Source: Methylorubrum aminovorans
GTDB lineage: Bacteria; Pseudomonadota; Alphaproteobacteria; Rhizobiales; Beijerinckiaceae
DNA length: 64,000 bases
Reading direction: 5' to 3'
NCBI RefSeq assembly: GCF_022179725.1
Contig: NZ_BPRC01000005.1
Span: 124,001 to 188,000 of the forward strand
The notes below the pieces were generated by a model. It made no database searches, was not told the DNA's origin, and saw nothing but the letters and a program-made list of their open reading frames with translations. The translations under genes were made by a program, and so were the position numbers. Positions 1 to 64,000 of the stretch are shown here, one piece after another. Each line of letters begins with the position of its first letter. Within the stretch, counting starts at the first letter, position 1.

Positions 1-388
1 GAAGGCAAGGGGGAAGGTGAGAAGGCACCAGCCGAGCGACAGAAGACGGGAAGATCCGTCGCGGCCCGTCCTTAACCCGGCATTGACTCTGCGCCGACCC
101 TGCCGGCTGCGGGGCACGGCCCGTGTGCGCCAGCGCATCCCGAACTGCGCCGCAGCGGCCTTACACCGCAGCGCACAAAAGGCAGGGAAAGTCTCGGGCA
201 ATGGCCTCGAAGGTGTTGTTGGCTCTGGTGGTGCTCGTCTTCGTCCTGGACGGCCACCTGCCCGGGATGCGCGAGTTGCGCAACCCGGATGCCGAGGGCG
301 GCAAGGGCACGGGCCGTGCCTCGCTCCTTTCGAAGCGGTCCGAGGCCTGAACCCCGGACCGCCCTCCTCCTCGCGAGGTCGCTCGGGG
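1..388. other. Stretch without a convincing gene
   Basis: Apart from one weak small reading frame, listed separately, nothing here is supported as a gene. The stretch lies downstream of the minus-strand porin, so it holds that gene's 3' region and whatever precedes the window. Confidence 0.5.
201..350 (+). CDS. Possible small membrane protein, 49 aa
   Basis: This short frame starts at an ATG and opens with a hydrophobic run (VLLALVVLVFVLDG) that could form one membrane segment. A polar, basic tail follows. An AGGGAAA stretch lies about 12 bases before the start, which is a poor ribosome site. No family is recognised. Chance open frames are common in this GC-rich DNA, so the call is weak. Confidence 0.22.
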   Translation: MASKVLLALVVLVFVLDGHLPGMRELRNPDAEGGKGTGRASLLSKRSEA

Positions 389-1942
389 TCAGTAGTTGAT
401 CTGAAGTTGCCCGCGGAACAGGTCGCCCTCGGCCCGTCCTAAGCGGCCGATATTGGCCTCGCGGCGCTTCATGCTGGCATAGGCAAGGGTCAGCTCGACC
501 GACTTGATCGGCTGGAACTCGACGCCGAGTTCCAGCTCGTCGGTATCGAGGCGCGGCGCGTTCGTCGCGACCTTCCAACCGCCGTCATAGGTCTGCCAGC
601 GGATGTAGGGCATGAACGGCCCCACGGGCGAGTGATCGACCCTCATCATCGCCTGGACGTAACCGCCCTGGAGCGGCTTGGTCAGGATCGTGCGGGCGAC
701 CGGATCGTATTCGGGACCGCGGCCCCAGTTCCACTCGGCCTGGAGGCCGAAGGGCTGCGGGTACAGGATCGCGTGCAAGCCGACACGCTCGTCGTCGTAG
801 GTGTTGCCCAGGGCCGTCGAGGCGCCGAAAGTGGCCTCGGGCCGGAAGCGGTTGCGGTAGGCCGAGCCGCCGACCTCCAGCACCTGCCCGCGGAAGGCCT
901 CGCCGAGGCCGTCGAGTTCGAACGGCCAAGTCACCATCATCGCCGTCATCAGATCGTTGTTGGCCTCGACCCGGTTGATGGTCTGGCCGTTGTAGATGCC
1001 GACGCCGAAGGCACCGTAATTGCCGAACAGCTTCTGGCCGCCCTTGGCCAGACGGTCCCAGATGCGCTGCACGTGCCAGGGCGTGTAGTAGAACGAGATG
1101 CCGATGTCGCGCTCGCCGGGCACGGCGCTGTTGATCGCGTCGGAGCGGTCGAGCGTCAGGCGGTTCTGCGACGATTGCAGGTTCTCCCAGCCGTAGGGCA
1201 CCTTCTGCTGGCCGAAGCGCAGGCGGGTGCGGCGCTCGTCGTCGAGGAACACGTCGGCAAAGGCGTCGCGCAGTTGGGTGTAGTGCTGGCGCCCCTCGCT
1301 GCCGGCCTGGTTCGAGACGTTCACCGCGAAGTCGGGCTGCAGGTAGATGAACACCCGCTCGTGGATGTCGCCCTGCAGGACCAGACGGACCCGGCGGAAG
1401 GTGAAGTTGTTGCGGTCGGTGATGCCGCTGTCGTGGACGGAGCGCAGGCGCGCGCGGCCGGCCGGAGCGGTGTCGTCGCCGGACAGGAATTCGTTGCCGC
1501 GCAACTGCGTGTAGCCGCGCAGGGACAGGCGCTCGAACCAAGTCTTGGGCCGGCCTGCGTGGCGGGGATCGTCCGCGAGCAATTGCGGCGCGGGCGGCAC
1601 CAGTGCGTCGTACCACGTGTCCGGCTCGTCGAGGGCGAAGCGGTGCGGCACCGGGCCGGACGCGGCCGGCTGCGCCACCGCGGATTCGATCGGGCGACCG
1701 GCGGCCGGGACGGTGCCGGCATCGGTGGTGCGGGCAGTGGCCGGCCGCAGGGCGACCGGGGCCGCACGCCGGGGCGCCGTTCCCGCCACCCTCGCCTGCC
1801 CCTCCGCCTGCGCCCTGATCATCGCCTTGAGCTCATTGATCTGGCGCTGCAGTTCCGCGACCGTCTGAGCCTGGGCCCGAACGGAGGGGAGCACCAGGGC
1901 GCCCGAGAGGAGCAGTGCAGTCAGAAGACGTTGTTTCATCAC
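389..1942 (-). CDS. Phosphate-selective porin O/P-type outer-membrane protein
   Basis: This 517-residue protein is predicted to be a trimeric-type porin of the OprO/OprP (phosphate-selective porin) family. It would sit in the outer membrane and pass anions or other small solutes. A cleavable signal peptide ends near AQAQ at about residue 26. A short coiled-coil-like segment with ELQRQINELKAMI follows at about 30-50, as is usual in this family. The rest is barrel-like, with alternating hydrophobic residues and many Tyr, Trp and Arg, and ends in an aromatic residue typical of beta-barrels (QINY). It stands alone on the minus strand, with a 660-base gap to the divergent hpnP. The family does not prove the substrate, so phosphate specificity is not claimed. 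Confidence 0.82.
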   Translation of the reverse strand: MMKQRLLTALLLSGALVLPSVRAQAQTVAELQRQINELKAMIRAQAEGQARVAGTAPRRAAPVALRPATARTTDAGTVPAAGRPIESAVAQPAASGPVPHRFALDEPDTWYDALVPPAPQLLADDPRHAGRPKTWFERLSLRGYTQLRGNEFLSGDDTAPAGRARLRSVHDSGITDRNNFTFRRVRLVLQGDIHERVFIYLQPDFAVNVSNQAGSEGRQHYTQLRDAFADVFLDDERRTRLRFGQQKVPYGWENLQSSQNRLTLDRSDAINSAVPGERDIGISFYYTPWHVQRIWDRLAKGGQKLFGNYGAFGVGIYNGQTINRVEANNDLMTAMMVTWPFELDGLGEAFRGQVLEVGGSAYRNRFRPEATFGASTALGNTYDDERVGLHAILYPQPFGLQAEWNWGRGPEYDPVARTILTKPLQGGYVQAMMRVDHSPVGPFMPYIRWQTYDGGWKVATNAPRLDTDELELGVEFQPIKSVELTLAYASMKRREANIGRLGRAEGDLFRGQLQINY

Positions 1943-2602
1943 TTGAATTCCCCACGCGCCCCAGGCCGGCGCGATGACGCTCGCCGTGTTGTGCTGGGAC
2001 GTTCGCAGCCACAGGCCGCAGATCCTCGGGAGCAGGATGACGTCGGGTAGCCGTCGGAACGGTTCTTGACCGGATGCCGGCCGGAGGCACGGCGGCCGGC
2101 GAACTTGTTAGATGGCTCAGTGGTTTAGCGACCCGATGCGCCTCGCTTCCGCAATGCGGCGATAGCATCGGTCCCAAGTAATTGGAAGCAAATCACGGGA
2201 ATATCTGAGAGTTATATCAATTCATTATTGTATTAACGAGCAAGGCCATAGCTTAATCCGAGAAATCTTGAAGTTTATTCCGTCATAAAACTGACGCCCT
2301 AAAATGCTTTCTTGATCGCTTTGATCAAGACTCATCCTTGGTGGTCAAAGACACGATTGGCCCGGTCCAGGTCCGGAAAACCCGATTTCCACACAGCCGC
2401 ACCCCGGCCCGGGGCCTCCGGACGGCGCTGCGTCCCATGCATCCGCCGCATGCCGCCACCGCCAAGGCGCGCTCGATCGCCCGGTGTGTCCGCACGGCCG
2501 CATCGACTGGGCGGAGCCGCCGGATTTGCCGAAGCACGATGTCACGTCAAAGAGAGGAGCAGGGGGGACGCCAAAGCGCGGCGCTGTGCTAGATTGGGAG
2601 CC
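1943..2602. promoter_or_regulatory. Divergent intergenic region, porin / hpnP
   Basis: This 660-base gap separates the divergent porin and hpnP starts. Positions 2185-2330 are clearly AT-richer than the surroundings and could hold promoters for both genes. An 8-bp perfect inverted repeat, TCTTGATC/GATCAAGA with a 5-base loop, lies at 2310-2330. Open frames continue upstream of hpnP but look like chance translation: arginine- and proline-rich, with no family resemblance. No promoter could be assigned with certainty. Confidence 0.4.
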
Positions 2603-4246
2603 ATGCGATGCCCCCTCCCCATCTCGTCCCGCCGGCGCATCCTGTGCGTCTTCCCCGCCTACACGCCGTCCTTCGGCACGTTCTCCCATGCCTACCCACT
2701 GATGGGCGGGGTGAAGGCGTTCATGCCGCCCCAGGGTCTCCTGGTGATCGCGGCCTACATGCCCGAGACCTGGGAGTGCCGGTTCATCGATGAGAACATC
2801 CGGCCAGCCTCGCCCCAGGATTTCGCCTGGGCCGACGCGGTGTTCGTGTCGGGCATGCACATCCAGGAAGGCCAGATCCACGACATCGGCCGGCGGGCGC
2901 ACGAGGCCGGCAAGGTCGCGGTGCTCGGCGGCCCCTCGGTCTCGGGCGCGCCGGAGAAGTACCCGGATTTCGACTATCTCCATGTCGGCGAGATCGGCGA
3001 CGCCACCGACCGGCTGATCGAGATCCTCGACCGCGACCTGTCGCGGCCGGCGGCGCAGGTCGTGCTCGACACCAAGGACCGGCTGGCGCTGGCCGACTTC
3101 CCGGCGCCGGCCTACGAGGCGGTACCGCTCAAGCGCTACCTGATCGGCTCGCTGCAATTCTCGTCGGGCTGCCCCTATCGCTGCGAGTTCTGCGACATCC
3201 CGCAGCTCTATGGCCGCCAGCCTCGGCTGAAGAGCCCGGAGCAGATGTGCGCCGAGCTCGACGCGATCATCAGCCAGCCGGGCCACCCGGCGGTGGTCTA
3301 CTTCGTCGATGACAACTTCATCGCCAACCGCAAGGCGACCCGCGAGATGCTGCCGCATCTCGTCGCGTGGCAGAAGAAGAACGACTACCCGCTCCAGTTC
3401 GCCTGCGAGGCGACGCTGAACATGGCCAAGCAGCCCGAGATCCTCGAGCTGATGCGGCAGGCCAACTTCATGACGGTGTTCGTCGGCATCGAGACGCCGG
3501 AGGCCGACGCGCTCAAGGGCATCGACAAAACCCACAACGCCGCCGTACCGATGTACGAGGCGATCGAGACGCTCAATTCCTACGGCCTCGAAGTGACCTC
3601 GGGCATCATCCTCGGCCTCGATTCCGATACCGACAAGTCCGAGCAGAACCTGATCGACTTCATCGACCGCTCCGCCATCCCGGTGCTGACGATCAACCTG
3701 CTCCAGGCGCTGCCCAAGACGCCGCTCTGGGACCGGCTGGAGCGCGAGGGCCGGCTGCTGCACGACGCCAGCCTCGAATCGAACGTGCTGTTCAAGCGCC
3801 CCCACGACACGGTGGTGAATTCCTGGCGCCGGGCCATCGCCCATGCCTACGCCCCCGAGCACCTGTTCGAGCGCTTCAAGCACCAGTGCGACGTGACCTA
3901 CGGCAACCGCATCGTCACGCCGACGAAGGGCAAGCTGACGAAGACCAACCTGCGCCGCGGCCTGATCCTCGGCTTCAACATCATCACCCGTGTCGGCCTC
4001 TTCTCCGACTACCGCCGGCCGTTCTGGCGGGCGGCGGGCCACGCGCTGAAGCGCGGGCAGATCGAGGCGGTGTTCAACATGGGCTTCGTCGCCCACCACC
4101 TGATCCGCTTCACCCGCGAGGCGCTGCGGGGCGAGCACAACGCGTCGTTCTACGCCGCCAAGGCGGCCGAGGCCGAGGCGCAGCGCCAGCGCAGTTGGTG
4201 GGAGAACGCCCGCCGCCGCATCGCCCCGGAGCGCGAGGCGGCCTGA
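2603..4246 (+). CDS. hpnP: Hopanoid C-2 methylase HpnP (B12-binding radical SAM)
   Basis: HpnP methylates the A-ring of bacteriohopanepolyols at C-2, giving the 2-methylhopanoids of the outer membrane. The protein has 547 residues. An N-terminal cobalamin-binding-type fold (about 15-150, with the family block PSFGTFSHAYPLMGG) precedes a radical SAM domain. The 4Fe-4S cysteines are C190, C194 and C197 in CPYRCEFC. Further family blocks are FVDDNFIAN, FVGIETPE, SGIILGLD and LLQALPKTPLWDRL. The C-terminal third is helical and basic. The ATG at 2603 was chosen because GGGAG lies five bases before it and homologues begin near this point; an upstream TTG would add 97 unconserved residues. The gene is monocistronic, with a stem-loop after it. 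In related Rhizobiales hpnP answers to the EcfG stress sigma factor, but I could not find a convincing EcfG box here. Confidence 0.93.
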   Translation: MRCPLPISSRRRILCVFPAYTPSFGTFSHAYPLMGGVKAFMPPQGLLVIAAYMPETWECRFIDENIRPASPQDFAWADAVFVSGMHIQEGQIHDIGRRAHEAGKVAVLGGPSVSGAPEKYPDFDYLHVGEIGDATDRLIEILDRDLSRPAAQVVLDTKDRLALADFPAPAYEAVPLKRYLIGSLQFSSGCPYRCEFCDIPQLYGRQPRLKSPEQMCAELDAIISQPGHPAVVYFVDDNFIANRKATREMLPHLVAWQKKNDYPLQFACEATLNMAKQPEILELMRQANFMTVFVGIETPEADALKGIDKTHNAAVPMYEAIETLNSYGLEVTSGIILGLDSDTDKSEQNLIDFIDRSAIPVLTINLLQALPKTPLWDRLEREGRLLHDASLESNVLFKRPHDTVVNSWRRAIAHAYAPEHLFERFKHQCDVTYGNRIVTPTKGKLTKTNLRRGLILGFNIITRVGLFSDYRRPFWRAAGHALKRGQIEAVFNMGFVAHHLIRFTREALRGEHNASFYAAKAAEAEAQRQRSWWENARRRIAPEREAA

Positions 4247-4275
4247 TTCTTCAAGTTCCGGCCGAGCCGAATGAG

Positions 4276-4309
4276 CCGAGAGGGGCGGGCCGATCTCGGC
4301 CCCTCTCGG
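4276..4309. terminator. Stem-loop between convergent genes
   Basis: A perfect 11-bp stem (CCGAGAGGGGC / GCCCCTCTCGG) with a 12-base loop lies between the 3' ends of hpnP and the minus-strand GGDEF/EAL gene. There is no clear T-tract. It probably serves transcripts from both sides. Confidence 0.6.
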
Positions 4310-4322
4310 GCGAAGCGCTTCG

Positions 4323-6800
4323 TCAGGCGCAGGCCTTGGCCGGCGGCTCGGTGAACGCCGGCTCGGCGAACAGGGAGCGCAGCCGCGCCCGCTCGAGATC
4401 CGGGGCGCCGGCGATCGGGGCCGTCATGGGCGCCGTCATCGGCATCGGCCGGGCGAACAGGTAGCCCTGCATCTGGTCGCAGCCGAGTTCGCGCAGCACG
4501 GCGAGCTGCTCCTGCGTCTCCACTCCCTCGACCGTGACCTGAAGGCCGAGATTGTGCCCGAGATGGGTGATCGCGCGCACGATCGTCAGGGAGTCCGCGT
4601 GCTGCCCGAGACGGCGCACGAAGGACTGGTCGACCTTGATCTTGTCGAACTTGAACCGCTGCAGGTAGCTCAGGGACGAGTAGCCCGTTCCGAAATCATC
4701 GAGGGCGAGGCGCACGCCGAGGGTGCGCAAGGCGGTCAGCACCTCCACCGCCATCGCCGCGTCCTGGATGAACACCCCCTCGGTGATCTCCAGCACCAGC
4801 CGTCCCGGCGGGAGTCCGTGGCGGCCGAGCACCGCCGCCACGCCGGCAGCGAAGCCCGGCTGGCGGAACTGCTTGGGCGAGACGTTGACCGAGACCCGCC
4901 AGGGATGCGCCCATGCGACCGCCGTGGCGCAGGCGGTATCGAGCACCCAGGCGCCGATCCGCCCGATCTGGTCGGTCTGCTCGGCGAGCGGGATGAACTC
5001 GACCGGGGGCACGCAGCCGCGCTCCGGATGGTGCCAGCGGATCAGCGCCTCGAAGGTCTCGATCTCGCCGGTGCGGCCGTTGACGATCGGCTGGTAGTAC
5101 AGCTGCAGCTCGCCGCGCGGGATCGCGCCGCTGAGCTCGTGCTCGATCCGGCGGCGCGCCTGGAGCTGCTCGTCCATCGCCGCCTCGAAGAAGCGCACCG
5201 TGCCGCGCCCCTCGTCCTTGACCCGGTAGAGGGCGGTGTCGGCGGCGCGCTTCAGGCTGTCAGCCGTGCTGCCGTCGCTGGGATAGAGGGCGATGCCCGC
5301 CGAGGCGCCGATCTCGACGCGCAGGGCTTCGCTCCGGTTCTCGCCCTCGATCTGGAACGGCCGGCCGAGCGCCGCGACCAGCCGCTCTGCCGTCTCGGCG
5401 ACCTGCGCGAGGGTGCGGGTATGGGCCAGGACGATCACGAATTCGTCGCCGCCGATCCGGGCGAGCGTGTCGGTCGGGCGCAGCTCGGCCAGCATCCGCT
5501 TGGCTGCCTGCACGAGCAGGGCGTCGCCCGCGGAGTGGCCGTGGAAGTCGTTGACGGGCTTGAAGCGGTCGAGGTCGAGATAGACCAGCGCCACGCTCGT
5601 CCCGTTCTCGGCCGCATTCTCCAGGGCCAGCCCGAGACGCTCCTCCAGAAGGGTGCGGTTGGGCAGGTCGGTCAGGGCGTCGTGCAGGGCGAGGTGGCGG
5701 ATGCGCGCCTCGTCGCGGCGGCGCTGGCTGAGATCGCGCAGGGCCACCGCGGTGGCCGGCCGGCCGAGATACTCGATCGGGCGGCAGGAGAGTTCCACCG
5801 GCACCAGGGTGCCGCTCGCCGTGCGGATCTCGAACTCCTCCGGGCGCAGATCCTCCGGGCGGCAGCGGCTGCGCCGCATCACCGCCGGTGCGTCGGCTTC
5901 GCTGAACAGGTCCAGCACCGGGCGGCCGACGATCTCCCCCGTGGTGGTCTCGAACAGGCGCAGGCCCGCCTGATTGATCTCCACCACCCGGCCGCTGCGG
6001 TGGATGAACAGACCCTCGTGGGCGAGGTTGCCGAGCAGGCGCATGCGGCTCAGCTCGTCCATGCGGCGGCGCATGAGATGGCGCTGCATCAGCAGCGCGG
6101 CGAGACCGGCGGCGAGGACGATGAGGCTCACGAGCCCCACCACGAGGCCGAGCTGCGTCGAGCCCAGCACGGAACCGCCCTCCTCCTGCGGGGCGATGGG
6201 TGCGACAGTGAGCGCCGTCATGCCGGTGAAGTGCAGGCCGCAGATCGCCAGCGCCAGCCAGACCGTCACCTCGATCCGGCGGCCGGGGCCGCTGAGGTCG
6301 CCGGCCCGGGCGAGGGCGACCATCGCCAGGGTGGCGCAGAGGCCGAGCGAGCCGAAGACATAGGCCCCCTCGAACACGAGCAGGTTGCTCGCCGCCATCG
6401 CGCTCACACCCGCGTAGTGCATTCCCGCAATCGCCGCCGCCAGCGCCAAGCCGGCCGCGGCCAGCCCGAGCGGGTCGTGACGTGTGCGAGCCCAGATCAG
6501 GAGGGCGACAAAGGCTCCGGCCACCGCGATCGCGATCGAGACCGCCGTGGGCAGGAGATCGTAGGCCGCCTGCTCGCCGGGCAGGAAGGCGAGCATCGCG
6601 ACGAAGTGGAGCGACCAGACGCTGCAGCCGAACACCGCCGCCGCCGCGGCCAGCCAGGGGAAGAGGAGCCTGCGCTCGGCCTGCACGGCCTCGGCCATCA
6701 GGATCACGGTCGAGAAGCAGCCGAGCATGCAGATGCCCGCCGAGATCGCGACAAGGCCGAGATCGTGCTGTTGCACGACGCAGGCGACGATTTTGAGCAT
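4323..6800 (-). CDS. MHYT-PAS-GGDEF-EAL membrane cyclic-di-GMP protein
   Basis: This 825-residue inner-membrane signalling protein carries both cyclic-di-GMP synthesis and breakdown domains. The first 240 residues form about seven membrane helices with three MHYT-type motifs: SLHFVAM near 63, GMHYAG near 126 and GLHFTG near 188. This sensor is proposed to bind a metal and sense a diatomic gas. A PAS domain (about 255-355) follows. The GGDEF domain has an intact GGDEF at 450-454 and an RxxD inhibitory site (RPTD, 441-444). The EAL domain has EAL at 584-586 and DDFGTGYSS near 700. Both catalytic signatures are intact, so either activity is possible. The tail has a small PMTAPMTAP repeat. The gene is monocistronic with an AT-rich upstream region. 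Confidence 0.93.
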
Positions 6801-7437
6801 GATGAATGGAGAGCCCGACGACCTACAGCGGGCTTAGGCTTCGTCTCTTAAGGCGCCGTTGCTGCGCTTCTTCTTAATCTTCTCATTCACTTGATCGTTA
6901 ATACCTCAAACAAACCTAAGTTATGTTTTGCGGTTGTTCTGATCTTTTGTATTCTTGAACACAATTTCTGCGCTACAACATGCCCAGAAAGTCAATTTCG
7001 GGGCGACTTCTGAAATCGCCAGGCCCTGAGCGCAGTTCGACGAAGTGGTTAGCGGTTCATTTCAAGGATGCGCGCCAAAATGCCGGCCAAGGGACGCCAG
7101 CCTGATGCCATCAGGCCGGATACGCCTCAGCGTGCCTCACAAAACTCCCGGTCTCCGACCGTTGTCACTCTGGCCATGACGGCGCGGCGGGAGTTTCGTG
7201 AGAGACTTAGCGCGAACACCCGGCAGGTCGCCCGCCGGACCTTGACGGTGCAGCCATCCCTGTCTATCGGCGCATCATCATGACGGGCATCCTCCTCTCC
7301 GGGTCGTATCGCGCGCCGCTCCCCTAAGCGGCCCCGGACTCGTCATGTCTTCAGCCGCTGCGTCGTCGGCGGCTTGAGGATCGTGGAAAAGCATCCCGCA
7401 ACGGACCGCCGGCCTCGCTCTATCCCGAGGTCACACC
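6801..7437. other. Intergenic region holding a structured repeat
   Basis: No supported gene lies in this 637-base divergent gap. Positions 6850-6980 are AT-rich and probably hold the promoter of the GGDEF/EAL gene. A 6-bp hairpin (CCTGAT/ATCAGG) sits at 7101-7115, just before the long hairpin element at 7126-7208. The remainder up to the GTG start at 7438 shows no recognisable motif. Confidence 0.5.
7126..7208. repeat. Dispersed hairpin element, copy A
   Basis: This element shares its ends and a core word with a second copy at 56640-56716. Both copies read CTC(A/G)GCGTGCCTCAC at the left, contain CTCTGGC in the middle and end in GAGAGACTT. The arms at 7136-7150 and 7188-7202 pair over 15 bases with one A.C mismatch. 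Relative to copy B, one stem pair has changed from G-C to T-A on both sides, a compensatory change. It lies between divergent genes. It could be a REP-like element or a structured RNA. Confidence 0.7.
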
Positions 7438-8286
7438 GTGTCTGCTCTGCATCCTCTGCTTCCTCCCCTCGCCCACCGCCAGTCGGTGGGTCTCGTCGGC
7501 TTCGGCGCCTTCGGCCGCCTGATCGCCCACCACCTCGCGCCGCACGCCGCGCTGAGGATCCACGACCCGTACCTGCCGGCCGGGACGCTCGCGGCGCATC
7601 TCGCCGCGGATGCGGGACCGGAGGCGATCGCGGCCGACCTTCCGAGCGTGGCGGCCTGCCCCGTGGTGATCCTCGCCACGCCGGTGGCGAGCCTCGCCGA
7701 GGCGGCACGCGCGCTGGCCCCGCATCTGCGACCGGGCACGCTGGTGGTCGATGTCGGCTCGGTGAAGATGGGACCCGCCGCGATCCTGCAGGAGGAATTG
7801 CCGGCCGATGTCGAGATCCTCGCGACCCATCCGCTGTTCGGGCCGCAAAGCGCGAGAGTTTGCGCAAGGGACGGCGCAGGAAACGGCATCCGGGGTCTGA
7901 AGGTCGCCGTCTGCCCGATCCGCGGACGGTGCGGCTTGCGGGCGGCCGCCTTCCTGCGGCGCGTGCTCGGCCTCGACGTCATCGTGACGACGCCGGAGGC
8001 GCATGACCGGGCGATGGCCTCGGTTCAGGGGCTGACCCACCTCATCGCCAAGGTGCTGGTGGCGATGGAGCCGCTGCCGACGCGGATGACCACGCGCAGC
8101 TTCGACCTGCTGATGCAGGCGGTCGGCATGGTGCGGCACGACGCACCGGACGTGTTCCACGCCATCGAGCGCGCCAATCCGTACGCGGCGCCGGTGCGGC
8201 AGCGCTTCTTTGCCCTGGCCGGCCAGCTCGACGCCGAGCTGGCCAGGGAGGCGGTTCACGCGGAACCGGCCCGGCTCGCCTCTTGA
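7438..8286 (+). CDS. Prephenate/arogenate dehydrogenase family protein
   Basis: This 282-residue protein is predicted to oxidatively decarboxylate prephenate or arogenate in tyrosine biosynthesis, using NAD(P). The N-terminal Rossmann fold shows GLVGFGAFGRLI (about 18-29). The ATP-for-LA block, the VDVGSVK segment and the ATHPLFGPQSA segment are typical of the family. The C-terminal helical domain carries VQGLTHLIAKV, with the His expected in this group. GTG is used as start because GAGG lies about seven bases upstream. No chorismate mutase or other aromatic gene is adjacent, so the choice between prephenate and arogenate as substrate is open. Its 3' end faces fadL across a perfect stem-loop. 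Confidence 0.82.
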   Translation: MSALHPLLPPLAHRQSVGLVGFGAFGRLIAHHLAPHAALRIHDPYLPAGTLAAHLAADAGPEAIAADLPSVAACPVVILATPVASLAEAARALAPHLRPGTLVVDVGSVKMGPAAILQEELPADVEILATHPLFGPQSARVCARDGAGNGIRGLKVAVCPIRGRCGLRAAAFLRRVLGLDVIVTTPEAHDRAMASVQGLTHLIAKVLVAMEPLPTRMTTRSFDLLMQAVGMVRHDAPDVFHAIERANPYAAPVRQRFFALAGQLDAELAREAVHAEPARLAS

Positions 8287-8290
8287 GAAT

Positions 8291-8340
8291 CGATACGCCC
8301 CGCGCAGGAGCCCGTTGCAGGTCCGACGCGGGGCGTATCG
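8291..8340. terminator. Bidirectional stem-loop
   Basis: A perfect 14-bp stem (CGATACGCCCCGCG / CGCGGGGCGTATCG) with a 22-base loop lies between the convergent dehydrogenase and fadL-like genes. There is no T-run on either side. The position suggests transcript ending or 3' end protection. Confidence 0.65.
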
Positions 8341-8355
8341 CGGCCGATCAGGCGA

Positions 8356-9681
8356 TCAGTACTTGCGCACCAGCGGCGTCGGGGCGACGGCGGCGGGAGT
8401 GTCCCACTGGTAGCGGAAGCCGACCGACACGACGTCGGCGCTGACATCGGTGGACGCCGCGAGCGGGATGTTGCCGATGTTGTAGTCGCGGCCCGGACCC
8501 GCCAGGAGAAGCCCGCGGTCGAAGAAGGCGTGCGCATAGCTGGCCGTCAGCAGCACCTTCTCGCTCCAGCGATAGCTGCCGCCGATCGAGACGACGTAAC
8601 GGTCGCTGTCGGGCAGGCGCGCCGAGCGGTTCGTGAAGTCGATCGGCACGTTGTCGTAGCCGAAGCCGGCCCGCAGGGTCAGGTTCGGCGACCAGTCATA
8701 CTCGGCGCCGATCGAGTAGAAGAACGAGTCCTTGAAGTTGAGCGGCAGGTGATTCACCGTCACGCCGAGCGCCTTCGAGACGATGCCGACATCGCCGAGC
8801 CTCGACCAGTTGTCCCATTCGAAGCCGAGCTGGATCCGGGTGACCGGGTTGATCGCCTGGGTCAGGCCGACGCTGACCTTCTCGGGCGTGTTGAGGTTCG
8901 CCCGGACCTGCCCCAGGGCGATGGCCTGACGCGGATCGGGGAAGCCGATCGAGCCGTCGATGTCGTGGTGGACCGAGGAGCGGTAGCCGACGCCGATCGA
9001 CGTCCCGGCGGCGGGGGTGACCAGGACACCGGCGGTGAAGCCCACGCCCCAGGATTCGCCCTTGATAAAGCCCGACGGATAGAGGCCCGGGAAGACGCCG
9101 GGCACCGGCACGGCCGCGCGCAGAGTCAGGCGGAAATATTCGATGTTCGGACCCGCGGCGACGGAGAGCCAGTCGTTGACCTTGAAGCCGACCACCGGGT
9201 TGAAGGCCAGCGAGAAGATCCGCGAGGAGCGGGCATAGACCGAGCCCGCCCAATCCTGGCGCGGCTTGGTGACGAGGCCGTAGGGGGCCCCGGTCTGGAT
9301 GCCGACCCAGAGCCGGTCGGTGAGCTGGTAGGAGGTCGCGCCCGAGGGCACCACGGCGCCCTGCCCGACCTCGCCGGAGGAGCCGAAGGGCAACAGGCCC
9401 GGCGCGGTGCCCACCGTCGGCGTGATCTCACCCGAGAGATTGATGAAGCTCAGGCTCTGCTCGCTGGCGAAGCCCGGCCGCATGGTCACGGTCGCCGGGT
9501 TCCAGAAGATCGACGAGACGCCCGCCCCGCCCGAGGCCGCGCCCGCGAAGACGAGGCCCAATCCCTGCGCACTCTGTTCGCGCAGGCCGAAGGCACCGGC
9601 CTGCGCCGCCGTCGCGCCCGCCACCGATGCGGCCGCGACAGCCCCCGCGAGCCCGAGCGCGCGGATCGTCCCCCCCGTCAT
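8356..9681 (-). CDS. FadL/OmpP1-family outer-membrane transporter
   Basis: This 441-residue protein is predicted to be a FadL-type 14-strand barrel that takes up hydrophobic compounds such as long-chain fatty acids or aromatics. The signal peptide ends near AAQA at about residue 28. The mature protein begins GAFGLREQSAQGLGLVFAGAA, the plug or hatch signature of the family, followed by the WNPATVT block. Barrel-like repeats continue to a C-terminal aromatic/basic end. No fatty-acid degradation genes are adjacent, so the substrate is not indicated. Confidence 0.88.
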   Translation of the reverse strand: MTGGTIRALGLAGAVAAASVAGATAAQAGAFGLREQSAQGLGLVFAGAASGGAGVSSIFWNPATVTMRPGFASEQSLSFINLSGEITPTVGTAPGLLPFGSSGEVGQGAVVPSGATSYQLTDRLWVGIQTGAPYGLVTKPRQDWAGSVYARSSRIFSLAFNPVVGFKVNDWLSVAAGPNIEYFRLTLRAAVPVPGVFPGLYPSGFIKGESWGVGFTAGVLVTPAAGTSIGVGYRSSVHHDIDGSIGFPDPRQAIALGQVRANLNTPEKVSVGLTQAINPVTRIQLGFEWDNWSRLGDVGIVSKALGVTVNHLPLNFKDSFFYSIGAEYDWSPNLTLRAGFGYDNVPIDFTNRSARLPDSDRYVVSIGGSYRWSEKVLLTASYAHAFFDRGLLLAGPGRDYNIGNIPLAASTDVSADVVSVGFRYQWDTPAAVAPTPLVRKY

Positions 9682-9947
9682 TCTTGTTCTCCGAAGCGTC
9701 TTTTTGCAGACCCAAGTCCCAACCGTGATGGAAGAGGATCGCGCGCATCCGGTCCAGAGGCGGAAAACCGAAAATAGAATTATAGATCAATTGAGGAGTT
9801 TATGTCACGGAACCGGGGCGTCCCTGCGCCTGTATGAACCGAAGGACCGAGAGGTGCGGGTCTCAAGGCACCGCTTGCACCCTCGATCGGTCGCGGCCAT
9901 GGTCTCGCCCCTCTGGGCGAGCCTCGATCAGGACGGAGACGCCGACG

Positions 9948-10832
9948 ATGAAGTTGATCCGGCACGGAGCGAGCGGTGACGAGAAGCCGGGCCTCGTGGA
10001 CGCGAAGGGAGGCTTGCGCGACCTGTCGGGAACCCTGCGCGACATCGCCGGAGCGGGCCTCTCGCGGGAATCGCTCGACCGGCTCGCGCGGATCGACCCG
10101 ACAAGCTTGCCGCTCCTGCCGGCCGGCACCCGCCTCGGCCCCTGCGTCGGCGGCACCCGCAACTTCGTGGCGATCGGCCTGAACTATGCCGACCACGCTG
10201 CCGAGACGGGCGCGGCGATCCCGTCCGAACCCATCGTCTTCAACAAGGCGCCTTCCTGCATCGTCGGCCCCAACGACACGGTGATCCTGCCCAAGGCCTC
10301 GGCCAAGACCGACTGGGAGGTGGAGCTCGCCGTGGTGATCGGCGCCCGCGCCTCTTACGTCCACGCCAACGAGGCCCTGCGCTACGTGGCGGGCGTGTGC
10401 ATCTGCAACGACCTGTCCGAGCGCGAATTCCAGATGGAGCGCGGCGGCACCTGGACCAAGGGCAAGGGCTGCCCGACCTTCGGCCCGCTCGGCCCCTGGC
10501 TCGTCACCCTCGACGAGATCCCGGACCTGAAGAACCTCTCGATGAGTCTCGACCTCAACGGGAAGCGGATGCAGACGGGCTCGACGGCGACGATGATCTT
10601 CGATGTTGCCCAGCTCGTGGCCTACGTCTCGCACTTCATGATGCTGGAGCCCGGCGACGTCATCACCACCGGCACCCCGCCCGGCGTCGGCCTCGGCATG
10701 AAGCCGCCGCGCTACCTCAGGAGCGACGACGAGATGGTGCTGCGCATCGACGGCCTCGGCGAGCAGCGCCAGCGGGTGGTGGCCTTCGACGACTGGACCG
10801 CCAAGGTCGCCGCCGGCGAGCCGACGAACTGA
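9948..10832 (+). CDS. Fumarylacetoacetate hydrolase family protein
   Basis: This 294-residue enzyme belongs to the FAH superfamily, which uses a divalent metal to split or decarboxylate beta-keto acids. The subgroup resembles ureidoglycolate lyase / 2,4-diketo-3-deoxy-acid hydrolases. Visible signatures are NYADHAAETG, KAPSCIVGPND, the metal-ligand region DWEVELAVVIG, NDLSEREFQ, GPWLVT and TTGTPPGVG near the C terminus. The ATG at 9948 was chosen because GGAG lies eight bases upstream; upstream codons in frame are not conserved-looking. It is monocistronic. The exact substrate cannot be told from sequence or neighbours. Confidence 0.87.
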   Translation: MKLIRHGASGDEKPGLVDAKGGLRDLSGTLRDIAGAGLSRESLDRLARIDPTSLPLLPAGTRLGPCVGGTRNFVAIGLNYADHAAETGAAIPSEPIVFNKAPSCIVGPNDTVILPKASAKTDWEVELAVVIGARASYVHANEALRYVAGVCICNDLSEREFQMERGGTWTKGKGCPTFGPLGPWLVTLDEIPDLKNLSMSLDLNGKRMQTGSTATMIFDVAQLVAYVSHFMMLEPGDVITTGTPPGVGLGMKPPRYLRSDDEMVLRIDGLGEQRQRVVAFDDWTAKVAAGEPTN

Positions 10833-10940
10833 CGCACGGCACAGGCCTCTCCGCTGAGACTTGCTCCCCCCGCAGAACCGGCCCGGTCGCCTTCCTCGGC
10901 GGCGGGCCGGGTTGTCGTTCTGACACCCGCCGCGGACCGA

Positions 10941-11327
10941 TCACCGGCGCAGCGGGGCCGCCGCGCGGTTTTGCTCCAAGAGGAGGCGACCGATCAGGCC
11001 GTCGCAGTTCAGGGTCCGTCCGACGCACTCGGCCGACATCCAGATCTTCACCTGCCCGTCCTCCTGCACGACCCTTCTGCAGATATAGGCGTCCGGTTGA
11101 TCGCCGTGGGCCTTGTAGAGCGTCCAGATGATGAAGCGCTTCGGGTCCTCGATCTCGATGACCGAGCCGTTGCCCCGCAGCACCTGGACCCCCGGCTCCG
11201 CTTTGAGGGCCGCCACCATGGCACGGAACGGCAATACGGTGCGCTCGCAGAGCGACGCGGCCTGCGCCGCCCACGGACAGAGCAGCGCGAGTGCCGTTGC
11301 GAGGATCAGACGATCGGCCGGGAGCAT
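10941..11327 (-). CDS. Small secreted protein, unknown function
   Basis: This 128-residue protein has a clear signal peptide (hydrophobic ILATALALLCPWAAQA, cleavage about residue 23). A compact periplasmic domain follows with four cysteines in the mature part that could form two disulfides. I do not recognise a family. It has regular coding character and stands alone between a FAH hydrolase and bioB on the opposite strand. Confidence 0.6.
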   Translation of the reverse strand: MLPADRLILATALALLCPWAAQAASLCERTVLPFRAMVAALKAEPGVQVLRGNGSVIEIEDPKRFIIWTLYKAHGDQPDAYICRRVVQEDGQVKIWMSAECVGRTLNCDGLIGRLLLEQNRAAAPLRR

Positions 11328-11520
11328 CGGAAGACTCGCTTAAAGTCTGCATTTCTCCGATCATGCTGCCTGTGAATGCAATGACGATCAAGCTTACGCG
11401 GTGATCGACGCCCATGGCTGCTGAATCAGGGCGGAGCGCCACGCGTGCCGGGCGCTTCGCGACCGGGCTCTCCCGCGGCAAGGCTTGATTTTTCCCGCGC
11501 CTTCGCCCTCAAAGAAGCGC

Positions 11521-12546
11521 ATGAGCGACACCGTGGTCTCCCTCACCTCTTCCGCCGCCCCGGCCTCGATCCGGCAAGAGATCCGGCATGACTGGACCCT
11601 CGCCGAGATCCAGGCGATCCACGACATGCCGCTTCTCGATCTCGTCCATCGGGCGGGCGTCGTGCATCGGGCGCATAACGATCCCACCGACATCCAGCGG
11701 GCGGCGCTCCTGTCGATCAAGACCGGCGGATGCCCTGAGGATTGCGCCTACTGCCCGCAATCGGCCCATCACAAGGGCGCGAACCTCCCCCGCGAGCGGC
11801 TGATGCCGGTCGAGGCCGTGTTGAAGGAGGCCGCTGCGGCCAAGGCCAACGGGGCGCATCGCTTCTGCATGGGTGCGGCGTGGCGCAAGCCCAAGGACGG
11901 GCCGGACTTCGACGCGGTGCTGGAGATGGTGCGCGGCGTGCGCGGGCTCGGCATGGAAGCCTGCGTCACCCTCGGCATGCTGACCCAGAGCCAGGCGCAG
12001 CGTCTCGCCGAGGCCGGGCTCACCTCCTACAACCACAACCTCGACACCGGCCCGGACTTCTACGGCGACATCATCTCGACCCGCACCTACGACGACCGGC
12101 TCCAGACCCTGGAGCATGTGCGGCAGGCCGGCATCGGCGTCTGCTGCGGCGGCATCGTCGGCATGGGCGAACGGGTGCGCGATCGGGCCGAGATGCTCTT
12201 GGTGCTCGCCAACCACGCCCCGCACCCGGAGAGCGTGCCGATCAACGCGCTCGTCGCCGTCGAGGGCACGCCGCTGGAGGACCGCCCGCCGATCGATCCG
12301 CTCGACCTCGTGCGGATGTGCGCCACCGCCCGCATCGTCATGCCCAAGGCCCGCGTGCGCCTCAGCGCCGGCCGCAAGAGCCTGACGCGCGAGGCGCAGA
12401 TCCTCTGCTTTCTGGCCGGTGCCAACTCGATCTTCTACGGCGAGCGCCTGCTCACCACCGCCAACAACGAGGCCGATGCCGACGCCGAGCTGCTGCGCGA
12501 CATCGGCGTTCCGGTGCCCGAGGTGACGCTGGCCGCCGCGGAGTAG
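11521..12546 (+). CDS. bioB: Biotin synthase
   Basis: BioB inserts sulfur into dethiobiotin, the last step of biotin synthesis, using radical SAM chemistry and a sacrificial 2Fe-2S cluster. The 341-residue protein shows the 4Fe-4S motif [11 protein letters not shown] (C71, C75, C78), the FCMGAAWR block, [17 protein letters not shown], and LSAGRKSL, which carries the conserved Arg ligand of the auxiliary cluster. The ATG at 11521 has AAAGAAG just upstream; a TTG 36 bases earlier is less likely. Other bio genes are absent nearby, so bioB is unlinked here. It runs in the same direction as aspS, 80 bases upstream of it. Confidence 0.96.
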
Positions 12547-12626
12547 GCCGGAGGGGCGGCAAGCCCCTCTACCTTGACTTCACCCGCCTCCCGTGAATGG
12601 TGCCGGCTCACTCAAAAGAGCCCGCC

Positions 12627-14441
12627 ATGCACCGTTACCGTTCCCATACCTGTGGGGCGCTCCGCCCGTCCGATGTCGGGCAGACCGTCCGCCTGTCCGG
12701 CTGGTGCCACCGCATCCGCGACCACGGTGGCGTGCTCTTCATCGATCTGCGCGACCATTACGGCCTGACGCAGTGCGTGATCGATTCCGACTCGCCTGCC
12801 TTCAAGGCGGCCGAGACCGCGCGCTCCGAGTGGGTGATCCGCATCGACGGCCGGGTGCGCACCCGGCCCGCCGGCACCGAGAACGCCGAGCTGCCGACCG
12901 GCGCGGTCGAGGTCTATATCGACGACCTCGAAGTGCTGGGCCCCGCGGGCGAGCTGCCGCTACCCGTCTTCGGCGACCAGGAATACCCGGAGGAGACCCG
13001 GCTCAAGTACCGCTTCCTCGACCTGCGCCGGGAGAAGCTGCACGCCAACATCATGAAGCGCGGCGCGATCGTCGACAGCTTGCGCCGCCGCATGCGCGAG
13101 GGCGGTTTTTTCGAATTTCAGACGCCGATCCTCACGGCCTCAAGCCCCGAGGGTGCCCGAGATTATCTGGTGCCGTCCCGCGTGCACCCCGGAAAATTCT
13201 ACGCGCTGCCGCAGGCGCCGCAGCAGTTCAAGCAGCTCACGATGATCGCGGGCTTCGACCGCTACTTCCAGATCGCCCCCTGTTTTCGCGACGAGGACGC
13301 CCGCGCCGACCGGAGCCCGGGCGAGTTCTACCAGCTCGACATCGAGATGAGCTTCGTGACGCAGGAGGACGTGTTCCAGGCGGTGGAACCCGTGCTGCGC
13401 GGCGTGTTCGAGGAGTTCGCCGGCGGCAAGCGCGTCACCAAGGAGTTTCCGCGCATCACCTACGCCGACGCGATGCTGAAATACGGCGTCGACAAGCCGG
13501 ACCTGCGCAACCCGCTGATCATCGCCGACGTCACCGACGCGTTCGCCGACGACGCGGTGGAGTTCAAGGCGTTCAAGGGCGTCATCAAGTCGGGCGGCGT
13601 GGTGCGCGCCATTCCCGCCACCGGGGCGGCCGGCCAGCCGCGCTCGTTCTTCGACAAGCTCAACGACTGGGCCCGCTCGGAAGGCGCGCCGGGGCTCGGC
13701 TACATCGTGTTCGAGGAGGAGGGCGGGGCGCTCACCGGCAAGGGGCCGATCGCCAAGTTCATCCCGGCCGCGATCCAGGCGCGGATTGCCGAGAAGGCCG
13801 GCGCCAAGGCGGGCGACGCGGTGTTCTTCGCCGCCGGCACCGAGGCGAAGGCGGCCGCGCTCGCCGGCAAGGCGCGCATCCGCATCGGCGACGAGCTGAA
13901 GCTTTCGGATACGGACCAGTTCGCCTTCTGCTGGGTCGTCGATTTCCCGATGTACGAGTGGAACGAAGAAGACAAGAAGATCGACTTCTCCCACAACCCG
14001 TTCTCGATGCCGAACTTCGACCGCGAGGACTTCCTCGCCCTAGGGGAGGCGGACGCCGAAAAGATCCTCGGGATCAAGGCGTTCCAGTACGACATCGTCT
14101 GCAACGGCATCGAGCTGTCGTCCGGCGCGATCCGGAACCATCGCCCCGACGTGATGGAGAAGGCGTTCGCCATCGCCGGCTACGGCCGGGATGTGCTGGA
14201 AGAGAAGTTCGGCGGCATGCTGAATGCGCTTCGCCTCGGCGCCCCGCCGCACGGCGGCATCGCGCCGGGAGTCGACCGCATCGTCATGCTGCTGTGCGAG
14301 GAGCCGAACATCCGCGAGGTCGTGCTGTTCCCGATGAACCAGCGCGCCGAGGATCTGATGATGGGCGCGCCCGCCGAGGCGACCCCGAAGCAGCTCCGCG
14401 AGCTGCACATCCGCCTCAACCTGCCCGAGAAGAAGGGGTGA
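12627..14441 (+). CDS. aspS: Aspartyl-tRNA synthetase
   Basis: AspS charges tRNA with aspartate (604 residues, class II). The N-terminal OB-fold anticodon-binding domain spans about 1-110. Motif 2 contains [19 protein letters not shown], and the bacterial GAD-type insertion lies in the middle (about 290-420). The motif 3 region reads [13 protein letters not shown]. The ATG at 12627 gives the [10 protein letters not shown] start seen in alphaproteobacterial homologues. Whether it is discriminating or also charges tRNA-Asn cannot be settled by eye. It is followed after 44 bases by a glycosyltransferase on the same strand. Confidence 0.95.
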
Positions 14442-14485
14442 GGCAGCCGACCAACCCTCCCCCCTCGGCGGGGGAGGGGAGCGGG

Positions 14486-15358
14486 ATGGAGGCTCTCACC
14501 GCCATCGTCGTGGCCCACGACAGCGCGGACGCCCTGCCCGCCTGCCTCGCGGCGCTCGCGCGCGAAGGCGTCCCGGCGATCGTGGTCGACAACGCCAGCG
14601 GCGACGGCTCGGTGGCCGTGGCGCGAGCCCACGGCGCGCGGGTGATCGCAAACCCCCGCAACGAGGGCTACGGGCGGGCCAACAACATCGGCGTGCGCGC
14701 CGCGGACGGGGCGCGCCACGTCCTCATCCTCAACCCCGACCTCGTGCTGCAGCCGGGCGCCGCCGCCGCGCTGCTCGCCGCGGCGCAAGCCTGGCCGGAG
14801 GCCGGGCTTCTGGCGCCGCGCATCCACGAGCCGGACGGGCGCTTCTTCTACCAGCCGCGCTCGCTGCTCGCGCCCTACCTCACCAATCCGAAAGGCCGGC
14901 TGGCGCTCCCCGAGGGCGATGCCTGCGCTCCGTTCCTGTCCGGCGCCTGCCTGATGATCGAGCGCGCTCTCTTCCTCGAACTCGGCGGCTTCGACGAGAA
15001 CATCTTCCTGTTCTACGAGGACGACGACCTCTGCCGCCGGGTGGCCGATGCGGGCCGCGCGCTCATCCACGTCCACGGGGCGGTGGCGCTGCACGGGCGC
15101 GGGCGCTCCTCGGCCCCGGCGCCGGGCCGGGTGTTTCGCACCCGCTGGCATCAGGCGTGGTCGCGGGCCTACGTCTCGAAGAAGTATGGCCTGCCCGATC
15201 CGAGCCCCGGCCTCTTCGCCACCAACGCGCCGAAGGCGGCGCTGGCCGCTCTCGCCTTCCGGCGCTCGGGGCTGGAGCGCTACGGCGGCTCGGTGGCAGG
15301 CGCCCTCGCCGCCCTGCGCGGGCAGAGCGCGCTGGCCCGCGAGGGATTGTCACCGTGA
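14486..15358 (+). CDS. Family 2 glycosyltransferase
   Basis: This 290-residue GT-A fold enzyme resembles rhamnosyl- or other dTDP/UDP-sugar transferases that decorate surface polysaccharides. It begins EALTAIVVAHDSADALPACL. It shows VVDNASGDGS for nucleotide-sugar binding, NEGYGRANNIG, LNPDLVL (DxD-like), and FLSGACLMIERALFLELGGFDE with FYEDDDLCRR, a pattern typical of WbbL-like enzymes. A GGGGAGGGGAGCGGG run precedes the ATG. Its stop codon overlaps the GTG start of the acyltransferase (GTGA), so the two are probably translated together. The acceptor is unknown. Confidence 0.85.
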   Translation: MEALTAIVVAHDSADALPACLAALAREGVPAIVVDNASGDGSVAVARAHGARVIANPRNEGYGRANNIGVRAADGARHVLILNPDLVLQPGAAAALLAAAQAWPEAGLLAPRIHEPDGRFFYQPRSLLAPYLTNPKGRLALPEGDACAPFLSGACLMIERALFLELGGFDENIFLFYEDDDLCRRVADAGRALIHVHGAVALHGRGRSSAPAPGRVFRTRWHQAWSRAYVSKKYGLPDPSPGLFATNAPKAALAALAFRRSGLERYGGSVAGALAALRGQSALAREGLSP

Positions 15359-16437
15359 GCTTCCTTTCCGGCCCGACCGTCGCCGAGGCGCTGGCGCGCC
15401 CGCATAACGGCTTCTCTGCCCTGCGGCTGGCACTCGCCCTGATGGTGGTGGTCTCCCACGCCTTCAGCGTCGTCTCCGGTCACGGGGCCGACGAACCGCT
15501 GGCCCGGTCCACCGGCTTCTCGCTCGGCGAGCACGCGGTGAACGGCTTCTTCGCCGTCTCGGGCTTCCTCGTCACCATGAGCTACGACCGGCGCGGCTGG
15601 CGCGACTACGCCATCGCCCGCTCCTTGCGCATCCTACCGGGGCTGGTGGCCGCGACGCTGGCGGTGTCGCTGCTGCTCGGCGGCGCCCTCACCCAACTGC
15701 CGCTCGCCGAGTACCTCGCCTCACCCGAGCTGTGGCGCTTCGTGCGCGGCACGCTCCTGTCCTTCAAGAGCAATGCCAGTCTGCCCGGCGTGTTCGAGGC
15801 GAATCCGCTGCGCAGCCCGCTCGGTACGGTCTGGACCCTCAAATACGAGACGATCTGCTATGTCGGCGTCCTCGTCATCGGATTGTGCGGCCTGCTGCGG
15901 CGTCGCTGGGCCGTGCCGGCGCTCACCGCCACCCTGGCCCTGACCCTGGCGGGGCTGGAAGCCGTCCGGCCGGACATGTCGAAGGGGACCGAGACCGCCC
16001 TGCGGCTCCCGCTGATCTTCGCCTTCGGCGCCTGCCTCTACCTGTGGCGTGATCATGTGCGTCTCGCCGCCTGGCCGCTGCTCGGCCTCGTCGCCGCCCT
16101 TCTGCTTCAGGGCCATGCCCCCGCCCGGACGCTGCTGTTCCTCTCCGAGAGCTACGCGGCGATCTGGCTCACCTTCCTTCCGGCGCTGGCTCGCCCGGTC
16201 CTCGATCCGCCGGCCGACCTCTCCTACGGCGTCTATCTCTACGGCTGGCCGATCCAGCAGAGCCTGCACGCGCTGTTCCCCGCCGCCTCGGCCGTCGCGC
16301 TGCTGCCGCCCGCGCTCGGCCTCGCCGGGCTCGTCGCGGCGCTCTCCTGGTACACGATCGAGAAGCCGGCCCTGCGCCTGAAGGCGAGGGCGCTCGGGCG
16401 GCGGACGCTCGGCACCATCGAACCCGCCGCCCCCTGA
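15355..16437 (+). CDS. Acyltransferase 3 family membrane protein
   Basis: This 360-residue protein has about ten hydrophobic segments and belongs to the acyltransferase-3 family (OafA/NodX-like), which acetylates or acylates surface sugars. The early catalytic His is in the MVVVSHAFSV segment (about 35). The block HAVNGFFAVSGFLVTMSYDRR and the arginine-rich RSLRILPGLV are typical. It starts with GTG overlapping the stop of the glycosyltransferase, so the pair probably builds and decorates one glycan or glycolipid. No other polysaccharide gene is near. Confidence 0.85.
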   Translation: MSFLSGPTVAEALARPHNGFSALRLALALMVVVSHAFSVVSGHGADEPLARSTGFSLGEHAVNGFFAVSGFLVTMSYDRRGWRDYAIARSLRILPGLVAATLAVSLLLGGALTQLPLAEYLASPELWRFVRGTLLSFKSNASLPGVFEANPLRSPLGTVWTLKYETICYVGVLVIGLCGLLRRRWAVPALTATLALTLAGLEAVRPDMSKGTETALRLPLIFAFGACLYLWRDHVRLAAWPLLGLVAALLLQGHAPARTLLFLSESYAAIWLTFLPALARPVLDPPADLSYGVYLYGWPIQQSLHALFPAASAVALLPPALGLAGLVAALSWYTIEKPALRLKARALGRRTLGTIEPAAP

Positions 16438-16601
16438 CGACGCCCTCTTGACGCAGGATTGATCCCAATCACGGCCTCGAGCGTTTCCCGCTCCGCGGAC
16501 CAGGTGGCGGCCGTCGGGATGGGGGCGTCGAGCCGCCATGGCGAGCGGGTTCCCTCGCTCGACCGCCCCCCGTCGGCCGCCTCCAGGCCGCGCAACCCTC
16601 G

Positions 16602-16709
16602 TCTAGAGCATCGTCCCGAAAGGTGGCCACCGGCTTTCGGAAAAAGACGATGTGAAATCAAGAATCTAGAGCATCGTGCTGGATCCGACATCCAGCACAA
16701 TGCTCTAGA
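16602..16709. repeat. Pair of palindromic repeats before the P450 operon
   Basis: Two hairpins stand in tandem. The first (16602-16652) starts TCTAGAGCATCGTCCCGAAA and contains the arms CGAAAG/CTTTCG around GGTGGCCACC-like sequence. It is of the dispersed palindrome type common in Rhizobiales. The second (16665-16709) is nearly perfect: 20-base arms from TCTAGAGCATCG to CGATGCTCTAGA-like sequence match at 19 of 20 positions around a 5-base loop. Both units begin with the same TCTAGAGCATCGT word. They lie between the acyltransferase and the ferredoxin gene. Confidence 0.75.
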
Positions 16710-16731
16710 CAGGCGGAGCGAAATCCTCCTC

Positions 16732-16947
16732 ATGAAGGTCGTCGTGGATCTCAACCGTTGCCAGGCCTACGCGCAGTGCCTCTACGCCGCGCCGGGCCAC
16801 TTCGCCCTGCACGGGCGCGAAGCGCTGGTCTACGACCCCTCCCCCGACGAGTCCGCGCGGGCCGAGATCGAACGCGCGGTCCACGCCTGCCCGGTGCGGG
16901 CCATCACCGCCTCTCCCGACGGCACCAGCGCCGGAGAGGCGGCGTGA
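16732..16947 (+). CDS. [3Fe-4S]-type ferredoxin for P450
   Basis: This 71-residue ferredoxin carries electrons to the P450 encoded two genes downstream. The cysteines are C10, C16 and C53 (C-x5-C ... CP). The middle cysteine of the usual 4Fe motif is replaced by Ala/Tyr spacing, so a 3Fe-4S cluster is expected. The sequence MKVVVDLNRCQAYAQC is characteristic of P450-linked ferredoxins. Its stop overlaps the GTG start of the reductase (GTGA). The start has no strong ribosome site. Upstream in-frame codons run through the palindromic repeats and are not taken as coding. Confidence 0.88.
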   Translation: MKVVVDLNRCQAYAQCLYAAPGHFALHGREALVYDPSPDESARAEIERAVHACPVRAITASPDGTSAGEAA

Positions 16948-18206
16948 CGACCCCGCCCGAACGCATCGTCATCGTCGGCGCCTCGTTGGCGGGCCTGACC
17001 GCGGCACACGCCCTGCGTGATCGCGGATTCACCGGCGCCGTCACCCTGGTCGGCGATGAGCCCCACCCGCCCTACGACCGGCCGCCGCTCTCTAAGCAGG
17101 TTCTGCGCGGGCTCTATTCCGCCGACACCACCCTGCCCTGCCCACCCGATCTGGGCGCGGAATTCCGCCTCGGCCGGCCGGCGACCCGGCTCCACCTGTC
17201 CGAGCGCGTCGTTGAACTCGGCGACGGCAGCCGCCTGCCCTACGACCGTCTGTTGATCGCCACCGGCACCCGCGCGCGGCCCTGGCCCAACCCCGAGGAA
17301 GCCGGGCTCACCGGCGTCTTCACCCTGCGTGGCCGCGATGATGCCGAGCGGCTCGGGGAGCGCCTGCGCGCCAAGCCGCGCCGCGTCGTGCTCGTCGGCG
17401 GCGGCTTCATCGGCTTCGAGGTCGCCTCGACCTGCCGCGATCTCGACATCCCCGTTACGCTCCTCGTGCGCGATGCGGTGCCGCTCGCCGCGGCTTTGGG
17501 CCCCCACCTCGGCACTCTCATCGGCGCCGTCGCCCGCGAGGGAGGTGTCGACCTGCGACTCGAATCCGAGATCGAGCGGATGGAGGCGCAGGACGGGCGT
17601 CTCGCAGCCGTCGTTCTGAAGGACGGCGAGCGGATCGAGACCGATTGCCTCGTCGCGGCCATCGGGACGCTGCGCAACGTCGAGTGGCTCGAAGGCTCCG
17701 GCGTGGAGGCCGACGCCGGGGGTCTGCGCTGCGACGCCTTCTGCCGGGCCTTGCGCGCCGACGGCCGCGTCGCGGAGGGCGTGTTCGCCGCGGGCGACGT
17801 CGCCCGCTGGCCGAATCCGCACGACGACGACGCCCTGGTGGCGGTCGAGCACTGGGGCAACGCCCGGGCGCAAGCCGAGACCGCCGCCGCCAACATGCTG
17901 GCGGGCGACGCCTCGGCGATGCGCCGCCACGACCACCTGCCCGATTTCTGGTCGCAGCAATTCGGCCTGACGATCAAGCTCGTCGGCTTGGCCGACGGCG
18001 CCGACAGCTTCGCCGTGATGCACGGCGCGCTGGAGGACCGCCGGTTCCTGGCCGCCTTCGGTAGGGACGGCCGCACCATCGCCGCCGCCTCGATCGACAG
18101 TGCCCGCTGGCTGCCGGCCTACAAGGCCGCGATCCGCGAACGTGCACCCTTCCCGCCGATCGCGGACGCCGTCGATCAGCCCCGCATCCGTGTGCAGGAG
18201 CCCTAA
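16944..18206 (+). CDS. NAD(P)H-ferredoxin reductase (FAD-dependent)
   Basis: This 420-residue flavoprotein passes electrons from NAD(P)H to the ferredoxin encoded just upstream. It belongs to the rhodocoxin/putidaredoxin reductase group. The N-terminal FAD-binding motif reads IVIVGASLAGLTAAHAL, and the PPYDRPPLSKQ block is typical. A second Rossmann motif, VVLVGGGFIGFEVAS (about 150), binds NAD(P)H. The FAD-contact segment GVFAAGDVARWPN and a C-terminal interface domain follow. It begins with GTG overlapping the ferredoxin stop and is followed, after four bases, by the P450. Confidence 0.92.
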   Translation: MTTPPERIVIVGASLAGLTAAHALRDRGFTGAVTLVGDEPHPPYDRPPLSKQVLRGLYSADTTLPCPPDLGAEFRLGRPATRLHLSERVVELGDGSRLPYDRLLIATGTRARPWPNPEEAGLTGVFTLRGRDDAERLGERLRAKPRRVVLVGGGFIGFEVASTCRDLDIPVTLLVRDAVPLAAALGPHLGTLIGAVAREGGVDLRLESEIERMEAQDGRLAAVVLKDGERIETDCLVAAIGTLRNVEWLEGSGVEADAGGLRCDAFCRALRADGRVAEGVFAAGDVARWPNPHDDDALVAVEHWGNARAQAETAAANMLAGDASAMRRHDHLPDFWSQQFGLTIKLVGLADGADSFAVMHGALEDRRFLAAFGRDGRTIAAASIDSARWLPAYKAAIRERAPFPPIADAVDQPRIRVQEP

Positions 18207-18210
18207 TCCC

Positions 18211-19449
18211 GTGAGCGGAAGCACGCTGTTCGAACAGATCCTCGACCCCGCCAACCGGGCGAACCCCTACCCGCTCTACGCGGAGCTGCGGAAGGTGCCC
18301 GTGGCGCGGCAGGAGGACGGCACCTACGTCGTCAGCACCCATGCCGAGCTGGCGCGGCTGATCTCCGACCCGCGGATCAGCTCGGACGACCTGCCCGACC
18401 CGCAAAAATTCCGCTGGACCGGCAACCCGGTCACCGACCTGCTGGTGCGGCCGGTGCGCGCCGAGATCCGCAAGCGCCACCGCCCCTTCATCTTTCGCGA
18501 TCCGCCCGACCACGACCGCCTGCGCGGCCAAGTGATGCGCTGCTTCACGCCTGAGCGGGTGCGCGGCATGCGCGAGAAGACGCAAGCCATCACCGACGAC
18601 CTGATCGGCAAGATGCGGGGCAAGACCTGCATCGATCTCGTCGACGACTTCTCCTACCCGCTCCCCGTGACGGTGATCTGCGAATTGCTCGGCGTGCCGC
18701 CGGAGGACGAGGCGCAGTTCCACGGCTGGGCGACACAGCTCGCCACCGCGCTCGAGCCGAACCGGCGCGACGACGAGGAGACGAGGGCCAAGAACGAGGT
18801 CTGCTTCACCGAGATCGCCGACTACCTCCAGGGGCTGATCAAGGCGAAGCGCAAGGACCGCCAGGAGGACATCCTCTCGGATCTGGCGAACGACAGCGAC
18901 GGGATGAACGATTTCGACCTGATCGCCACCGCCGTGCTGCTCCTGGTGGCGGGCCACGAGACCACGGTGAACCTGATCACCAACGGCATGCTGACGCTGA
19001 TGCGCTTCCCCGAGCATCGGGAGCGCCTGCGCGCCGAGCCCGAGATCGCGCCGCGGCTGATCGAGGAACTGCTGCGCTACGAGCCGCCGGTCCAGTACCG
19101 CACCCGGCTGGCACTGACCGACATCACGGTCGGCGGGATCACCATCCCGAAGGACGCGCCGGTGATTTTTCTGCTGGCGGCGGCCAACCGCGACCCGGCC
19201 CGTTTTCCCGATCCCGACCGCTTCGATCCCGACCGGCCCGACAACCGCCATCTCGGCTTCGGCGGTGGCCTGCACTACTGCGTCGGCGCCCCGCTCGCCC
19301 GGATCGAGGCGGAGGTGGCGCTGGTCAGCCTCGTGCGGCGGCTGACCGGCGTGTCCCTGGTCGAGGACCCGCCGCCCTACCGGCCGGGGGCGTCGCTGAG
19401 GGGCCCGCGGCACCTGAAGCTGGGGCTGGAGGGTGTGGCGGAGGGGTGA
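18211..19449 (+). CDS. Cytochrome P450
   Basis: This 412-residue soluble bacterial P450 is predicted to hydroxylate an unknown substrate with electrons from the adjoining ferredoxin and reductase. The oxygen-activation helix shows AGHETT (about 250), the ExxR motif is EELLR, and the heme-ligand loop is FGGGLHYCVGAP with Cys at about 357. The C-helix segment FIFRDPPDHDRLR is typical. It starts with GTG four bases after the reductase stop. The operon order fdx-reductase-P450 makes a complete class I system. No substrate-linked gene is adjacent, so the physiological reaction is open. Confidence 0.94.
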   Translation: MSGSTLFEQILDPANRANPYPLYAELRKVPVARQEDGTYVVSTHAELARLISDPRISSDDLPDPQKFRWTGNPVTDLLVRPVRAEIRKRHRPFIFRDPPDHDRLRGQVMRCFTPERVRGMREKTQAITDDLIGKMRGKTCIDLVDDFSYPLPVTVICELLGVPPEDEAQFHGWATQLATALEPNRRDDEETRAKNEVCFTEIADYLQGLIKAKRKDRQEDILSDLANDSDGMNDFDLIATAVLLLVAGHETTVNLITNGMLTLMRFPEHRERLRAEPEIAPRLIEELLRYEPPVQYRTRLALTDITVGGITIPKDAPVIFLLAAANRDPARFPDPDRFDPDRPDNRHLGFGGGLHYCVGAPLARIEAEVALVSLVRRLTGVSLVEDPPPYRPGASLRGPRHLKLGLEGVAEG

Positions 19450-19457
19450 TCGCCGGC

Positions 19458-19550
19458 TGTCACGGCGAGCGGAGCGAAGCAGTCCAGGGCACTGCCCTCA
19501 CCGAAAAGGTCGCGCCGCTGGATCGCTTCGGCTTCGCCTCGCGATGACGG
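19458..19550. repeat. Long imperfect palindromic repeat
   Basis: The left arm (19458-19487, with CACGGCGAGCGGAGCGAAGC and then AGTCCAG) and the right arm (19518-19550, with CTGGATCGCTTCGGCTTCGC and then CTCGCGATGACGG) are imperfect reverse complements. This is the familiar 'GTCATcGCGAGCGAAGCGAAGCAATCCAG' type of repeat scattered in alphaproteobacterial genomes. It sits between the convergent P450 and rplA genes. Confidence 0.65.
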
Positions 19551-19566
19551 TCACCAGCCAAACGAA

Positions 19567-19594
19567 AAGCGCCCGGCCTTTCGGCCGGGCGCTT
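19567..19594 (-). terminator. Rho-independent terminator of the rplKA operon
   Basis: A perfect 12-bp stem (AAGCGCCCGGCC / GGCCGGGCGCTT) with a TTTC loop lies 28 bases after the rplA stop. On the minus strand it continues into TTTTCGTT, giving the U-rich tail. Confidence 0.85.
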
Positions 19595-19621
19595 CCCTGA
19601 AACGTCCCTGCGGAACGCGTC

Positions 19622-20320
19622 TTACGCGGTCAGCACCGTGGAGGGCTCGACCTTCACGCCCGGGCCCATCGTCGAGGTGACGGCGATGCGCTGGATGTAG
19701 GTGCCCTTGGCGCCGGCGGGCTTCGCTTTGGCGACCGCGTCGGCGAAGGCCTTGATGTTCTCGACGAGCTTCTGCTCGTCGAAGGACACCTTGCCGACGC
19801 CGGCATGGATGATGCCGGCCTTCTCGACGCGGAACTCGACCGCGCCGCCCTTGGCGGCGGCGACCGCGCCCTTCACGTCCATGGTGACGGTGCCGACCTT
19901 CGGGTTCGGCATCAGGCCGCGCGGGCCCAGCACCTTACCGAGACGGCCGACCAGCGGCATCAGGTCCGGGGTCGCGATGCAGCGATCGAACTCGATCTTG
20001 CCGCCCTGGACGATCTCGAGGAGATCCTCGGCGCCGACGATGTCGGCACCCGCCGCCTTGGCGTCGTCCGCCTTGGCGCCGCGGGCGAAGACCGCCACGC
20101 GCACCGTCCGGCCGGAGCCGTTCGGCAGGTTGCAGACGCCGCGAACCATCTGGTCGGCGTGGCGCGGGTCGACGCCGAGATTCATCGAGATCTCGACGGT
20201 CTCGTCGAACTTGGCCGAAGCCTTCGACTTCACCAGCTTGATCGCCTCGTCGATGGCGTAGAGCTTGGTCGGCTCCAGACCCTCGCGGGCGGCGCGGATG
20301 CGCTTTCCTTCGCGTGCCAT
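19622..20320 (-). CDS. rplA: 50S ribosomal protein L1
   Basis: L1 forms the mobile stalk of the 50S subunit near the E site and usually represses its own operon by binding the mRNA. The protein has 232 residues, the normal length. Visible family blocks are [36 protein letters not shown], the signature region [21 protein letters not shown] (about 115-135) and [17 protein letters not shown]. It follows rplK by 11 bases on the minus strand with a GGAGGG-like ribosome site in the gap. The operon ends at the strong terminator just after the gene. Confidence 0.98.
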
Positions 20321-20331
20321 ATCGCCCTCCC

Positions 20332-20781
20332 TTACGCGACGACTTCGAGGCCCATGGCTCGCGCGGAGCCACGGATCATCGCGACCGCCGCATCGACGGA
20401 GTCGCAGTTGAGGTCGGGCATCTTCTTCTCGGCGATCTCGCGAAGCTGGGCTTCGGTGATCTTGCCGACGGTCGGGCCCTTGCCCGGGGTCTTCGAGCCG
20501 GAAGCCGGCTTCTTGCCGATCTTCAGGCCGACAGCCTTCTTCAGGAAGAAGGTGACCGGGGGCTGCTTCATCTCGAAGGTGAAGGAGCGATCCTGATACG
20601 CGGTGATGATCACCGGGATCGGGGTGCCCTTCTCCATCTGCGCGGTCTTCGCGTTGAAGGCCTTGCAGAATTCCATGATGTTGAGGCCGCGCTGACCGAG
20701 CGCGGGGCCGATCGGCGGCGACGGGTTGGCGGCGCCGGCCGGGACCTGAAGCTTCACGTAGCCCGTGATCTTCTTCGCCAT
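20332..20781 (-). CDS. rplK: 50S ribosomal protein L11
   Basis: L11 binds 23S rRNA at the GTPase-associated centre with L10/L12 and is needed for stringent-response sensing by RelA. The protein has 149 residues. It shows [16 protein letters not shown], the proline-rich [25 protein letters not shown] switch region, and the C-terminal RNA-binding domain. The ATG at 20781 is preceded by GGGAG seven bases upstream. Longer upstream frames are not conserved. It is separated from nusG by 233 bases, which include a small stem-loop. Confidence 0.98.
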
Positions 20782-20971
20782 GGGACTGCTCCCAAATGTT
20801 GCGCGTCGCCGGGCTGCCGAGGCACGGACGGACGGGCGGTTGCAGGTCGCGGTGCGATCCGTCGATCCCGGAGGCGAAGCCGGGCGGATCTCCCGCGGGG
20901 TTGTGGCGATGCTCTCACGAAAGCATCGCCGTGTCCGGGCCACGACGGGGCCGCCGGCCGGGAACACCGAG

Positions 20972-20997
20972 GATCAGTCAGTCGGTGCCGACTGATC
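20972..20997. other. Stem-loop between nusG and rplK
   Basis: GATCAGTC (20972-20979) pairs with GACTGATC (20990-20997), and an alternative inner pairing CAGTCGG/CCGACTG is also perfect. There is no T-run. It lies 18 bases after the nusG stop and could act as an attenuator, a processing site or an RNA 3' end. Confidence 0.4.
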
Positions 20998-21014
20998 GCA
21001 AAATGCGAAGAAAA

Positions 21015-21548
21015 TCAGACCTTCTCGACCTGACCGTATTCCAGCTCGACCGGCGTGGCGCGGCCGAAGATCGACACCGCCACCTTGAGGCGCGAGCGGG
21101 CGTCGTCGATTTCCTCGACGGTGCCGTTGAAGGAGGCAAAGGGGCCGTCGGAGACGCGGACCGTCTCGCCGATCTCGAAGGAGACCGTGTGCTTCGGGCG
21201 GTCGACGCCCTCCTGCACCTGCCCCTTGATGCGCTCGGCCTCGGCGTCCGGGATCGGCACCGGCTTGGCCTTGTCGGCACCGAGGAAGCCGGTGACCTTC
21301 GGGGTGTTCTTGATGAGGTGGTAGACCTCGTCGGTCAGGTCGCACTTCACCAGCACGTAGCCGGGAAAGAACTTCCGCTCGGCGTCGACTTTGCGGCCGC
21401 GGCGGACTTCGGTGACCTTCTCGGTCGGCACCATGACCTCGTCGAACAGCTCGGTCAGCCCGCGCTGGGCCGCCTGGTCCTTGATGGACTGGGCGACCTT
21501 GTTCTCGAAGTTCGAGTAGGCGTGGACGATGTACCAGCGCTTCGACAC
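21015..21548 (-). CDS. nusG: Transcription antitermination factor NusG
   Basis: NusG binds RNA polymerase, reduces pausing, and links it to Rho or to the ribosome. The 177-residue protein has the N-terminal NGN domain (KRWYIVHAYSNFENKVAQ; FFPGYVLVKCDLTDEVYHLIKNTPKVTGFLG) and the C-terminal KOW domain (GETVRVSDGPFASFNGTVEEID). It begins at a GTG (VSKRWYIV); the earlier ATG in frame falls inside secE and is not used. It follows secE by 44 bases in the conserved secE-nusG-rplK-rplA order. Confidence 0.97.
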   Translation of the reverse strand: MSKRWYIVHAYSNFENKVAQSIKDQAAQRGLTELFDEVMVPTEKVTEVRRGRKVDAERKFFPGYVLVKCDLTDEVYHLIKNTPKVTGFLGADKAKPVPIPDAEAERIKGQVQEGVDRPKHTVSFEIGETVRVSDGPFASFNGTVEEIDDARSRLKVAVSIFGRATPVELEYGQVEKV

Positions 21549-21592
21549 GGGTCTTCTCAACTCCTCGGCGTCGCAGGGACGCCCGAAAATCC

Positions 21593-21895
21593 TTAGGCGC
21601 CGATCCCGAGGATCAGGCCGACGCCGAAGCGCAGCACCTGATCGACGGCGACGAAGAACAGGCTCGCGGCCACCACCATGATGAACACCATCATCGTGGT
21701 GACGGTGGTCTCCTTGCGGGTCGGCCACGTGACCTTGCGGGCCTCGTCACGCACCTGCCCCAGGAACTCCGCCGGGCCGACGCGCTTCGGCGCCGGGCGC
21801 ACCGGCGGGGTCGCGCGCTGGGGCGGGAGGGGCGCCGCGCCGCGATTGGGTCCGCGCGCCGCGTCGGCTTTCTTGGTCGCTTCGTTCGATGCCAT
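21593..21895 (-). CDS. secE: Preprotein translocase subunit SecE
   Basis: SecE clamps SecY in the protein-export channel. The 100-residue protein has a polar, proline-rich N-terminal extension (about 1-40), then FLGQVRDEARKVTWPTRKET, the amphipathic SecE signature. A single membrane helix (TMMVFIMVVAASLFFVAVD) follows at the C terminus, as in the short single-span form. The ATG at 21895 gives MASNEATKK. Longer frames upstream lack family similarity. It lies between tRNA-Trp and nusG. Confidence 0.95.
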   Translation of the reverse strand: MASNEATKKADAARGPNRGAAPLPPQRATPPVRPAPKRVGPAEFLGQVRDEARKVTWPTRKETTVTTMMVFIMVVAASLFFVAVDQVLRFGVGLILGIGA

Positions 21896-22078
21896 GGCGC
21901 AACTGAAACCGGACAGGGCTCCGGGAACCGCCGATCGCGGTGCGAGGACGTTTGTCCCACACCGACAGCATCTGAGGATCTCGGAATGCGCCCGCTCTAG
22001 CGCAAGTGATCCGACTTGTCGATGGGGAGGAAAGGATGTGCGGCGAGGCGAAGGCCGGGCCGGATGCGGGAGGCGCCG

Positions 22079-22155
22079 TGGCAGGAGTGGAGGGACTCGA
22101 ACCCCCAACCCCCGGTTTTGGAGACCGGTGCTCTGACCAGTTGAGCTACACTCCT
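22079..22155 (-). tRNA. trnW: tRNA-Trp (CCA anticodon)
   Basis: The minus strand folds as a cloverleaf. The acceptor stem AGGAGTG pairs with CACTCCT, the D stem is GCTC, and the anticodon loop TCTCCAAAA presents CCA. The T arm reads GGGGGTTCGAGTCCC-like sequence. The discriminator base is G and the 3' CCA is encoded (22079-22081). It precedes secE, the usual alphaproteobacterial arrangement. Confidence 0.97.
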
Positions 22156-22231
22156 ACGGCGCGCGCGGCGCGGCTCGCGTCATGCCGCAAGCGGCGGCTC
22201 AACGCAAGGGCGGAACGTGAGCGGGCTCGAA

Positions 22232-22810
22232 CTACGACCCGTCCGCCTCTTCATCCAGCTCGAAGGGCCCGTCCCCGAACGGATAGGCCGCCTCGACAAG
22301 GTAGGGACCGCCCCCGCGCGAGGTGCGGGCCGAGTACAGCGCGGCGCGCCGCGCCGTGAAGGTGAGGCGCGGGAACACGCCCGCCTGGGTCAGCGTGCGC
22401 GCCACCGCCTCCGGTGTGGCCTCGCGGTTGAGGCGGGCCAGCGTCACGTGGGGCGTGAACTTGCGCCGCTCCGGCGCGGCGCCGGCCCGGCGGGCGATGC
22501 GCTCATGTTCCTCCTGCAGCTCGGTCAGTTCCGGACTCGGCACGACCGAGGCGTAGAGGGCGCGAGGCCGGTCGCCGCCGAAGCTCGCCAGCCCGTCGAG
22601 GGTTACGGTGAAGGCCGGGCGCGCCCGCGCCTCCGCCAGACCCGCATCGAGATCGGCGGCGACAACGTCGTCGATCTCGCCGAGGAAGCGCAGGGTGATG
22701 TGGTAATCCGACGGCTCGACCCAGCGCGCGCCGGGCAGGCCGCCGCGGAAGAACGACAGCCGCTCGGCGATGTCGGGCGGGATCTCCAGCCCGGTGAACA
22801 GACGCGGCAT
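22232..22810 (-). CDS. thpR: RNA 2',3'-cyclic phosphodiesterase
   Basis: This 192-residue 2H phosphoesterase opens 2',3'-cyclic phosphates on RNA ends (formerly called 2'-5' RNA ligase). The two HxTx catalytic motifs are HITL (about 43) and HVTL (about 125), each in the expected fold half. The start MPRLFTGLEIPPD is family-like. It lies two bases downstream of the esterase gene on the same strand, so the two are probably co-transcribed. Confidence 0.9.
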   Translation of the reverse strand: MPRLFTGLEIPPDIAERLSFFRGGLPGARWVEPSDYHITLRFLGEIDDVVAADLDAGLAEARARPAFTVTLDGLASFGGDRPRALYASVVPSPELTELQEEHERIARRAGAAPERRKFTPHVTLARLNREATPEAVARTLTQAGVFPRLTFTARRAALYSARTSRGGGPYLVEAAYPFGDGPFELDEEADGS

Positions 22811-22812
22811 CG

Positions 22813-23460
22813 CTACTGTCCCTTCTGCTCCGGCTTCTGCCCCAGGCGACCGAGGAAGGTCTCGACGGTGGGCAGGATGCCCTCGACGACCCGTTCGACG
22901 CCCTTGGCGGTCGGGTGCAGCCCGTCATCCATGGTGTTGGCACGCTGGCCCGCCACGCCGTCGAGAAAGAACGGGTAGAGCACGAGGTCGTGCGCCCGCG
23001 CGAGGTCGGGATAGATCGCGTCGAAGCGGGTGCGGTACTCGGTGCCGAGATTGGGCGCGGCCAGCATGCCGGCGAGCAGCACCGGAATGCGTCGCTCCTT
23101 CAGCCGCACGATGATCGTCTCCAGCGCCTTGCGGGTCACCGCCGGATCGGTGCCGCGCAGCATGTCGTTGGCGCCGAGTTCGAGGATCACCCCTTGCGTG
23201 CCGTCCGGCACCGACCAGTCGAGCCGGTCGAGCCCGCCGGTGCTGGTATCGCCCGAGACCCCGGCATTGGCGATCTCGACCCGGTACCCCTTGGCCTTCA
23301 GCGCCCGCTCCAGCACCGCGGGAAAGGCGGCCTCGGCGGGAAGGCGGTAGCCCGCGGTGAGGCTGTCGCCCAGAGCCACGAGCTTGAGGGGCGGCTCTTC
23401 GGCCTGCACGGTGCCGGGCCGCAGGCCGGCGGCGAGCGTGGCTGCGGCGAAGAGGAGCAT
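22813..23460 (-). CDS. tesA: Periplasmic GDSL arylesterase/lysophospholipase, TesA-like
   Basis: This 215-residue SGNH hydrolase cleaves acyl or aryl esters in the periplasm. Block I is ALGDSLTAGY with the Ser nucleophile. Block III is ELGANDML, and block V is DGLHPTAKG with the Asp and His. A signal peptide (LLFAAATLAAG to VQA, about residue 20) precedes it. An earlier in-frame ATG at 23592 would add 44 arginine-rich residues and run toward the divergent ABC gene, so the ATG at 23460 is preferred, although the longer form would give a more basic signal start. It is divergent from the ABC ATPase, the same layout as tesA-ybbA in other proteobacteria. Confidence 0.88.
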   Translation of the reverse strand: MLLFAAATLAAGLRPGTVQAEEPPLKLVALGDSLTAGYRLPAEAAFPAVLERALKAKGYRVEIANAGVSGDTSTGGLDRLDWSVPDGTQGVILELGANDMLRGTDPAVTRKALETIIVRLKERRIPVLLAGMLAAPNLGTEYRTRFDAIYPDLARAHDLVLYPFFLDGVAGQRANTMDDGLHPTAKGVERVVEGILPTVETFLGRLGQKPEQKGQ

Positions 23461-23661
23461 CAGCGCGGCCCTGCGCCGGGCGCGATGCGGCCCCACATCG
23501 GGTCCGTCCGCCTCGCGCCGGGCGCCTGCGCGTGACACAAGGCGTGCCACAAACCTGCCGGATCCGGCTTTCGCCTCGTTCGCGTGGTGCAAGACCGTAT
23601 CCTTTCGCTCGAACCTGCCCGTGCGGCTCTCAAGCCCTCAGTCCAGATCGGTCGGTGCCTG

Positions 23662-24354
<693 letters not shown>

Positions 24355-24360
24355 AAACAC

Positions 24361-24395
24361 AATGCCTTCCGGCACCGCGCGGGCACCGGAAGGCC
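24361..24395 (+). terminator. Possible terminator after the ABC ATPase
   Basis: A GC-rich inverted repeat (CCTTCCGG ... CCGGAAGG) with a short loop lies just after the ATPase stop. Only a short AA/TT context follows, so termination is plausible but not certain. Confidence 0.45.
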
Positions 24396-24465
24396 AACAA
24401 TTCCGGGATGTTAGGGCCGCCTGCTCATGCGCCGCCTCAAGCCGCGCGGCAGGACCACAAAATAT

Positions 24466-24672
24466 TCAGGCGCTCAGCGGGGCGCCGATCCGGGCCCGGA
24501 GCTGTGCCCGCAGATTCTGGTTGGCGGCGCTGCGGTCGGCATCGAGCGCCCACATCAAGCGCAGGAGCCGGCTGATCGGCAGAGCCCGGTCCTCGATGGC
24601 CTCGGCGACCTGCTGCTGGAGAGATTTCGAGGTCGTCATGAACGTCTCGGCCGTGGTCTGCATGAGTCGCAT
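24466..24672 (-). CDS. Small hypothetical protein, 68 aa
   Basis: No family is recognised. The frame is helical and charged (SLQQQVAEAIEDRALPISRLLRLMWALDADRSAANQNLRAQLRARIG) and reads like a real small soluble protein. Possible starts are 24720, 24672 and 24639; none has a strong ribosome site, and 24672 is a compromise. Confidence 0.5.
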   Translation of the reverse strand: MRLMQTTAETFMTTSKSLQQQVAEAIEDRALPISRLLRLMWALDADRSAANQNLRAQLRARIGAPLSA

Positions 24673-24821
24673 CCGGAAGCGGGCTCGCCCCCCGCGGGGC
24701 GGGCTCTTAAACGGTTCCAAATCGCATGGCCATAGGTTTGCCGGCTCGCAGTTAGCGCTTCCTTGGGGGGCGCCCTCCGTCGCTCACAGCTTTTTGACGC
24801 CGGCTTACCAACCGTGACGCA

Positions 24822-25493
24822 TCAGGCGAGGGGCGAGCGCGCGTAGCCGTCGAGCAGGTCCTGCGGATCGCGGTAGATCGCAACGCAGCCGGCCTCTGAG
24901 AGCTCGGCTTCGGGAAAGCCGCCGCACAGGACGCCGATCGTCGAAAGTCCAGCGCGGGCAGCGGCTTGCGCGTCGTAGGGCGTGTCGCCGACCACCATCA
25001 CCGCTCGTTTCGGCACGCCGGGGAGCTTGCCTAGCACCGCCTCGAAGATGTCGGGATGGGGCTTGGAGCGCTCGGCGTCGTCGGAGGTCGTGACCACATC
25101 GACGAGATCGGTGATGCCGAGGATCTTCTGATAGTTTTCGACCTCGTCCGCCTTGCCGGAGGAGGCGAGCGCGACGGTCTGGCCTGCATCGCGGACATGG
25201 CTGAGCAGGGCCTGCACCGCGGGGAACGGCTTGGCCTGCGCGAGATAGGAGCGCTTGAACAGATCGGAGCGGTAGGCCTCGATGGCTTCGCCCTCGCGGG
25301 CGAGCCGCTCCGCATCCACGAAAACCGGCAGTAACTGGTCGCCACCCTTGCCGATCTGGCGGCGGACCTCCGCTTCCTTCGTTTCAATGCCGAAATGCGC
25401 GAAGGCCTCGACCCAGGCGCGGGCGTGCAGGTCGACGCTGTCGAGCAGCGTGCCGTCAATGTCGAACACGACGGCCTGGATGCGAGGGCTCAT
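24822..25493 (-). CDS. HAD-superfamily phosphatase, phosphoglycolate-phosphatase-like
   Basis: This 223-residue HAD hydrolase (subfamily IA) is predicted to dephosphorylate a small phosphorylated metabolite. Motif I is FDIDGTLLDS, motif II lies near VALASSGKADE, motif III is KPHPDIF and motif IV is VVGDTPYDAQAA. The helical cap domain spans about 20-90. It lies 15 bases after the secreted protein gene on the same strand. Phosphoglycolate is the usual guess for this group but is not shown by the sequence. Confidence 0.85.
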   Translation of the reverse strand: MSPRIQAVVFDIDGTLLDSVDLHARAWVEAFAHFGIETKEAEVRRQIGKGGDQLLPVFVDAERLAREGEAIEAYRSDLFKRSYLAQAKPFPAVQALLSHVRDAGQTVALASSGKADEVENYQKILGITDLVDVVTTSDDAERSKPHPDIFEAVLGKLPGVPKRAVMVVGDTPYDAQAAARAGLSTIGVLCGGFPEAELSEAGCVAIYRDPQDLLDGYARSPLA

Positions 25494-25508
25494 GCGAACG
25501 AACCGCGC

Positions 25509-25796
25509 TCAGCGCGGGAAGAGGTGAAGACCGTCATCCGGCAGCAGGTTGCGAGCCGGTCCGCCGGTCTGCTGGCCACCGCCCTGCTGGTAATAGGGCA
25601 GTTCGGGGCGCCGGTCCTGGCCGCTGCCCGAATCGTATTGCCACGGCGCGCTCCACGGCGCCCGGCCGCTCACCGTCGGCACGGCGGGACCGGCGTAGAA
25701 CGCCTCGCCCGCCCGCACCGGACCCGCCTCGGCGGCGGAGGCCAGCATCGTGCCGAGAAGGGCGGCCAAAGCTCCTCGTCCCATCAGCACGCGCAT
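25509..25796 (-). CDS. Small secreted Gly/Pro-rich protein, unknown
   Basis: This 95-residue protein starts MRVLMGRGALAALLGTMLASAAEAG, a clear signal peptide. The mature part is rich in Gly, Pro, Gln and aromatic residues (PYYQQGGGQQTGGP) and is probably disordered. The ATG at 25796 has GAGGAGGGG six bases upstream. No family is recognised. It may be co-transcribed with the HAD gene downstream. Confidence 0.6.
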   Translation of the reverse strand: MRVLMGRGALAALLGTMLASAAEAGPVRAGEAFYAGPAVPTVSGRAPWSAPWQYDSGSGQDRRPELPYYQQGGGQQTGGPARNLLPDDGLHLFPR

Positions 25797-25960
25797 CACT
25801 TGCCCCTCCTCGAACGTCGGGCCACCGGAGACTGCCCCGCCTGCGGAGCGCGAGGGGAAACGGCCGATCCCGACTCACGTTCCATACCCTTGACCCGCCC
25901 TTGCCTTACCCTGCCCTTGCCGTGCGTTCCCGTCCCGACGCCGAGCCCTGCAAAAAGCGA

Positions 25961-25989
25961 AGCCCGCCGTCCCCGGAGGACGGCGGGCT
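25961..25989 (-). terminator. Rho-independent terminator
   Basis: A perfect 12-bp stem (AGCCCGCCGTCC / GGACGGCGGGCT) with a 5-base loop is followed on the minus strand by TCGCTTTTTG. It lies just after the DUF2934 gene and before the small secreted gene. Confidence 0.8.
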
Positions 25990-26015
25990 CTCGAACCGGG
26001 TTCGGTTCGCTGGGC

Positions 26016-26405
26016 TCAGTGGAGGACGACCGCCTCGGCACCGGCGCGGGACTTGGTCCGGCTGGCGGCCGGCTTGGCCTTGGGGGCGGCCTTGACCGCC
26101 TTCGAGGCGGGCTTCTCGGCGGCTTTGGAGACGGTGGCGGCGGGTGCCTTGGCAGCCTTGGTCTTGGCCGCCTTGGCGACGCCTGCCAGCACCGCGGCGG
26201 GCGTCTCGGCAACCTTGGCGCGGCTGGCGCGGGGCTTGGCAACCTTGGCCGGGGCGGCGACCGCCGCGGCCTCGGCCGTCGTCACGCTCTGCCGCAGCTC
26301 GGCCTCGGCCTGCAGCCAGTGGGCTTCGGCCCGGCCGAACACCCGGCCCTCGCCTTCCCAGATGTAGTAGGCGCGCTCGCGCACGCTGTTCTCGCACGGC
26401 ACCAT
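26016..26405 (-). CDS. DUF2934 protein with lysine/alanine-rich tail
   Basis: The first 40 residues match the DUF2934 pattern (VRERAYYIWEGEGRVFGRAEAHWLQAEAEL), a short helical domain of unknown role. The remaining 90 residues are almost entirely Ala, Lys, Pro and Val in repeated AAKxxKA blocks, like eukaryotic-type histone H1 tails in bacteria. Such tails can bind DNA or polyanions (inference). It has its own terminator and appears monocistronic. Confidence 0.78.
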   Translation of the reverse strand: MVPCENSVRERAYYIWEGEGRVFGRAEAHWLQAEAELRQSVTTAEAAAVAAPAKVAKPRASRAKVAETPAAVLAGVAKAAKTKAAKAPAATVSKAAEKPASKAVKAAPKAKPAASRTKSRAGAEAVVLH

Positions 26406-26467
26406 GAAGCTCTCCCGAAATCGTCCGACGTGAGTTCGAACGATGGAAGTTCATGGTTAAGGGTCGG

Positions 26468-26740
26468 TTAATCGCGTGTCGCGGTGCGGGAGAGACGGCG
26501 GTGGTTCGCCCGTACCTTGCGGCGGTAGCCGGCCACCACCGCGCCGTGGGACCCGCCCGTGGCGAGCTGCATCGCCGCCTCGCCGGCCGCGAACACCTTC
26601 TCGCTCACCATGCGCTGCGCCTCCGCCTGCGCCGCGCTGCCGCCGGCGGCGAGCTTGGCCATCCGCAGGGCGATCACCGACTGCGCCTCGAAGGCCAGAA
26701 GGGTCGTGTCGAGGCCGAGCTTCCACCACGTCGCGAACAT
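26468..26740 (-). CDS. Small conserved-looking hypothetical protein, 90 aa
   Basis: The protein begins MFATWWKLGLDTTLLAFEAQSVIALRM, an amphipathic helix rather like the start of granule-associated phasin-like proteins. It ends with a basic tail (YRRKVRANHRRL). GGAGGATCAGTTCC stands before the ATG, a strong ribosome site. Its function is unknown; the phasin resemblance is a guess. Confidence 0.68.
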   Translation of the reverse strand: MFATWWKLGLDTTLLAFEAQSVIALRMAKLAAGGSAAQAEAQRMVSEKVFAAGEAAMQLATGGSHGAVVAGYRRKVRANHRRLSRTATRD

Positions 26741-26909
26741 GGAACTGATCCTCCGGTCACCACGCGGCCCCGTGCCGAACGGTCAAAGCAAGCCGCGGCC
26801 GTGCATGGCCGCGCTTGGGAACGACGCAAAGACATAAGAGCGAGCGCCGCCTTATCGAGAGCCTCGCGGGCCGCCACCGCTCGTCGGCGCGGCCGGACGA
26901 GGCGGGCGC

Positions 26910-27314
26910 TCAATCGAAGCTGCGGCCCTTCGCGGCCGAGCCGCCGAGGCTGATCTTGACCTTCTTCGGCTGCGCCGCCGGGGCGCCGCGGCCGCGGCCG
27001 GCCGGCACCTCGATCTCCGGCGCCGCCTGGGTCGGCTTCAGCCGCGACTGACCGTAGATCACCGAACCGATCTCGCCCACGGCCCGGATCAGGTCCTCGC
27101 GCTCGCAGGCGCGGGCCACCTTCAGGCCGAGCTGATGCATGTGGCTCTTGCCGTAGAGGTAGGCGGCGAGCTTGGCCCGCGTCAGCGCCGGGATCGTCTC
27201 GAGGATGTAGGGCAGGTCGTACTCGTCGGCGCGGTAGACCTCGCCGAGCAGTTCGAGCGAGACCGGGCATTCCGGATCGACGGTCGCGCCGGTGGTCGGG
27301 TGGGCCTGGGTCAT
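26910..27314 (-). CDS. Hypothetical protein, 134 aa
   Basis: The N-terminal two-thirds look like a folded helical domain (VSLELLGEVYRADEYDLPYI, TRAKLAAYLYGKSHMHQLGL, then ARACEREDLIRAVGEIGSVIYGQSR). The rest is a Gly/Ala/Lys-rich tail. No family is recognised. Its start overlaps the stop of the upstream secreted protein gene (ATGA), pointing to coupled translation. Confidence 0.65.
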   Translation of the reverse strand: MTQAHPTTGATVDPECPVSLELLGEVYRADEYDLPYILETIPALTRAKLAAYLYGKSHMHQLGLKVARACEREDLIRAVGEIGSVIYGQSRLKPTQAAPEIEVPAGRGRGAPAAQPKKVKISLGGSAAKGRSFD

Positions 27315-27775
27315 GGGTCACCTGCGGTCGGTGCAAAGGGCAACGGAGATGGAGAGGGAGAAGGCGACGAAAGCGGCGAAGGCATGTCGGAGGCCCGCGC
27401 TTCCGCCACGGAGGACGGCATGAACGCCTGCAGGGCGGAACGTCCCACCATGCATCCGGTGCAGACCGAGGCGATCGCGATCCGGGCGCGCCGGTCGCTG
27501 CGCTCCCAGGCGGATTCACCGCGCGCGCGTCCTGCGGCCAGCGGGCCGCCCGTCGGTCCGGCGCCGGCCGCCCCGTCGAGGCGGGCTTCCGGGCTTGCGC
27601 GGATCCGCAGGTAGAGCGGCTCCTGCGCCCGCGCCACGGGGATCGAACCGCAGAGGATCCCGAGCAGGGCCGCACCACGGACTGCGCTCCACCGCGCCCA
27701 TGGTGAGGGACATGCCGAGTCTGTTCTCCGCGCGGCGCGTCCAGCCGTGCGGTCCGATCTCATGCCGGTTGTCAT
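27311..27775 (-). CDS. Possible secreted Ser/Pro-rich hypothetical protein
   Basis: This 154-residue frame has an arginine-rich N-terminus and a hydrophobic run (VRGAALLGILCGSIPVARA) resembling a signal peptide. A tail with SPLSSPSPSPSPLP repeats follows. Its stop overlaps the next gene start (ATGA), which argues for a real gene. Composition is odd enough that part may be non-coding. Confidence 0.45.
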   Translation of the reverse strand: MTTGMRSDRTAGRAARRTDSACPSPWARWSAVRGAALLGILCGSIPVARAQEPLYLRIRASPEARLDGAAGAGPTGGPLAAGRARGESAWERSDRRARIAIASVCTGCMVGRSALQAFMPSSVAEARASDMPSPLSSPSPSPSPLPFAPTAGDP

Positions 27776-27910
27776 GCGGATGCGCGGGTCTCGCCGTGGC
27801 GGTTGCGGGCGCCGGTCCCCGCGTCAGGAGGGCCGGGCCGTGCAGGATCGGCCGGTATGGTCAACAAGACCTTAACGGCAGCACCTGCCGGAGGCGAGGC
27901 ATCCAACGCG

Positions 27911-27938
27911 AAAAAGCCCGGCACGCGGCCGGGCTCTT
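27911..27938 (-). terminator. Rho-independent terminator of the beta-barrel gene
   Basis: AGCCCGGC (27915-27922) pairs with GCCGGGCT (27928-27935). On the minus strand the hairpin runs into TTTTTCGCG. It lies about 50 bases after the stop of the outer-membrane protein gene. Confidence 0.8.
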
Positions 27939-27985
27939 TCGGGGAGGACCGGCGGTCCGATGAGGGACCGCCGGAGATCCGGATC

Positions 27986-28852
27986 TTAGTACGAGCCGAA
28001 CTTGTAGTTCAGGCCGGCGCGGACGACGGCGAACTCGGTGTCGCGGACCTGCTGGCCGCCGCTGACGAGCACGACGCCCGGGCTGGTCACGGTGACCGTG
28101 CGGCCCTGGTTGTCCACCGCGAAGGCGCCACGGCCGCCGGTGCCGCGGTCGAGGTTCACGTACAGGCCTTCGACCTTCAGGGTCACGGCCGAGGACTTGA
28201 AGAAGTTCAGGAACGAGTCGGTCGGGAGAGCGTACTCGATACCGCCACCCGCGGCCCAGCCGGTCTGGAAGTCGTCGCTCGACACGCCGGTGCCGAACTC
28301 ACGGCCGCCGCCGGAGCCGTAGGCGAAGCCGCCGGTGCCGTACACGAGGGTGCGGTCGAAGGCGTAGCCGAGGCGGCCGCGGACGGTGCCGAAGAAGTCG
28401 AGGCCGGAGAGACCACCCGGATTGAACACCTGCTGCGCGGCCAGCGGGCTGGTCGACAGGAAGCGGTTCCGGTTACGGCCGAAATCGGCGTACTGGGCAT
28501 CCGCCTCGACGCCGATCACGACGCCCGAGCCCGGGGTGAACTGGTAGTTGTAGCCGATCTGGCCGCCGCCGACGAAGCCCTCGTTGGACTCGCGGTTGCT
28601 GAAGGCGATCACGGCCGTGGTGGGCGGGGGCACGAGGAGCGAGGCCGGGCCGACGCCGATCACGGTCGGGGCGCGGTCGTCCTGGGTGCCGAAGCCGTAA
28701 CCGGCGTTGAAACCGGCGTAGAAGCCCGTCCAGGTGAAGACCGGCACCGGCTGGAACACCGGGGGCGGAGCGGCGCGGCGCGGCAGGTCGGCGGCCGAGG
28801 CGGCAACGGTGGCGGCAACGAGCGCGCTCGAAGCGAGAAGCAGGCTTTTCAT
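27986..28852 (-). CDS. Outer-membrane beta-barrel protein (Omp25/31-like porin family)
   Basis: This 288-residue protein has a signal peptide (MKSLLLASSALVAATVAASA, cleavage before ADLPRRAAPP). It then shows the family pattern of a proline-rich linker and WTGFYAGFNAGYGFG, as in the Omp25/Omp31 barrels of Rhizobiales. The barrel ends LNYKFGSY with a terminal aromatic. The ATG at 28852 has AGGA about ten bases upstream. Such proteins are usually abundant structural barrels. It has its own terminator. Confidence 0.9.
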   Translation of the reverse strand: MKSLLLASSALVAATVAASAADLPRRAAPPPVFQPVPVFTWTGFYAGFNAGYGFGTQDDRAPTVIGVGPASLLVPPPTTAVIAFSNRESNEGFVGGGQIGYNYQFTPGSGVVIGVEADAQYADFGRNRNRFLSTSPLAAQQVFNPGGLSGLDFFGTVRGRLGYAFDRTLVYGTGGFAYGSGGGREFGTGVSSDDFQTGWAAGGGIEYALPTDSFLNFFKSSAVTLKVEGLYVNLDRGTGGRGAFAVDNQGRTVTVTSPGVVLVSGGQQVRDTEFAVVRAGLNYKFGSY

Positions 28853-29201
28853 CGTGTCGTGTCCTGGTTTGGCGGGAGCCGGTGTTGGTGTGAAGTGGTC
28901 CGGGGGTCCGCCCCGGTATCCGTCGCCCTCCTGCGATGGAGCGATGAATGCCACCGAACCTGTCAACGAAAGGTGAAGCTTACCCGGCCGTGAGCACTCG
29001 ATCAGGATCGATGTGTCATTGCGCACATCGATGGCCCGTCTTGTCGAAATCCCGCAACAGTCAAATCTCGAAGACGAACTGGCCTGCAATACGGTTAACA
29101 ACCCGTTTGCGACTCTCGTAAGCTGGCATTAACCCTGTTCGGCCGATCCTCCGGCTACCCGGCCCCCGCTCCCGGAGCCGGCCCGACGGATTGCGCTGTT
29201 C
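28853..29201. promoter_or_regulatory. Intergenic region with a perfect inverted repeat
   Basis: No gene is supported in this 349-base divergent gap. ATCGATGTG (29007-29015) and CACATCGAT (29024-29032) form a perfect 9-bp inverted repeat with an 8-base spacer, 155 bases before the beta-barrel gene start. It could be an operator or a short hairpin. The stretch around 29030-29110 is AT-richer. Confidence 0.45.
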
Positions 29202-29441
29202 ATGTCCCTCGATTCCGGCTCGCCCAGACCGCGCGGTCCTCTTGCCTGGTCGATCAAGACGGCGCTGATCGTCGGCCTCGGCGCCACGGCCCTGGCCCAC
29301 CAAGTCGCCAAGCCGGTCGGCAAACCGGGCGCGCACCTGATCGACCCCGAGGTCACCGGTTCGATCGGGACCGCGGCACAGGCGACGCAACTCGATCCCT
29401 GCGCGCTGCGCGGGAGCCTCGGCCCAGCCGCGCGGAACTGA
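29202..29441 (+). CDS. Small hypothetical protein with one membrane segment
   Basis: This 79-residue frame has a hydrophobic segment (WSIKTALIVGLGATALAHQVA) and an EVTGSIG motif like many small Methylobacterium-type exported proteins. The ribosome site is weak. No function can be suggested. Confidence 0.48.
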   Translation: MSLDSGSPRPRGPLAWSIKTALIVGLGATALAHQVAKPVGKPGAHLIDPEVTGSIGTAAQATQLDPCALRGSLGPAARN

Positions 29442-29717
29442 CGCCCAGGATCTCGGCGCCGTCACGGCTCGGCTCAAAATGGTGGCTCGACGTCGCCGGG
29501 GACGGTCGCGGGATGCCTGCGGCGCAACCGTACCTGGCCCGTACGGAGGGCGGCTGCGCGAGCGCGGTCGATTGACAAGAAGGCAGAGGGGTCTAAGTGT
29601 CGCGCGCGTTCGGACGCGTGACGGCGTACCGCGCACGGCTCTCGCGTTCATCCGCCGACGCGAGTTCTGAGCCCCTGATCGGCCCACTCCACGCGCGCAA
29701 ATGGTTTCCCACACCCG
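29442..29717 (+). promoter_or_regulatory. Leader region upstream of the helicase
   Basis: This 276-base gap probably holds the promoter and a long 5' leader of the RNA helicase, as is common for cold-induced helicases. I see no decisive promoter or cold-shock element. Confidence 0.3.
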
Positions 29718-31259
29718 ATGTCTTTCGCCGATCTTGGACTGAGTGACAAGGTACTCCAAGCCGTCTCCGCCGCCGGCTACACCGAGCCGACGCCGATCCA
29801 GGCCCAGGCGATCCCGCACGTGCTCGCCCGGCGCGACGTGCTCGGCATCGCCCAGACCGGCACCGGCAAGACCGCGGCCTTCACCCTGCCGATGCTGACC
29901 ATGCTGGAGACCGGCCGGGCGCGGGCGCGGATGCCGCGCACGCTGATCCTGGAGCCGACCCGCGAACTCGCCGCCCAGGTCGAGGAAAATTTCGAGCGCT
30001 ACGGCACCAACCACAAGCTCAACGTGGCGCTGATCATCGGTGGCGTCTCCTTCGCCGACCAGGACGCCAAGCTCACCCGCGGCACCGACGTGCTGATCGC
30101 GACGCCGGGGCGCCTGCTCGACCATTTCGAGCGCGGCAAGCTGCTGCTCACCGGCGTCGAACTCCTCGTCATCGACGAGGCCGACCGGATGCTCGACATG
30201 GGCTTCATTCCCGATATCGAGCGCATCGTGAAGATGGTGCCGTTCACGCGCCAGACCCTGTTCTTCTCCGCCACCATGCCGCCGGAGATCGAGCGGCTGG
30301 CGGACATGTTCCTGTCGAACCCGCAGCGGGTCGAGGTGGCGCGGCCCTCCTCCACCGCCACGACGATCGAGCAGCGCCTCGTGGCGACGGGGCCGGAGGG
30401 GCACGAGAAGCGCAAGGTGCTGCGCCATCTCATCCGCTCGGCGAACGAGTTGCAGAACGGCATCATCTTCTGCAACCGCAAGCGCGACGTGGCGCTGCTG
30501 CAGAAGTCCCTGGCCAGTCACGGCTTCAACGTCGCCGCGCTTCACGGCGACATGGACCAGCGCGCCCGCACCGCGGCGCTCGACGGCTTCCGCAGCGGCG
30601 AGGTTCCGCTGCTCGTGGCCTCCGACGTCGCCGCCCGCGGCCTCGACATCCCCGCCGTGAGCCACGTCTTCAACTTCGACGTGCCGCACCATCCCGAGGA
30701 TTACGTCCACCGGATCGGCCGCACGGGCCGCGCCGGACGCGCCGGCAACGCCTTCACTCTGGCCAACCGCGCCGACGAGCGCTCGCTCTCGGCGATCGAG
30801 AGCCTGATCGGCCGGCCGATCGAATGGCTCGACGGCGACCTCGCGAGCCTGCCCGAGGACGCGGAGGGCGACGAGCCCCGCCGCCGCCGCGGCAGCCGGC
30901 GGGCCAAGGGCCCCGAGCGTGGACCTGAGCGGGGGCCCGAGCGCGGCGCCGAGAAGGGGAGCGAGCGGGCCACAGAGCGGTCGAGCGAGCGCCGTTCGCG
31001 CGGCAGCCGGCGCCCGGCCTCCGAGCGTGGCGAGGACACGCGGCGCGAGGAAACCCGGCGCGACGACACCCGGCGTGCCCCAATCCGCGAGACTGAGCCG
31101 GTTTCCCCGGTCCGCGAGCCCGCGCGCAGCGCCCCCGATCGGTCCCGCTCCGAGCGCCGTCCCCCGCGCCGCGACGAGGATGACGACACGCCGGTCGGCC
31201 TCGGCTCGCACGTGCCGGCCTTCCTGCTGAAGCCGACCGGGTTCGGGAAGAGCAAGTAG
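29718..31259 (+). CDS. DEAD-box RNA helicase, RhlE-type
   Basis: This 513-residue ATP-dependent RNA helicase probably acts in ribosome assembly, mRNA decay or cold growth. All core motifs are present: the Q-motif region YTEPTPIQAQAIP, AQTGTGKT (Walker A), PTRELA, TPGR, DEAD within VIDEADRML, SAT, ASDVAARGLDIP and HRIGRTGRAG. The core ends near residue 375. The C-terminal 140 residues are disordered and very rich in Arg and Glu with short repeats (GPERGPERGPERG; RREETRRDDTRR), typical of RhlE extensions that bind RNA. It is monocistronic. Confidence 0.94.
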   Translation: MSFADLGLSDKVLQAVSAAGYTEPTPIQAQAIPHVLARRDVLGIAQTGTGKTAAFTLPMLTMLETGRARARMPRTLILEPTRELAAQVEENFERYGTNHKLNVALIIGGVSFADQDAKLTRGTDVLIATPGRLLDHFERGKLLLTGVELLVIDEADRMLDMGFIPDIERIVKMVPFTRQTLFFSATMPPEIERLADMFLSNPQRVEVARPSSTATTIEQRLVATGPEGHEKRKVLRHLIRSANELQNGIIFCNRKRDVALLQKSLASHGFNVAALHGDMDQRARTAALDGFRSGEVPLLVASDVAARGLDIPAVSHVFNFDVPHHPEDYVHRIGRTGRAGRAGNAFTLANRADERSLSAIESLIGRPIEWLDGDLASLPEDAEGDEPRRRRGSRRAKGPERGPERGPERGAEKGSERATERSSERRSRGSRRPASERGEDTRREETRRDDTRRAPIRETEPVSPVREPARSAPDRSRSERRPPRRDEDDDTPVGLGSHVPAFLLKPTGFGKSK

Positions 31260-31404
31260 CCCTCCCCGGACATCATCGCTGACGGTGGCGGCGGCGGGCG
31301 TATTCCGCGCCCGCCTTAACGTCCTGGCGAGGTTCTGAAGCGACACTCAGGCTGAGTGGACGACAGGGGCGGCGTGCCCCGTCCGCAGGAGCCTACGTCA
31401 CCGG

Positions 31405-32469
31405 ATGAGCCACGGCCCCGATCTCGACCGTGATCGCAGTTTCGTCCTTGCGCAGCGCAGCTTCGAGCTGATGCGCGACTACTGCGCCTGCGCCACGCCG
31501 CGGGCCTACGCGGTCTGGTATCTCTACGCGTCGGGCACGCAGCCGCTGATGAACGACGCGATCAAGCGGCTGACGGCGCAGAACGGCACGCTGACGAACA
31601 CTGACATCGAGAGCCTGCACGACACCTATATCGACGGGCGCCGGCTCGCCGTGGAGGTGGACCGGATGAATTCGAGCCTCATTGCCGAGGTCGAGGGCAT
31701 CATGGAGATGATCGAGGTCTCGATCCGCTCCACCGCCCAGTACGGCGAGTCGCTCCAGGCCCTGTCCCAGGACATCGCCAACACGGCGACCACCCGGACG
31801 CGTCTGCGCGAGATCGTCACGACGATCATCGCTAACACCCGCGACGTGACCGCCAACAACCGCACCCTCGAAGCGCGGATGCGGGAGAGCCGCAGCGAGA
31901 TCGAGGGCCTGCGCGAGACGCTCGAGGCGGCCCGCCTGGAGAGCCTGACCGATGCCCTGACGGGTCTCGGCAACCGCAAGAGCTTCGAGACGGCCCTGCA
32001 CCGCGCCTGCGACGCGTCGCAGGCCGGAGGCCGGCCGACGAGCCTGATCGTCATCGACATCGACTATTTCAAGCGATTCAACGACCTCTACGGCCATCTG
32101 ACCGGGGATCAGGTCCTGCGCCTCGTCGCCATCGTCATGCGCGAGCATGTGGGGCAGCCGGGCGCGACGCTCGCCCGCTTCGGCGGCGAGGAATTCGGCA
32201 TCGTCCTGCCGGAGACGGACCTGGCCGAGGCCCGCGCCGTCGCGGAACGGGTGCGCACCAGCGTCACCGGCCGCGAACTGGTGAAGCGCTCGACCGGTGA
32301 ATCGCTCGGCAAAGTCACGGTGTCGCTCGGCGTCGCCACCCGCCGCGAGGACGACAACGCCGTCTCGCTGCTGGAGCGGGCGGATGCCTGCCTGTTCGCC
32401 GCCAAGCGCGCCGGCCGCAACCGCACCCTCGACGAGACCGAGGCGGGGCCCTTACGCGACGTGGCGTGA
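31405..32469 (+). CDS. Diguanylate cyclase (GGDEF), soluble
   Basis: This 354-residue protein makes cyclic-di-GMP. It has no membrane segment. The first 170 residues are helical, with a long coiled-coil (about 130-175, TRTLREIV ... ESRSEIEGLRETLEAARLES) leading into the LTDALTGLGNRKSF start of the GGDEF domain. The active site is GGEEF at 260-264. The RxxD inhibitory site is replaced by QPGA at 251-254, so product inhibition is probably lost. It resembles the group whose N-terminal helical domain couples to chemosensory or cell-cycle signals. It lies 145 bases after the helicase. Confidence 0.92.
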   Translation: MSHGPDLDRDRSFVLAQRSFELMRDYCACATPRAYAVWYLYASGTQPLMNDAIKRLTAQNGTLTNTDIESLHDTYIDGRRLAVEVDRMNSSLIAEVEGIMEMIEVSIRSTAQYGESLQALSQDIANTATTRTRLREIVTTIIANTRDVTANNRTLEARMRESRSEIEGLRETLEAARLESLTDALTGLGNRKSFETALHRACDASQAGGRPTSLIVIDIDYFKRFNDLYGHLTGDQVLRLVAIVMREHVGQPGATLARFGGEEFGIVLPETDLAEARAVAERVRTSVTGRELVKRSTGESLGKVTVSLGVATRREDDNAVSLLERADACLFAAKRAGRNRTLDETEAGPLRDVA

Positions 32470-32503
32470 GATCAGGGGCGGGCGTGGCGCCCGCCCGCGC
32501 CGA

Positions 32504-32884
32504 TCAGGCCGGGACGGCCGCGCCGAGCCGGTCCGGAGTCGCGGGCGTGATCGCCACGGACTCGCCGCAGCCGCAGGCCGAGGTCTGGTTCGGGTTGTTG
32601 AACACGAACTGCGACGACAGCTTAGTCGTCTGGAAGTCCATCTCGGTGCCGAGCAGGAACAGCACCGCCTTGGGGTCGATGAACACGGTCACGCCCCGGT
32701 CCTCGATCGCGTCCTCGCCGGGTTTGCGCGCCTCGGCATATTCCATCGTGTAGGACATGCCGGCGCAGCCGCCGTTCTTCACGCCGACGCGCAAGCCGGC
32801 GATCGGCTTCTCCGCATCGGCCATGATCGCCTTCAGCCGATCCGCGGCGCGGTCGGTCAGCGTGATCACCTTGAAACCTGACAT
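32504..32884 (-). CDS. sufA: A-type Fe-S carrier protein (SufA/IscA family)
   Basis: This 126-residue A-type carrier receives Fe-S clusters from the SufBCD scaffold and hands them to apoproteins. The three cluster-ligand cysteines are visible: GGCAGMSY and the CGCGES pair near the C terminus. The N-terminus is short, and FKVITLTDRAADRLKAI is typical. It lies on the same strand as the other suf genes but is separated from sufT by the oppositely oriented Uma2 remnant. It may therefore have its own promoter. Confidence 0.92.
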   Translation of the reverse strand: MSGFKVITLTDRAADRLKAIMADAEKPIAGLRVGVKNGGCAGMSYTMEYAEARKPGEDAIEDRGVTVFIDPKAVLFLLGTEMDFQTTKLSSQFVFNNPNQTSACGCGESVAITPATPDRLGAAVPA

Positions 32885-33038
32885 TGGGGTCTCTCTCCTG
32901 CGGCCGGGTTCAAGGCCCGGGCGGGTGAGTTTTCGGGTCTTTCAAGAGATAAGCACTCCGCCGCCACCGGTCCACCGGGACCCTCCGCGCACGGATCGAT
33001 TGCAGCCGTGCTATGCTGAATCGGTGACGGAGGATGCG

Positions 33039-33630
33039 ATGGCCGATCCTACGCGGCCGATGACGCCGGACGCGTTCTTCGCGTGGCAAGCGGCTCAGGA
33101 CGGGCTCTACGAACTCGTCGACGGCGTGCCGGTGCCGCATGTGAAGATGACGACCGGGGCCAGCGCTCAGCACGACCGCGCCATCGTCAACATCATCGCG
33201 ACGCTTCACGCTCAGTTGCGCGGAAGCGGCTGCCGCCCGACCACCGACGATCTTGCGCTGCGCACGAGCATCGCCACGATCCGTCGTCCCGACGTGACGG
33301 TGGAGATGCAGCGAACTCGTCCGCGATACCTACGAGAACCGCTTACCGCGTCTGGTCGTGGAGGTGCTGTCACCCTCCACCACCAACATCGACCGCTTCC
33401 GCAAGCCCGACGAGTACCGGCGCCATCCGAGCCTCGCCTATATCCCCCTCGTCGAGACACGCTTTCCCAGCGCCGTGCTCTACCGGCGCGAGGGCGACGC
33501 TTGGGCCGAGGAGAGCTTCGAAGGGCTCGACGCCGTGATCGCGCTGCCCGCCATCGGCGCGCAACTCGCGCTGGCGGACATCTACGAGAATGTCAGCTTC
33601 GAGCCGGGCCGCCCGATTCCCACGCGCTGA
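33039..33630 (+). pseudogene. Frameshifted Uma2-family (DUF820) nuclease-like gene
   Basis: The first frame encodes a Uma2-like start (MTPDAFFAWQAAQDGLYELVDG, then RRPDVTVE). The match continues in another frame from about 33307 (CSELVRDTYENRLPRLVVEV, then LSPSTTNIDRFRKPDEYRR) to the stop at 33630. One extra base near 33303-33310 accounts for the break. The full span is 592 bases, one more than a multiple of three. Uma2 proteins are restriction-endonuclease-fold proteins of unknown role, often in mobile or accessory settings. The intact product would be about 197 residues. A sequencing error is possible. ACGGAGG lies just before the start. Confidence 0.75.
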
Positions 33631-33636
33631 AGCGCG

Positions 33637-34020
33637 CTACCACATGTCGAGCGCGACGCGGGCCTCGTCGGACATGCGGCTCTGGTCCCACGGCGGATCG
33701 AACACCATCGTGACGGAGCAGGATTGAACGCCCGGCACCGCCGAGACCGCGTTCTCGACCCAGCCGGGCATCTCGCCGGCCACGGGGCAGCCCGGCGCGG
33801 TCAGCGTCATGTCGATCAGCACCCGCCGGTCGTCCTCGATCTGTACCCGGTAGATCAGGCCGAGTTCGTAGATGTCGGCAGGGATCTCGGGATCGTAGAC
33901 GGATTTCAACGCGACGACGATCTCGTCGGTCAGGCGGTCGATCTCCTCCGCGGGAATCGCGGAGGCCGCCGCGAGGGCCGGGGTGTCGGTGCCCCCGGTG
34001 ATGGTGGCGTCTGCACTCAT
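33637..34020 (-). CDS. sufT: SUF-associated DUF59/MIP18 protein (SufT)
   Basis: This 127-residue protein has the DUF59 domain (SVYDPEIPADIYELGLIYRVQI), and its conserved reactive Cys lies in TAPGCPVAGEMPGWVE. It is thought to help Fe-S cluster maturation or delivery. The ATG at 34020 has AAGGAG eight bases before it, so the earlier frame is not used. It follows sufS by 49 bases on the minus strand. It converges with the Uma2 remnant, with only six bases between the stops. Confidence 0.9.
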   Translation of the reverse strand: MSADATITGGTDTPALAAASAIPAEEIDRLTDEIVVALKSVYDPEIPADIYELGLIYRVQIEDDRRVLIDMTLTAPGCPVAGEMPGWVENAVSAVPGVQSCSVTMVFDPPWDQSRMSDEARVALDMW

Positions 34021-34069
34021 CGGATCACTCCTTCCGGCCTCCATGGGCGGCGGCCGAAACTCTCAAAAA

Positions 34070-35314
34070 TCAGGCAAACAGCATCTCGGCCTTGGCCAGG
34101 GCCTCGGCGAGGGCGTCGATCTCTTGCGTCGTATTATACAGGCCGAACGAGGCGCGACAGGTCGAGGTCACACCGAAACGCGTGAGCAGCGGCATGGCGC
34201 AGTGGGTGCCGGCCCGCACCGCCACGCCCTGGCGGTCGATCACCGTGGCGATGTCGTGAGCATGCGCGCCCTTCACCTCGAAGGCGATGACACCGCCCTT
34301 GTCGCGGGAATTGCCGATCTGGCGGATCGAATTCATCGCGCCAAGCCGCTCCTGCGCGTACGCTGTCAGCCCCGCCTCGTGCGCGGCGATGTTCTCGCGC
34401 CCGAGCGTCATCATGAATTCCAGCGCCGCGCCGAGACCGACCGCCTCGATGATCGCCGGCGTGCCCGCCTCGAAGCGGTGCGGCGGGTCGTTGTAGGTGA
34501 TCGTGTCCTGGCTCACCGTACGGATCATCTCGCCGCCGCCCTGGTAGGGGGGCAGCCGGTCGAGCCACTCCTTCTTGCCGTAGAGCACGCCGATGCCGGT
34601 CGGCCCGTAGACCTTGTGGCCGGTGAAGACGAAGAAGTCGCAGTCGAGCGCGCGCACGTCGACCGGGCGGTGGACCGCGCTCTGCGCGCCGTCGAGCAGC
34701 ACCGGCACGCCGTGGGCGTGGGCAATGCGCACGATGTCTTCGGCCGGGGTCACCGTGCCGAGCACGTTCGACATGTGGGTGATCGCCACCATCTTGGTGC
34801 GCGGGCTGAATAGTTTTTCGAACTCTTCGATCAGGAAGTTGCCATCGTCGTCCACGGGCGCCCACTTGATGACGGCACCGCGCCGCTCGCGCAGAAAGTG
34901 CCAGGGCACGATGTTGGAGTGGTGCTCCATGATCGAGAGGATGATCTCGTCCCCCTCCCCGATCAGCCCGGCCCAGCCCATGGACGAGGCCACGAGGTTG
35001 TAGGCCTCGGTCGCGTTGCGGGTGAAGATGATCTCGTCGGTGGAGGCCGCATTGAGGAACTGGCGCGTGGTCTCGCGCGCGCCCTCGAAGCCTTCAGTCG
35101 CGGCATTGGCCATGTAGTGCAGGCCGCGATGGACGTTGGCGTAGCCGGTCTCCATGCAGGAGACCATCGCGTCGATCACCGCCTTCGGCTTCTGCGTCGA
35201 GGCGGCGTTGTCGAGATAGACCAGCGGCTTGCCGTAGACCTTTTCCGAGAGGATCGGGAATTCCCGGCGGATCGCCTCGACGTCGTAGGGGGTGGCGGGA
35301 ACGGGTGCGTTCAT
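34070..35314 (-). CDS. sufS: Cysteine desulfurase SufS
   Basis: This 414-residue group II (CsdA/SufS-type) PLP enzyme removes sulfur from cysteine for cluster assembly. Visible features are YLDNAASTQKP, RGLHYMANAATEGFEGAR, EHHSNIVPWHFL, the PLP lysine in FVFTGHKVYGP, and the reactive Cys region AVRAGTHCAMPLL with RASFGLYNT near the end. The ATG at 35314 has AAGG about eight bases upstream. It lies between sufD and sufT. A GC-rich stem-loop separates it from sufD. Confidence 0.95.
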   Translation of the reverse strand: MNAPVPATPYDVEAIRREFPILSEKVYGKPLVYLDNAASTQKPKAVIDAMVSCMETGYANVHRGLHYMANAATEGFEGARETTRQFLNAASTDEIIFTRNATEAYNLVASSMGWAGLIGEGDEIILSIMEHHSNIVPWHFLRERRGAVIKWAPVDDDGNFLIEEFEKLFSPRTKMVAITHMSNVLGTVTPAEDIVRIAHAHGVPVLLDGAQSAVHRPVDVRALDCDFFVFTGHKVYGPTGIGVLYGKKEWLDRLPPYQGGGEMIRTVSQDTITYNDPPHRFEAGTPAIIEAVGLGAALEFMMTLGRENIAAHEAGLTAYAQERLGAMNSIRQIGNSRDKGGVIAFEVKGAHAHDIATVIDRQGVAVRAGTHCAMPLLTRFGVTSTCRASFGLYNTTQEIDALAEALAKAEMLFA

Positions 35315-35387
35315 GTTCGCGACCTTGGATCCTGTGCTATCCGGGTCCATCGCCGCCCGCCGGAACAGGTTCGGCGTCAATGAGCTC

Positions 35388-35412
35388 GGCCGGCTCCCGG
35401 CGGGAGCCGGCC
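35388..35412 (-). other. Stem-loop between sufD and sufS
   Basis: A 10-bp perfect stem (GGCCGGCTCC / GGAGCCGGCC) with a 5-base loop lies just after the sufD stop inside the operon. There is no T-tract. It may set the relative amounts of the upstream SufBCD and downstream SufS/SufT messages. Confidence 0.55.
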
Positions 35413-35419
35413 GGCAGGG

Positions 35420-36742
35420 TCAGCCGCGCGCCGCCAGCCAAGCCTCGATCCCGCCGATCAGCGCGTCGCGCGCGCCCTCGTGCGTGACGGTCTCCACCGC
35501 CTCGCCGACGAAGGCCTGGACCAGCAGGCTCTCGGCGGTGGCGCGCGGCAGGCCGCGGGCCATGAGGTAGAACAGCAGATCCTCGTCCGGCGCACCGCAG
35601 GTGGCGCCGTGGCCGCAGGCGACGTCGTCGGCGAAGATCTCCAGCTCCGGCTTGTTCATCATCTGACCGTCATCGGTCAGGAGCAGGCAGTCGGACTTCA
35701 TCTTTCCGTCGGTCTGCTGCGCGACCTGGCGGACGATGATCTTGCCCTGGAACACGCCGGTGGAATCGCCGTCGATCACCGTCTTGAACATCTCGCGGCC
35801 GACGCCGCCCGTCGCCGCATGATCGGCGAGCAGGGTCGAATCCGCGAGTTGGCCGTGGCCCAGCAGCGTCGCGCCGTTGACGACCGCGTTGGCGTCCTCG
35901 CCCGCGACGTGCAGGTAGATCTGGTGACGCGAGAGCTTGGCCCCGGTCACGAGATTGACGGTCTCGAGTTGCGCCCGCGCGTCGAGGCGCACGGACAGCG
36001 TCGAGAGGGCGATGGCCGCATCGCCTTCCCGGTTGAGCCGGGTGTGACGGAAGGCGGCCTCGGCGCCGATATGCACGTCGAGCGCGTCGTTGGGCTGGTA
36101 GGTCAGCCCGGACGGCCCCTCATGGCTCTCCAGCAGGAAGAACTCCGCGCCGGCGCCGACCTCGACCAGAATGCGGGTCGCGGTCGAGAAGGCGGCCTCA
36201 CCCGTGCCGATGAAGCGCAGGTGGATCGGCGTCTGCGGCTTGGCGCCGGGCGCGACCGAGACCAGCGCGCCGTCCGCCAGGAAGGCGGTGTTGAGCTGAT
36301 AGATCGGGTTTTCGCGCACCTGCTCGACGGGAGCGAGCAGCTTGAGACGGGCATCGCCCTGCGCCAGCGCCTCGTTGAGCGGCGTGACCGTTACGCCTTC
36401 GGGAACCCGGTCGAGATCCGACAGGGCGGCCACGAGATGGCCGTTGACGAAGGTGAGGCGGATGGCCTCGACGTCGGTGAAGCCCTTCGCGCCCGCGGCT
36501 GTGGCCCGGGCCGCGTCCTCGCTCGGCGCTTCGGCGGGCGGGGCGGCCTCCACGATGGCGGCGCGCAGGTCGGTGTACTTGAACGCCTCGACCCGGCGGC
36601 TCGGCAGGCCGGTCGCCTCGAAGAAGCGGAATGCCTCCTCGCGGCTGATCGCGGACTCGCTGGCGAAGGCCTTGCGCGAGGACTCGAACAGCTTGGAGAG
36701 CCCGGCCTCTGCGGGGGAGCGGAGATTGGTGACGTCGGCCAT
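35420..36742 (-). CDS. sufD: Fe-S cluster assembly protein SufD
   Basis: SufD pairs with SufB and SufC to form the SufBC2D scaffold that builds Fe-S clusters. The protein has 440 residues. The N-terminal helical region contains FRFFEATGLPSRRVEAFKYTDL, and the beta-helix core contains the RHQIYLHVAGEDANAVVNG and DGDSTGVFQGKIIVRQ blocks. The C-terminal part has GHGATCGAPDEDLLFYLMARGL, with the conserved His of the SufB-SufD interface. Its ATG overlaps the stop of sufC by one base (TAATG), so the two are translationally coupled. Confidence 0.95.
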   Translation of the reverse strand: MADVTNLRSPAEAGLSKLFESSRKAFASESAISREEAFRFFEATGLPSRRVEAFKYTDLRAAIVEAAPPAEAPSEDAARATAAGAKGFTDVEAIRLTFVNGHLVAALSDLDRVPEGVTVTPLNEALAQGDARLKLLAPVEQVRENPIYQLNTAFLADGALVSVAPGAKPQTPIHLRFIGTGEAAFSTATRILVEVGAGAEFFLLESHEGPSGLTYQPNDALDVHIGAEAAFRHTRLNREGDAAIALSTLSVRLDARAQLETVNLVTGAKLSRHQIYLHVAGEDANAVVNGATLLGHGQLADSTLLADHAATGGVGREMFKTVIDGDSTGVFQGKIIVRQVAQQTDGKMKSDCLLLTDDGQMMNKPELEIFADDVACGHGATCGAPDEDLLFYLMARGLPRATAESLLVQAFVGEAVETVTHEGARDALIGGIEAWLAARG

Positions 36743-37494
36743 TACGCAGCCTCGCTCGTGCGGTACTCGGCGTAGCCTGAGGCCTCGAGCTCCAGCGCCA
36801 GTTCCTTGCCGCCGGTCTTCACGATCTGGCCCTTCGACATGACGTGCACGGTGTCCGGCACGATGTGGTTGAGGAGCCGCTGGTAGTGGGTGATGACGAG
36901 GAAGGAGCGGCCCTGCGCGCGCAGCGCGTTCACACCCTCGGAGACGATGCGCAGCGCGTCGATGTCGAGGCCGGAATCGGTCTCGTCGAGCACGCAGAAC
37001 TTCGGCTGCAGCAGCGCCATCTGGAGGATCTCCATGCGCTTCTTCTCGCCGCCGGAGAAGCCGACGTTGAGCGCGCGCTTGAGCATCTCCTTGTTGATCT
37101 CGAGCTTGTCGGCCGCTGCGTTCACCGCGCGGATGAAGTCGGGGGTCGAGAGCTCGGCCTCGCCGCGGGCCTTGCGCTGCGCATTGAGGCACGCCTTGAG
37201 GAAGGTCATCGTGCCGACGCCGGGGATCTCCAGCGGGTACTGGAAGGCGAGGAAGATGCCGGCGGCGGCGCGCTCGTCGGCTGCCATCTCCAGCACGTTC
37301 TGCCCGTCGAGCAGGATCTCGCCGTCGAGGACCTCGTAGTCCTCCTTGCCGGCGATGACGTAGGAGAGCGTCGACTTGCCCGAGCCGTTCGGGCCCATGA
37401 TCGCGGCGACCTCGCCGTCGTTCACGGTCAGATTCAGGCCGTTGAGGATGCGGTTGTCCTCGATCTGCACGACGAGGTTTTTGATCTCAAGCAT
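36742..37494 (-). CDS. sufC: Fe-S cluster assembly ATPase SufC
   Basis: SufC is the ABC-type ATPase of the SufBC2D complex. The protein has 250 residues. Walker A is [10 protein letters not shown], the signature is [11 protein letters not shown], Walker B is [15 protein letters not shown], and the H-loop is VITHYQRLL. The Q-loop and the [12 protein letters not shown]-like helical insertion are typical of SufC. It is separated from the small cysteine-pair protein by 15 bases and overlaps sufD. Confidence 0.97.
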
Positions 37495-37509
37495 GTCCGT
37501 CCAAGTCCT

Positions 37510-37749
37510 TTAAAACCATTCCTGATGCATCGCCCGCAGGAAGGTGACACTCCCGGCCGGATGGCCGGACAGGTCACCGATGACTGCGTCGACGCCGCAC
37601 CGGGGACAGAGGGCGGTGCCTTCATCGGCAATCCACTCTCCGATCTCGTCCGGCGCGAACGTGTTCAGGCAGTAGAAGCAGCCGCACACGGCACTGCTCC
37701 TCACCTCGTCGGCGTGCCGCGCGCTGTGCCGGTGGGCCGCGCGCAGCAC
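37510..37749 (-). CDS. Small CxxC-CxxC protein inside the suf operon
   Basis: This 79-residue protein sits between sufB and sufC, 17 bases after sufB. It has CGCFYC and CPRC pairs spaced by about 25 residues (FYCLNTFAPDEIGEWIADEGTALCPRCGVDAVIGDLSG). This suggests a zinc ribbon or a metal-binding site. Similar small proteins are known as uncharacterised 'cytoplasmic proteins', but I know of no function and no fixed place in suf operons. The start is GTG. Its placement suggests a link to Fe-S assembly (inference). Confidence 0.75.
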   Translation of the reverse strand: MLRAAHRHSARHADEVRSSAVCGCFYCLNTFAPDEIGEWIADEGTALCPRCGVDAVIGDLSGHPAGSVTFLRAMHQEWF

Positions 37750-37766
37750 GTCCGTCTCGAAGGTCG

Positions 37767-39236
<1,470 letters not shown>

Positions 39237-39340
39237 TCAACGTCTCCTACCGACTCCGGCGTCAAGGACCGGGGGTTTCCAACGAAACGGCGGGGTGAGC
39301 GCCGAAAAAAATGGCTTGGGCGGGCGGCGCTGAGCGTTCC

Positions 39341-40513
39341 TCAGGCTGCCTGCCCTCGCCGCTGATATAGGGACGAAACGACCCGTTCGAACCCCGAAAC
39401 GAAGCGTGACGGGTCATCCGCACGCGAATTCCACCCGAAGCTGACGCGCAGCGCCCCTGCGGCGAGCGCAGGGCTCACGCCCATCGCCGCGAGGACGGGG
39501 GAGCGGGCCACCTTGCCCGAGGCGCAGGCCGAACCCGACGAGACGGACAGGCCGGCAAGATCAAGGGCGATCAGCGCCGTCGCGGCTTCCAGCCCCGGCA
39601 CGGCGAAGAGGAGGGTGTTGGGCAGGCGCGGCGCGCCCTCCCCGAACACCACGAGGTCCGGAGCGAGCGCCCGCAGGCGTCCTTCGAGGGCATCGCGCAA
39701 ACCCGCGAGCCGCGTCGCCTCGGCTTCCAGAGCATCCTGGGCGATCATCGCCGCCTCGCCCAGACCGACGATCCCCGAAAGGTTCTCGGTGCCGCCGCGC
39801 AGGCGCGCCTCCTGGCCGCCGCCGCGCAGGAAGGCCGCCTCCAGGCTCACACCCTCGGCCAGCACCATCGCGCCGACGCCTTTCGGTGCGGCGAACTTGT
39901 GGCCTGACAGGGTCAGGGCATCGAGGCCGAGCGCGGAAAAATCGAGCGGGATCTTTCCGACCGCCTGCACCGCATCGCTGTGAACCAGAGCCCGACCGTG
40001 GGCGCGGGCGAGCCGCACGATCTCGGCCAGCGGCTGCACCGCCCCGGTCTCGTTGTTGGCCGCATGGACCGAGATCAGCACGGTCTCGTTCCGGCAGGCT
40101 TCGAGCCGGGCCGCGAGGACGTCGAGCCGCAGCAGGCCGCTCTCGTCCACCGGCAGCACCTCGACCGCGTCCGGCGCGAAGCGGTGGCCCGCGGTGACGC
40201 AGGGATGCTCGGTGGCCGAGATCATCAACCGGGTGGGGGCAGGCAGGCCGGTCTTGCTCAGGGCGCCGGAGAGCACGGCGTTGGCGGCTTCCGTACCGCC
40301 GCTGGTGAAGGTGACGCGCTCCGGATTCGCACCGAGCAGAGCCGCGAGCCGCGCCCGTGCCGTCTGCAGCGCGTGGCGCGCCGCGCGGCCCTCGGCGTGG
40401 ATCGAGGAGGGATTGCCGGGCAGTTCGAGGGCGCGCACGACCGCCGCCGCGACTTCCGGACGCACCGGAGAGGTCGCATTGTGATCGAGATAGCTGCGCC
40501 CGCCTGACGTCAT
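39341..40513 (-). CDS. Cysteine desulfurase, IscS/NifS-like, leading the suf operon
   Basis: This 390-residue group I (IscS/NifS-type) PLP enzyme starts YLDHNATSPVRPEV. It has the PLP lysine in TLSGHKFAAPKG (about 205) and the reactive Cys in SVSSGSACASG (about 330). It reads into sufB after 104 bases on the same strand. With sufS downstream, the operon carries two different cysteine desulfurase types. In some alphaproteobacteria this gene leads the suf cluster in this way. It lies just downstream of two Irr-like boxes. Confidence 0.92.
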   Translation of the reverse strand: MTSGGRSYLDHNATSPVRPEVAAAVVRALELPGNPSSIHAEGRAARHALQTARARLAALLGANPERVTFTSGGTEAANAVLSGALSKTGLPAPTRLMISATEHPCVTAGHRFAPDAVEVLPVDESGLLRLDVLAARLEACRNETVLISVHAANNETGAVQPLAEIVRLARAHGRALVHSDAVQAVGKIPLDFSALGLDALTLSGHKFAAPKGVGAMVLAEGVSLEAAFLRGGGQEARLRGGTENLSGIVGLGEAAMIAQDALEAEATRLAGLRDALEGRLRALAPDLVVFGEGAPRLPNTLLFAVPGLEAATALIALDLAGLSVSSGSACASGKVARSPVLAAMGVSPALAAGALRVSFGWNSRADDPSRFVSGFERVVSSLYQRRGQAA

Positions 40514-40632
40514 CCTGCCGTTGCGCTCCGTATCGTCCTGCCAGATCCTGATTTTCTTGATTTCGCCCCCCTCCCCCGTGCTAAGCCGCGCGAAACGCGC
40601 CCTTGCATCGCAGGTCGAGGCCCGACGAACAG

Positions 40633-40668
40633 TTTAGAATTGTTCTAATCGCCTAGAATTATTCTAAG
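40633..40668 (-). promoter_or_regulatory. Two tandem Irr/ICE-like iron boxes
   Basis: TTAGAATTGTTCTAA (40634-40648) is a perfect palindrome. CTAGAATTATTCTAAG (40653-40668) is a second with the same TAGAA/TTCTA core. Their centres are 19 bp apart, so they lie on nearly the same DNA face. They match the known Rhizobiales Irr motif TTTAGAAnnnTTCTAAA. They lie 120 bases before the suf operon start and about 100 bases before the divergent hydrolase. Irr regulates iron-sulfur and heme genes in relation to heme and iron supply in relatives. Confidence 0.72.
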
Positions 40669-40770
40669 AGCGCTTGTAGGTGGCGCGCGCAACGAGTCAA
40701 GCCGTGACCGGCTCAGCCCCCATGCCTTCGCGAAAGCGCGGGGTGAGGGTCGGATCATCTCGAGGACACC

Positions 40771-41427
40771 ATGCCCGAAGTCATTTTCTCCGGCCCCGCC
40801 GGCCGTCTGGAAGGCCGTTACCAGGCCCCCAAGAAAAAGGGGGCGCCGATCGCGATCGTGCTCCACCCGCACCCCCAGTTCGGGGGCACGATGAACAATC
40901 AAATTGTGTACAATCTTTTCTACACCTTCGCCAATCGCGGATTCGCAGCCCTGCGCTTCAATTTCCGCGGGGTCGGTCGCAGCCAGGGCGCGTTCGACCA
41001 CGGCTCGGGCGAATTGTCCGACGCGGCCGCGGCGCTGGACTGGGTCCAGTCGGTCAACCCGGAGGCGAAGTCCTGCTGGATTGCGGGCGTGTCGTTCGGC
41101 TCGTGGATCGGCATGCAGTTGCTGATGCGCCGCCCCGAGATCGAGGGCTTCATCTCGATCGCCGCCATGGCCAACCGCTACGACTTCACCTTCCTGGCGC
41201 CCTGCCCCTCCTCCGGCCTGTTCGTGCACGGCTCGGAAGACCGGGTGGCGCCGGCCCGCGAGGTGATCCCGGTGATCGAGAAGGTGAAGACGCAGAAGGG
41301 CGTCATCATCGAGCACCAGATGGTCGAGGGCGCCAACCACTTCTTCGACGGCAAGGTCGACGAGTTGACCCAGACGGTCGACACCTATCTCGACAAGCGC
41401 CTCGGGACGAAGACCGAGGTGGCGTGA
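40771..41427 (+). CDS. Alpha/beta hydrolase
   Basis: This 218-residue serine hydrolase shows HPHPQFGGTMNNQ near the start, the nucleophile elbow GVSFGSW (Ser), and GASEGANHF-like His with the ED acid region. A dienelactone-type esterase or peptidase activity is possible; the substrate is unknown. It is divergent from the suf operon across the Irr-like boxes, a layout seen in related bacteria. It converges with the antitoxin gene across a perfect stem-loop. Confidence 0.85.
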   Translation: MPEVIFSGPAGRLEGRYQAPKKKGAPIAIVLHPHPQFGGTMNNQIVYNLFYTFANRGFAALRFNFRGVGRSQGAFDHGSGELSDAAAALDWVQSVNPEAKSCWIAGVSFGSWIGMQLLMRRPEIEGFISIAAMANRYDFTFLAPCPSSGLFVHGSEDRVAPAREVIPVIEKVKTQKGVIIEHQMVEGANHFFDGKVDELTQTVDTYLDKRLGTKTEVA

Positions 41428-41434
41428 TCCGCGT

Positions 41435-41461
41435 CAGCCCGCTGGCCCGACCAGCGGGCTG
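41435..41461. terminator. Bidirectional stem-loop
   Basis: A perfect 11-bp stem (CAGCCCGCTGG / CCAGCGGGCTG) with a CCCGA loop lies between the convergent hydrolase and antitoxin genes. It abuts the antitoxin stop. Confidence 0.7.
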
Positions 41462-41464
41462 CAT

Positions 41465-41752
41465 TCATACGAGTTCGACCCGCAAATCCCGTCCAACCGC
41501 GCGAGCGGCGCGCACCAGGGATTCCAACGTCGCGGCGCCATTCGACGGGTCGAGGAGACGGTCGACCTGAGCGCGGCTCGTCTGCATGAGTTCGGCCATC
41601 CGAACCTTGCTGATCTTCTGGCGCTTCATCTCCGATGCGATCTGCTCGGCGATGATGCTCTTGGCCGCCGCCGCCTTCACCTCTTCGGCAATGCCCTCGG
41701 CTTCGAGCCAGCTCTCGAAGCTCGATCCGATATGGGGGCTGTCCGCTCTCAT
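41465..41752 (-). CDS. Helix-turn-helix antitoxin
   Basis: This 95-residue XRE-type protein has its helix-turn-helix in the second half (KRQKISKVRMAELMQTSRAQVDRLLD). It resembles HigA-like antitoxins that bind their own promoter and the partner toxin. Its start overlaps the toxin stop (ATGA), so toxin and antitoxin are one transcript with the toxin first. Confidence 0.82.
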   Translation of the reverse strand: MRADSPHIGSSFESWLEAEGIAEEVKAAAAKSIIAEQIASEMKRQKISKVRMAELMQTSRAQVDRLLDPSNGAATLESLVRAARAVGRDLRVELV

Positions 41753-42096
41753 CTCGTCACTTCCTTTAAGCGCCGCCGTGCCAGTTCAAGCTCTGCCGCC
41801 GGCGTCCGCTGCGCCTTCTTGACGAAGGCATGCAGGGCAATCAGCTGGCCTTCGTGGAACCCGAACAGCAGGCGGGCTTCGCGTCGGCTCGGCAACGTCG
41901 AACGCACCTCGAACAATCCGCCCGCCATGGGCCGACAGACCGGCAACCCGATCGGCCAACCCAGTTGAACACGACGAACGTCGAAGCCGACGACGCGCTT
42001 GTCCTCCAGCGGCAATCCCCTCAGCCACTCGCGGACCGGCTCATGGCCTGCAGCGCTTCGATAGAAGACGAGAGGGATGGTCGGCACGGCAGACAT
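41749..42096 (-). CDS. RelE/HigB-type toxin (phage Gp49-like family)
   Basis: This 115-residue protein has the Gp49-like pattern VFYRSAAGHEPVREWLRGLP, FEVRSTLPSRREARLLFGFHEGQLIALHAFVKKAQRTP and then a charged C-terminal helix. The family typically cleaves ribosome-bound mRNA. The ATG at 42096 is preferred; a GTG-type alternative at 42129 would start inside the palindromic operator. It is the first gene of a toxin-first operon with the HTH antitoxin. Confidence 0.85.
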   Translation of the reverse strand: MSAVPTIPLVFYRSAAGHEPVREWLRGLPLEDKRVVGFDVRRVQLGWPIGLPVCRPMAGGLFEVRSTLPSRREARLLFGFHEGQLIALHAFVKKAQRTPAAELELARRRLKEVTR

Positions 42097-42104
42097 AACA
42101 AAAT

Positions 42105-42120
42105 GTACCGATAATGGTAC
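42105..42120 (-). promoter_or_regulatory. Palindrome overlapping the TA promoter
   Basis: GTACC-GATAAT-GGTAC is a short inverted repeat nine bases before the toxin start. The same bases give a CATTAT-like -10 box on the minus strand. This suggests a self-repressing operator, as is usual for such pairs, and a very short leader. Confidence 0.55.
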
Positions 42121-42135
42121 GTTCTGCAAGAGCCG

Positions 42136-45100
42136 TCACGCCGCCCGCGCCACCGGCTCCGCCACCGCGTGCACCACCGGCACGGCGGGCGCGCCCTCCC
42201 ATTCCGAATGCGCCGGGATCGACTCGCCCTTCATCACGATGGTGAGCGGGCGCAGCCGCGCATAGTCGCCGACATGGCTGTCGTAGAGGACGGTGGAGAA
42301 CGCCCCGACCGAGACGCCGCGCCCGACCACGACGCGCCCGACCTTCATGATGCGGTCCTCGTAGAGGTGGGTCTGGAGCGCTGCCGAGCGGTTGATGGTG
42401 ACGTAATCGCCGATCTCGACGCAGTCGAACTCGGTGATGTCGGTCATCAGCAGGCAGGTGCCCCGGCCCACCTTCACGCCGAACAGCCGCAGCGCCCAGG
42501 GCAGGAAGGGCGTGCCGGTCAGGTGCTCCAGCAGAACCTTGCCGGCCAAGCCCCAATAGGCCACCGCGATGGCCTCGGTGCGCATTGCCCACCACGACCA
42601 CATCGGCCGCATGCCGGGGCGGTAGCGCCCCATCAGCAGCCACTTGAGGGCGATGACGCTGCTCGTCTGGATCAGCGCGATGATCACGCTCGCGAGCACG
42701 AAGGCGAGCGCCAGCCCGCCCCAATCCTCGGCGAGGATTGCCGGGTAGAACACCCAGTCGATCGCGCAGATGGCGAGCGAGATGTAGAGCATCGGCGAGA
42801 ACGAGGTGGCGAAGGCCTCGAACAGGCCGCGCCGCAGCTTGGCCCCCACGCTCGGCTGGAAGGTCTGGGCGGCGGATCCGAGATCGACCTTCTGGCGCAC
42901 CGGCAGGCGGATCGGCGGCGAGCCGAACCACGTCTCGCCCGGCCCCATCGCCGCGTTGGCCGGCGGCTTCGACTTGATGCCGATCAGCACGTCGTCGGGC
43001 AGCCGCGTGCCCGGCGGCAGCACGCCGTCATTGCCGACGAAGACGCGGGCGCCGGTCTCGACGGTGTGAAGGTGCATCCAGCCGCGGCGGATCTCCTCCT
43101 CGCCGACCACCACCTCGTCGGCGATGAAGTTGTTGGGCCCGACCGAGACGAGGTCGTGGCGCGAGCCGAGATTGGTCGAGATCTCGGCGCCCCGGCCCAT
43201 CCTTGCCCCCATCAGCCGGTACCACGCCCGCATGTAGACGGTGGCGAACAGCGAGGAGAGCGTCTCCAGCGTCACCTCGGAGGCGAGCGCCACCAGCCAC
43301 TTGCGCAGGTAGAAGCCCGACCAGATCGAGAACGTGCCGGAGGTCTTCCGCGGCAGCACCGCCCAGCGGATCGCGGCGATGAGCAGCACCGTGCCCGCCG
43401 TCATCAGCATGGCGGTGGGCCAGGTCAGCAGCGGCAGGTAGACGTGGTAATCGACGTCGGTGATCTCCGAGAGGTGATCGGAGATCTGGTCGAACATGTA
43501 GAAGGCCGGGAAGATCGGCAGCAGGCCGACCGCCGGCACCGCCGCGAGCAGGAAGGCGTAGACCGCGCCGAACGCCGCCCGGCGGGCGGGCGAGGCGGTG
43601 GCAGGCTCGGGCAGCGCGGAGAAGTCGACGGTGCCGACCCGGCGGCCGGGCGAGCCGTCCCAGGCCTCGGCCGGGCCGATCTCGGTGCCGGCGGGCACGG
43701 TAGTGAGGTCGGCGATCTCGGCATGATCCCCGATCACCACGCCGGGGCCGATGACGCAGGAGGCGCCGATGGCGACATCCTCGCCGATCTCGACGGAGCC
43801 GATGACGAGTTCGTTGCCGACCACCTCGGCATTGGCGATGACGAGGCGCCCGCCGAGCGAGGATCCGCGGCCGACGGTGAGGAGGTCGGCAGCCCCCACG
43901 TCGAGGTCGGAGACCAGCACGTCGTCGCCGATCCTGGCGCCGAGCAGCCGCAGATAGGCGACGATGGCGGGCGAGCCCTGGAGCCACTTGATATGGACCA
44001 GCGGCGTCAGGCGCTGCGCCAGCCACCAGCGGTAATAATAGACGCCCCAGAGCGGGTAGCGGCCCGGTTTGGTCCGCCCGAGGATCAGCCACTTGGCGGC
44101 AATCGCGATCGCCGCCGTCACCGCGTTGATGCCGATATAGACGAGCAGCAGGACGCCGAGCTCGCCCCAGAAGCCTAAGCCCCCGCCGGTCAGCAACAGG
44201 TAGGTGACGAAGATGCCGAGCCACTGCGCGGTGGCGAGCGCGATGACGAACGGGAGAGCCGCCGCCTGGGCCAGCCCGCACAGGGCGCGCCGCAGGAGCG
44301 GGGGCGGCGTGAAGCTCAGGTCCCGGATCGCGGTCTGCGCGCCGACGCCGCCGGTGCGCTCGATCAGGCTCGCCGCCATCGCCCGGAGCTTGCGACCGGT
44401 ATAGACGTCCTGCAGGGTGATGCCGGCGAGCGCCGGCGTCGCGCGCACCGCGCCGACGAAGCGGGCGGCGAGCAGCGAGTGGCCGCCGAGTTCGGAGAAG
44501 AAGTCGGCCTCAAGCCCGATCGGCCCATCGCCGAACACCGTCTTGGCGGCGGCCAGCAGCGCCGCCTCGGTCTCGTTGTCGGGGGGCTCCTGCTCGCCCT
44601 CGGCCACCGCGACCGTCAGGGGGGCAATCCGCAGGGCCTTGCGGTCGACCTTGCCGGAGGTGAGCCGGGGCAGGGTCTCGACCGTCTCGAAATGGCCGGG
44701 CACCATGTAGGGCGGCATCTGCGCGGCCAGGCTCTTGCGGAGCGCCGCCCGGTCGAGCCCGGCGCCGCGCTCGGGCACGAGGAAAGCCACGAGGCGATCG
44801 ACCTCATCGTCGCGGCGCAGGACCACCGCGGCCTGGTTGATGCCCGCCTCGCCCCGGATGCGGGCCTCGATCTCGCCGAGCTCGACGCGAAAGCCGCGGA
44901 TTTTGACCTGATCGTCGATGCGGCCGTGGAAGACGATGTCGCCCTCCGTCGTCATCGAGACGGCGTCGCCCGAGCGGTAGAGCACCGGGTCGGTCCCGTC
45001 GGACGGGTAGGGGTTGGCGACGAATTTCTCCGCCGTCAGTTCGGGCCGCTTGAGATAGCCCGCCGCGACGCCGGGGCCGCCGATCAGCAATTCGCCTTGC

Positions 45101-46320
45101 TCGCCGGGCCCGAGCAGGTTCAGGGCCTCGTCGGCGACATAGACGGAGTAATTCGGGATCGGGCCGCCGATGGTGACGGGCCGGCCCGGCCGCATCTCGG
45201 CGGCGGTCGCCACCACGGTGGCTTCCGTCGGGCCGTAGGTGTTGAACAGGCGCCGCTCACCGGTCGCCCAGCGCGCCACCAGCGGCTCGGGCAGGGCCTC
45301 TCCCCCGAGCAGGACGAGGCGGACGCTCGGCAGATCGCCGGGGATCATCGCGAGCAGGGTCGGCACCGTGTCGAGCACGGTGATGCCGGCCTGCGCGATG
45401 ATCGCGGGCAGCGACTCGACATCGCCCATCATCGCGGGGCTCGCCACGAACAGGCAGGCGCCGACGAGATAGGGGACCCAGATCTCCTCCATCGAGAGAT
45501 CGAAGGCCACCGAGGCGCCCTGGAACACCACGTCGTCGGCGCGGAGGCCGTAGACGGCGTTGCCCGAGCGCAGGAAGTGGCAGATGTTGGCGTGGCTGAT
45601 GACGATGCCCTTCGGCACGCCGGTCGAGCCCGAGGTGTAGATCAGGTAGGCCGGGTGCGCCGGGGTCAGCCCGGCAGCATCGAGATCGGGCGCAGAGGCG
45701 CCCTGCCCCGCCGCCAGCACCTCAGACGTCGTCAGCGCGGGCGTGCCCTCCGGCGCCTGGGGGCGCAGCGCCTCCGAGACGAGGAGCGCCTTGGCCTCGG
45801 CATCGCCCAGGCAGACCGCGACGCGGTCGGCGGGCGCCTCCGCGTCGAAGGGAAGCCAGGCGGCGCCGGATTTGGCGATGCCGATCTGCGCGATCAGCAG
45901 TTCGGTGCCGCGGGCCATCCATAGGCCCACCACATCCCCCGGCCCGATACCGCGGGCGGACAGCCCTGCGGCGAGGGCGTCGGAGCGGGCATCGACCTGC
46001 GCATAAGTCAGGACCGGGCGGGGACCGTCCGCGCCGGGCGCGGCGGCGTCGATCAGGCAGGGCGCATCGGCCCGCTCCCGCGCGCTCGCCCGGAACAGGG
46101 CGGCGAGCGTCTCCCGGCGGATCAGGTCGGGGCGCGCGGCCCCCCGCAGGATAGCCCGGCCGCCGCGGCTTCCGCCCGGTCCCTCGTCGTGCCGCCCCGC
46201 CTCGGCGAGGCCGCCCCTCCGATGCTCTGCTGCCGATTCCACGTGCTGCTCATTCCCGGATCGGTCGAACCTCGCGCCGACGCTCACGGCGCGCGCGGTC
46301 ACCCGCCCCATGATCGGCAC
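42136..46320 (-). CDS. Pls-like membrane nonribosomal peptide synthetase
   Basis: This protein of about 1,390 residues has the layout of epsilon-poly-lysine synthetase (Pls). The adenylation domain spans about 70-560 (YTSGSTGVPKG, 228-238). The carrier-protein serine is in LGGHSLL (S615). Three pairs of membrane helices (about 690-745, 915-1000, 1160-1240) alternate with three left-handed beta-helix (hexapeptide) domains. By eye, the pocket residues are D274, L275, E278, D317, L337, G339, T361, V369, V370 and K557. The two acidic residues suit a basic amino acid. There is no condensation or thioesterase domain. The product could be a homopolymer of a basic amino acid or a modified amino acid (inference). 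GTG at 46320 and ATG at 46311 both fit; AAGGG lies upstream. No phosphopantetheinyl transferase is nearby. Confidence 0.82.
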   Translation of the reverse strand: MPIMGRVTARAVSVGARFDRSGNEQHVESAAEHRRGGLAEAGRHDEGPGGSRGGRAILRGAARPDLIRRETLAALFRASARERADAPCLIDAAAPGADGPRPVLTYAQVDARSDALAAGLSARGIGPGDVVGLWMARGTELLIAQIGIAKSGAAWLPFDAEAPADRVAVCLGDAEAKALLVSEALRPQAPEGTPALTTSEVLAAGQGASAPDLDAAGLTPAHPAYLIYTSGSTGVPKGIVISHANICHFLRSGNAVYGLRADDVVFQGASVAFDLSMEEIWVPYLVGACLFVASPAMMGDVESLPAIIAQAGITVLDTVPTLLAMIPGDLPSVRLVLLGGEALPEPLVARWATGERRLFNTYGPTEATVVATAAEMRPGRPVTIGGPIPNYSVYVADEALNLLGPGEQGELLIGGPGVAAGYLKRPELTAEKFVANPYPSDGTDPVLYRSGDAVSMTTEGDIVFHGRIDDQVKIRGFRVELGEIEARIRGEAGINQAAVVLRRDDEVDRLVAFLVPERGAGLDRAALRKSLAAQMPPYMVPGHFETVETLPRLTSGKVDRKALRIAPLTVAVAEGEQEPPDNETEAALLAAAKTVFGDGPIGLEADFFSELGGHSLLAARFVGAVRATPALAGITLQDVYTGRKLRAMAASLIERTGGVGAQTAIRDLSFTPPPLLRRALCGLAQAAALPFVIALATAQWLGIFVTYLLLTGGGLGFWGELGVLLLVYIGINAVTAAIAIAAKWLILGRTKPGRYPLWGVYYYRWWLAQRLTPLVHIKWLQGSPAIVAYLRLLGARIGDDVLVSDLDVGAADLLTVGRGSSLGGRLVIANAEVVGNELVIGSVEIGEDVAIGASCVIGPGVVIGDHAEIADLTTVPAGTEIGPAEAWDGSPGRRVGTVDFSALPEPATASPARRAAFGAVYAFLLAAVPAVGLLPIFPAFYMFDQISDHLSEITDVDYHVYLPLLTWPTAMLMTAGTVLLIAAIRWAVLPRKTSGTFSIWSGFYLRKWLVALASEVTLETLSSLFATVYMRAWYRLMGARMGRGAEISTNLGSRHDLVSVGPNNFIADEVVVGEEEIRRGWMHLHTVETGARVFVGNDGVLPPGTRLPDDVLIGIKSKPPANAAMGPGETWFGSPPIRLPVRQKVDLGSAAQTFQPSVGAKLRRGLFEAFATSFSPMLYISLAICAIDWVFYPAILAEDWGGLALAFVLASVIIALIQTSSVIALKWLLMGRYRPGMRPMWSWWAMRTEAIAVAYWGLAGKVLLEHLTGTPFLPWALRLFGVKVGRGTCLLMTDITEFDCVEIGDYVTINRSAALQTHLYEDRIMKVGRVVVGRGVSVGAFSTVLYDSHVGDYARLRPLTIVMKGESIPAHSEWEGAPAVPVVHAVAEPVARAA

Positions 46321-46467
46321 CCTTGGCGGTTTTACGACAGGATCGGGCCCAACGAATGATCGTGGGCCGGCAACCCGCCCGGATGTCCCGCACGCTCTTC
46401 CTATACGGGATGGGCGGCCAGGGAACCGGTGCTGCCGAACACGCCGAAGCCGCGGCGCATGCGCGGC

Positions 46468-47382
46468 TCACCCGGTCACGAGGTGCAGGGCCCGCTCGGC
46501 CGGTGCGATCCGCACCTGTCGGCCCCAGCCGAACCCCAGAAAGTCCTGCTCGATCCCGTCGGCGAAGACCACGCCGCCCTCGTTCATCCGCGAGGTGACG
46601 TGCAGCGGCGTGTCGGTGATCTTGCCGGCCCGCAGCCGTGTGGCGGTGGCAACGCTGGGGAACGGCTCGCGCACCCAGTAGCCCACCGCTCGCTCGCCGG
46701 GGGCGAGCGACAGGTCGAGCCCGGTCGCCTCACGGATCGAGCGGGCCCAGCCGGTGGCGCCGGTGCCGGAGGCGACGATGAGCCCGCTGGAGGAATGCTC
46801 CTCGCCCTCCTCACGCGCCTCCATGCCCTCTTGCCCGACCTCGATCCGGTAGCGGGCGGATTGGTGGCTGCGGTGGCCGACGAAGATCTCGTTGAGGGCG
46901 AACAGGCGCTCGGTCCCGTCGATCACCGCCTCGACCATGGTGCGTCGCTCAACGGCCACATCGCCCGCGACGCTCGCCGGCAGCAGCCGGGAGAGCCGCT
47001 CGACGGGGTTGCGGACCAGCACGCCGTCATAGAGGTCGGGCGCCGGGTTCACGCCGATCACCGGCTGCGCACCGAGATATTTCGCGACGTTGGCGATCAG
47101 ACCGTCCTGTCCAACGGCGACGACCACGTCGTCGGGGCCGAACAGGAAGCGGTCGAGATCGGCCCGCCGCACCAGAGCCTGGCGCCACTCGCCCGGCACC
47201 GCGGCCCGCGCTTGCGCCAGCACCGCGTGGAAACGCTCGTGGCGCGCCTCGACCGCGGCGAGCCCCTGACCACGGCTCTCCAGGAAGAAGCGGGCCTGTC
47301 CCCTGGTGGCGTGCCGGGCGATCAGGAGTTCGTAATCGGTCTCGCGGGTGACGAAGACCGCCCGCGGGGTGAGCGCGGCCAT
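46468..47382 (-). CDS. NAD-kinase-like protein
   Basis: This 304-residue protein has the NAD kinase fold signs: VVVAVGQDGLIANVAK (91-94 GQDG in place of GGDG), the NE motif FALNEIFVG (164-165), and SSSGLIVASGTGATGW (about 197-212), which replaces the usual STPTGSTAY. The catalytic Asp is retained but the flanking residues differ, so it is a divergent member that might phosphorylate NAD or a related nucleotide. It lies 11 bases after the SPFH gene in an operon headed by a NrtR-like regulator of NAD metabolism. Confidence 0.68.
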   Translation of the reverse strand: MAALTPRAVFVTRETDYELLIARHATRGQARFFLESRGQGLAAVEARHERFHAVLAQARAAVPGEWRQALVRRADLDRFLFGPDDVVVAVGQDGLIANVAKYLGAQPVIGVNPAPDLYDGVLVRNPVERLSRLLPASVAGDVAVERRTMVEAVIDGTERLFALNEIFVGHRSHQSARYRIEVGQEGMEAREEGEEHSSSGLIVASGTGATGWARSIREATGLDLSLAPGERAVGYWVREPFPSVATATRLRAGKITDTPLHVTSRMNEGGVVFADGIEQDFLGFGWGRQVRIAPAERALHLVTG

Positions 47383-47393
47383 GGAGCCCTCCT

Positions 47394-48374
47394 TCAGCGG
47401 GCCGGGAGGCCGGGGGATCGGCGGACCTCGCCGAGCAGGCTGGCCAGCAGGTCCGGGGTGACGTTGACGTGCTCGATCGTGTCGAGCTTGCCCGCCAGGG
47501 CCTGGGCGGCGAGGCCGAGCAGGGTGCCCGGCGCCACGTCGCGGTAGATCGCGACCCGCGCCCGCTCGGCCTCGGCCCGCGCGCCCTCGACCATGCGGAT
47601 GCGCTCGGCCTCGGCGCCGGCCTCGATCCCTTCCGCCCCGGCCCGTCCTTGCGCCCGGTTGCGGGCGTTCTGCGCCTCCTCGGCGATCAGCAGGCTCTCG
47701 CGCCGGGCGAGTTCGGTCCGGGTGGCGAGTTCGTTCTCGGCGATGGCGCGTTCCTTCTCCACGGCCAGCGCCCGTCGGGCGAAGGTCGCCTCGTCGGCCT
47801 TCTGCTGCAGTGCCTCGTAGGTCGGCGTCTGCAGCGCGCGCTCCAGCTCGCTCGACGGGGCGAGATTGGTGAGCCGCACCGAGACCACGGCGACGCCGAT
47901 CTCAGCCAGCGACGGCTCGGCGGCGAGCGCCGCCTGCAATTGCCCGCGCAAGGATTCCGGCCCGGCATCGAGCAGCGCACGCACCGGCGCCTGTCCCAGA
48001 AACTGCAGCACGGTCTGGTTGGCGAGCCCGGCGATGCGCGCCTCGATCCGCTCGACCGGCTCGCCCTGGAGCCGGCCGGTGCGCAGGTCGAGGGAGAAGT
48101 CGATCCGGCTCGCGAGCCGCTCGGGATCGGCGACGTGCCAGCCGATGCTGCCCTGGACCGCCACGGTCTGGAAGTCGCTGCTGCGGCCGCGCACGAACAG
48201 CGTCATCTCGCGGTCGTCCATCGGCAGTTCGCTGATGCTCGCGGTCTCCGGCCGGAACCAGAAGACGAGGCCGCGCCCGCTCTGACGCGGGCGGCCGTCG
48301 CGGTAGCGGACCACGTAGTGGCTGGCCTCGCTCCGAAGCTGGGAGAGAACGCCGAAGCGGCGGATCGTGGCCAT
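47394..48374 (-). CDS. SPFH/band-7 domain protein
   Basis: This 326-residue protein shows the SPFH domain in the first half (VVRYRDGRPRQSGRGLVFWFRP, then AVQGSIGWHVADPERLASRIDF). A long Ala/Glu/Arg-rich coiled-coil follows (about 195-275, EKERAIAENELATRTELARRES). There is no obvious membrane segment, so it may attach to membranes through partners or an N-terminal loop. Such proteins form rings or scaffolds. It sits between the NrtR-like and NAD-kinase-like genes, with one base separating it from the former. Confidence 0.85.
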   Translation of the reverse strand: MATIRRFGVLSQLRSEASHYVVRYRDGRPRQSGRGLVFWFRPETASISELPMDDREMTLFVRGRSSDFQTVAVQGSIGWHVADPERLASRIDFSLDLRTGRLQGEPVERIEARIAGLANQTVLQFLGQAPVRALLDAGPESLRGQLQAALAAEPSLAEIGVAVVSVRLTNLAPSSELERALQTPTYEALQQKADEATFARRALAVEKERAIAENELATRTELARRESLLIAEEAQNARNRAQGRAGAEGIEAGAEAERIRMVEGARAEAERARVAIYRDVAPGTLLGLAAQALAGKLDTIEHVNVTPDLLASLLGEVRRSPGLPAR

Positions 48375-48375
48375 G

Positions 48376-49137
48376 TCAGTCTCCTTTCGAGAGCGTTTGC
48401 GAGGGGGTTTGCGAGGGGATTCGAAGAAAGCGGTACAGCTCGGCCGGGCGGTAGGACGTGCCTGTCTCGAATTGGCCGGTGGGTTCGAGCCAGCCGCGGT
48501 CGAGCATGCGGCGGCGGAAGGCGGGCTTGTTGAGGCGCGTGCCGAGGATCGCCTCGTGCACGTCCTGAAGCTGGCGCAGGGTGAAGAGCTCCGGCAGCAA
48601 GGCGAAGCCGACCTCCGAATAATCGAGCTTGCCCTGCAGCCGCCGCAGGGCGAGGGCGACGATCTCGGCGTGGTCGAAGGCGAGGGTGAGCGCCGCGCCG
48701 TCGGCCGCGCGGACCGTCACGGATCCCTCATCCGACGCCGTGACCGTGCCGGGCTGCAGGGCCGGGGCCCGCGCCAGCGCCTCGGCGAAGGCCGCCTCGG
48801 TCAGGAGCGCGAGATGGGCGACCGTGACGATGCGCATGCGCGGATCCCGCTCGACGGCGCCGAAGGTGTAGAGCTGCTCCAGATGCGCCCGCGCCCCGCC
48901 CGCCTTCTCCACCAGGACGCGGGCGGCGGCGTCATCCAGCGACTCGTCGATCCCGACGAAGCCGCCGGGCAGCGCGTGTCGCCCCGCATGCGGGTGGCGG
49001 TCGCGCCGCAGCAGCAGGAGGGCGGGACGGCCGCCGGAGAGCCCCAGCAGAACCAGATCGACGGCGACGGCCGGCCGCGCGTAATCGGCGGGATCGTAGC
49101 GCGCCAGGAAGGCGGCCTCGGACTCGACGGGACCCAT
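48376..49137 (-). CDS. NrtR-like Nudix transcriptional regulator
   Basis: This 253-residue protein has an N-terminal Nudix domain with a degraded Nudix box (about 58-80: GGFVGIDESLDDAAARVLVEKAGG). The catalytic RE and EE are RV and EK, so catalysis is unlikely. The C-terminal half (about 185-245: LPELFTLRQLQDVHEAILGT, then KPAFRRRMLDRGWLEPTG) is the winged-helix domain of NrtR proteins, which repress NAD-synthesis genes and release DNA on binding ADP-ribose. It heads the operon NrtR-SPFH-NAD-kinase-like. A palindromic AT-rich stretch stands just before it. Confidence 0.82.
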   Translation of the reverse strand: MGPVESEAAFLARYDPADYARPAVAVDLVLLGLSGGRPALLLLRRDRHPHAGRHALPGGFVGIDESLDDAAARVLVEKAGGARAHLEQLYTFGAVERDPRMRIVTVAHLALLTEAAFAEALARAPALQPGTVTASDEGSVTVRAADGAALTLAFDHAEIVALALRRLQGKLDYSEVGFALLPELFTLRQLQDVHEAILGTRLNKPAFRRRMLDRGWLEPTGQFETGTSYRPAELYRFLRIPSQTPSQTLSKGD

Positions 49138-49159
49138 GGATGCGCTCTCGAACGATCTT

Positions 49160-49200
49160 ATATTTGATATGCGAATTAGTTATTTTCATATCGCATATAT
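49160..49200 (-). promoter_or_regulatory. AT-rich palindrome upstream of the NrtR-like gene
   Basis: ATATGCGA (49167-49174) and TCGCATAT (49191-49198) are inverted repeats. A second pair, GATATG/CATATC, is nested at 49166-49171 and 49187-49192. This is one of the most AT-rich stretches in the window. Lying about 30 bases before the regulator start, it is a likely promoter and operator (inference). Confidence 0.5.
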
Positions 49201-49366
49201 GTCAAGGCCGACGACGACCGCCGACCGCATCGGTCCGGCCATGGGCCTTCGGTGGCGCGCAGGAGCGGCAGTACCAGCAGGCTTCGAACGTCATGACGCG
49301 CCGCAACCAAGCGGCGGTTTGGACCGTTCAGTGGACCGCAACCAACCCCGAGAACGGGAACCCGCC

Positions 49367-49990
49367 ATGACGACGAAGACGAATCTCCTGCGCCTCACCG
49401 CCGCCACCGGCCTCCTCGCCCTGATGACGGGTATGGCCACGGCCCAGAACCCGGACCTGACCAAGAACCCGGAGAACACCGGCCGTGCGCCGAGCGCGAC
49501 GGAGGCCACCAAGTCCAACAGCGACCTCAAGGAGTGGCAGGTCGCCAAGTCGGCCAAGATCGGCCTGGCCCAGGCCATCGCCACCGCCGAGGGCAAGGCC
49601 GAGGGCGAGGAGAAGGGCGGCAAGGCGATCGATGCCGATTTCGAGAAGGCCGACAGCAAGAACCCGGCGCGCTACGCGATCAAGGTCGTGTATCCGAGCG
49701 GCAAGCTCGTCGAGCACGGCATCAACGCCGACACGGGCGAACTCTTCAAGAGCGAGAACCAGCCGATCGAGCGCTACTTCACCCGGCTGAAGGCGAGCGA
49801 CTTCCAGAATGCCAAGGTCTCGCTGAAGGACGCGATCGCGCTCGCCGAGGGCAAGGCGCCCGGCAGCAAGGCCTACGAGGCCGAGGTGGAGCGCGAGGGC
49901 AACGCGGTCGAGTACGAGATCAAGCTGGCGCTCACCGACCGCGAGCAGGAGGTCAAGGTCGGCCCGGACGGCACGGTGAAGAACGACTGA
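49367..49990 (+). CDS. Secreted protein with two PepSY-like domains
   Basis: This 207-residue protein has a signal peptide (LTAATGLLALMTGMATAQ). Two PepSY-like units follow: the first from about residue 65 (KIGLAQAIATAEGKAEGEEKGG, then DFEKADSKNPARYAIKVVYPSGK) and the second near the end (VSLKDAIALAEGKAPGSKAYEAEV, then EYEIKLALTD). PepSY units inhibit proteases or bind membranes or metals. The ATG at 49367 is preferred because the signal peptide begins there. It converges with the Gly-rich repeat gene across a hairpin. Confidence 0.83.
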   Translation: MTTKTNLLRLTAATGLLALMTGMATAQNPDLTKNPENTGRAPSATEATKSNSDLKEWQVAKSAKIGLAQAIATAEGKAEGEEKGGKAIDADFEKADSKNPARYAIKVVYPSGKLVEHGINADTGELFKSENQPIERYFTRLKASDFQNAKVSLKDAIALAEGKAPGSKAYEAEVEREGNAVEYEIKLALTDREQEVKVGPDGTVKND

Positions 49991-50071
49991 TCCCGAAGGG
50001 GCGGCCGAAGGGACGACCGATCCCGCCCGACCCTCTCCTCACGGAGACGGGTCGGCGCATCGGACATCGCG

Positions 50072-50111
50072 AAGGGGCATTCGGGAACCGCGCGGAACCC
50101 GGATGCCCCTT
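50072..50111. terminator. Bidirectional stem-loop
   Basis: AAGGGGCATTCGGG (50072-50085) pairs with CCCGGATGCCCCTT (50098-50111) with one mismatch. It lies between the convergent PepSY and repeat-protein genes. Confidence 0.65.
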
Positions 50112-50144
50112 TGCCGTCCGGTGAGACCCGCCGAGAGGCCCTTC

Positions 50145-50411
50145 TTATCGGGCCTCGTGGCCTTTGCCCTGGGCGCCGGGTGAGGCGCCGGAGCCGGCAT
50201 CGTTGGGCCCCGTGCTGTTGGCCGTGCCGGATCGGCTCTTGTCGCCGGAGGTGGGGCCGCTTCCGGCCGCTCCGGGCGAGGCTCCGGAACCGGCATCGTT
50301 CGGCCCCGTCCTGTCGGCGGTACCGGAGCGGCTAGTGCCCGACCCTTCGGCGGCGAAGGCGGCAGGCGTGAGCAGGAGGGTGCTTGCGAGAGCGAAGGTC
50401 AGGGCCTTCAT
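50145..50411 (-). CDS. Small secreted protein with an internal duplication
   Basis: This 88-residue protein has a signal peptide (MKALTFALASTLLLTPAAFAA). It then carries two near-identical segments of about 30 residues, (S)RSGTAxxTGPNDAGSGASPGA, separated by a short Gly/Ser linker. GGAGATCCGCC before the ATG is a good ribosome site. The mature part is Gly/Ser/Pro/Asn-rich and probably unstructured. Its function is unknown. Confidence 0.72.
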   Translation of the reverse strand: MKALTFALASTLLLTPAAFAAEGSGTSRSGTADRTGPNDAGSGASPGAAGSGPTSGDKSRSGTANSTGPNDAGSGASPGAQGKGHEAR

Positions 50412-50839
50412 GGCGGATCTCCTTCTTTTCCGGCGTGATGAACCCTCGGGAAACCGGCGCTCCGGGACGCTGTTCCGCCCTGCCCGCTTCATCGCATTCC
50501 GGCACATCGACAGCACACCGGCGAGTCGCGACGCGGCCCCGAAACCTCGTGAGGCTTGGAAAAAAGCGCTCGTCCCGATCCCACCCGCCGGGCTCGCATG
50601 AGAATCGCGTCGTTGTGATGGATTGATCCGGAACGGCGAGGCGCGCGGAAACTTGAGCGGCGACGGCCCGCGACGTGGCCCTTGAAGTGGCCGGGCCGGC
50701 ATCGATACGGAGACCGTCGGGGGTTCGGGCTCTCGGAGGGGCCGCGCACGATCCCGCTTGAACCGGGGCTCCCGCCATGGCGCCCTCCGCGCCGAGCCGA
50801 CCCCGGTGACCCACCCCGCCACAAGGAAGCCCGACGCCG

Positions 50840-52108
50840 ATGGGCGCGCTCATCCAGAACCCGAACGCGGCGACCTGGGGCATCGCCGCGCTCGCGACCC
50901 TCGGCGTGATCCTGCGCCCCTTCTCCTGGCCGGAGGCGGTCTGGGCGGTGGCCGGCGCGGCGCTCCTCGTCCTCCTCGGCCTGATCCCCTGGCAGGCCGC
51001 CCTGGAGGGCGCGGCCAAGGGCACGGACGTCTACCTCTTCCTCATCGGGATGATGCTGCTCTCCGAGATCGCCCGGAAGGAGGGGCTGTTCGACTGGCTC
51101 GCCGCCCACGCGGTGCGGGCCGCGAAGGGTTCGGCGACGCGGCTGTTCCTGCTCGTCTACGTCGTCGGCACGCTGGTCACGGTCTTCCTCTCGAACGATG
51201 CCTGCGCGGTGGTGCTGACGCCGGCCGTCTTCGCCGCGACTCGGGCCGCCGGCGTGAAGCAGCCCCTGCCCTACCTGTTCATCTGCGCCTTCATCGCCAA
51301 CGCGGCGAGCTTCGTGCTGCCGATCTCGAATCCGGCCAACCTCGTCGTCTTCGCCGAGCACATGCCGCCGCTGGGGCAGTGGCTCGCGACCTTCACCCTG
51401 CCCTCCCTCCTCGCGATCGTGGCGACCTACATCGTCCTGCGCCTGACCCAGAATGCGCGGCTGAAGGCCGAGACGGTGGCGACCCGGATCGAGACGCCGG
51501 CCCTCGGGCGCGGCGGCGCGGTCGCGGGCCTCGGCATCGTCGCCACCGGCGCGGCCCTGATCGGTGCCTCGGCCGCCGGGATCGAACTCGGCCTGCCGAC
51601 CTTCGTCGCCGGCCTTGCCACCACCCTCGTCGTGCTCGCGATCAACCGGGGCGGCCTGGTCGCGGTGGCGAAAGACGTGTCCTGGGGCGTGCTGCCGCTG
51701 GTCGCCGGGCTGTTCATCCTGGTCGAGGCCCTGGAGACGACCGGACTGCTCGCGCGGCTCGCCGACGTCCTGGGCCGGGCCGCGCAGGGCGATCCGGCCG
51801 CCGCGGCCTGGGCCGGCGGCGCCCTCGTCGCCTTCGGCTCGAACCTCGTGAACAACCTGCCGGCGGGCCTGCTGGCCGGCGCCGCGGTGCAGGCGGCCCA
51901 CGTCCCGGAGAAGGTCGCGGGCGCGATCCTGATCGGCGTCGATCTCGGGCCGAACCTCTCGGTCACGGGCTCGCTCGCGACCATCCTCTGGCTCACCGCG
52001 ATCCGCCGCGAGGGCGAGAACGTCTCAGCCTGGGCGTTCCTGAAGCTCGGCGTCCTCGTCATGCCCCCGGCGCTCGCCCTCGCGCTGGCCGCGCTGATCC
52101 TCGCCTGA
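50840..52108 (+). CDS. ArsB-family membrane transporter
   Basis: This 422-residue protein with about eleven membrane helices belongs to the ArsB/ion-transporter superfamily. It shows FLIGMMLLSEIARKEGLFDWLA, LSNDACAVVLTPAVF and the second-repeat signature SNLVNNLPAGLLAGAAVQ, with the Asn/Pro hairpins of the family. It may export arsenite/antimonite or another anion. No arsR, arsC or arsA gene is adjacent, so arsenic resistance is not demonstrated here. AAGGAAG lies upstream of the ATG. It is followed by the DUF606 transporter. Confidence 0.82.
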   Translation: MGALIQNPNAATWGIAALATLGVILRPFSWPEAVWAVAGAALLVLLGLIPWQAALEGAAKGTDVYLFLIGMMLLSEIARKEGLFDWLAAHAVRAAKGSATRLFLLVYVVGTLVTVFLSNDACAVVLTPAVFAATRAAGVKQPLPYLFICAFIANAASFVLPISNPANLVVFAEHMPPLGQWLATFTLPSLLAIVATYIVLRLTQNARLKAETVATRIETPALGRGGAVAGLGIVATGAALIGASAAGIELGLPTFVAGLATTLVVLAINRGGLVAVAKDVSWGVLPLVAGLFILVEALETTGLLARLADVLGRAAQGDPAAAAWAGGALVAFGSNLVNNLPAGLLAGAAVQAAHVPEKVAGAILIGVDLGPNLSVTGSLATILWLTAIRREGENVSAWAFLKLGVLVMPPALALALAALILA

Positions 52109-52163
52109 TCCCCCCTCGCTTGCCCCTTTCGCCTGCCCCTTCGCCGATCCGGAGGCCGCCCCC

Positions 52164-53101
52164 GTGAGTGCCGCCCTTCTCTACCCCTTCATCCTCCTCG
52201 CGGGCGCCCTCCAGGCCCTCGGCAATTCCATGAACGCGCAGCTGCGCGGACAGCTCGTCAACCCGTTCCTGGCGGCCTCCGTCTCCTTCCTGCCGATCGG
52301 CTTCGTCTTCGCGACGCTGTTCCTCGTGATGCCGACGCCGCTGCCGGGCCTCGACACGCTCGCAGGCATGCCGTGGTACGCGCCGCTCGGCGGGCTCGCC
52401 GGCGCGGTCGCGGTGTTCGGCGGCCTCTCCTTCGTCGACAAGGTCGGCGCCGGCCCCTTCAACGGGCTGACGCTGACCGCCAACACCTGACCTCGCTGGC
52501 GATGGATTCGCTGGGCCTGTTCGGGCTGCCGGGCGGCGGGTTTAAGCCGCTGCCCTGGCTCGGCGGCCTGCTCATGGCCGTCGGCGTGACGTTCATCGCC
52601 CGCGTCACCCCCGACAAGGGGTCGGAAGCGGGTGAGACTGAGACGGGCCACGGCCTCAATCCGAGGCTGCTCTACCCCTTCATCGTCGGGGCGGGCGCGC
52701 TGCAGGCGATCGGCGTGGTCTGGAACGCGCAGCTCCGCGAAGCCCTGGTCAATCCGTGGCTCGCGGCCCTGGTCTCGTTCCTGCCGGTGGTGTTCGTGTT
52801 CGTGCTGGTCTTCCTGCTGCGGCCGAAGCCGCTGCCGCAGCGGACCGACATCGAGGGGGTGCGCTGGTGGATGCCGCTGGCCGGCCTCACCGGGGCCGTG
52901 GCCGTGTTCGCCGGCCTGCTGTTCGTCGACAAGGTCGGCGCGGGCGCCTTCAACGGCCTGCTCATCACCGCCAACCTGCTGACCTCGGTGGCGCTGGATC
53001 ATTTCGGCTGGGTCGGCATGAAGCGGGTGCGGGCCGGCGCGTCGCGGCTCGGCGGAGCCGCGCTGATGGTGGCCGGCATCCTCCTCATCTCGCTGTTCTG
53101 A
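52164..53101 (+). pseudogene. Frameshifted two-domain DUF606 (YdcZ-like) transporter
   Basis: The gene encodes two DUF606 units in tandem. The first unit (GTG at 52164, GGAGG upstream) reads SFVDKVGAGPFNGLTLTAN and then meets a stop at 52490. The match continues in another frame from about 52487 (LTSLAMDSLGLFGLPG) into the complete second unit ending at 53101. One base appears missing between AAC at 52482-52484 and CTG at 52487-52489. The second unit has the intact equivalent, NGLLITANLLTSVALDHFGW. Each unit has about five membrane helices. It may be a real loss or a sequence error. Confidence 0.78.
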
Positions 53102-53586
53102 CGCGGCTCGGGGAGCCGGATCACGGCGGTCCGGGGGTCGGGATCGTGCGTCACCCCGTCCCCTCGCCAGAGGACCTCTTGCCCATGCGATGGCCGCAGC
53201 GTGCCTCGACCATCGGGCGGATCGAACGCAGGGACACCAACTTGTCTCGGACACATCATCCGGCAGACCTTGGACGCCGTGCGGCGCTGCCCCGAACCCA
53301 AACGGTCGTGCGAAGGCGGCAAAGCCACCCTCTCGATCTCCTGCCCTGATCGCTTGCCCTGATCGCTTGCAACGCGCGCGGCTCCAAAGCGCCTTCGTCG
53401 AGCCCTGCCAGCAAGCACACGATTTTTTGATCAGCAGATTCGATCGGACGAAATGCCTGGCAGCACTCCATTCTTGAACATGCATTTACTTAGGCAGATT
53501 TACGCACTATCCGGTCGCGTTGAACAGATTTTCTTGGGCCATTAGCCTAACGGCCAGACCGAATACGCACCAAGCAAGGAAGGACG
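53102..53586. other. Stretch without a supported gene
   Basis: No gene is supported here. A tandem direct repeat, TGCCCTGATCGCT twice (53342-53367), is the only clear structure. AT-richer sequence at 53420-53580 probably holds the promoter of the small gene at 53587. Confidence 0.45.
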
Positions 53587-53790
53587 ATGCCGACCAACGA
53601 CGCTGATGCCATCGCTGAGGTCGCCGCCCTGTGTGCAGCCGCCCGTGCGAAGCTTCCGGCATCGGGCTTCCGCCGGCTCCACGTCCTGCTCGACATGCTC
53701 CTGATCGACCTCGGTCACGCGCCTCCGCCCCCGACAGAGGCAGCATCGGATCTCCGGCCGGATGCGATAATGTCCGAGGATCGCCCCTGA
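53587..53790 (+). CDS. Small hypothetical protein, 67 aa
   Basis: An AAGGAAGGAC ribosome site directly before the ATG supports this small gene. The product is helical and acidic in its first half (AIAEVAALCAAARAKLPASG, then RRLHVLLDMLLIDLGHA), with a Pro-rich tail. No family is recognised. Confidence 0.6.
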   Translation: MPTNDADAIAEVAALCAAARAKLPASGFRRLHVLLDMLLIDLGHAPPPPTEAASDLRPDAIMSEDRP

Positions 53791-53852
53791 TCGGTCTCAC
53801 ACCAAATCCGATTGATCACCTTCGGGATGGCGGATTTGGCCGTCGGCGGGAT

Positions 53853-53874
53853 CCCATCGCGCCCGCGCGATGGG
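53853..53874. terminator. Stem-loop between convergent small genes
   Basis: CCCATCGCG (53853-53861) pairs perfectly with CGCGATGGG (53866-53874) around a 4-base loop. It lies between the convergent 67-aa gene and the DUF6894 gene. There is no T-tract. Confidence 0.5.
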
Positions 53875-53939
53875 CGCCTTCCTCAAGCGCCGCGCGGGCT
53901 GGCTGATCCGCTCCCCGCTCTGATCAAGCGGAGACCGTC

Positions 53940-54170
53940 TCAGCCGTCGTCGATCTGGCAGACGAGGCGGATCGTCATAACGCTCTCGCCGTCGCCGTTG
54001 CGGACGGTCAGAACCAGCGTGCAATCCTGGCTGTCCTCGGCCTCCGCGGCCATCAGGGTCGTCATCACCCGCAGAGCCTCGCGGCGCAGGGCGAGCGGAT
54101 CGCGGATCTCGCGACCCACCTCATCCTTCAGATCCGTGCCGTCGTTGATGTCGAAATAGTAACGCGGCAT
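53940..54170 (-). CDS. DUF6894-type small protein
   Basis: This 76-residue protein begins MPRYYFDINDGTDLKDEVG, the hallmark of the small PRYFFDxxDG family (DUF6894) that is abundant in Rhizobiales. The function of the family is unknown. The ATG at 54170 is taken over an in-frame TTG three codons earlier. Confidence 0.8.
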   Translation of the reverse strand: MPRYYFDINDGTDLKDEVGREIRDPLALRREALRVMTTLMAAEAEDSQDCTLVLTVRNGDGESVMTIRLVCQIDDG

Positions 54171-54368
54171 CCGAGACAAGCTGTGTGAAAGAACCGTCCC
54201 GTCTCGATCAAGATCGAGACCGGCCCCAAGGACGAATCCTCCGAACCCGGCCCGGACAGAGCCCTACATCGTAGCAACGCGCAGGAAACAGGCCAGTTTC
54301 AGCGGCACAAGCGGTGAGCATACAGCCGGAACGTGCCATCGGGGAGAGCCGAGGACCGCAAATCCGCG

Positions 54369-55151
54369 TCAATGCGCGAGGATCTTCGAGAGGAACTGCT
54401 GAGCCCGCTCGCTGCGCGGCCGATCGAAGAAGGGGTCCTTCGGGACATCCTCGACGATCTCGCCGCGATCCATGAACACCACCCGGTCGGCCACCTTGCG
54501 GGCAAATCCCATCTCATGGGTCACGACCATCATGGTCATGCCGTCGCGGGCCAGCTCCACCATCACGTCGAGCACCTCGCCGACCATCTCGGGGTCGAGG
54601 GCCGAGGTCGGCTCGTCGAACAGCATCACCACCGGATCCATGGCGAGCGCTCGGGCGATCGCCACCCGCTGCTGCTGCCCGCCCGAGAGCTGGCCCGGAT
54701 GCTTCTGCGCATGCGCCGAGAGGCCGACGCGGGCCAGCAGATCGAGGCCGCGCTTGGTTGCCGCCTCCCGCGATCGCCCGAGCACTTTGCGCGGGGCCAA
54801 TGTCAGGTTGTCGATGACACTCAGGTGCGGGAACAGTTCGAAGTGCTGGAACACCATGCCGACCCGCGCGCGCAGCCGCGGCAGGTTGGTGGCCCTATCC
54901 CGCACCCGCGTGCCGTCGACGGTGATCTGCCCCTCCTGGAACGGCTCCAGAGCGTTGACGCATTTCAGCAGCGTCGACTTGCCCGAGCCCGAGGGGCCGC
55001 AGACCACCACCACCTCGCCCCGGTTCACCGCGGTGGAGCAGCCGGTGAGGACGCGGACCTCGCCGTACCACTTCGACACCGCCTCGATGGCGATCATCGG
55101 CCCGCTCGCGATGGCCGGCTGCGGGGCAGAACTTATGGGAGCAGAGGTCAT
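54369..55151 (-). CDS. gltL: Glutamate/aspartate ABC transporter ATPase
   Basis: This 260-residue ATPase drives the glutamate/aspartate importer. Walker A is GPSGSGKST, the Q-loop is [12 protein letters not shown], the signature is [10 protein letters not shown], Walker B is [13 protein letters not shown], and the H-loop is VVTHEMGFA. An N-terminal extension of about 18 residues precedes [18 protein letters not shown] before the ATG at 55151 supports the longer start. It is the last gene of gltIJKL, 27 bases after gltK. Confidence 0.93.
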
Positions 55152-55178
55152 GGGCCCGTCCTCATCGCGTTTGCCCTC

Positions 55179-55871
55179 TCACCGGACGATCGCCGTGCGG
55201 GCCTGGAGCCGGCGCACCAGCAGCGAGGCCGCGAAGCAGACGGCGAAGTAGACGAGCGCGGCGAACAGATACATCTCCACGAGCCGCCCGTCGCGCTGCG
55301 CGACCTTGGAGGCGGCGCCCAGGAAATCGGTCAGCGAGAGCACGTAGACGAGCGACGTGTCCTGGAACAGCACGATCGTCTGGGTCAGCAGCAGCGGCAC
55401 CATGTTGCGGAAGGCCTGGGGCAGCACCACGAGCCGCATCGTCTGCGCGTAGTTCATGCCGAGCGCCTGGGCCGCCGCGCTCTGCCCCTTCGGGATCGAC
55501 TGGATGCCCGCCCGCACGATCTCGGAGAAGTAGGCCGCCTCGAACAGGGTGAAGGTGACGAGCGCGGAGGCGAACGCCCCGACCTGGATCGGTGTGTCCG
55601 AGCCCGTCGCCCAGGCGCCGAGATAGGGCACGAGGAAGTAGAACCAGAAGATCACCAGCACGAGCGGCAGGGCCCGCATCAGCTCGACATAGAGCTTGGC
55701 CGCATGCGTGAGGCCCGGCACGCCCGAGAGCCGCATCAGCGCGAGCGCCGTGCCGAGCACGATGCCGCCGCTCGCCGCGAGCGCGGTCAGCGTCAGGGTG
55801 AACACCATGCCCTCGGCGAAGAGGTAGGGCAGCGCGTCGATGATGACGGAGAAGTCGAACTGCCCGAACAT
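55179..55871 (-). CDS. gltK: Glutamate/aspartate ABC transporter permease GltK
   Basis: This 230-residue permease has about five membrane helices. It starts MFGQFDFSVIIDALPYLFAEGM and carries the EAA-loop pattern EIVRAGIQSIPKGQSAAAQALGM, which contacts the ATPase. Its ATG overlaps the gltJ stop by one base (TGATG). The gene order matches gltIJKL of enterobacteria. Confidence 0.92.
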   Translation of the reverse strand: MFGQFDFSVIIDALPYLFAEGMVFTLTLTALAASGGIVLGTALALMRLSGVPGLTHAAKLYVELMRALPLVLVIFWFYFLVPYLGAWATGSDTPIQVGAFASALVTFTLFEAAYFSEIVRAGIQSIPKGQSAAAQALGMNYAQTMRLVVLPQAFRNMVPLLLTQTIVLFQDTSLVYVLSLTDFLGAASKVAQRDGRLVEMYLFAALVYFAVCFAASLLVRRLQARTAIVR

Positions 55872-56593
55872 CAGCGCCCTCCCGGCACGGCCAGGCGCCG
55901 CTCCAGCAGGGTCGCGCCCGCGATCACCACGAGGTTGAGGGCGACGTAGAGCAGGGTCGCCGCGGTGAAGGCCTCGAACACGTGGAACGAGAATTCCTGC
56001 ATCGAGCGGGCCCGCGCCGTGAGTTCGAGCAGGCCGATGGTGAGCGCCACCGAGGTGTTCTTGAGATTGTTGAGGAATTCCGAGGTGAGCGGCGGCAGAA
56101 GGATCCGGTAGGCGTTGGGCAGCAGCACGGCGCGGTAGGTCTGCGCCCGCGTGAGGCCGAGCGCGAGGCCCGCCTGCGCCTGCCCCCGTGGCAGGGCGCG
56201 GATGCCCGCCCGCACCTGCTCGGCGACCCGCGCGGCGGTGAAGAAGCCCAGGCACAGGACCGCCGTGTAGAACGGCGCGTCCGGCATCTGCTTGACGGCC
56301 GCGCCCAGGGAGGCGGGCAGGAGTTCCGGCAGCACGAAGTACCAGAGGAACATCTGCACCAGCAGCGGGACGTTGCGGAACACCTCGACATAGGCGGCGC
56401 CGACCGCGTTGGCGGTGCGCGAGGGCAGCGTGCGCATCACGCCGATCATCGAGCCGAGGGTGAAGGCGATCGCCCACGAGGCCAGCGCGGTGGCGATCGT
56501 CCAGGCCAGCCCCGAGAGGAGCATGTCGGCATAGGTGCCGGCGCCCTCGGGCGACGGCTCCAGGAAGATGCCCCAGTTCCAGTTGTAGTTCAT
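55871..56593 (-). CDS. gltJ: Glutamate/aspartate ABC transporter permease GltJ
   Basis: This 240-residue permease begins MNYNWNWGIFLEPSPEGAGTYAD, close to the GltJ start of E. coli. It has VEVFRNVPLLVQMFLWYFVLPE and the EAA-loop EQVRAGIRALPRGQAQAGLALG. It pairs with GltK. Its upstream gap of 230 bases to gltI contains the dispersed hairpin element. Confidence 0.93.
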   Translation of the reverse strand: MNYNWNWGIFLEPSPEGAGTYADMLLSGLAWTIATALASWAIAFTLGSMIGVMRTLPSRTANAVGAAYVEVFRNVPLLVQMFLWYFVLPELLPASLGAAVKQMPDAPFYTAVLCLGFFTAARVAEQVRAGIRALPRGQAQAGLALGLTRAQTYRAVLLPNAYRILLPPLTSEFLNNLKNTSVALTIGLLELTARARSMQEFSFHVFEAFTAATLLYVALNLVVIAGATLLERRLAVPGGR

Positions 56594-56639
56594 CGGGCTC
56601 CCGTCATCGCAGGTCGGTCACCGCATGCCGTCCGGCGCG

Positions 56640-56716
56640 CTCGGCGTGCCTCACGAAACGCCCGGCCATTCCCCTCTGGCAAGAACAGTGCGGCGGGCGT
56701 TTCGTGTGAGAGACTT
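56640..56716. repeat. Dispersed hairpin element, copy B
   Basis: This is the partner of the element at 7126-7208. The left arm TCACGAAACGCCCG (56651-56664) pairs with CGGGCGTTTCGTGTGA (56694-56709), with a two-base bulge. It shares the flanks CTC(A/G)GCGTGCCTCAC and GAGAGACTT and the internal CTCTGGC. It lies between gltI and gltJ on the transcript, where a hairpin could protect or limit the message. Copy A differs by a matched change in one stem pair. Confidence 0.72.
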
Positions 56717-56823
56717 GCACCAAGCTCCATGGAACAGGACCGATGGCCCTCTTCCCTGCATCCGGCGGACGACCGCCGTCGCGCGGGCGCTCGGCGACGC
56801 GTCACGATCATCGCCGAGCGGTA

Positions 56824-57750
56824 TCAGTAGGCCGCCGGATCGGCGCTGTCGCTCGGATTAGCGAAGGCCTTCTGCATCGGCTCGCTCATCGGGAGCTTCA
56901 GGTTGATGCCCCGCGGCGGGATCGCTTGCGTGAACCACTTGTCGTAGAGCGCCTTCCCCTCCGGGCTCTTGTAGAGGGCGGCGGTCGCCGCATCGACCAC
57001 GGCCTTGAAGGGAGCATCGTCCTTGCGCAGCATGATGCCGTAGGGCTCGGGCTGCGACTGAGCCTCCGACGAGATCGTGTAGGCCTCGGGCGCCTTCGAG
57101 CCGGCGACGAGGGCGGCGAGCAGCACGTCGTCCATCACGAAGGCGTCGGCGCGGCCGGTCTCCATCATCAGGAAGGCCTCGGCGTGGTCCTTGGCCGGCA
57201 GGATCCGCATGCCGAGGCCGCGGGCCGCGTTGATCTCGTTGATCTGGCGGATGTTCGTGGTGCCCGAGGTCGAGACCACGGTCCGGCCCTTGAGGTCGTC
57301 GGTCTTGTCGAGCCCCTTCTCCTTCTTGGCGACGAAGCGCGTCGCGGTGAGGAAGTGGGTGTTGGTGAAGGCGGCCTGCTTCTGCCGGTCGGTGTTGTTG
57401 GTGGTCGAGCCGCATTCGAGGTCGATCGTGCCGTTGGCGATCAGGGGAATGCGGGTCGCGGAGGTGACGGGGTTGAGCCGCACGTCCAGCTTTTCGAGCT
57501 TGAGATGCGCTTTGACCGCGTCGGCGACCTTCAGGCAGATCTCGTAGGCGTAGCCCACCGGCTTCTGGTTGCCGTCGAGATAGGAGAACGGCACCGAGGC
57601 GTCGCGGTAGCCGATGGTGAGGGCGCCCGTGTCCTTCACCTTCTTCAGCGTCCCAGTGAGGTTCGGGTCCGCTGGATTCTGGGCGCGCGCCGGCGAGCAG
57701 GCGGTCGCGGCGACGAGAGCACTGAGCAGGAGCGCGGCCTTGAGGCGCAT
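56824..57750 (-). CDS. gltI: Glutamate/aspartate-binding periplasmic protein
   Basis: This 308-residue solute-binding protein has a signal peptide (ALLLSALVAATACSPARAQ) and the type 3 SBP pattern GTLKKVKDTGALTIGYRDASVPFSYLD, VGYAYEICLKVADAVK, and NGTIDLECGSTTNNTDRQK for the alpha-carboxyl and amine contacts. It captures acidic amino acids for the permease encoded downstream. It is the first gene of the operon. Its 5' region faces the AlgE-like gene. Confidence 0.93.
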   Translation of the reverse strand: MRLKAALLLSALVAATACSPARAQNPADPNLTGTLKKVKDTGALTIGYRDASVPFSYLDGNQKPVGYAYEICLKVADAVKAHLKLEKLDVRLNPVTSATRIPLIANGTIDLECGSTTNNTDRQKQAAFTNTHFLTATRFVAKKEKGLDKTDDLKGRTVVSTSGTTNIRQINEINAARGLGMRILPAKDHAEAFLMMETGRADAFVMDDVLLAALVAGSKAPEAYTISSEAQSQPEPYGIMLRKDDAPFKAVVDAATAALYKSPEGKALYDKWFTQAIPPRGINLKLPMSEPMQKAFANPSDSADPAAY

Positions 57751-58203
57751 GGGCGGACCTTCTGAACACGTGCTTGATGCGCCGCAGCCCGGCGAGCGGC
57801 GGCGGAACCATAGTGAGGCCGGAACCCCGGCTTGTCATCCGCCCACGGCCATCATTCCCATGCACGGCGCGATTGCAGAGCGCCGCCACGCCCGGCTTCA
57901 CGAGAAGCATATCCGGGTTTAATCCCGAAAAATCCAAGTACTTCCGAGATTTTGACCCGGACGTTGCAGACGGGGGACAAAGCGCCCGCGCATGGCAGCG
58001 ATGAAATTTCGCGCCTTAAACCACTGATTTTACTCTGATTTGTACATCGACTGCCATGTGGAAAAGCAGTCCTCGACGGATACTCCGGCACAGCGTTGCG
58101 CCGACAAAATGCATCACTCGAAGAGCCAGTCCTTGCGCTGGTATACCAGACTAGGTGATTTCTCATCCCTCACGGACAAACTCTGCGAAAGAACAGGAGC
58201 GGC
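57751..58203. promoter_or_regulatory. Divergent intergenic region, gltI / alginate-export-like gene
   Basis: No gene is supported in this 453-base gap. Positions 57920-58080 are AT-richer and should hold promoters for both directions. CTGGTATACCAG (58138-58149) is a perfect 12-base palindrome 55 bases before the AlgE-like gene and may be an operator. Confidence 0.45.
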
Positions 58204-59745
58204 ATGGTGAAGCAATCGGTTCTGTGCGCGTCGTTGCTTGCCGGCGCCTCCCTTCCCCTCCTCGTCGGCCCTGCGCTCGGCCAGAGCGGACGACTCGCCG
58301 ACCTCCGGGGCACGCCTGCGCTGGCCGCCGCGGATGTCGCCGCCCCGGCGCAGGCGGCTAACGCGGCGGCCCGGACGAAGCAGGCCGGTCCGTACTTCGC
58401 GGCCGCGCCGGCCCAACCGCCGAACTTCCTCTACAAGGCGCTCGGCGAGCCGGAGAACTGGCGCATCAGCGGCTCGTTCCGGCCGCGGGTGGAGGGCATC
58501 GCCAACCAGTTCCGTCCGGTGCCGACGTTTGCGGCCAACGACATCCTGAACTCGTATCTCACGACCCTGCACGTGGAGTACGGGGTGAAGGGGCCGGTGC
58601 GCATGGGCGTCGAGCTGTTCGACAGCCGCGGCTACTTCCAGCAGCGCAACTCCTCCGCCTTCACCACGGAGATCAACGCCCTCGAACCCGGCCAGGCCTA
58701 TCTCAACTTCGACACGGGCGATGTCGGCGGCGAGGGCTCGAAGAGCAGCCTGACGGTCGGCCGCTTCACCAAGAACATCGGCTCGCGCCGCCTCGTCTCG
58801 CGCCAGCAGTTCCGCAACACCATCAACGCCTATACCGGCGTGACCTTCGACTGGCAGGGCGCGAACCGGGACAAGTTCACCGCCCTGTGGGTGATGCCGC
58901 ACACGCGGCTGCCGGACGACGTCAACGGCATCCTCGACAACGGCATCGAGTTCGACCGCGAGAGCCTGAACCTGCAGCTCTTCGGCGCCTCCTACACCTT
59001 CGCCGACATCCTCGGCGGCACGTTCGAGCTCTACGGCTACGGCCTCTACGAGCAGGATTCGGGCACCGGCCTGCGCTCGGTCCAGACCCGCGACCGGCGC
59101 CTGTTCACCCCCGGTCTGCGCCTCGCCCGCCGACCGCAGGTCGGCGCGTTCGACTACGATTTCGAGGCGATCTACCAGACCGGGCTGGCTCGCGAGACCG
59201 CGAGCGTCGCCGACCTGCGCGACCTGACGGTCTCGGCCTACTTCGTCCATGCCGAGGTCGGCTACACCTTCGACCACGAATGGAAGCCGAGGCTGTCGCT
59301 GCATTACGACCACGCCAGCGGCGACCGGAACAATGACGGCAAGTTCACTCGCTTCGACACCCTGTTCGGCGCCCGGCGCTTCGAGTACGGCCCGACCGGC
59401 CTCTACGGCCCGGTGCAGCGCGCCAACCTGATCTCGCCCTCGATCCGGGCGGAGATCACCCCGAGCAAGGTGTGGGACGCCTTCATCGCCTACCGCCCGC
59501 TCTGGCTGGAAAGCGCCACCGACACCTTCGCCGCAACCCTGATCCGCGACCGCACCGGCCGCTCCGGCACCTTCGCCGGCCACCAGATCGAGGGCCGCCT
59601 GCGCTACTGGATCATCCCCAACGAGATGATCCTCGATACCGGCCTCGCCTACCTCGCCAAGGGCGACTTCCTGCGCAACGCCCCCAATGCGCCGGACACG
59701 GGCGACACCTTCTACGGCTACCTCAACACGACGGTGTTCTTCTGA
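58204..59745 (+). CDS. Alginate-export (AlgE)-family outer-membrane protein
   Basis: This 513-residue barrel has a signal peptide (SLLAGASLPLLVGPALGQ) and family features throughout. These include WRISGSFRPRVEGIANQFRP, LTVGRFTKNIGSRRLVSRQQFRN, and PRLSLHYDHASGDRNNDGKFTRFDTLFGARRFE. It ends with an aromatic C-terminus (TTVFF). AlgE exports alginate in Pseudomonas; this homologue probably passes another solute or polysaccharide, since no alginate genes are here. Confidence 0.86.
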   Translation: MVKQSVLCASLLAGASLPLLVGPALGQSGRLADLRGTPALAAADVAAPAQAANAAARTKQAGPYFAAAPAQPPNFLYKALGEPENWRISGSFRPRVEGIANQFRPVPTFAANDILNSYLTTLHVEYGVKGPVRMGVELFDSRGYFQQRNSSAFTTEINALEPGQAYLNFDTGDVGGEGSKSSLTVGRFTKNIGSRRLVSRQQFRNTINAYTGVTFDWQGANRDKFTALWVMPHTRLPDDVNGILDNGIEFDRESLNLQLFGASYTFADILGGTFELYGYGLYEQDSGTGLRSVQTRDRRLFTPGLRLARRPQVGAFDYDFEAIYQTGLARETASVADLRDLTVSAYFVHAEVGYTFDHEWKPRLSLHYDHASGDRNNDGKFTRFDTLFGARRFEYGPTGLYGPVQRANLISPSIRAEITPSKVWDAFIAYRPLWLESATDTFAATLIRDRTGRSGTFAGHQIEGRLRYWIIPNEMILDTGLAYLAKGDFLRNAPNAPDTGDTFYGYLNTTVFF

Positions 59746-59951
59746 TCCGCCCGCTCTTCCGATCCTCCGGCGGCGCCGGGCCGTCCGGGCGGATGCTGAC
59801 GGGGCGGCGGTCCTGACACGTCAACCCGGCCATGCATGGTTGACAGTCGGGCAGACGCGGACCTGAACACCGGCCCGACGGGCACCGGCCGCCGAATCGA
59901 ACATGCGGCTGGATCGCCCGACGCATCACGGCGTATCGGGGAGGCTTATCC

Positions 59952-61712
59952 GTGGCCAAGACCGCATCCGACACCAAGGCCAAGCGCACCCGTGGGGAGG
60001 CCGCCGGAGGCAAAGATGCAGCCGGCCGCAAGGGAGCGGCCAAGAAGGCCAAGAGCACGGACGTCAAGAGCACGGACGCCAAGAGCCCGAACGGCACGGG
60101 CAAGAAGACGGACAAAGCCAAAACGAGGGCCAAAACGGCAGCCAAGGCCGCGGCCCTCGTCGCGGCCGAGACGGCCACCCGCCCAGGCCCCCTCGGGGCG
60201 GCGGGAGCCGCCGAGGAGACGCCGGCCCGGGAGGAAGATCTCGCCGTCGCCACCGTGCGCAAGGTGGCGATGGAGGCCGCGCGGACGCGTTCCGAGCACG
60301 ATTTGCTGGGCGACGGCGAGGTGCCGGCGGACGCCCTGTGGGGCATCCACACCAAGCGGGCGGTGGCGAATTTCCCGATCACCGGCGTGCCGGTCGGCCA
60401 CTACCCGGATCTCGTGCGGGCGCTCGCTCTGGTGAAGCAGGCGGCAGCCCGGGCCAACCACCGGCTCGGCTACCTGCCGGAGGCGAAGGCGCGGATCATC
60501 GACGAGGCCTGCACCCGCGTCGCGACCGACCCGACCTACGCCGAATCCTTCGTGGTCGACGCGATCCAGGGCGGGGCCGGCACCTCGACCAACATGAACG
60601 CCAACGAGGTCATCGCCAATGTCGGCTTGACGCTGATGGGGCGGGCGCCGGGGGACTACGCCGCCTTGCACCCCAACGACGACGTCAACATGGCGCAGTC
60701 CACCAACGACGCCTACCCGACGGCCTTGCGGCTCGCGGTGATCTTCGCGACGCAACCGCTGGTCAAGGCGCTCGACGACCTCGCCTACGCCTTCAAGAGC
60801 AAGGCGGTGGAGTTCGCCGACGTCCTGAAGATGGGCCGCACCCAGCTCCAGGACGCGGTGCCGATGACGCTCGGCCAGGAGTTCGACGGCTTCCACGCCA
60901 CGATCAAGGAGGACGTGGCGCGGCTGAACGAGATCGTCGGCCTCTTCCGCGAGGTGAATCTCGGCGCCACCGCGATCGGCACCGGCCTCAACGCCGATCC
61001 GCGCTACGCGGCGCTCGCCGTGGAGGAGCTGTCGCGGCTCGCCGGCCAACCGATGGTGCTCGCCTCCAACCTGATCGAGGCGACTTCGGATCTCGGCGCC
61101 TTCGTGCTGTTCTCCGGCACGCTCAAGCGCGTCGCAGTGAAATTGTCCAAGATCTGCAACGACCTGCGGCTCCTCTCCTCCGGCCCCCGCACGGGTTTCG
61201 GCGAGATCCGGCTGCCGGCGGTGCAGGCGGGCTCCTCGATCATGCCGGGCAAGGTCAACCCGGTCATCCCGGAGGTGGTCAATCAGGTGGCCTACATGGT
61301 GATCGGCCACGACCTCACGGTGACGCTCTGCGCCGAGGGCGGCCAGCTCCAGCTCAACGCCTTCGAGCCGACCATCGGCTACTGCGTGCTGAGTTCGCTG
61401 CGGATGCTGAGCGCGGCGATCGACACCCTGACCAAGCGCTGCGTCGAGGGCATCGAGGCCGACCGCGAGCGCTGTCGCAGCCTCGTCCAGGGCTCGATCG
61501 GCCTCGTCACCGCGCTGGCGCCGACGCTGGGCTACGAGGCGAGCTCCCGCATCGCCCGCCGCGCGCTGAAAGAAAACCGCGCGGTGGCGGATCTGGTGCT
61601 GGAGGAGGGCCTGCTGACGGAGGCCCAGCTCAACGAGCTTCTCGAACTCGAAGCGATGACCCACCCGACCCGGCGGCAGAAGGCCGGGCAGAGGGCCGGG
61701 ACGGTGGGGTGA
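59952..61712 (+). CDS. aspA: Aspartate ammonia-lyase with a basic N-terminal extension
   Basis: Aspartase releases ammonia from aspartate to give fumarate. The catalytic part starts near residue 115 (EHDLLGDGEVPADALWGIHT). It has GAGTSTNMNANEV, the catalytic-loop signature GSSIMPGKVN (about 427-436), and the aspartase-specific NVLCLETA-like region. The first 110 residues are unusual: Lys/Ala/Thr-rich and of low complexity (KSTDVKSTDAKSPNG), like a histone H1 tail. The GTG start has GGGAGG a few bases before it, so the extension is likely real. The AspA of E. coli lacks it. It may bind nucleic acid, membranes or RNA (inference). Confidence 0.88.
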   Translation: MAKTASDTKAKRTRGEAAGGKDAAGRKGAAKKAKSTDVKSTDAKSPNGTGKKTDKAKTRAKTAAKAAALVAAETATRPGPLGAAGAAEETPAREEDLAVATVRKVAMEAARTRSEHDLLGDGEVPADALWGIHTKRAVANFPITGVPVGHYPDLVRALALVKQAAARANHRLGYLPEAKARIIDEACTRVATDPTYAESFVVDAIQGGAGTSTNMNANEVIANVGLTLMGRAPGDYAALHPNDDVNMAQSTNDAYPTALRLAVIFATQPLVKALDDLAYAFKSKAVEFADVLKMGRTQLQDAVPMTLGQEFDGFHATIKEDVARLNEIVGLFREVNLGATAIGTGLNADPRYAALAVEELSRLAGQPMVLASNLIEATSDLGAFVLFSGTLKRVAVKLSKICNDLRLLSSGPRTGFGEIRLPAVQAGSSIMPGKVNPVIPEVVNQVAYMVIGHDLTVTLCAEGGQLQLNAFEPTIGYCVLSSLRMLSAAIDTLTKRCVEGIEADRERCRSLVQGSIGLVTALAPTLGYEASSRIARRALKENRAVADLVLEEGLLTEAQLNELLELEAMTHPTRRQKAGQRAGTVG

Positions 61713-61728
61713 TCCTTCGCGGGTCCGT

Positions 61729-62790
61729 TCAGGGAATGACCCGCTCGGCCCGCAGCCGGGCGAACAGGTCGAAGAAGGCGTCGTCCGAGGGCTGGTAGTC
61801 GAGGAAGCCGAGGCGCCGGCTCTTGCTCATGTCGGTGACGACCTCGATCGGGCGGCCGAGATCGGCATCGGTGTGCCAGGCCGAGGCCAGCCGGTTCAGG
61901 TCGGGTTCGATCAGGCCGTGGCGCGCCGCGATCTCCGCCCAGAGCGGGGCGGCGCCCGCCAACTGGTGCTCGAGCGGGTTGCTTTCGCCGTCGAAGGGAG
62001 CCGGCTCGACTCCGAACCATTGGGCGAGACGTCCCCACATCCATTGCCAGCGGAAGACGTCGCCGTTGACGACGTTGAAGGCCTCGTTATGCGCCGCCTC
62101 CGTCAGGGCTGCCCATTCGAGATGGCGGGCGAGCAGCCGCGCGTCGGTGACGTCGGTGAGTCCGTTCCACTGCGCCGCCGAACCGGGAAAGCGGAAGGGG
62201 CGCCCGGTCTCGCGGCAGAGCGTGGCGTAGACGGCGAGCGTCACGCCCATGTTCATGGCGTTGCCGAGCGCGTAGCCGACGATGGTGTGCGGGCGGTGCA
62301 CGCTCCACGTAAAACCGTCGCGCGCGGCGGCCGCGAACACCGCATCCTCCTGCGCGTAATAGAAATTCTCGACGGGAAGCCGCGGCAGGTCCTCGCGGAA
62401 CGGGGTCGGCGGCAGGCTGCCCTTCCCGTAGGCCTCGAACGGCCCGAGATAGTGCTTGAGGCCCGTTACCAGCGCCACGTGGCGCACGCTTGCCGCCGGT
62501 TGCAGGGCGTCGAGCAGGTTCGCGACCATTGCGGCGTTGACGCGGATGTTCTCGGCCTCGGTGGGCTGGCGCAGCCAGGTGGTGATGAAGACGTGACTCG
62601 GCGCATGGCCTTCCAGCGCGCGGGCGAGTGCGGCCGGGTCGAGCAGGTCGGCGGCGATCGGCGTCACCCCGGCGATGTCCGGTGGGCGCCGGGCGAGGCC
62701 CTCGACCGTCCATCCCCGCGCCACGAGGTGCCGGGCGAGGTTGTTGCCGACGATCCCGCCGACGCCCGCGATCAGTGCCGTTCCCGTCAT
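61729..62790 (-). CDS. PRISE-type NAD(P)-dependent reductase
   Basis: This 353-residue short-chain dehydrogenase resembles the progesterone 5-beta-reductase/iridoid synthase (PRISE) group, which reduces enone double bonds. The nucleotide motif is AGVGGIVGNNLARHL. The family-specific NFYYAQED replaces the usual YxxxK, and TWSVHRPHTIVGY is typical. The role in bacteria is unclear. It converges with aspA with only 16 bases between the stops. Confidence 0.85.
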   Translation of the reverse strand: MTGTALIAGVGGIVGNNLARHLVARGWTVEGLARRPPDIAGVTPIAADLLDPAALARALEGHAPSHVFITTWLRQPTEAENIRVNAAMVANLLDALQPAASVRHVALVTGLKHYLGPFEAYGKGSLPPTPFREDLPRLPVENFYYAQEDAVFAAAARDGFTWSVHRPHTIVGYALGNAMNMGVTLAVYATLCRETGRPFRFPGSAAQWNGLTDVTDARLLARHLEWAALTEAAHNEAFNVVNGDVFRWQWMWGRLAQWFGVEPAPFDGESNPLEHQLAGAAPLWAEIAARHGLIEPDLNRLASAWHTDADLGRPIEVVTDMSKSRRLGFLDYQPSDDAFFDLFARLRAERVIP

Positions 62791-62948
62791 ACTATCCCTA
62801 GTCCCGTATCCGCCCGGCGCGCGGTCGGGAGCCCGTCCCGAACGACGCCGGGGCCGTCCCCTTCCGCTGGCAATCCGGCGGCGGCCCGCCTTTGTTCCGA
62901 GCGCTCGTCCGAGCCCACTCCTTCCGCCGGACGACCTCGCGGGCGGCG

Positions 62949-64000
62949 TCAGACCAAACCGGTCGCGTAGTAGACGCCGATCACGATGAACACGGCCACG
63001 GTCTTGATGATCGTGATCGCGAAGATGTCGCCGTAGGACTGGCGGTGGGTGAGCCCGGTGACGGCGAGCAGGGTGATCACCGCGCCGTTATGCGGCAGGG
63101 TGTCCATGCCGCCGCTCGCCATCGAGGCGACGCGGTGCATCACCTCGAGCGGGATGCCGGCGGCCTGTGCCGCCTCGACGAAGCGGCCGGACAGGGCGCC
63201 AAGCGCGATCGAGAGCCCACCCGAGGCCGAGCCGGTGACGCCGGCGAGCACATTGACCGTCACCGCCTCGTTGATCAGCGGGTTCGGGATCTTCGAGAGC
63301 GCATCCGAGATCACCTTGAAGCCGGGCAAAGCAGCGATGACCGCGCCGAAGCCGTACTCGGTGGCGGTGTTCATGCCGGCCAGAAGCGAGCCGGCGACCG
63401 CCGCCTTCGAGCCCTCGGAGAAGCGGTCCGCGAGGTTGCGGAAGCCGAGGATCACGGTGGCGAGGATGCCCAGCAGCAGCGCGCCCTGCACCGCCCAGAT
63501 CGCCGCCACGGTCTTGATCTGGACCGTGACCGGGTTGGCGGCCATCTCCGGCGTCAGCGCGGCGCTCGCCTGCTCACCGTAAGCTGCGGTGATCCAGGCG
63601 AGCAGCAGCTTGTTGCCCACCCCGACGATGAGGAGCGGCAGGATCGCCACCATGGGATGGATGACGACTTTGTCCTCCACCGCCTGCGGCTCGTTGGTGT
63701 GGCCCTCGCCGTAGCCCTCGTCCCCGGCGGCACGGCGGCGCCATTCGAGATAGGCGACGCCGACGCCGAACACGAAGAGCGCGCCGATGATGCCGAGCCA
63801 GGGGGCGGCGTAGGCGTCGGTCTTGAAGAAGGAGGCCGGGATGATGTTCTGGATCTGCGGCGTGCCCGGCAGGGTGTCCATGGTGAAGGTGAAGGCGCCG
63901 AGCGCGATCGTGCCGGGGATCAGGCGCTTTGGGATGTTCGAGCGCCGGAACAGCTCGGCGGCGAAGGGGTAGACCGCGAACACCGCCACGAACAGCGAGA
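62949..64000 (-). CDS. GntP-family permease (N-terminus beyond the window)
   Basis: At least 346 residues of a multi-helix transporter of the gluconate/citrate GntP family are encoded. The reading frame continues off the right edge, so the start is missing. Visible features are TMDTLPGTPQIQNIIPASFF, PLLIVGVGNKLLLAW and the GSASGGLSIALGALSGRFVEAAQ and SMASGGMDTLPHNGAVITLLAV blocks. The likely substrate is a small carboxylate or sugar acid; it cannot be named. There is no terminator visible in the 158-base gap to the PRISE gene. Confidence 0.88.
   Translation of the reverse strand, partial: SLFVAVFAVYPFAAELFRRSNIPKRLIPGTIALGAFTFTMDTLPGTPQIQNIIPASFFKTDAYAAPWLGIIGALFVFGVGVAYLEWRRRAAGDEGYGEGHTNEPQAVEDKVVIHPMVAILPLLIVGVGNKLLLAWITAAYGEQASAALTPEMAANPVTVQIKTVAAIWAVQGALLLGILATVILGFRNLADRFSEGSKAAVAGSLLAGMNTATEYGFGAVIAALPGFKVISDALSKIPNPLINEAVTVNVLAGVTGSASGGLSIALGALSGRFVEAAQAAGIPLEVMHRVASMASGGMDTLPHNGAVITLLAVTGLTHRQSYGDIFAITIIKTVAVFIVIGVYYATGLV

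Follow-up and report, generated by a model that had tools for sequence, protein, structure and literature searches.

The window (the whole 64,000-nucleotide stretch of DNA that was analyzed) carries on its minus strand a long open reading frame (ORF), which the sequence-only reading had taken for a Pls-like, single-module nonribosomal peptide synthetase (NRPS). The features of this ORF are as follows.

42136..46320, minus strand: ORF of the Pls/PosA-family synthetase, 1394 codons counted from the first GTG
42136..46242, minus strand: likely real coding sequence, from the GTG at 46242, about 1368 amino acids (aa), the start being taken from relative L152
44626..46095, minus strand: adenylation domain, approximately aa 76-565 (PF00501 and PF13193)
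45211..45501, minus strand: nine pocket residues, D274, L275, E278, D317, L337, G339, T361, V369, and V370 (alignment to PosA)
44650..44652, minus strand: tenth pocket residue, K557 (multiple alignment)
44371..44562, minus strand: carrier (PP-binding) domain, aa 587-650 (PF00550)
Within the carrier domain, minus strand: phosphopantetheine serine S615 in the motif GGHS, conserved across pocket classes
42184..44271, minus strand: C-terminal domain TIGR02353, aa 684-1379 (profile match and AlphaFold model)
44080..44268, minus strand: membrane helix pair 1, aa 685-747 (model and hydropathy)
43357..43590, minus strand: membrane helix pair 2, aa 911-988 (model and hydropathy)
42634..42849, minus strand: membrane helix pair 3, aa 1158-1229 (model and hydropathy)
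42355..42375, minus strand: motif QTHLYED, aa 1316-1322, with Q1316, H1318, and E1321 conserved across pocket classes

By profile matching, the ORF was confirmed as a Pls/PosA-family NRPS with a single module: the protein scored 573 bits against TIGR02353 (576 bits in the genome search; curated cutoff, 423), and both an adenylation and a carrier domain were matched. A Pfam scan of the whole protein returned six families in total, including AMP-binding (aa 76-423; 268.8 bits), AMP-binding_C (aa 483-557), and a PP-binding match barely above its cutoff (21.8 versus 20.8 bits). Neither a condensation nor a thioesterase domain was among the six, as the earlier reading had asserted. Translation probably begins at the GTG at 46242, where the close relative L152 also starts. 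Apparent longer forms among the relatives were set aside: L165 (2182 aa) and L136 (2022 aa), seemingly fusions, appear to be extended upstream out of frame, and the sequence of L214 passes through N. The C-terminal part, aa 684-1394, was modeled with AlphaFold (41 sequences; mean pLDDT, 87.3; pTM, 0.88), and the model reproduced the three repeats of membrane pair plus beta-helix that had been proposed, with beta-helix strands following each of three helix pairs. Hydropathy peaks coincided with all six helices, and an additional weaker peak was located at aa 845-864.

The alignment to PosA (8g95/8g97) was free of gaps around the pocket motifs and, together with the multiple alignment for K557, gave the pocket code DLEDLGTVVK, exactly the ten letters that had been read by eye. 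As in the family generally, the pocket lysine, K557, would be catalytic. All 34 same-genus loci that were read, the window gene among them and most of them the top scorers among the 99 same-genus genomes searched, carry the identical code, which is therefore no chance result. One same-genus fragment (L076) gave no readable code, and second copies in two genomes (L158 in G011 and L160 in G090) read DLEDIGSVVK. In the full set of 239 sequences (7 without a complete code), the DLED pocket clade accounts for 199, a share biased upward because the relatives were chosen by their likeness to DLED-type sequences (one source set consisted of the best 80 of a larger number of matches, picked in this way) and near-copies were included.

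Among solved structures, the trimmed adenylation core matched best to PosA (351 bits), the delta-poly-L-ornithine synthetase of Acinetobacter baumannii (PDB 8G95-8G98; PMC10522769). The core of Pls, the epsilon-poly-L-lysine synthetase (7WEW), scored just 177 bits. The likeness to Pls extends to family and layout, which Pls shares (PMC10522769), whereas the closest characterized solved enzyme is PosA; according to PMC10522769, PosA has its domains in the order seen in the window enzyme and a C-terminal part of the same fold. PosA was likewise the best match of a relative with the PosA code (L066; 405 bits). In a PDB search with the whole protein, LgrA, with two domains summed, outranked PosA.

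All trees were built without characterized enzymes, PosA itself included. In a quick IQ-TREE analysis of 33 rows from which the pocket columns had been deleted, the DLED clade had an SH-aLRT support of 100, and its sister was a trio of enzymes with the code DMEHNGTVSK (99), other DMEHN enzymes falling outside these two groups. The same sister placement recurred in a 114-row FastTree (33 non-DLED rows plus 81 DLED loci under 88% identity) and in a tree of the C-terminal part (support, 98). A tree of the adenylation domain alone also recovered the DLED clade (support, 88), the branching order relative to the DMEHN rows not being settled there. The adenylation-domain and C-terminal trees kept 14 DLED rows (L107, L136, L037, L038, L039, L065, and L139 were left out), and the 33-row tree kept 11 (L040, L043, L045, and L140 were additionally left out). 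Apart from the adenylation-domain tree, these trees place the clade of the window enzyme as sister to PosA-code enzymes, not inside them.

The window pocket agrees with the PosA code DMEHNGTVSK at 6 of 10 positions (D235, E239, G301, T322, V330, and K517 in PosA). The DLED pocket differs at the other four, with M replaced by L at 236, H by D at 278, N by L or I at 299, and S by V at 331. PosA S313, whose alanine mutant shows a 183-fold loss (PMC10522769), corresponds to a valine. The leucine at 236 also separates the window enzyme from other members of the family, namely, the lysine enzymes, which have alanine, and the PDAP/PDAB synthetases, which have phenylalanine (PMC10522769). F-type relatives (DFEALGTVTK, etc.) have A rather than D at 278 and form a separate clade; they are present within the taxonomic order of the window's source, and at least two genomes of its family, G655 and G737, contain them.

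Acidic residues at the third and fourth code positions had been read as matching enzymes for Lys/Orn/Dab-like substrates. They do indicate a pocket for a basic substrate, but they do not point specifically to those three, since the pair Glu239 and Asp278 is also the arginine signature: it belongs to the consensus of Arg-activating domains (PMC12283262) and to the Arg-only codes of ApnA (DVEDIGAIEK and DVEDIGAVEK; PMC5311044), as well as to Orn and Lys codes. Letter by letter, the most similar published code is DGEDHGTVVK, which stands for lysine (PMC12283262), with 8 of 10 positions shared. Calling a substrate from code letters was dropped, with Orn, Lys, and Arg being inseparable on this basis (DMEDVGSVDK for Orn/Lys, DGEDHGTVVK for Lys, DGEDHGTVTK for Orn, and the Arg consensus). 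Crude summation of volumes over seven pocket positions was likewise indecisive as a guide: at 874 to 901 for the DLED class, the total exceeds Lys, Orn (757 to 835), and Arg codes alike and is closest to the F-type code for shorter diamino acids (878), whose crude pocket volume is similar, and to one arginine code (872).

The code letters and volumes bear on two alternatives to ornithine. An epsilon-poly-L-lysine synthetase whose lysine pocket arose independently of the Pls lineage would fit the ending GTVVK, which equals that of the A236-type DAESVGTVVK relatives and of the lysine code DGEDHGTVVK, and lysine is a universal metabolite. Such an origin is nevertheless improbable, given that lysine-type family members carry Ala236 (PMC10522769), that the DAESVGTVVK rows (deemed lysine-like from A236 alone) fall in a different clade, and that the crude volume sum for DAESVGTVVK and DGEDHGTVVK is only 774 to 781; lysine as the monomer is itself unlikely. 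Arginine could be activated with its guanidinium between E278 and D317; guanidine being a poor nucleophile, the product would then be alpha-linked oligo-arginine or an acceptor modified by an arginyl group, and no ordinary side-chain isopeptide homopolymer. The consensus D-A/V-E-D-I/V/L-G-A-V/I-T/D-K matches the window code at 7 of 10 positions (differing at 236, 322, and 331; PMC12283262), the ApnA codes share the acidic pair, a Bdellovibrionales family member modestly activates L-Arg (PMC10522769), and the change from H to D at 278 sets the DLED clade apart from the PosA code. Arg codes, however, are small at 236 (A/V) and 322 (A), where L and T/S stand in the DLED class; the crude volume sum exceeds those of the Arg codes tried (766 to 872), though it is near the largest; and the closest kin of the DLED clade are ornithine-code enzymes. 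We regard arginine as quite unlikely.

Ornithine is our leading, if tentative, candidate for the monomer. The four pocket differences from PosA and a volume sum above those of the ornithine codes count against it. Another monomer, such as Dab, seems rather unlikely. The monomer is probably a primary metabolite, because no amino-acid-modifying gene was seen among the recurring neighbor clusters inspected by eye and because dat and ectB remained below cutoff in the genome of the window (TIGR00709, best 140 of 402 bits; TIGR02407, best 190 of 552 bits); the known aminotransferase route to 2,4-diaminobutyrate was thus not found there with these profiles. At loci with the code DGESVSVVNK, a KamA-like gene was present in all three cases.

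On balance, we lean toward the window gene encoding a functional Pls/PosA-family synthetase of cationic homopolymers. From what is seen in sequence or model (i.e., family, domains, pocket letters, conserved C-terminal residues, two ACPS-family genes, and tree position), we infer its substrate, polymerization, bond type, product location, and role. The adenylation domain would activate a basic alpha-amino acid with ATP, with D274 contacting the alpha-amine and E278 and D317 accommodating the side chain, and S615 of the carrier, primed by a phosphopantetheinyl transferase (PPTase), would hold the amino acid as a thioester. The product would most likely be an isopeptide polymer of ornithine.

From aa 561 onward, 48 positions have one residue at ≥90% in the DLED, PosA-code, and F-type classes, the same residue being the consensus in both small pocket classes as well; the relatives behind this set came from our own searches and include no characterized enzymes. 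The window protein retains all 48, including S615, H1318, and E1321, and the motif QTHLYED is a candidate for the catalytic role in the C-terminal domain. Only two C-terminal positions, T873 and M1246, emerged as specific to the DLED class under the test used. Of the 50 Foldseek matches listed for the C-terminal model, most were hexapeptide-repeat acyltransferases and gamma-carbonic anhydrases, with a TMq of ≤0.18, and these structures therefore match the model in part only. The many acyltransferases among them fit an alternative in which no polymer is formed and a basic amino acid is loaded onto an envelope acceptor (e.g., a lipid) by acyltransferase-like beta-helices. Alphaproteobacterial amino-acyl hopanoids, such as the N-ornithinyl aminotriol of Rhodomicrobium vannielii (PMC12583986), offer a precedent; they come, however, from other genera, and amino-acylated hopanoids were rejected as the product since the excerpts of PMC12583986 lend Methylobacterium no support. 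The attribution of several homopolymers to such enzymes (PMC10522769), the full retention of the 48 conserved positions, and the paucity of class-specific ones make acceptor loading very unlikely.

A synthetase gene of this family was found in 98 of 99 genomes of the same genus, probably Methylobacterium, and in 101 of 149 genomes of the bacterial family, probably Beijerinckiaceae, the former fitting a structural role, as in acceptor loading, better than an antibiotic. Many DLED loci of the bacterial family share one recurring site, dnaJ-fabI-phosphatase-pls-aroC-ribAB, in which DnaJ, FabI, a histidine phosphatase, chorismate synthase, and RibAB were named by eye from their sequences; posA, in contrast, is a single-gene operon (PMC10522769). 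These neighbors resemble a housekeeping block and were rejected as functional partners, and they therefore inform on inheritance, not function. The cluster holding FabI includes other short-chain dehydrogenases, so counts of loci with the upstream part only may be too high. Because the gene is nearly universal in the genus and often occupies one recurring site in the family, we think that the product serves the envelope or surface physiology of its producer, not occasional antibiosis. The cationic homopolymers of PMC10522769 originate from actinomycetes and A. baumannii and are treated mainly as antimicrobials. A stronger version, in which a vertically kept core enzyme of the family makes a cationic polymer outside the seven of PMC10522769 with a normal envelope or surface role and no antibiotic one, is doubtful; such a polymer may be arginine based or contain ornithine in another linkage.

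The window enzyme is an uncharacterized member of an already known enzyme family, whose members join basic amino acids into short, positively charged polymers. The earlier statement that no product was known for it stands to the extent that neither PMC10522769 nor PMC10508160, in the excerpts available, gives a substrate or product for the DLED signature group, but the group itself had been published. The window gene belongs to the uncharacterized DLEDIGTV(T/V/I)K signature group of PMC10522769, where Methylobacterium is named; a Bosea NAPAA cluster has the identical code DLEDLGTVVK (PMC10508160); and non-alpha poly-amino acid clusters occur in almost all Methylobacterium/Methylorubrum genomes of PMC8561711. 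The listing of a literature search showed no transposon or knockout data on the gene. Unreported in the literature searched were the single conserved pocket clade with its presence across genus and family, the recurring site, and the co-occurring second PPTase. Given that this enzyme, whose conserved pocket is its own, is nearly universal in a large environmental genus and common in the family, these bacteria may widely make a polymer that has gone unseen. The substrate of one DLED enzyme would inform on many genomes, because this pocket class adjoins ornithine-code enzymes and is separated from them by four substitutions.

The genome of the window contains two PF01648 (ACPS-family) matches. 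At least two PPTases were found in 94 of 101 carrier genomes of the bacterial family versus 16 of 48 noncarriers (kinship ignored), the other 7 carriers having a single PPTase. Nine genera hold both carriers and noncarriers, and four of these show no PPTase difference. Of the 81 nonredundant DLED loci (24 with short flanks), 71 showed no PPTase within 5 kb, and the other 10 have a PPTase-like gene, named by eye, within that distance. The window's genome also encodes one condensation-domain gene, a possible user of a PPTase.

The gene is a single open reading frame in the window:

46320-42136, minus strand: Pls/PosA-family single-module synthetase

Its start codon is likely the GTG at 46242. 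At aa 684-1379, the product matches the NCBIfam entry for Pls/PosA family non-ribosomal peptide synthetases (TIGR02353) with 573.3 bits (cut-off, 423.1 bits). A Pfam scan of the protein identified hexapeptide-repeat stretches besides AMP-binding (with its C-terminal part) and PP-binding domains, and neither a condensation nor a thioesterase domain. A structure model of the C-terminal 711 residues, built with 41 sequences (mean pLDDT, 87.3; pTM, 0.88), predicts three successive units of a long-helix pair followed by beta-helix strands, which is the arrangement described for the PosA model (PMC10522769, in the text available). These results agree with the sequence-only reading, which had proposed an adenylation (A) domain, a carrier, and three membrane pairs each with a beta-helix, lacking condensation and thioesterase domains. 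A Foldseek search with the model returned mostly hexapeptide acyltransferases and gamma-carbonic anhydrases; because TMq was ≤0.18 among the matches listed, none of these covers the domain. The corresponding PDB sequence search gave weak matches only, to the same kinds of protein (best E, 8.5e-05). The synthetase is a conserved, uncharacterised member of a known enzyme family, as had been observed.

Alignment to PosA and a multiple alignment placed the pocket at D274, L275, E278, D317, L337, G339, T361, V369, V370, and K557 (i.e., DLEDLGTVVK), identical to the ten letters previously read by eye. The A core scored 351 bits against PosA (8G95/8G97), 309 bits against LgrA (five sequences, two domains summed), and 177 bits against Pls (7WEW); querying PDB with the whole protein ranked LgrA first (two domains summed) and PosA next (378 bits). 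The code DLED[ILV]G[ST]VVK (the DLED class) was present in 199 of 239 relatives, a share skewed toward this class by the use of DLED queries in one source search; the sample also contains near-copies. Its variants were DLEDIGSVVK (81), DLEDLGTVVK (71), DLEDIGTVVK (39), DLEDVGSVVK (6), and DLEDVGTVVK (2); 33 relatives carried other codes, and 7 were not fully readable.

Phylogenetic trees, whose rows were relatives and not characterised enzymes, linked this class to the PosA code, DMEHNGTVSK. In a FastTree phylogeny of 114 rows, a branch with a support of 100 separated the 81 DLED rows from the rest. The nearest branch comprised three DMEHNGTVSK rows (support for the two together, 100), and more DMEHN rows lay outside. 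After removal of the ten pocket columns (IQ-TREE quick, 33 rows), support was 100 for DLED, 99 with DMEHNGTVSK, and 99 with the DMEHNGTVTK relative L046 added. The C-terminal domain tree joined DLED and DMEHNGTVSK (98), and the A-domain tree joined DLED (88) with four DMEHN rows (99) in no fixed order. PosA was the best solved match (405 bits) of L066, a DMEHNGTVSK relative. The trees and this match therefore suggest, most simply, that the DLED class descends from PosA-code enzymes. In the 114-row tree, the named Methylobacterium variabile record (L232) fell among same-genus rows, which suggests that the genus is Methylobacterium; the family is probably Beijerinckiaceae as defined by GTDB. Two same-genus genomes (G011 and G090) carry a second copy with the code DLEDIGSVVK (L158 and L160, respectively); L158 was placed outside the genus's main clade and was thus probably acquired separately.

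In PosA, E221 (position 239) is essential, T304 and S313 bind the delta-amine (33-fold and 183-fold losses, respectively), and M218 (position 236) sets chain length, being Phe in PDAP/PDAB and Ala in Pls (PMC10522769, in the text available). The window synthetase keeps positions 239 and 322 and has Leu, close to Met in size, at 236, whereas S313 is replaced by Val and H260 by Asp. Its two pocket acids would fit Orn, Lys, or Arg, because published codes for all three contain both: DMEDVGSVDK (ornithine, also lysine), DGEDHGTVVK (lysine), DGEDHGTVTK (ornithine), and D-A/V-E-D-I/V/L-G-A-V/I-T/D-K (arginine) in the available text of PMC12283262, and the ApnA codes DVEDIGAIEK and DVEDIGAVEK (Arg only) and DVEDIGGVEK (Arg and Lys) in that of PMC5311044. 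The acid pair had been taken as Lys/Orn/Dab-like; the ornithine and lysine codes bear this out, but the arginine codes remove its specificity. Volumes summed over seven pocket positions, a rough measure tried on these codes, were 874-901 for DLED, 757-835 for Orn, 781 for Lys, 766-872 for Arg, and 878 for the F-type code (Phe at 236). DLED thus lies above the Orn, Lys, and Arg codes and nearest to F-type, which hints that the side chain is short, without favouring ornithine over Dab. As a monomer, Dab is countered by the residue at 236, which is not Phe, and by the own genome, where neither dat nor ectB exceeded its cut-off. Mainly on kinship, ornithine is put forward as the monomer at slightly under an even chance. 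No amino-acid-modifying gene was seen among the recurring neighbour clusters of DLED genes inspected by eye. Three family members from the same order (L137, L144, and L151) carry DGESVSVVNK, which differs by a single letter from the code given for epsilon-poly-beta-lysine in PMC10522769 (text available), and all three lie within 5 kb of a KamA-like radical SAM gene; they are probable beta-lysine polymer makers outside actinomycetes.

TIGR02353 matches exceeded the cut-off in 98 of 99 genomes of the genus, the exception being 70% complete, and once in the own genome. At E 1e-60, 101 of the 149 family genomes, from 33 of the family's 43 genera, were positive (99 genomes over the cut-off), and at least two carriers (G655 and G737) have F-type enzymes. 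Frequencies elsewhere were 50/297 (order), 10/385 (class), and 25/299 (phylum). Named relatives among the best 80 matches of one search included Methylobacterium, Bosea, Chelatococcus, Camelimonas, Enterovirga, Methylosinus, Labrys, Rhizobium, Devosia, and Azospirillum. The available texts report NAPAA clusters in a Bosea sp. with DLedLgTVvK (PMC10508160), in almost all Methylobacterium/Methylorubrum genomes studied (PMC8561711), and in Methylobacterium (PMC9964534). In the open-licence papers searched, we met neither a product nor an ornithine-type kinship of the DLED group; this analysis adds that the class is sister to PosA-code enzymes and that its pocket is ambiguous as to arginine, together with a recurring site in the family and a phosphopantetheinyl transferase (PPTase) link.

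At least two PF01648 (PPTase) matches occurred in 94 of 101 family genomes with a synthetase versus 16 of 48 without (Fisher p ~3e-14 over 149 genomes, ignoring kinship). Among nine genera with both carriers and non-carriers, three separated fully on PPTase count (g275, g280, and g285; the sole g280 carrier is the F-type G737), two partly (g4 and g272), and four not at all (g262, g266, g5, and g293). The own genome has two matches; that in a 285-aa frame is, judging by length, probably Sfp-type. This genome also holds one condensation-domain gene, so its PPTase may have other clients.

Neighbourhoods were compared, with genes named by eye, at 93 loci of <88% identity (81 DLED). A histidine-phosphatase-like gene occurred at 37, in most of them on the same strand and upstream by 2.4-2.8 kb (centre to centre), and a chorismate-synthase-like gene at 27, in most of them on the same strand and downstream by 2.2-4.3 kb, with DnaJ-, FabI-, and RibAB-like genes farther out. 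Of the 57 DLED loci flanked by 4 kb or more on each side, this block was found on both sides in 16, upstream only in 17, downstream only in 5, and on neither side in 19, including the window locus. We infer that the block site is ancestral. The window synthetase lies between suf genes and an NrtR/SPFH group. Features next to it are as follows:

41465-42129, minus strand: Gp49/HigB-like protein (PF05973, 60.8 bits) and a 95-aa ORF, directly downstream of the synthetase
46468-49137, minus strand: three adjacent genes, encoding a NUDIX protein that carries an NrtR-type DNA-binding domain, an SPFH/Band_7 protein, and an NAD-kinase-like protein

The Gp49/HigB-like gene and the 95-aa ORF overlap by four bases, and the latter resembles an XRE-type antitoxin by eye; they are likely a toxin-antitoxin pair. 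The NAD-kinase-like protein is divergent (35 bits, cut-off 371; without a match in Pfam), and the three genes possibly form an NAD-related unit. At Rhizobium-/Labrys-type loci (L142, L148, L169, L174, L182, and others), a response-regulator gene lies upstream on the opposite strand, in several cases near genes for a histidine kinase and a small PepSY-like protein (by eye), which suggests that synthetase expression is regulated there. Several of these loci also have a PPTase-like gene downstream of the synthetase (by eye).
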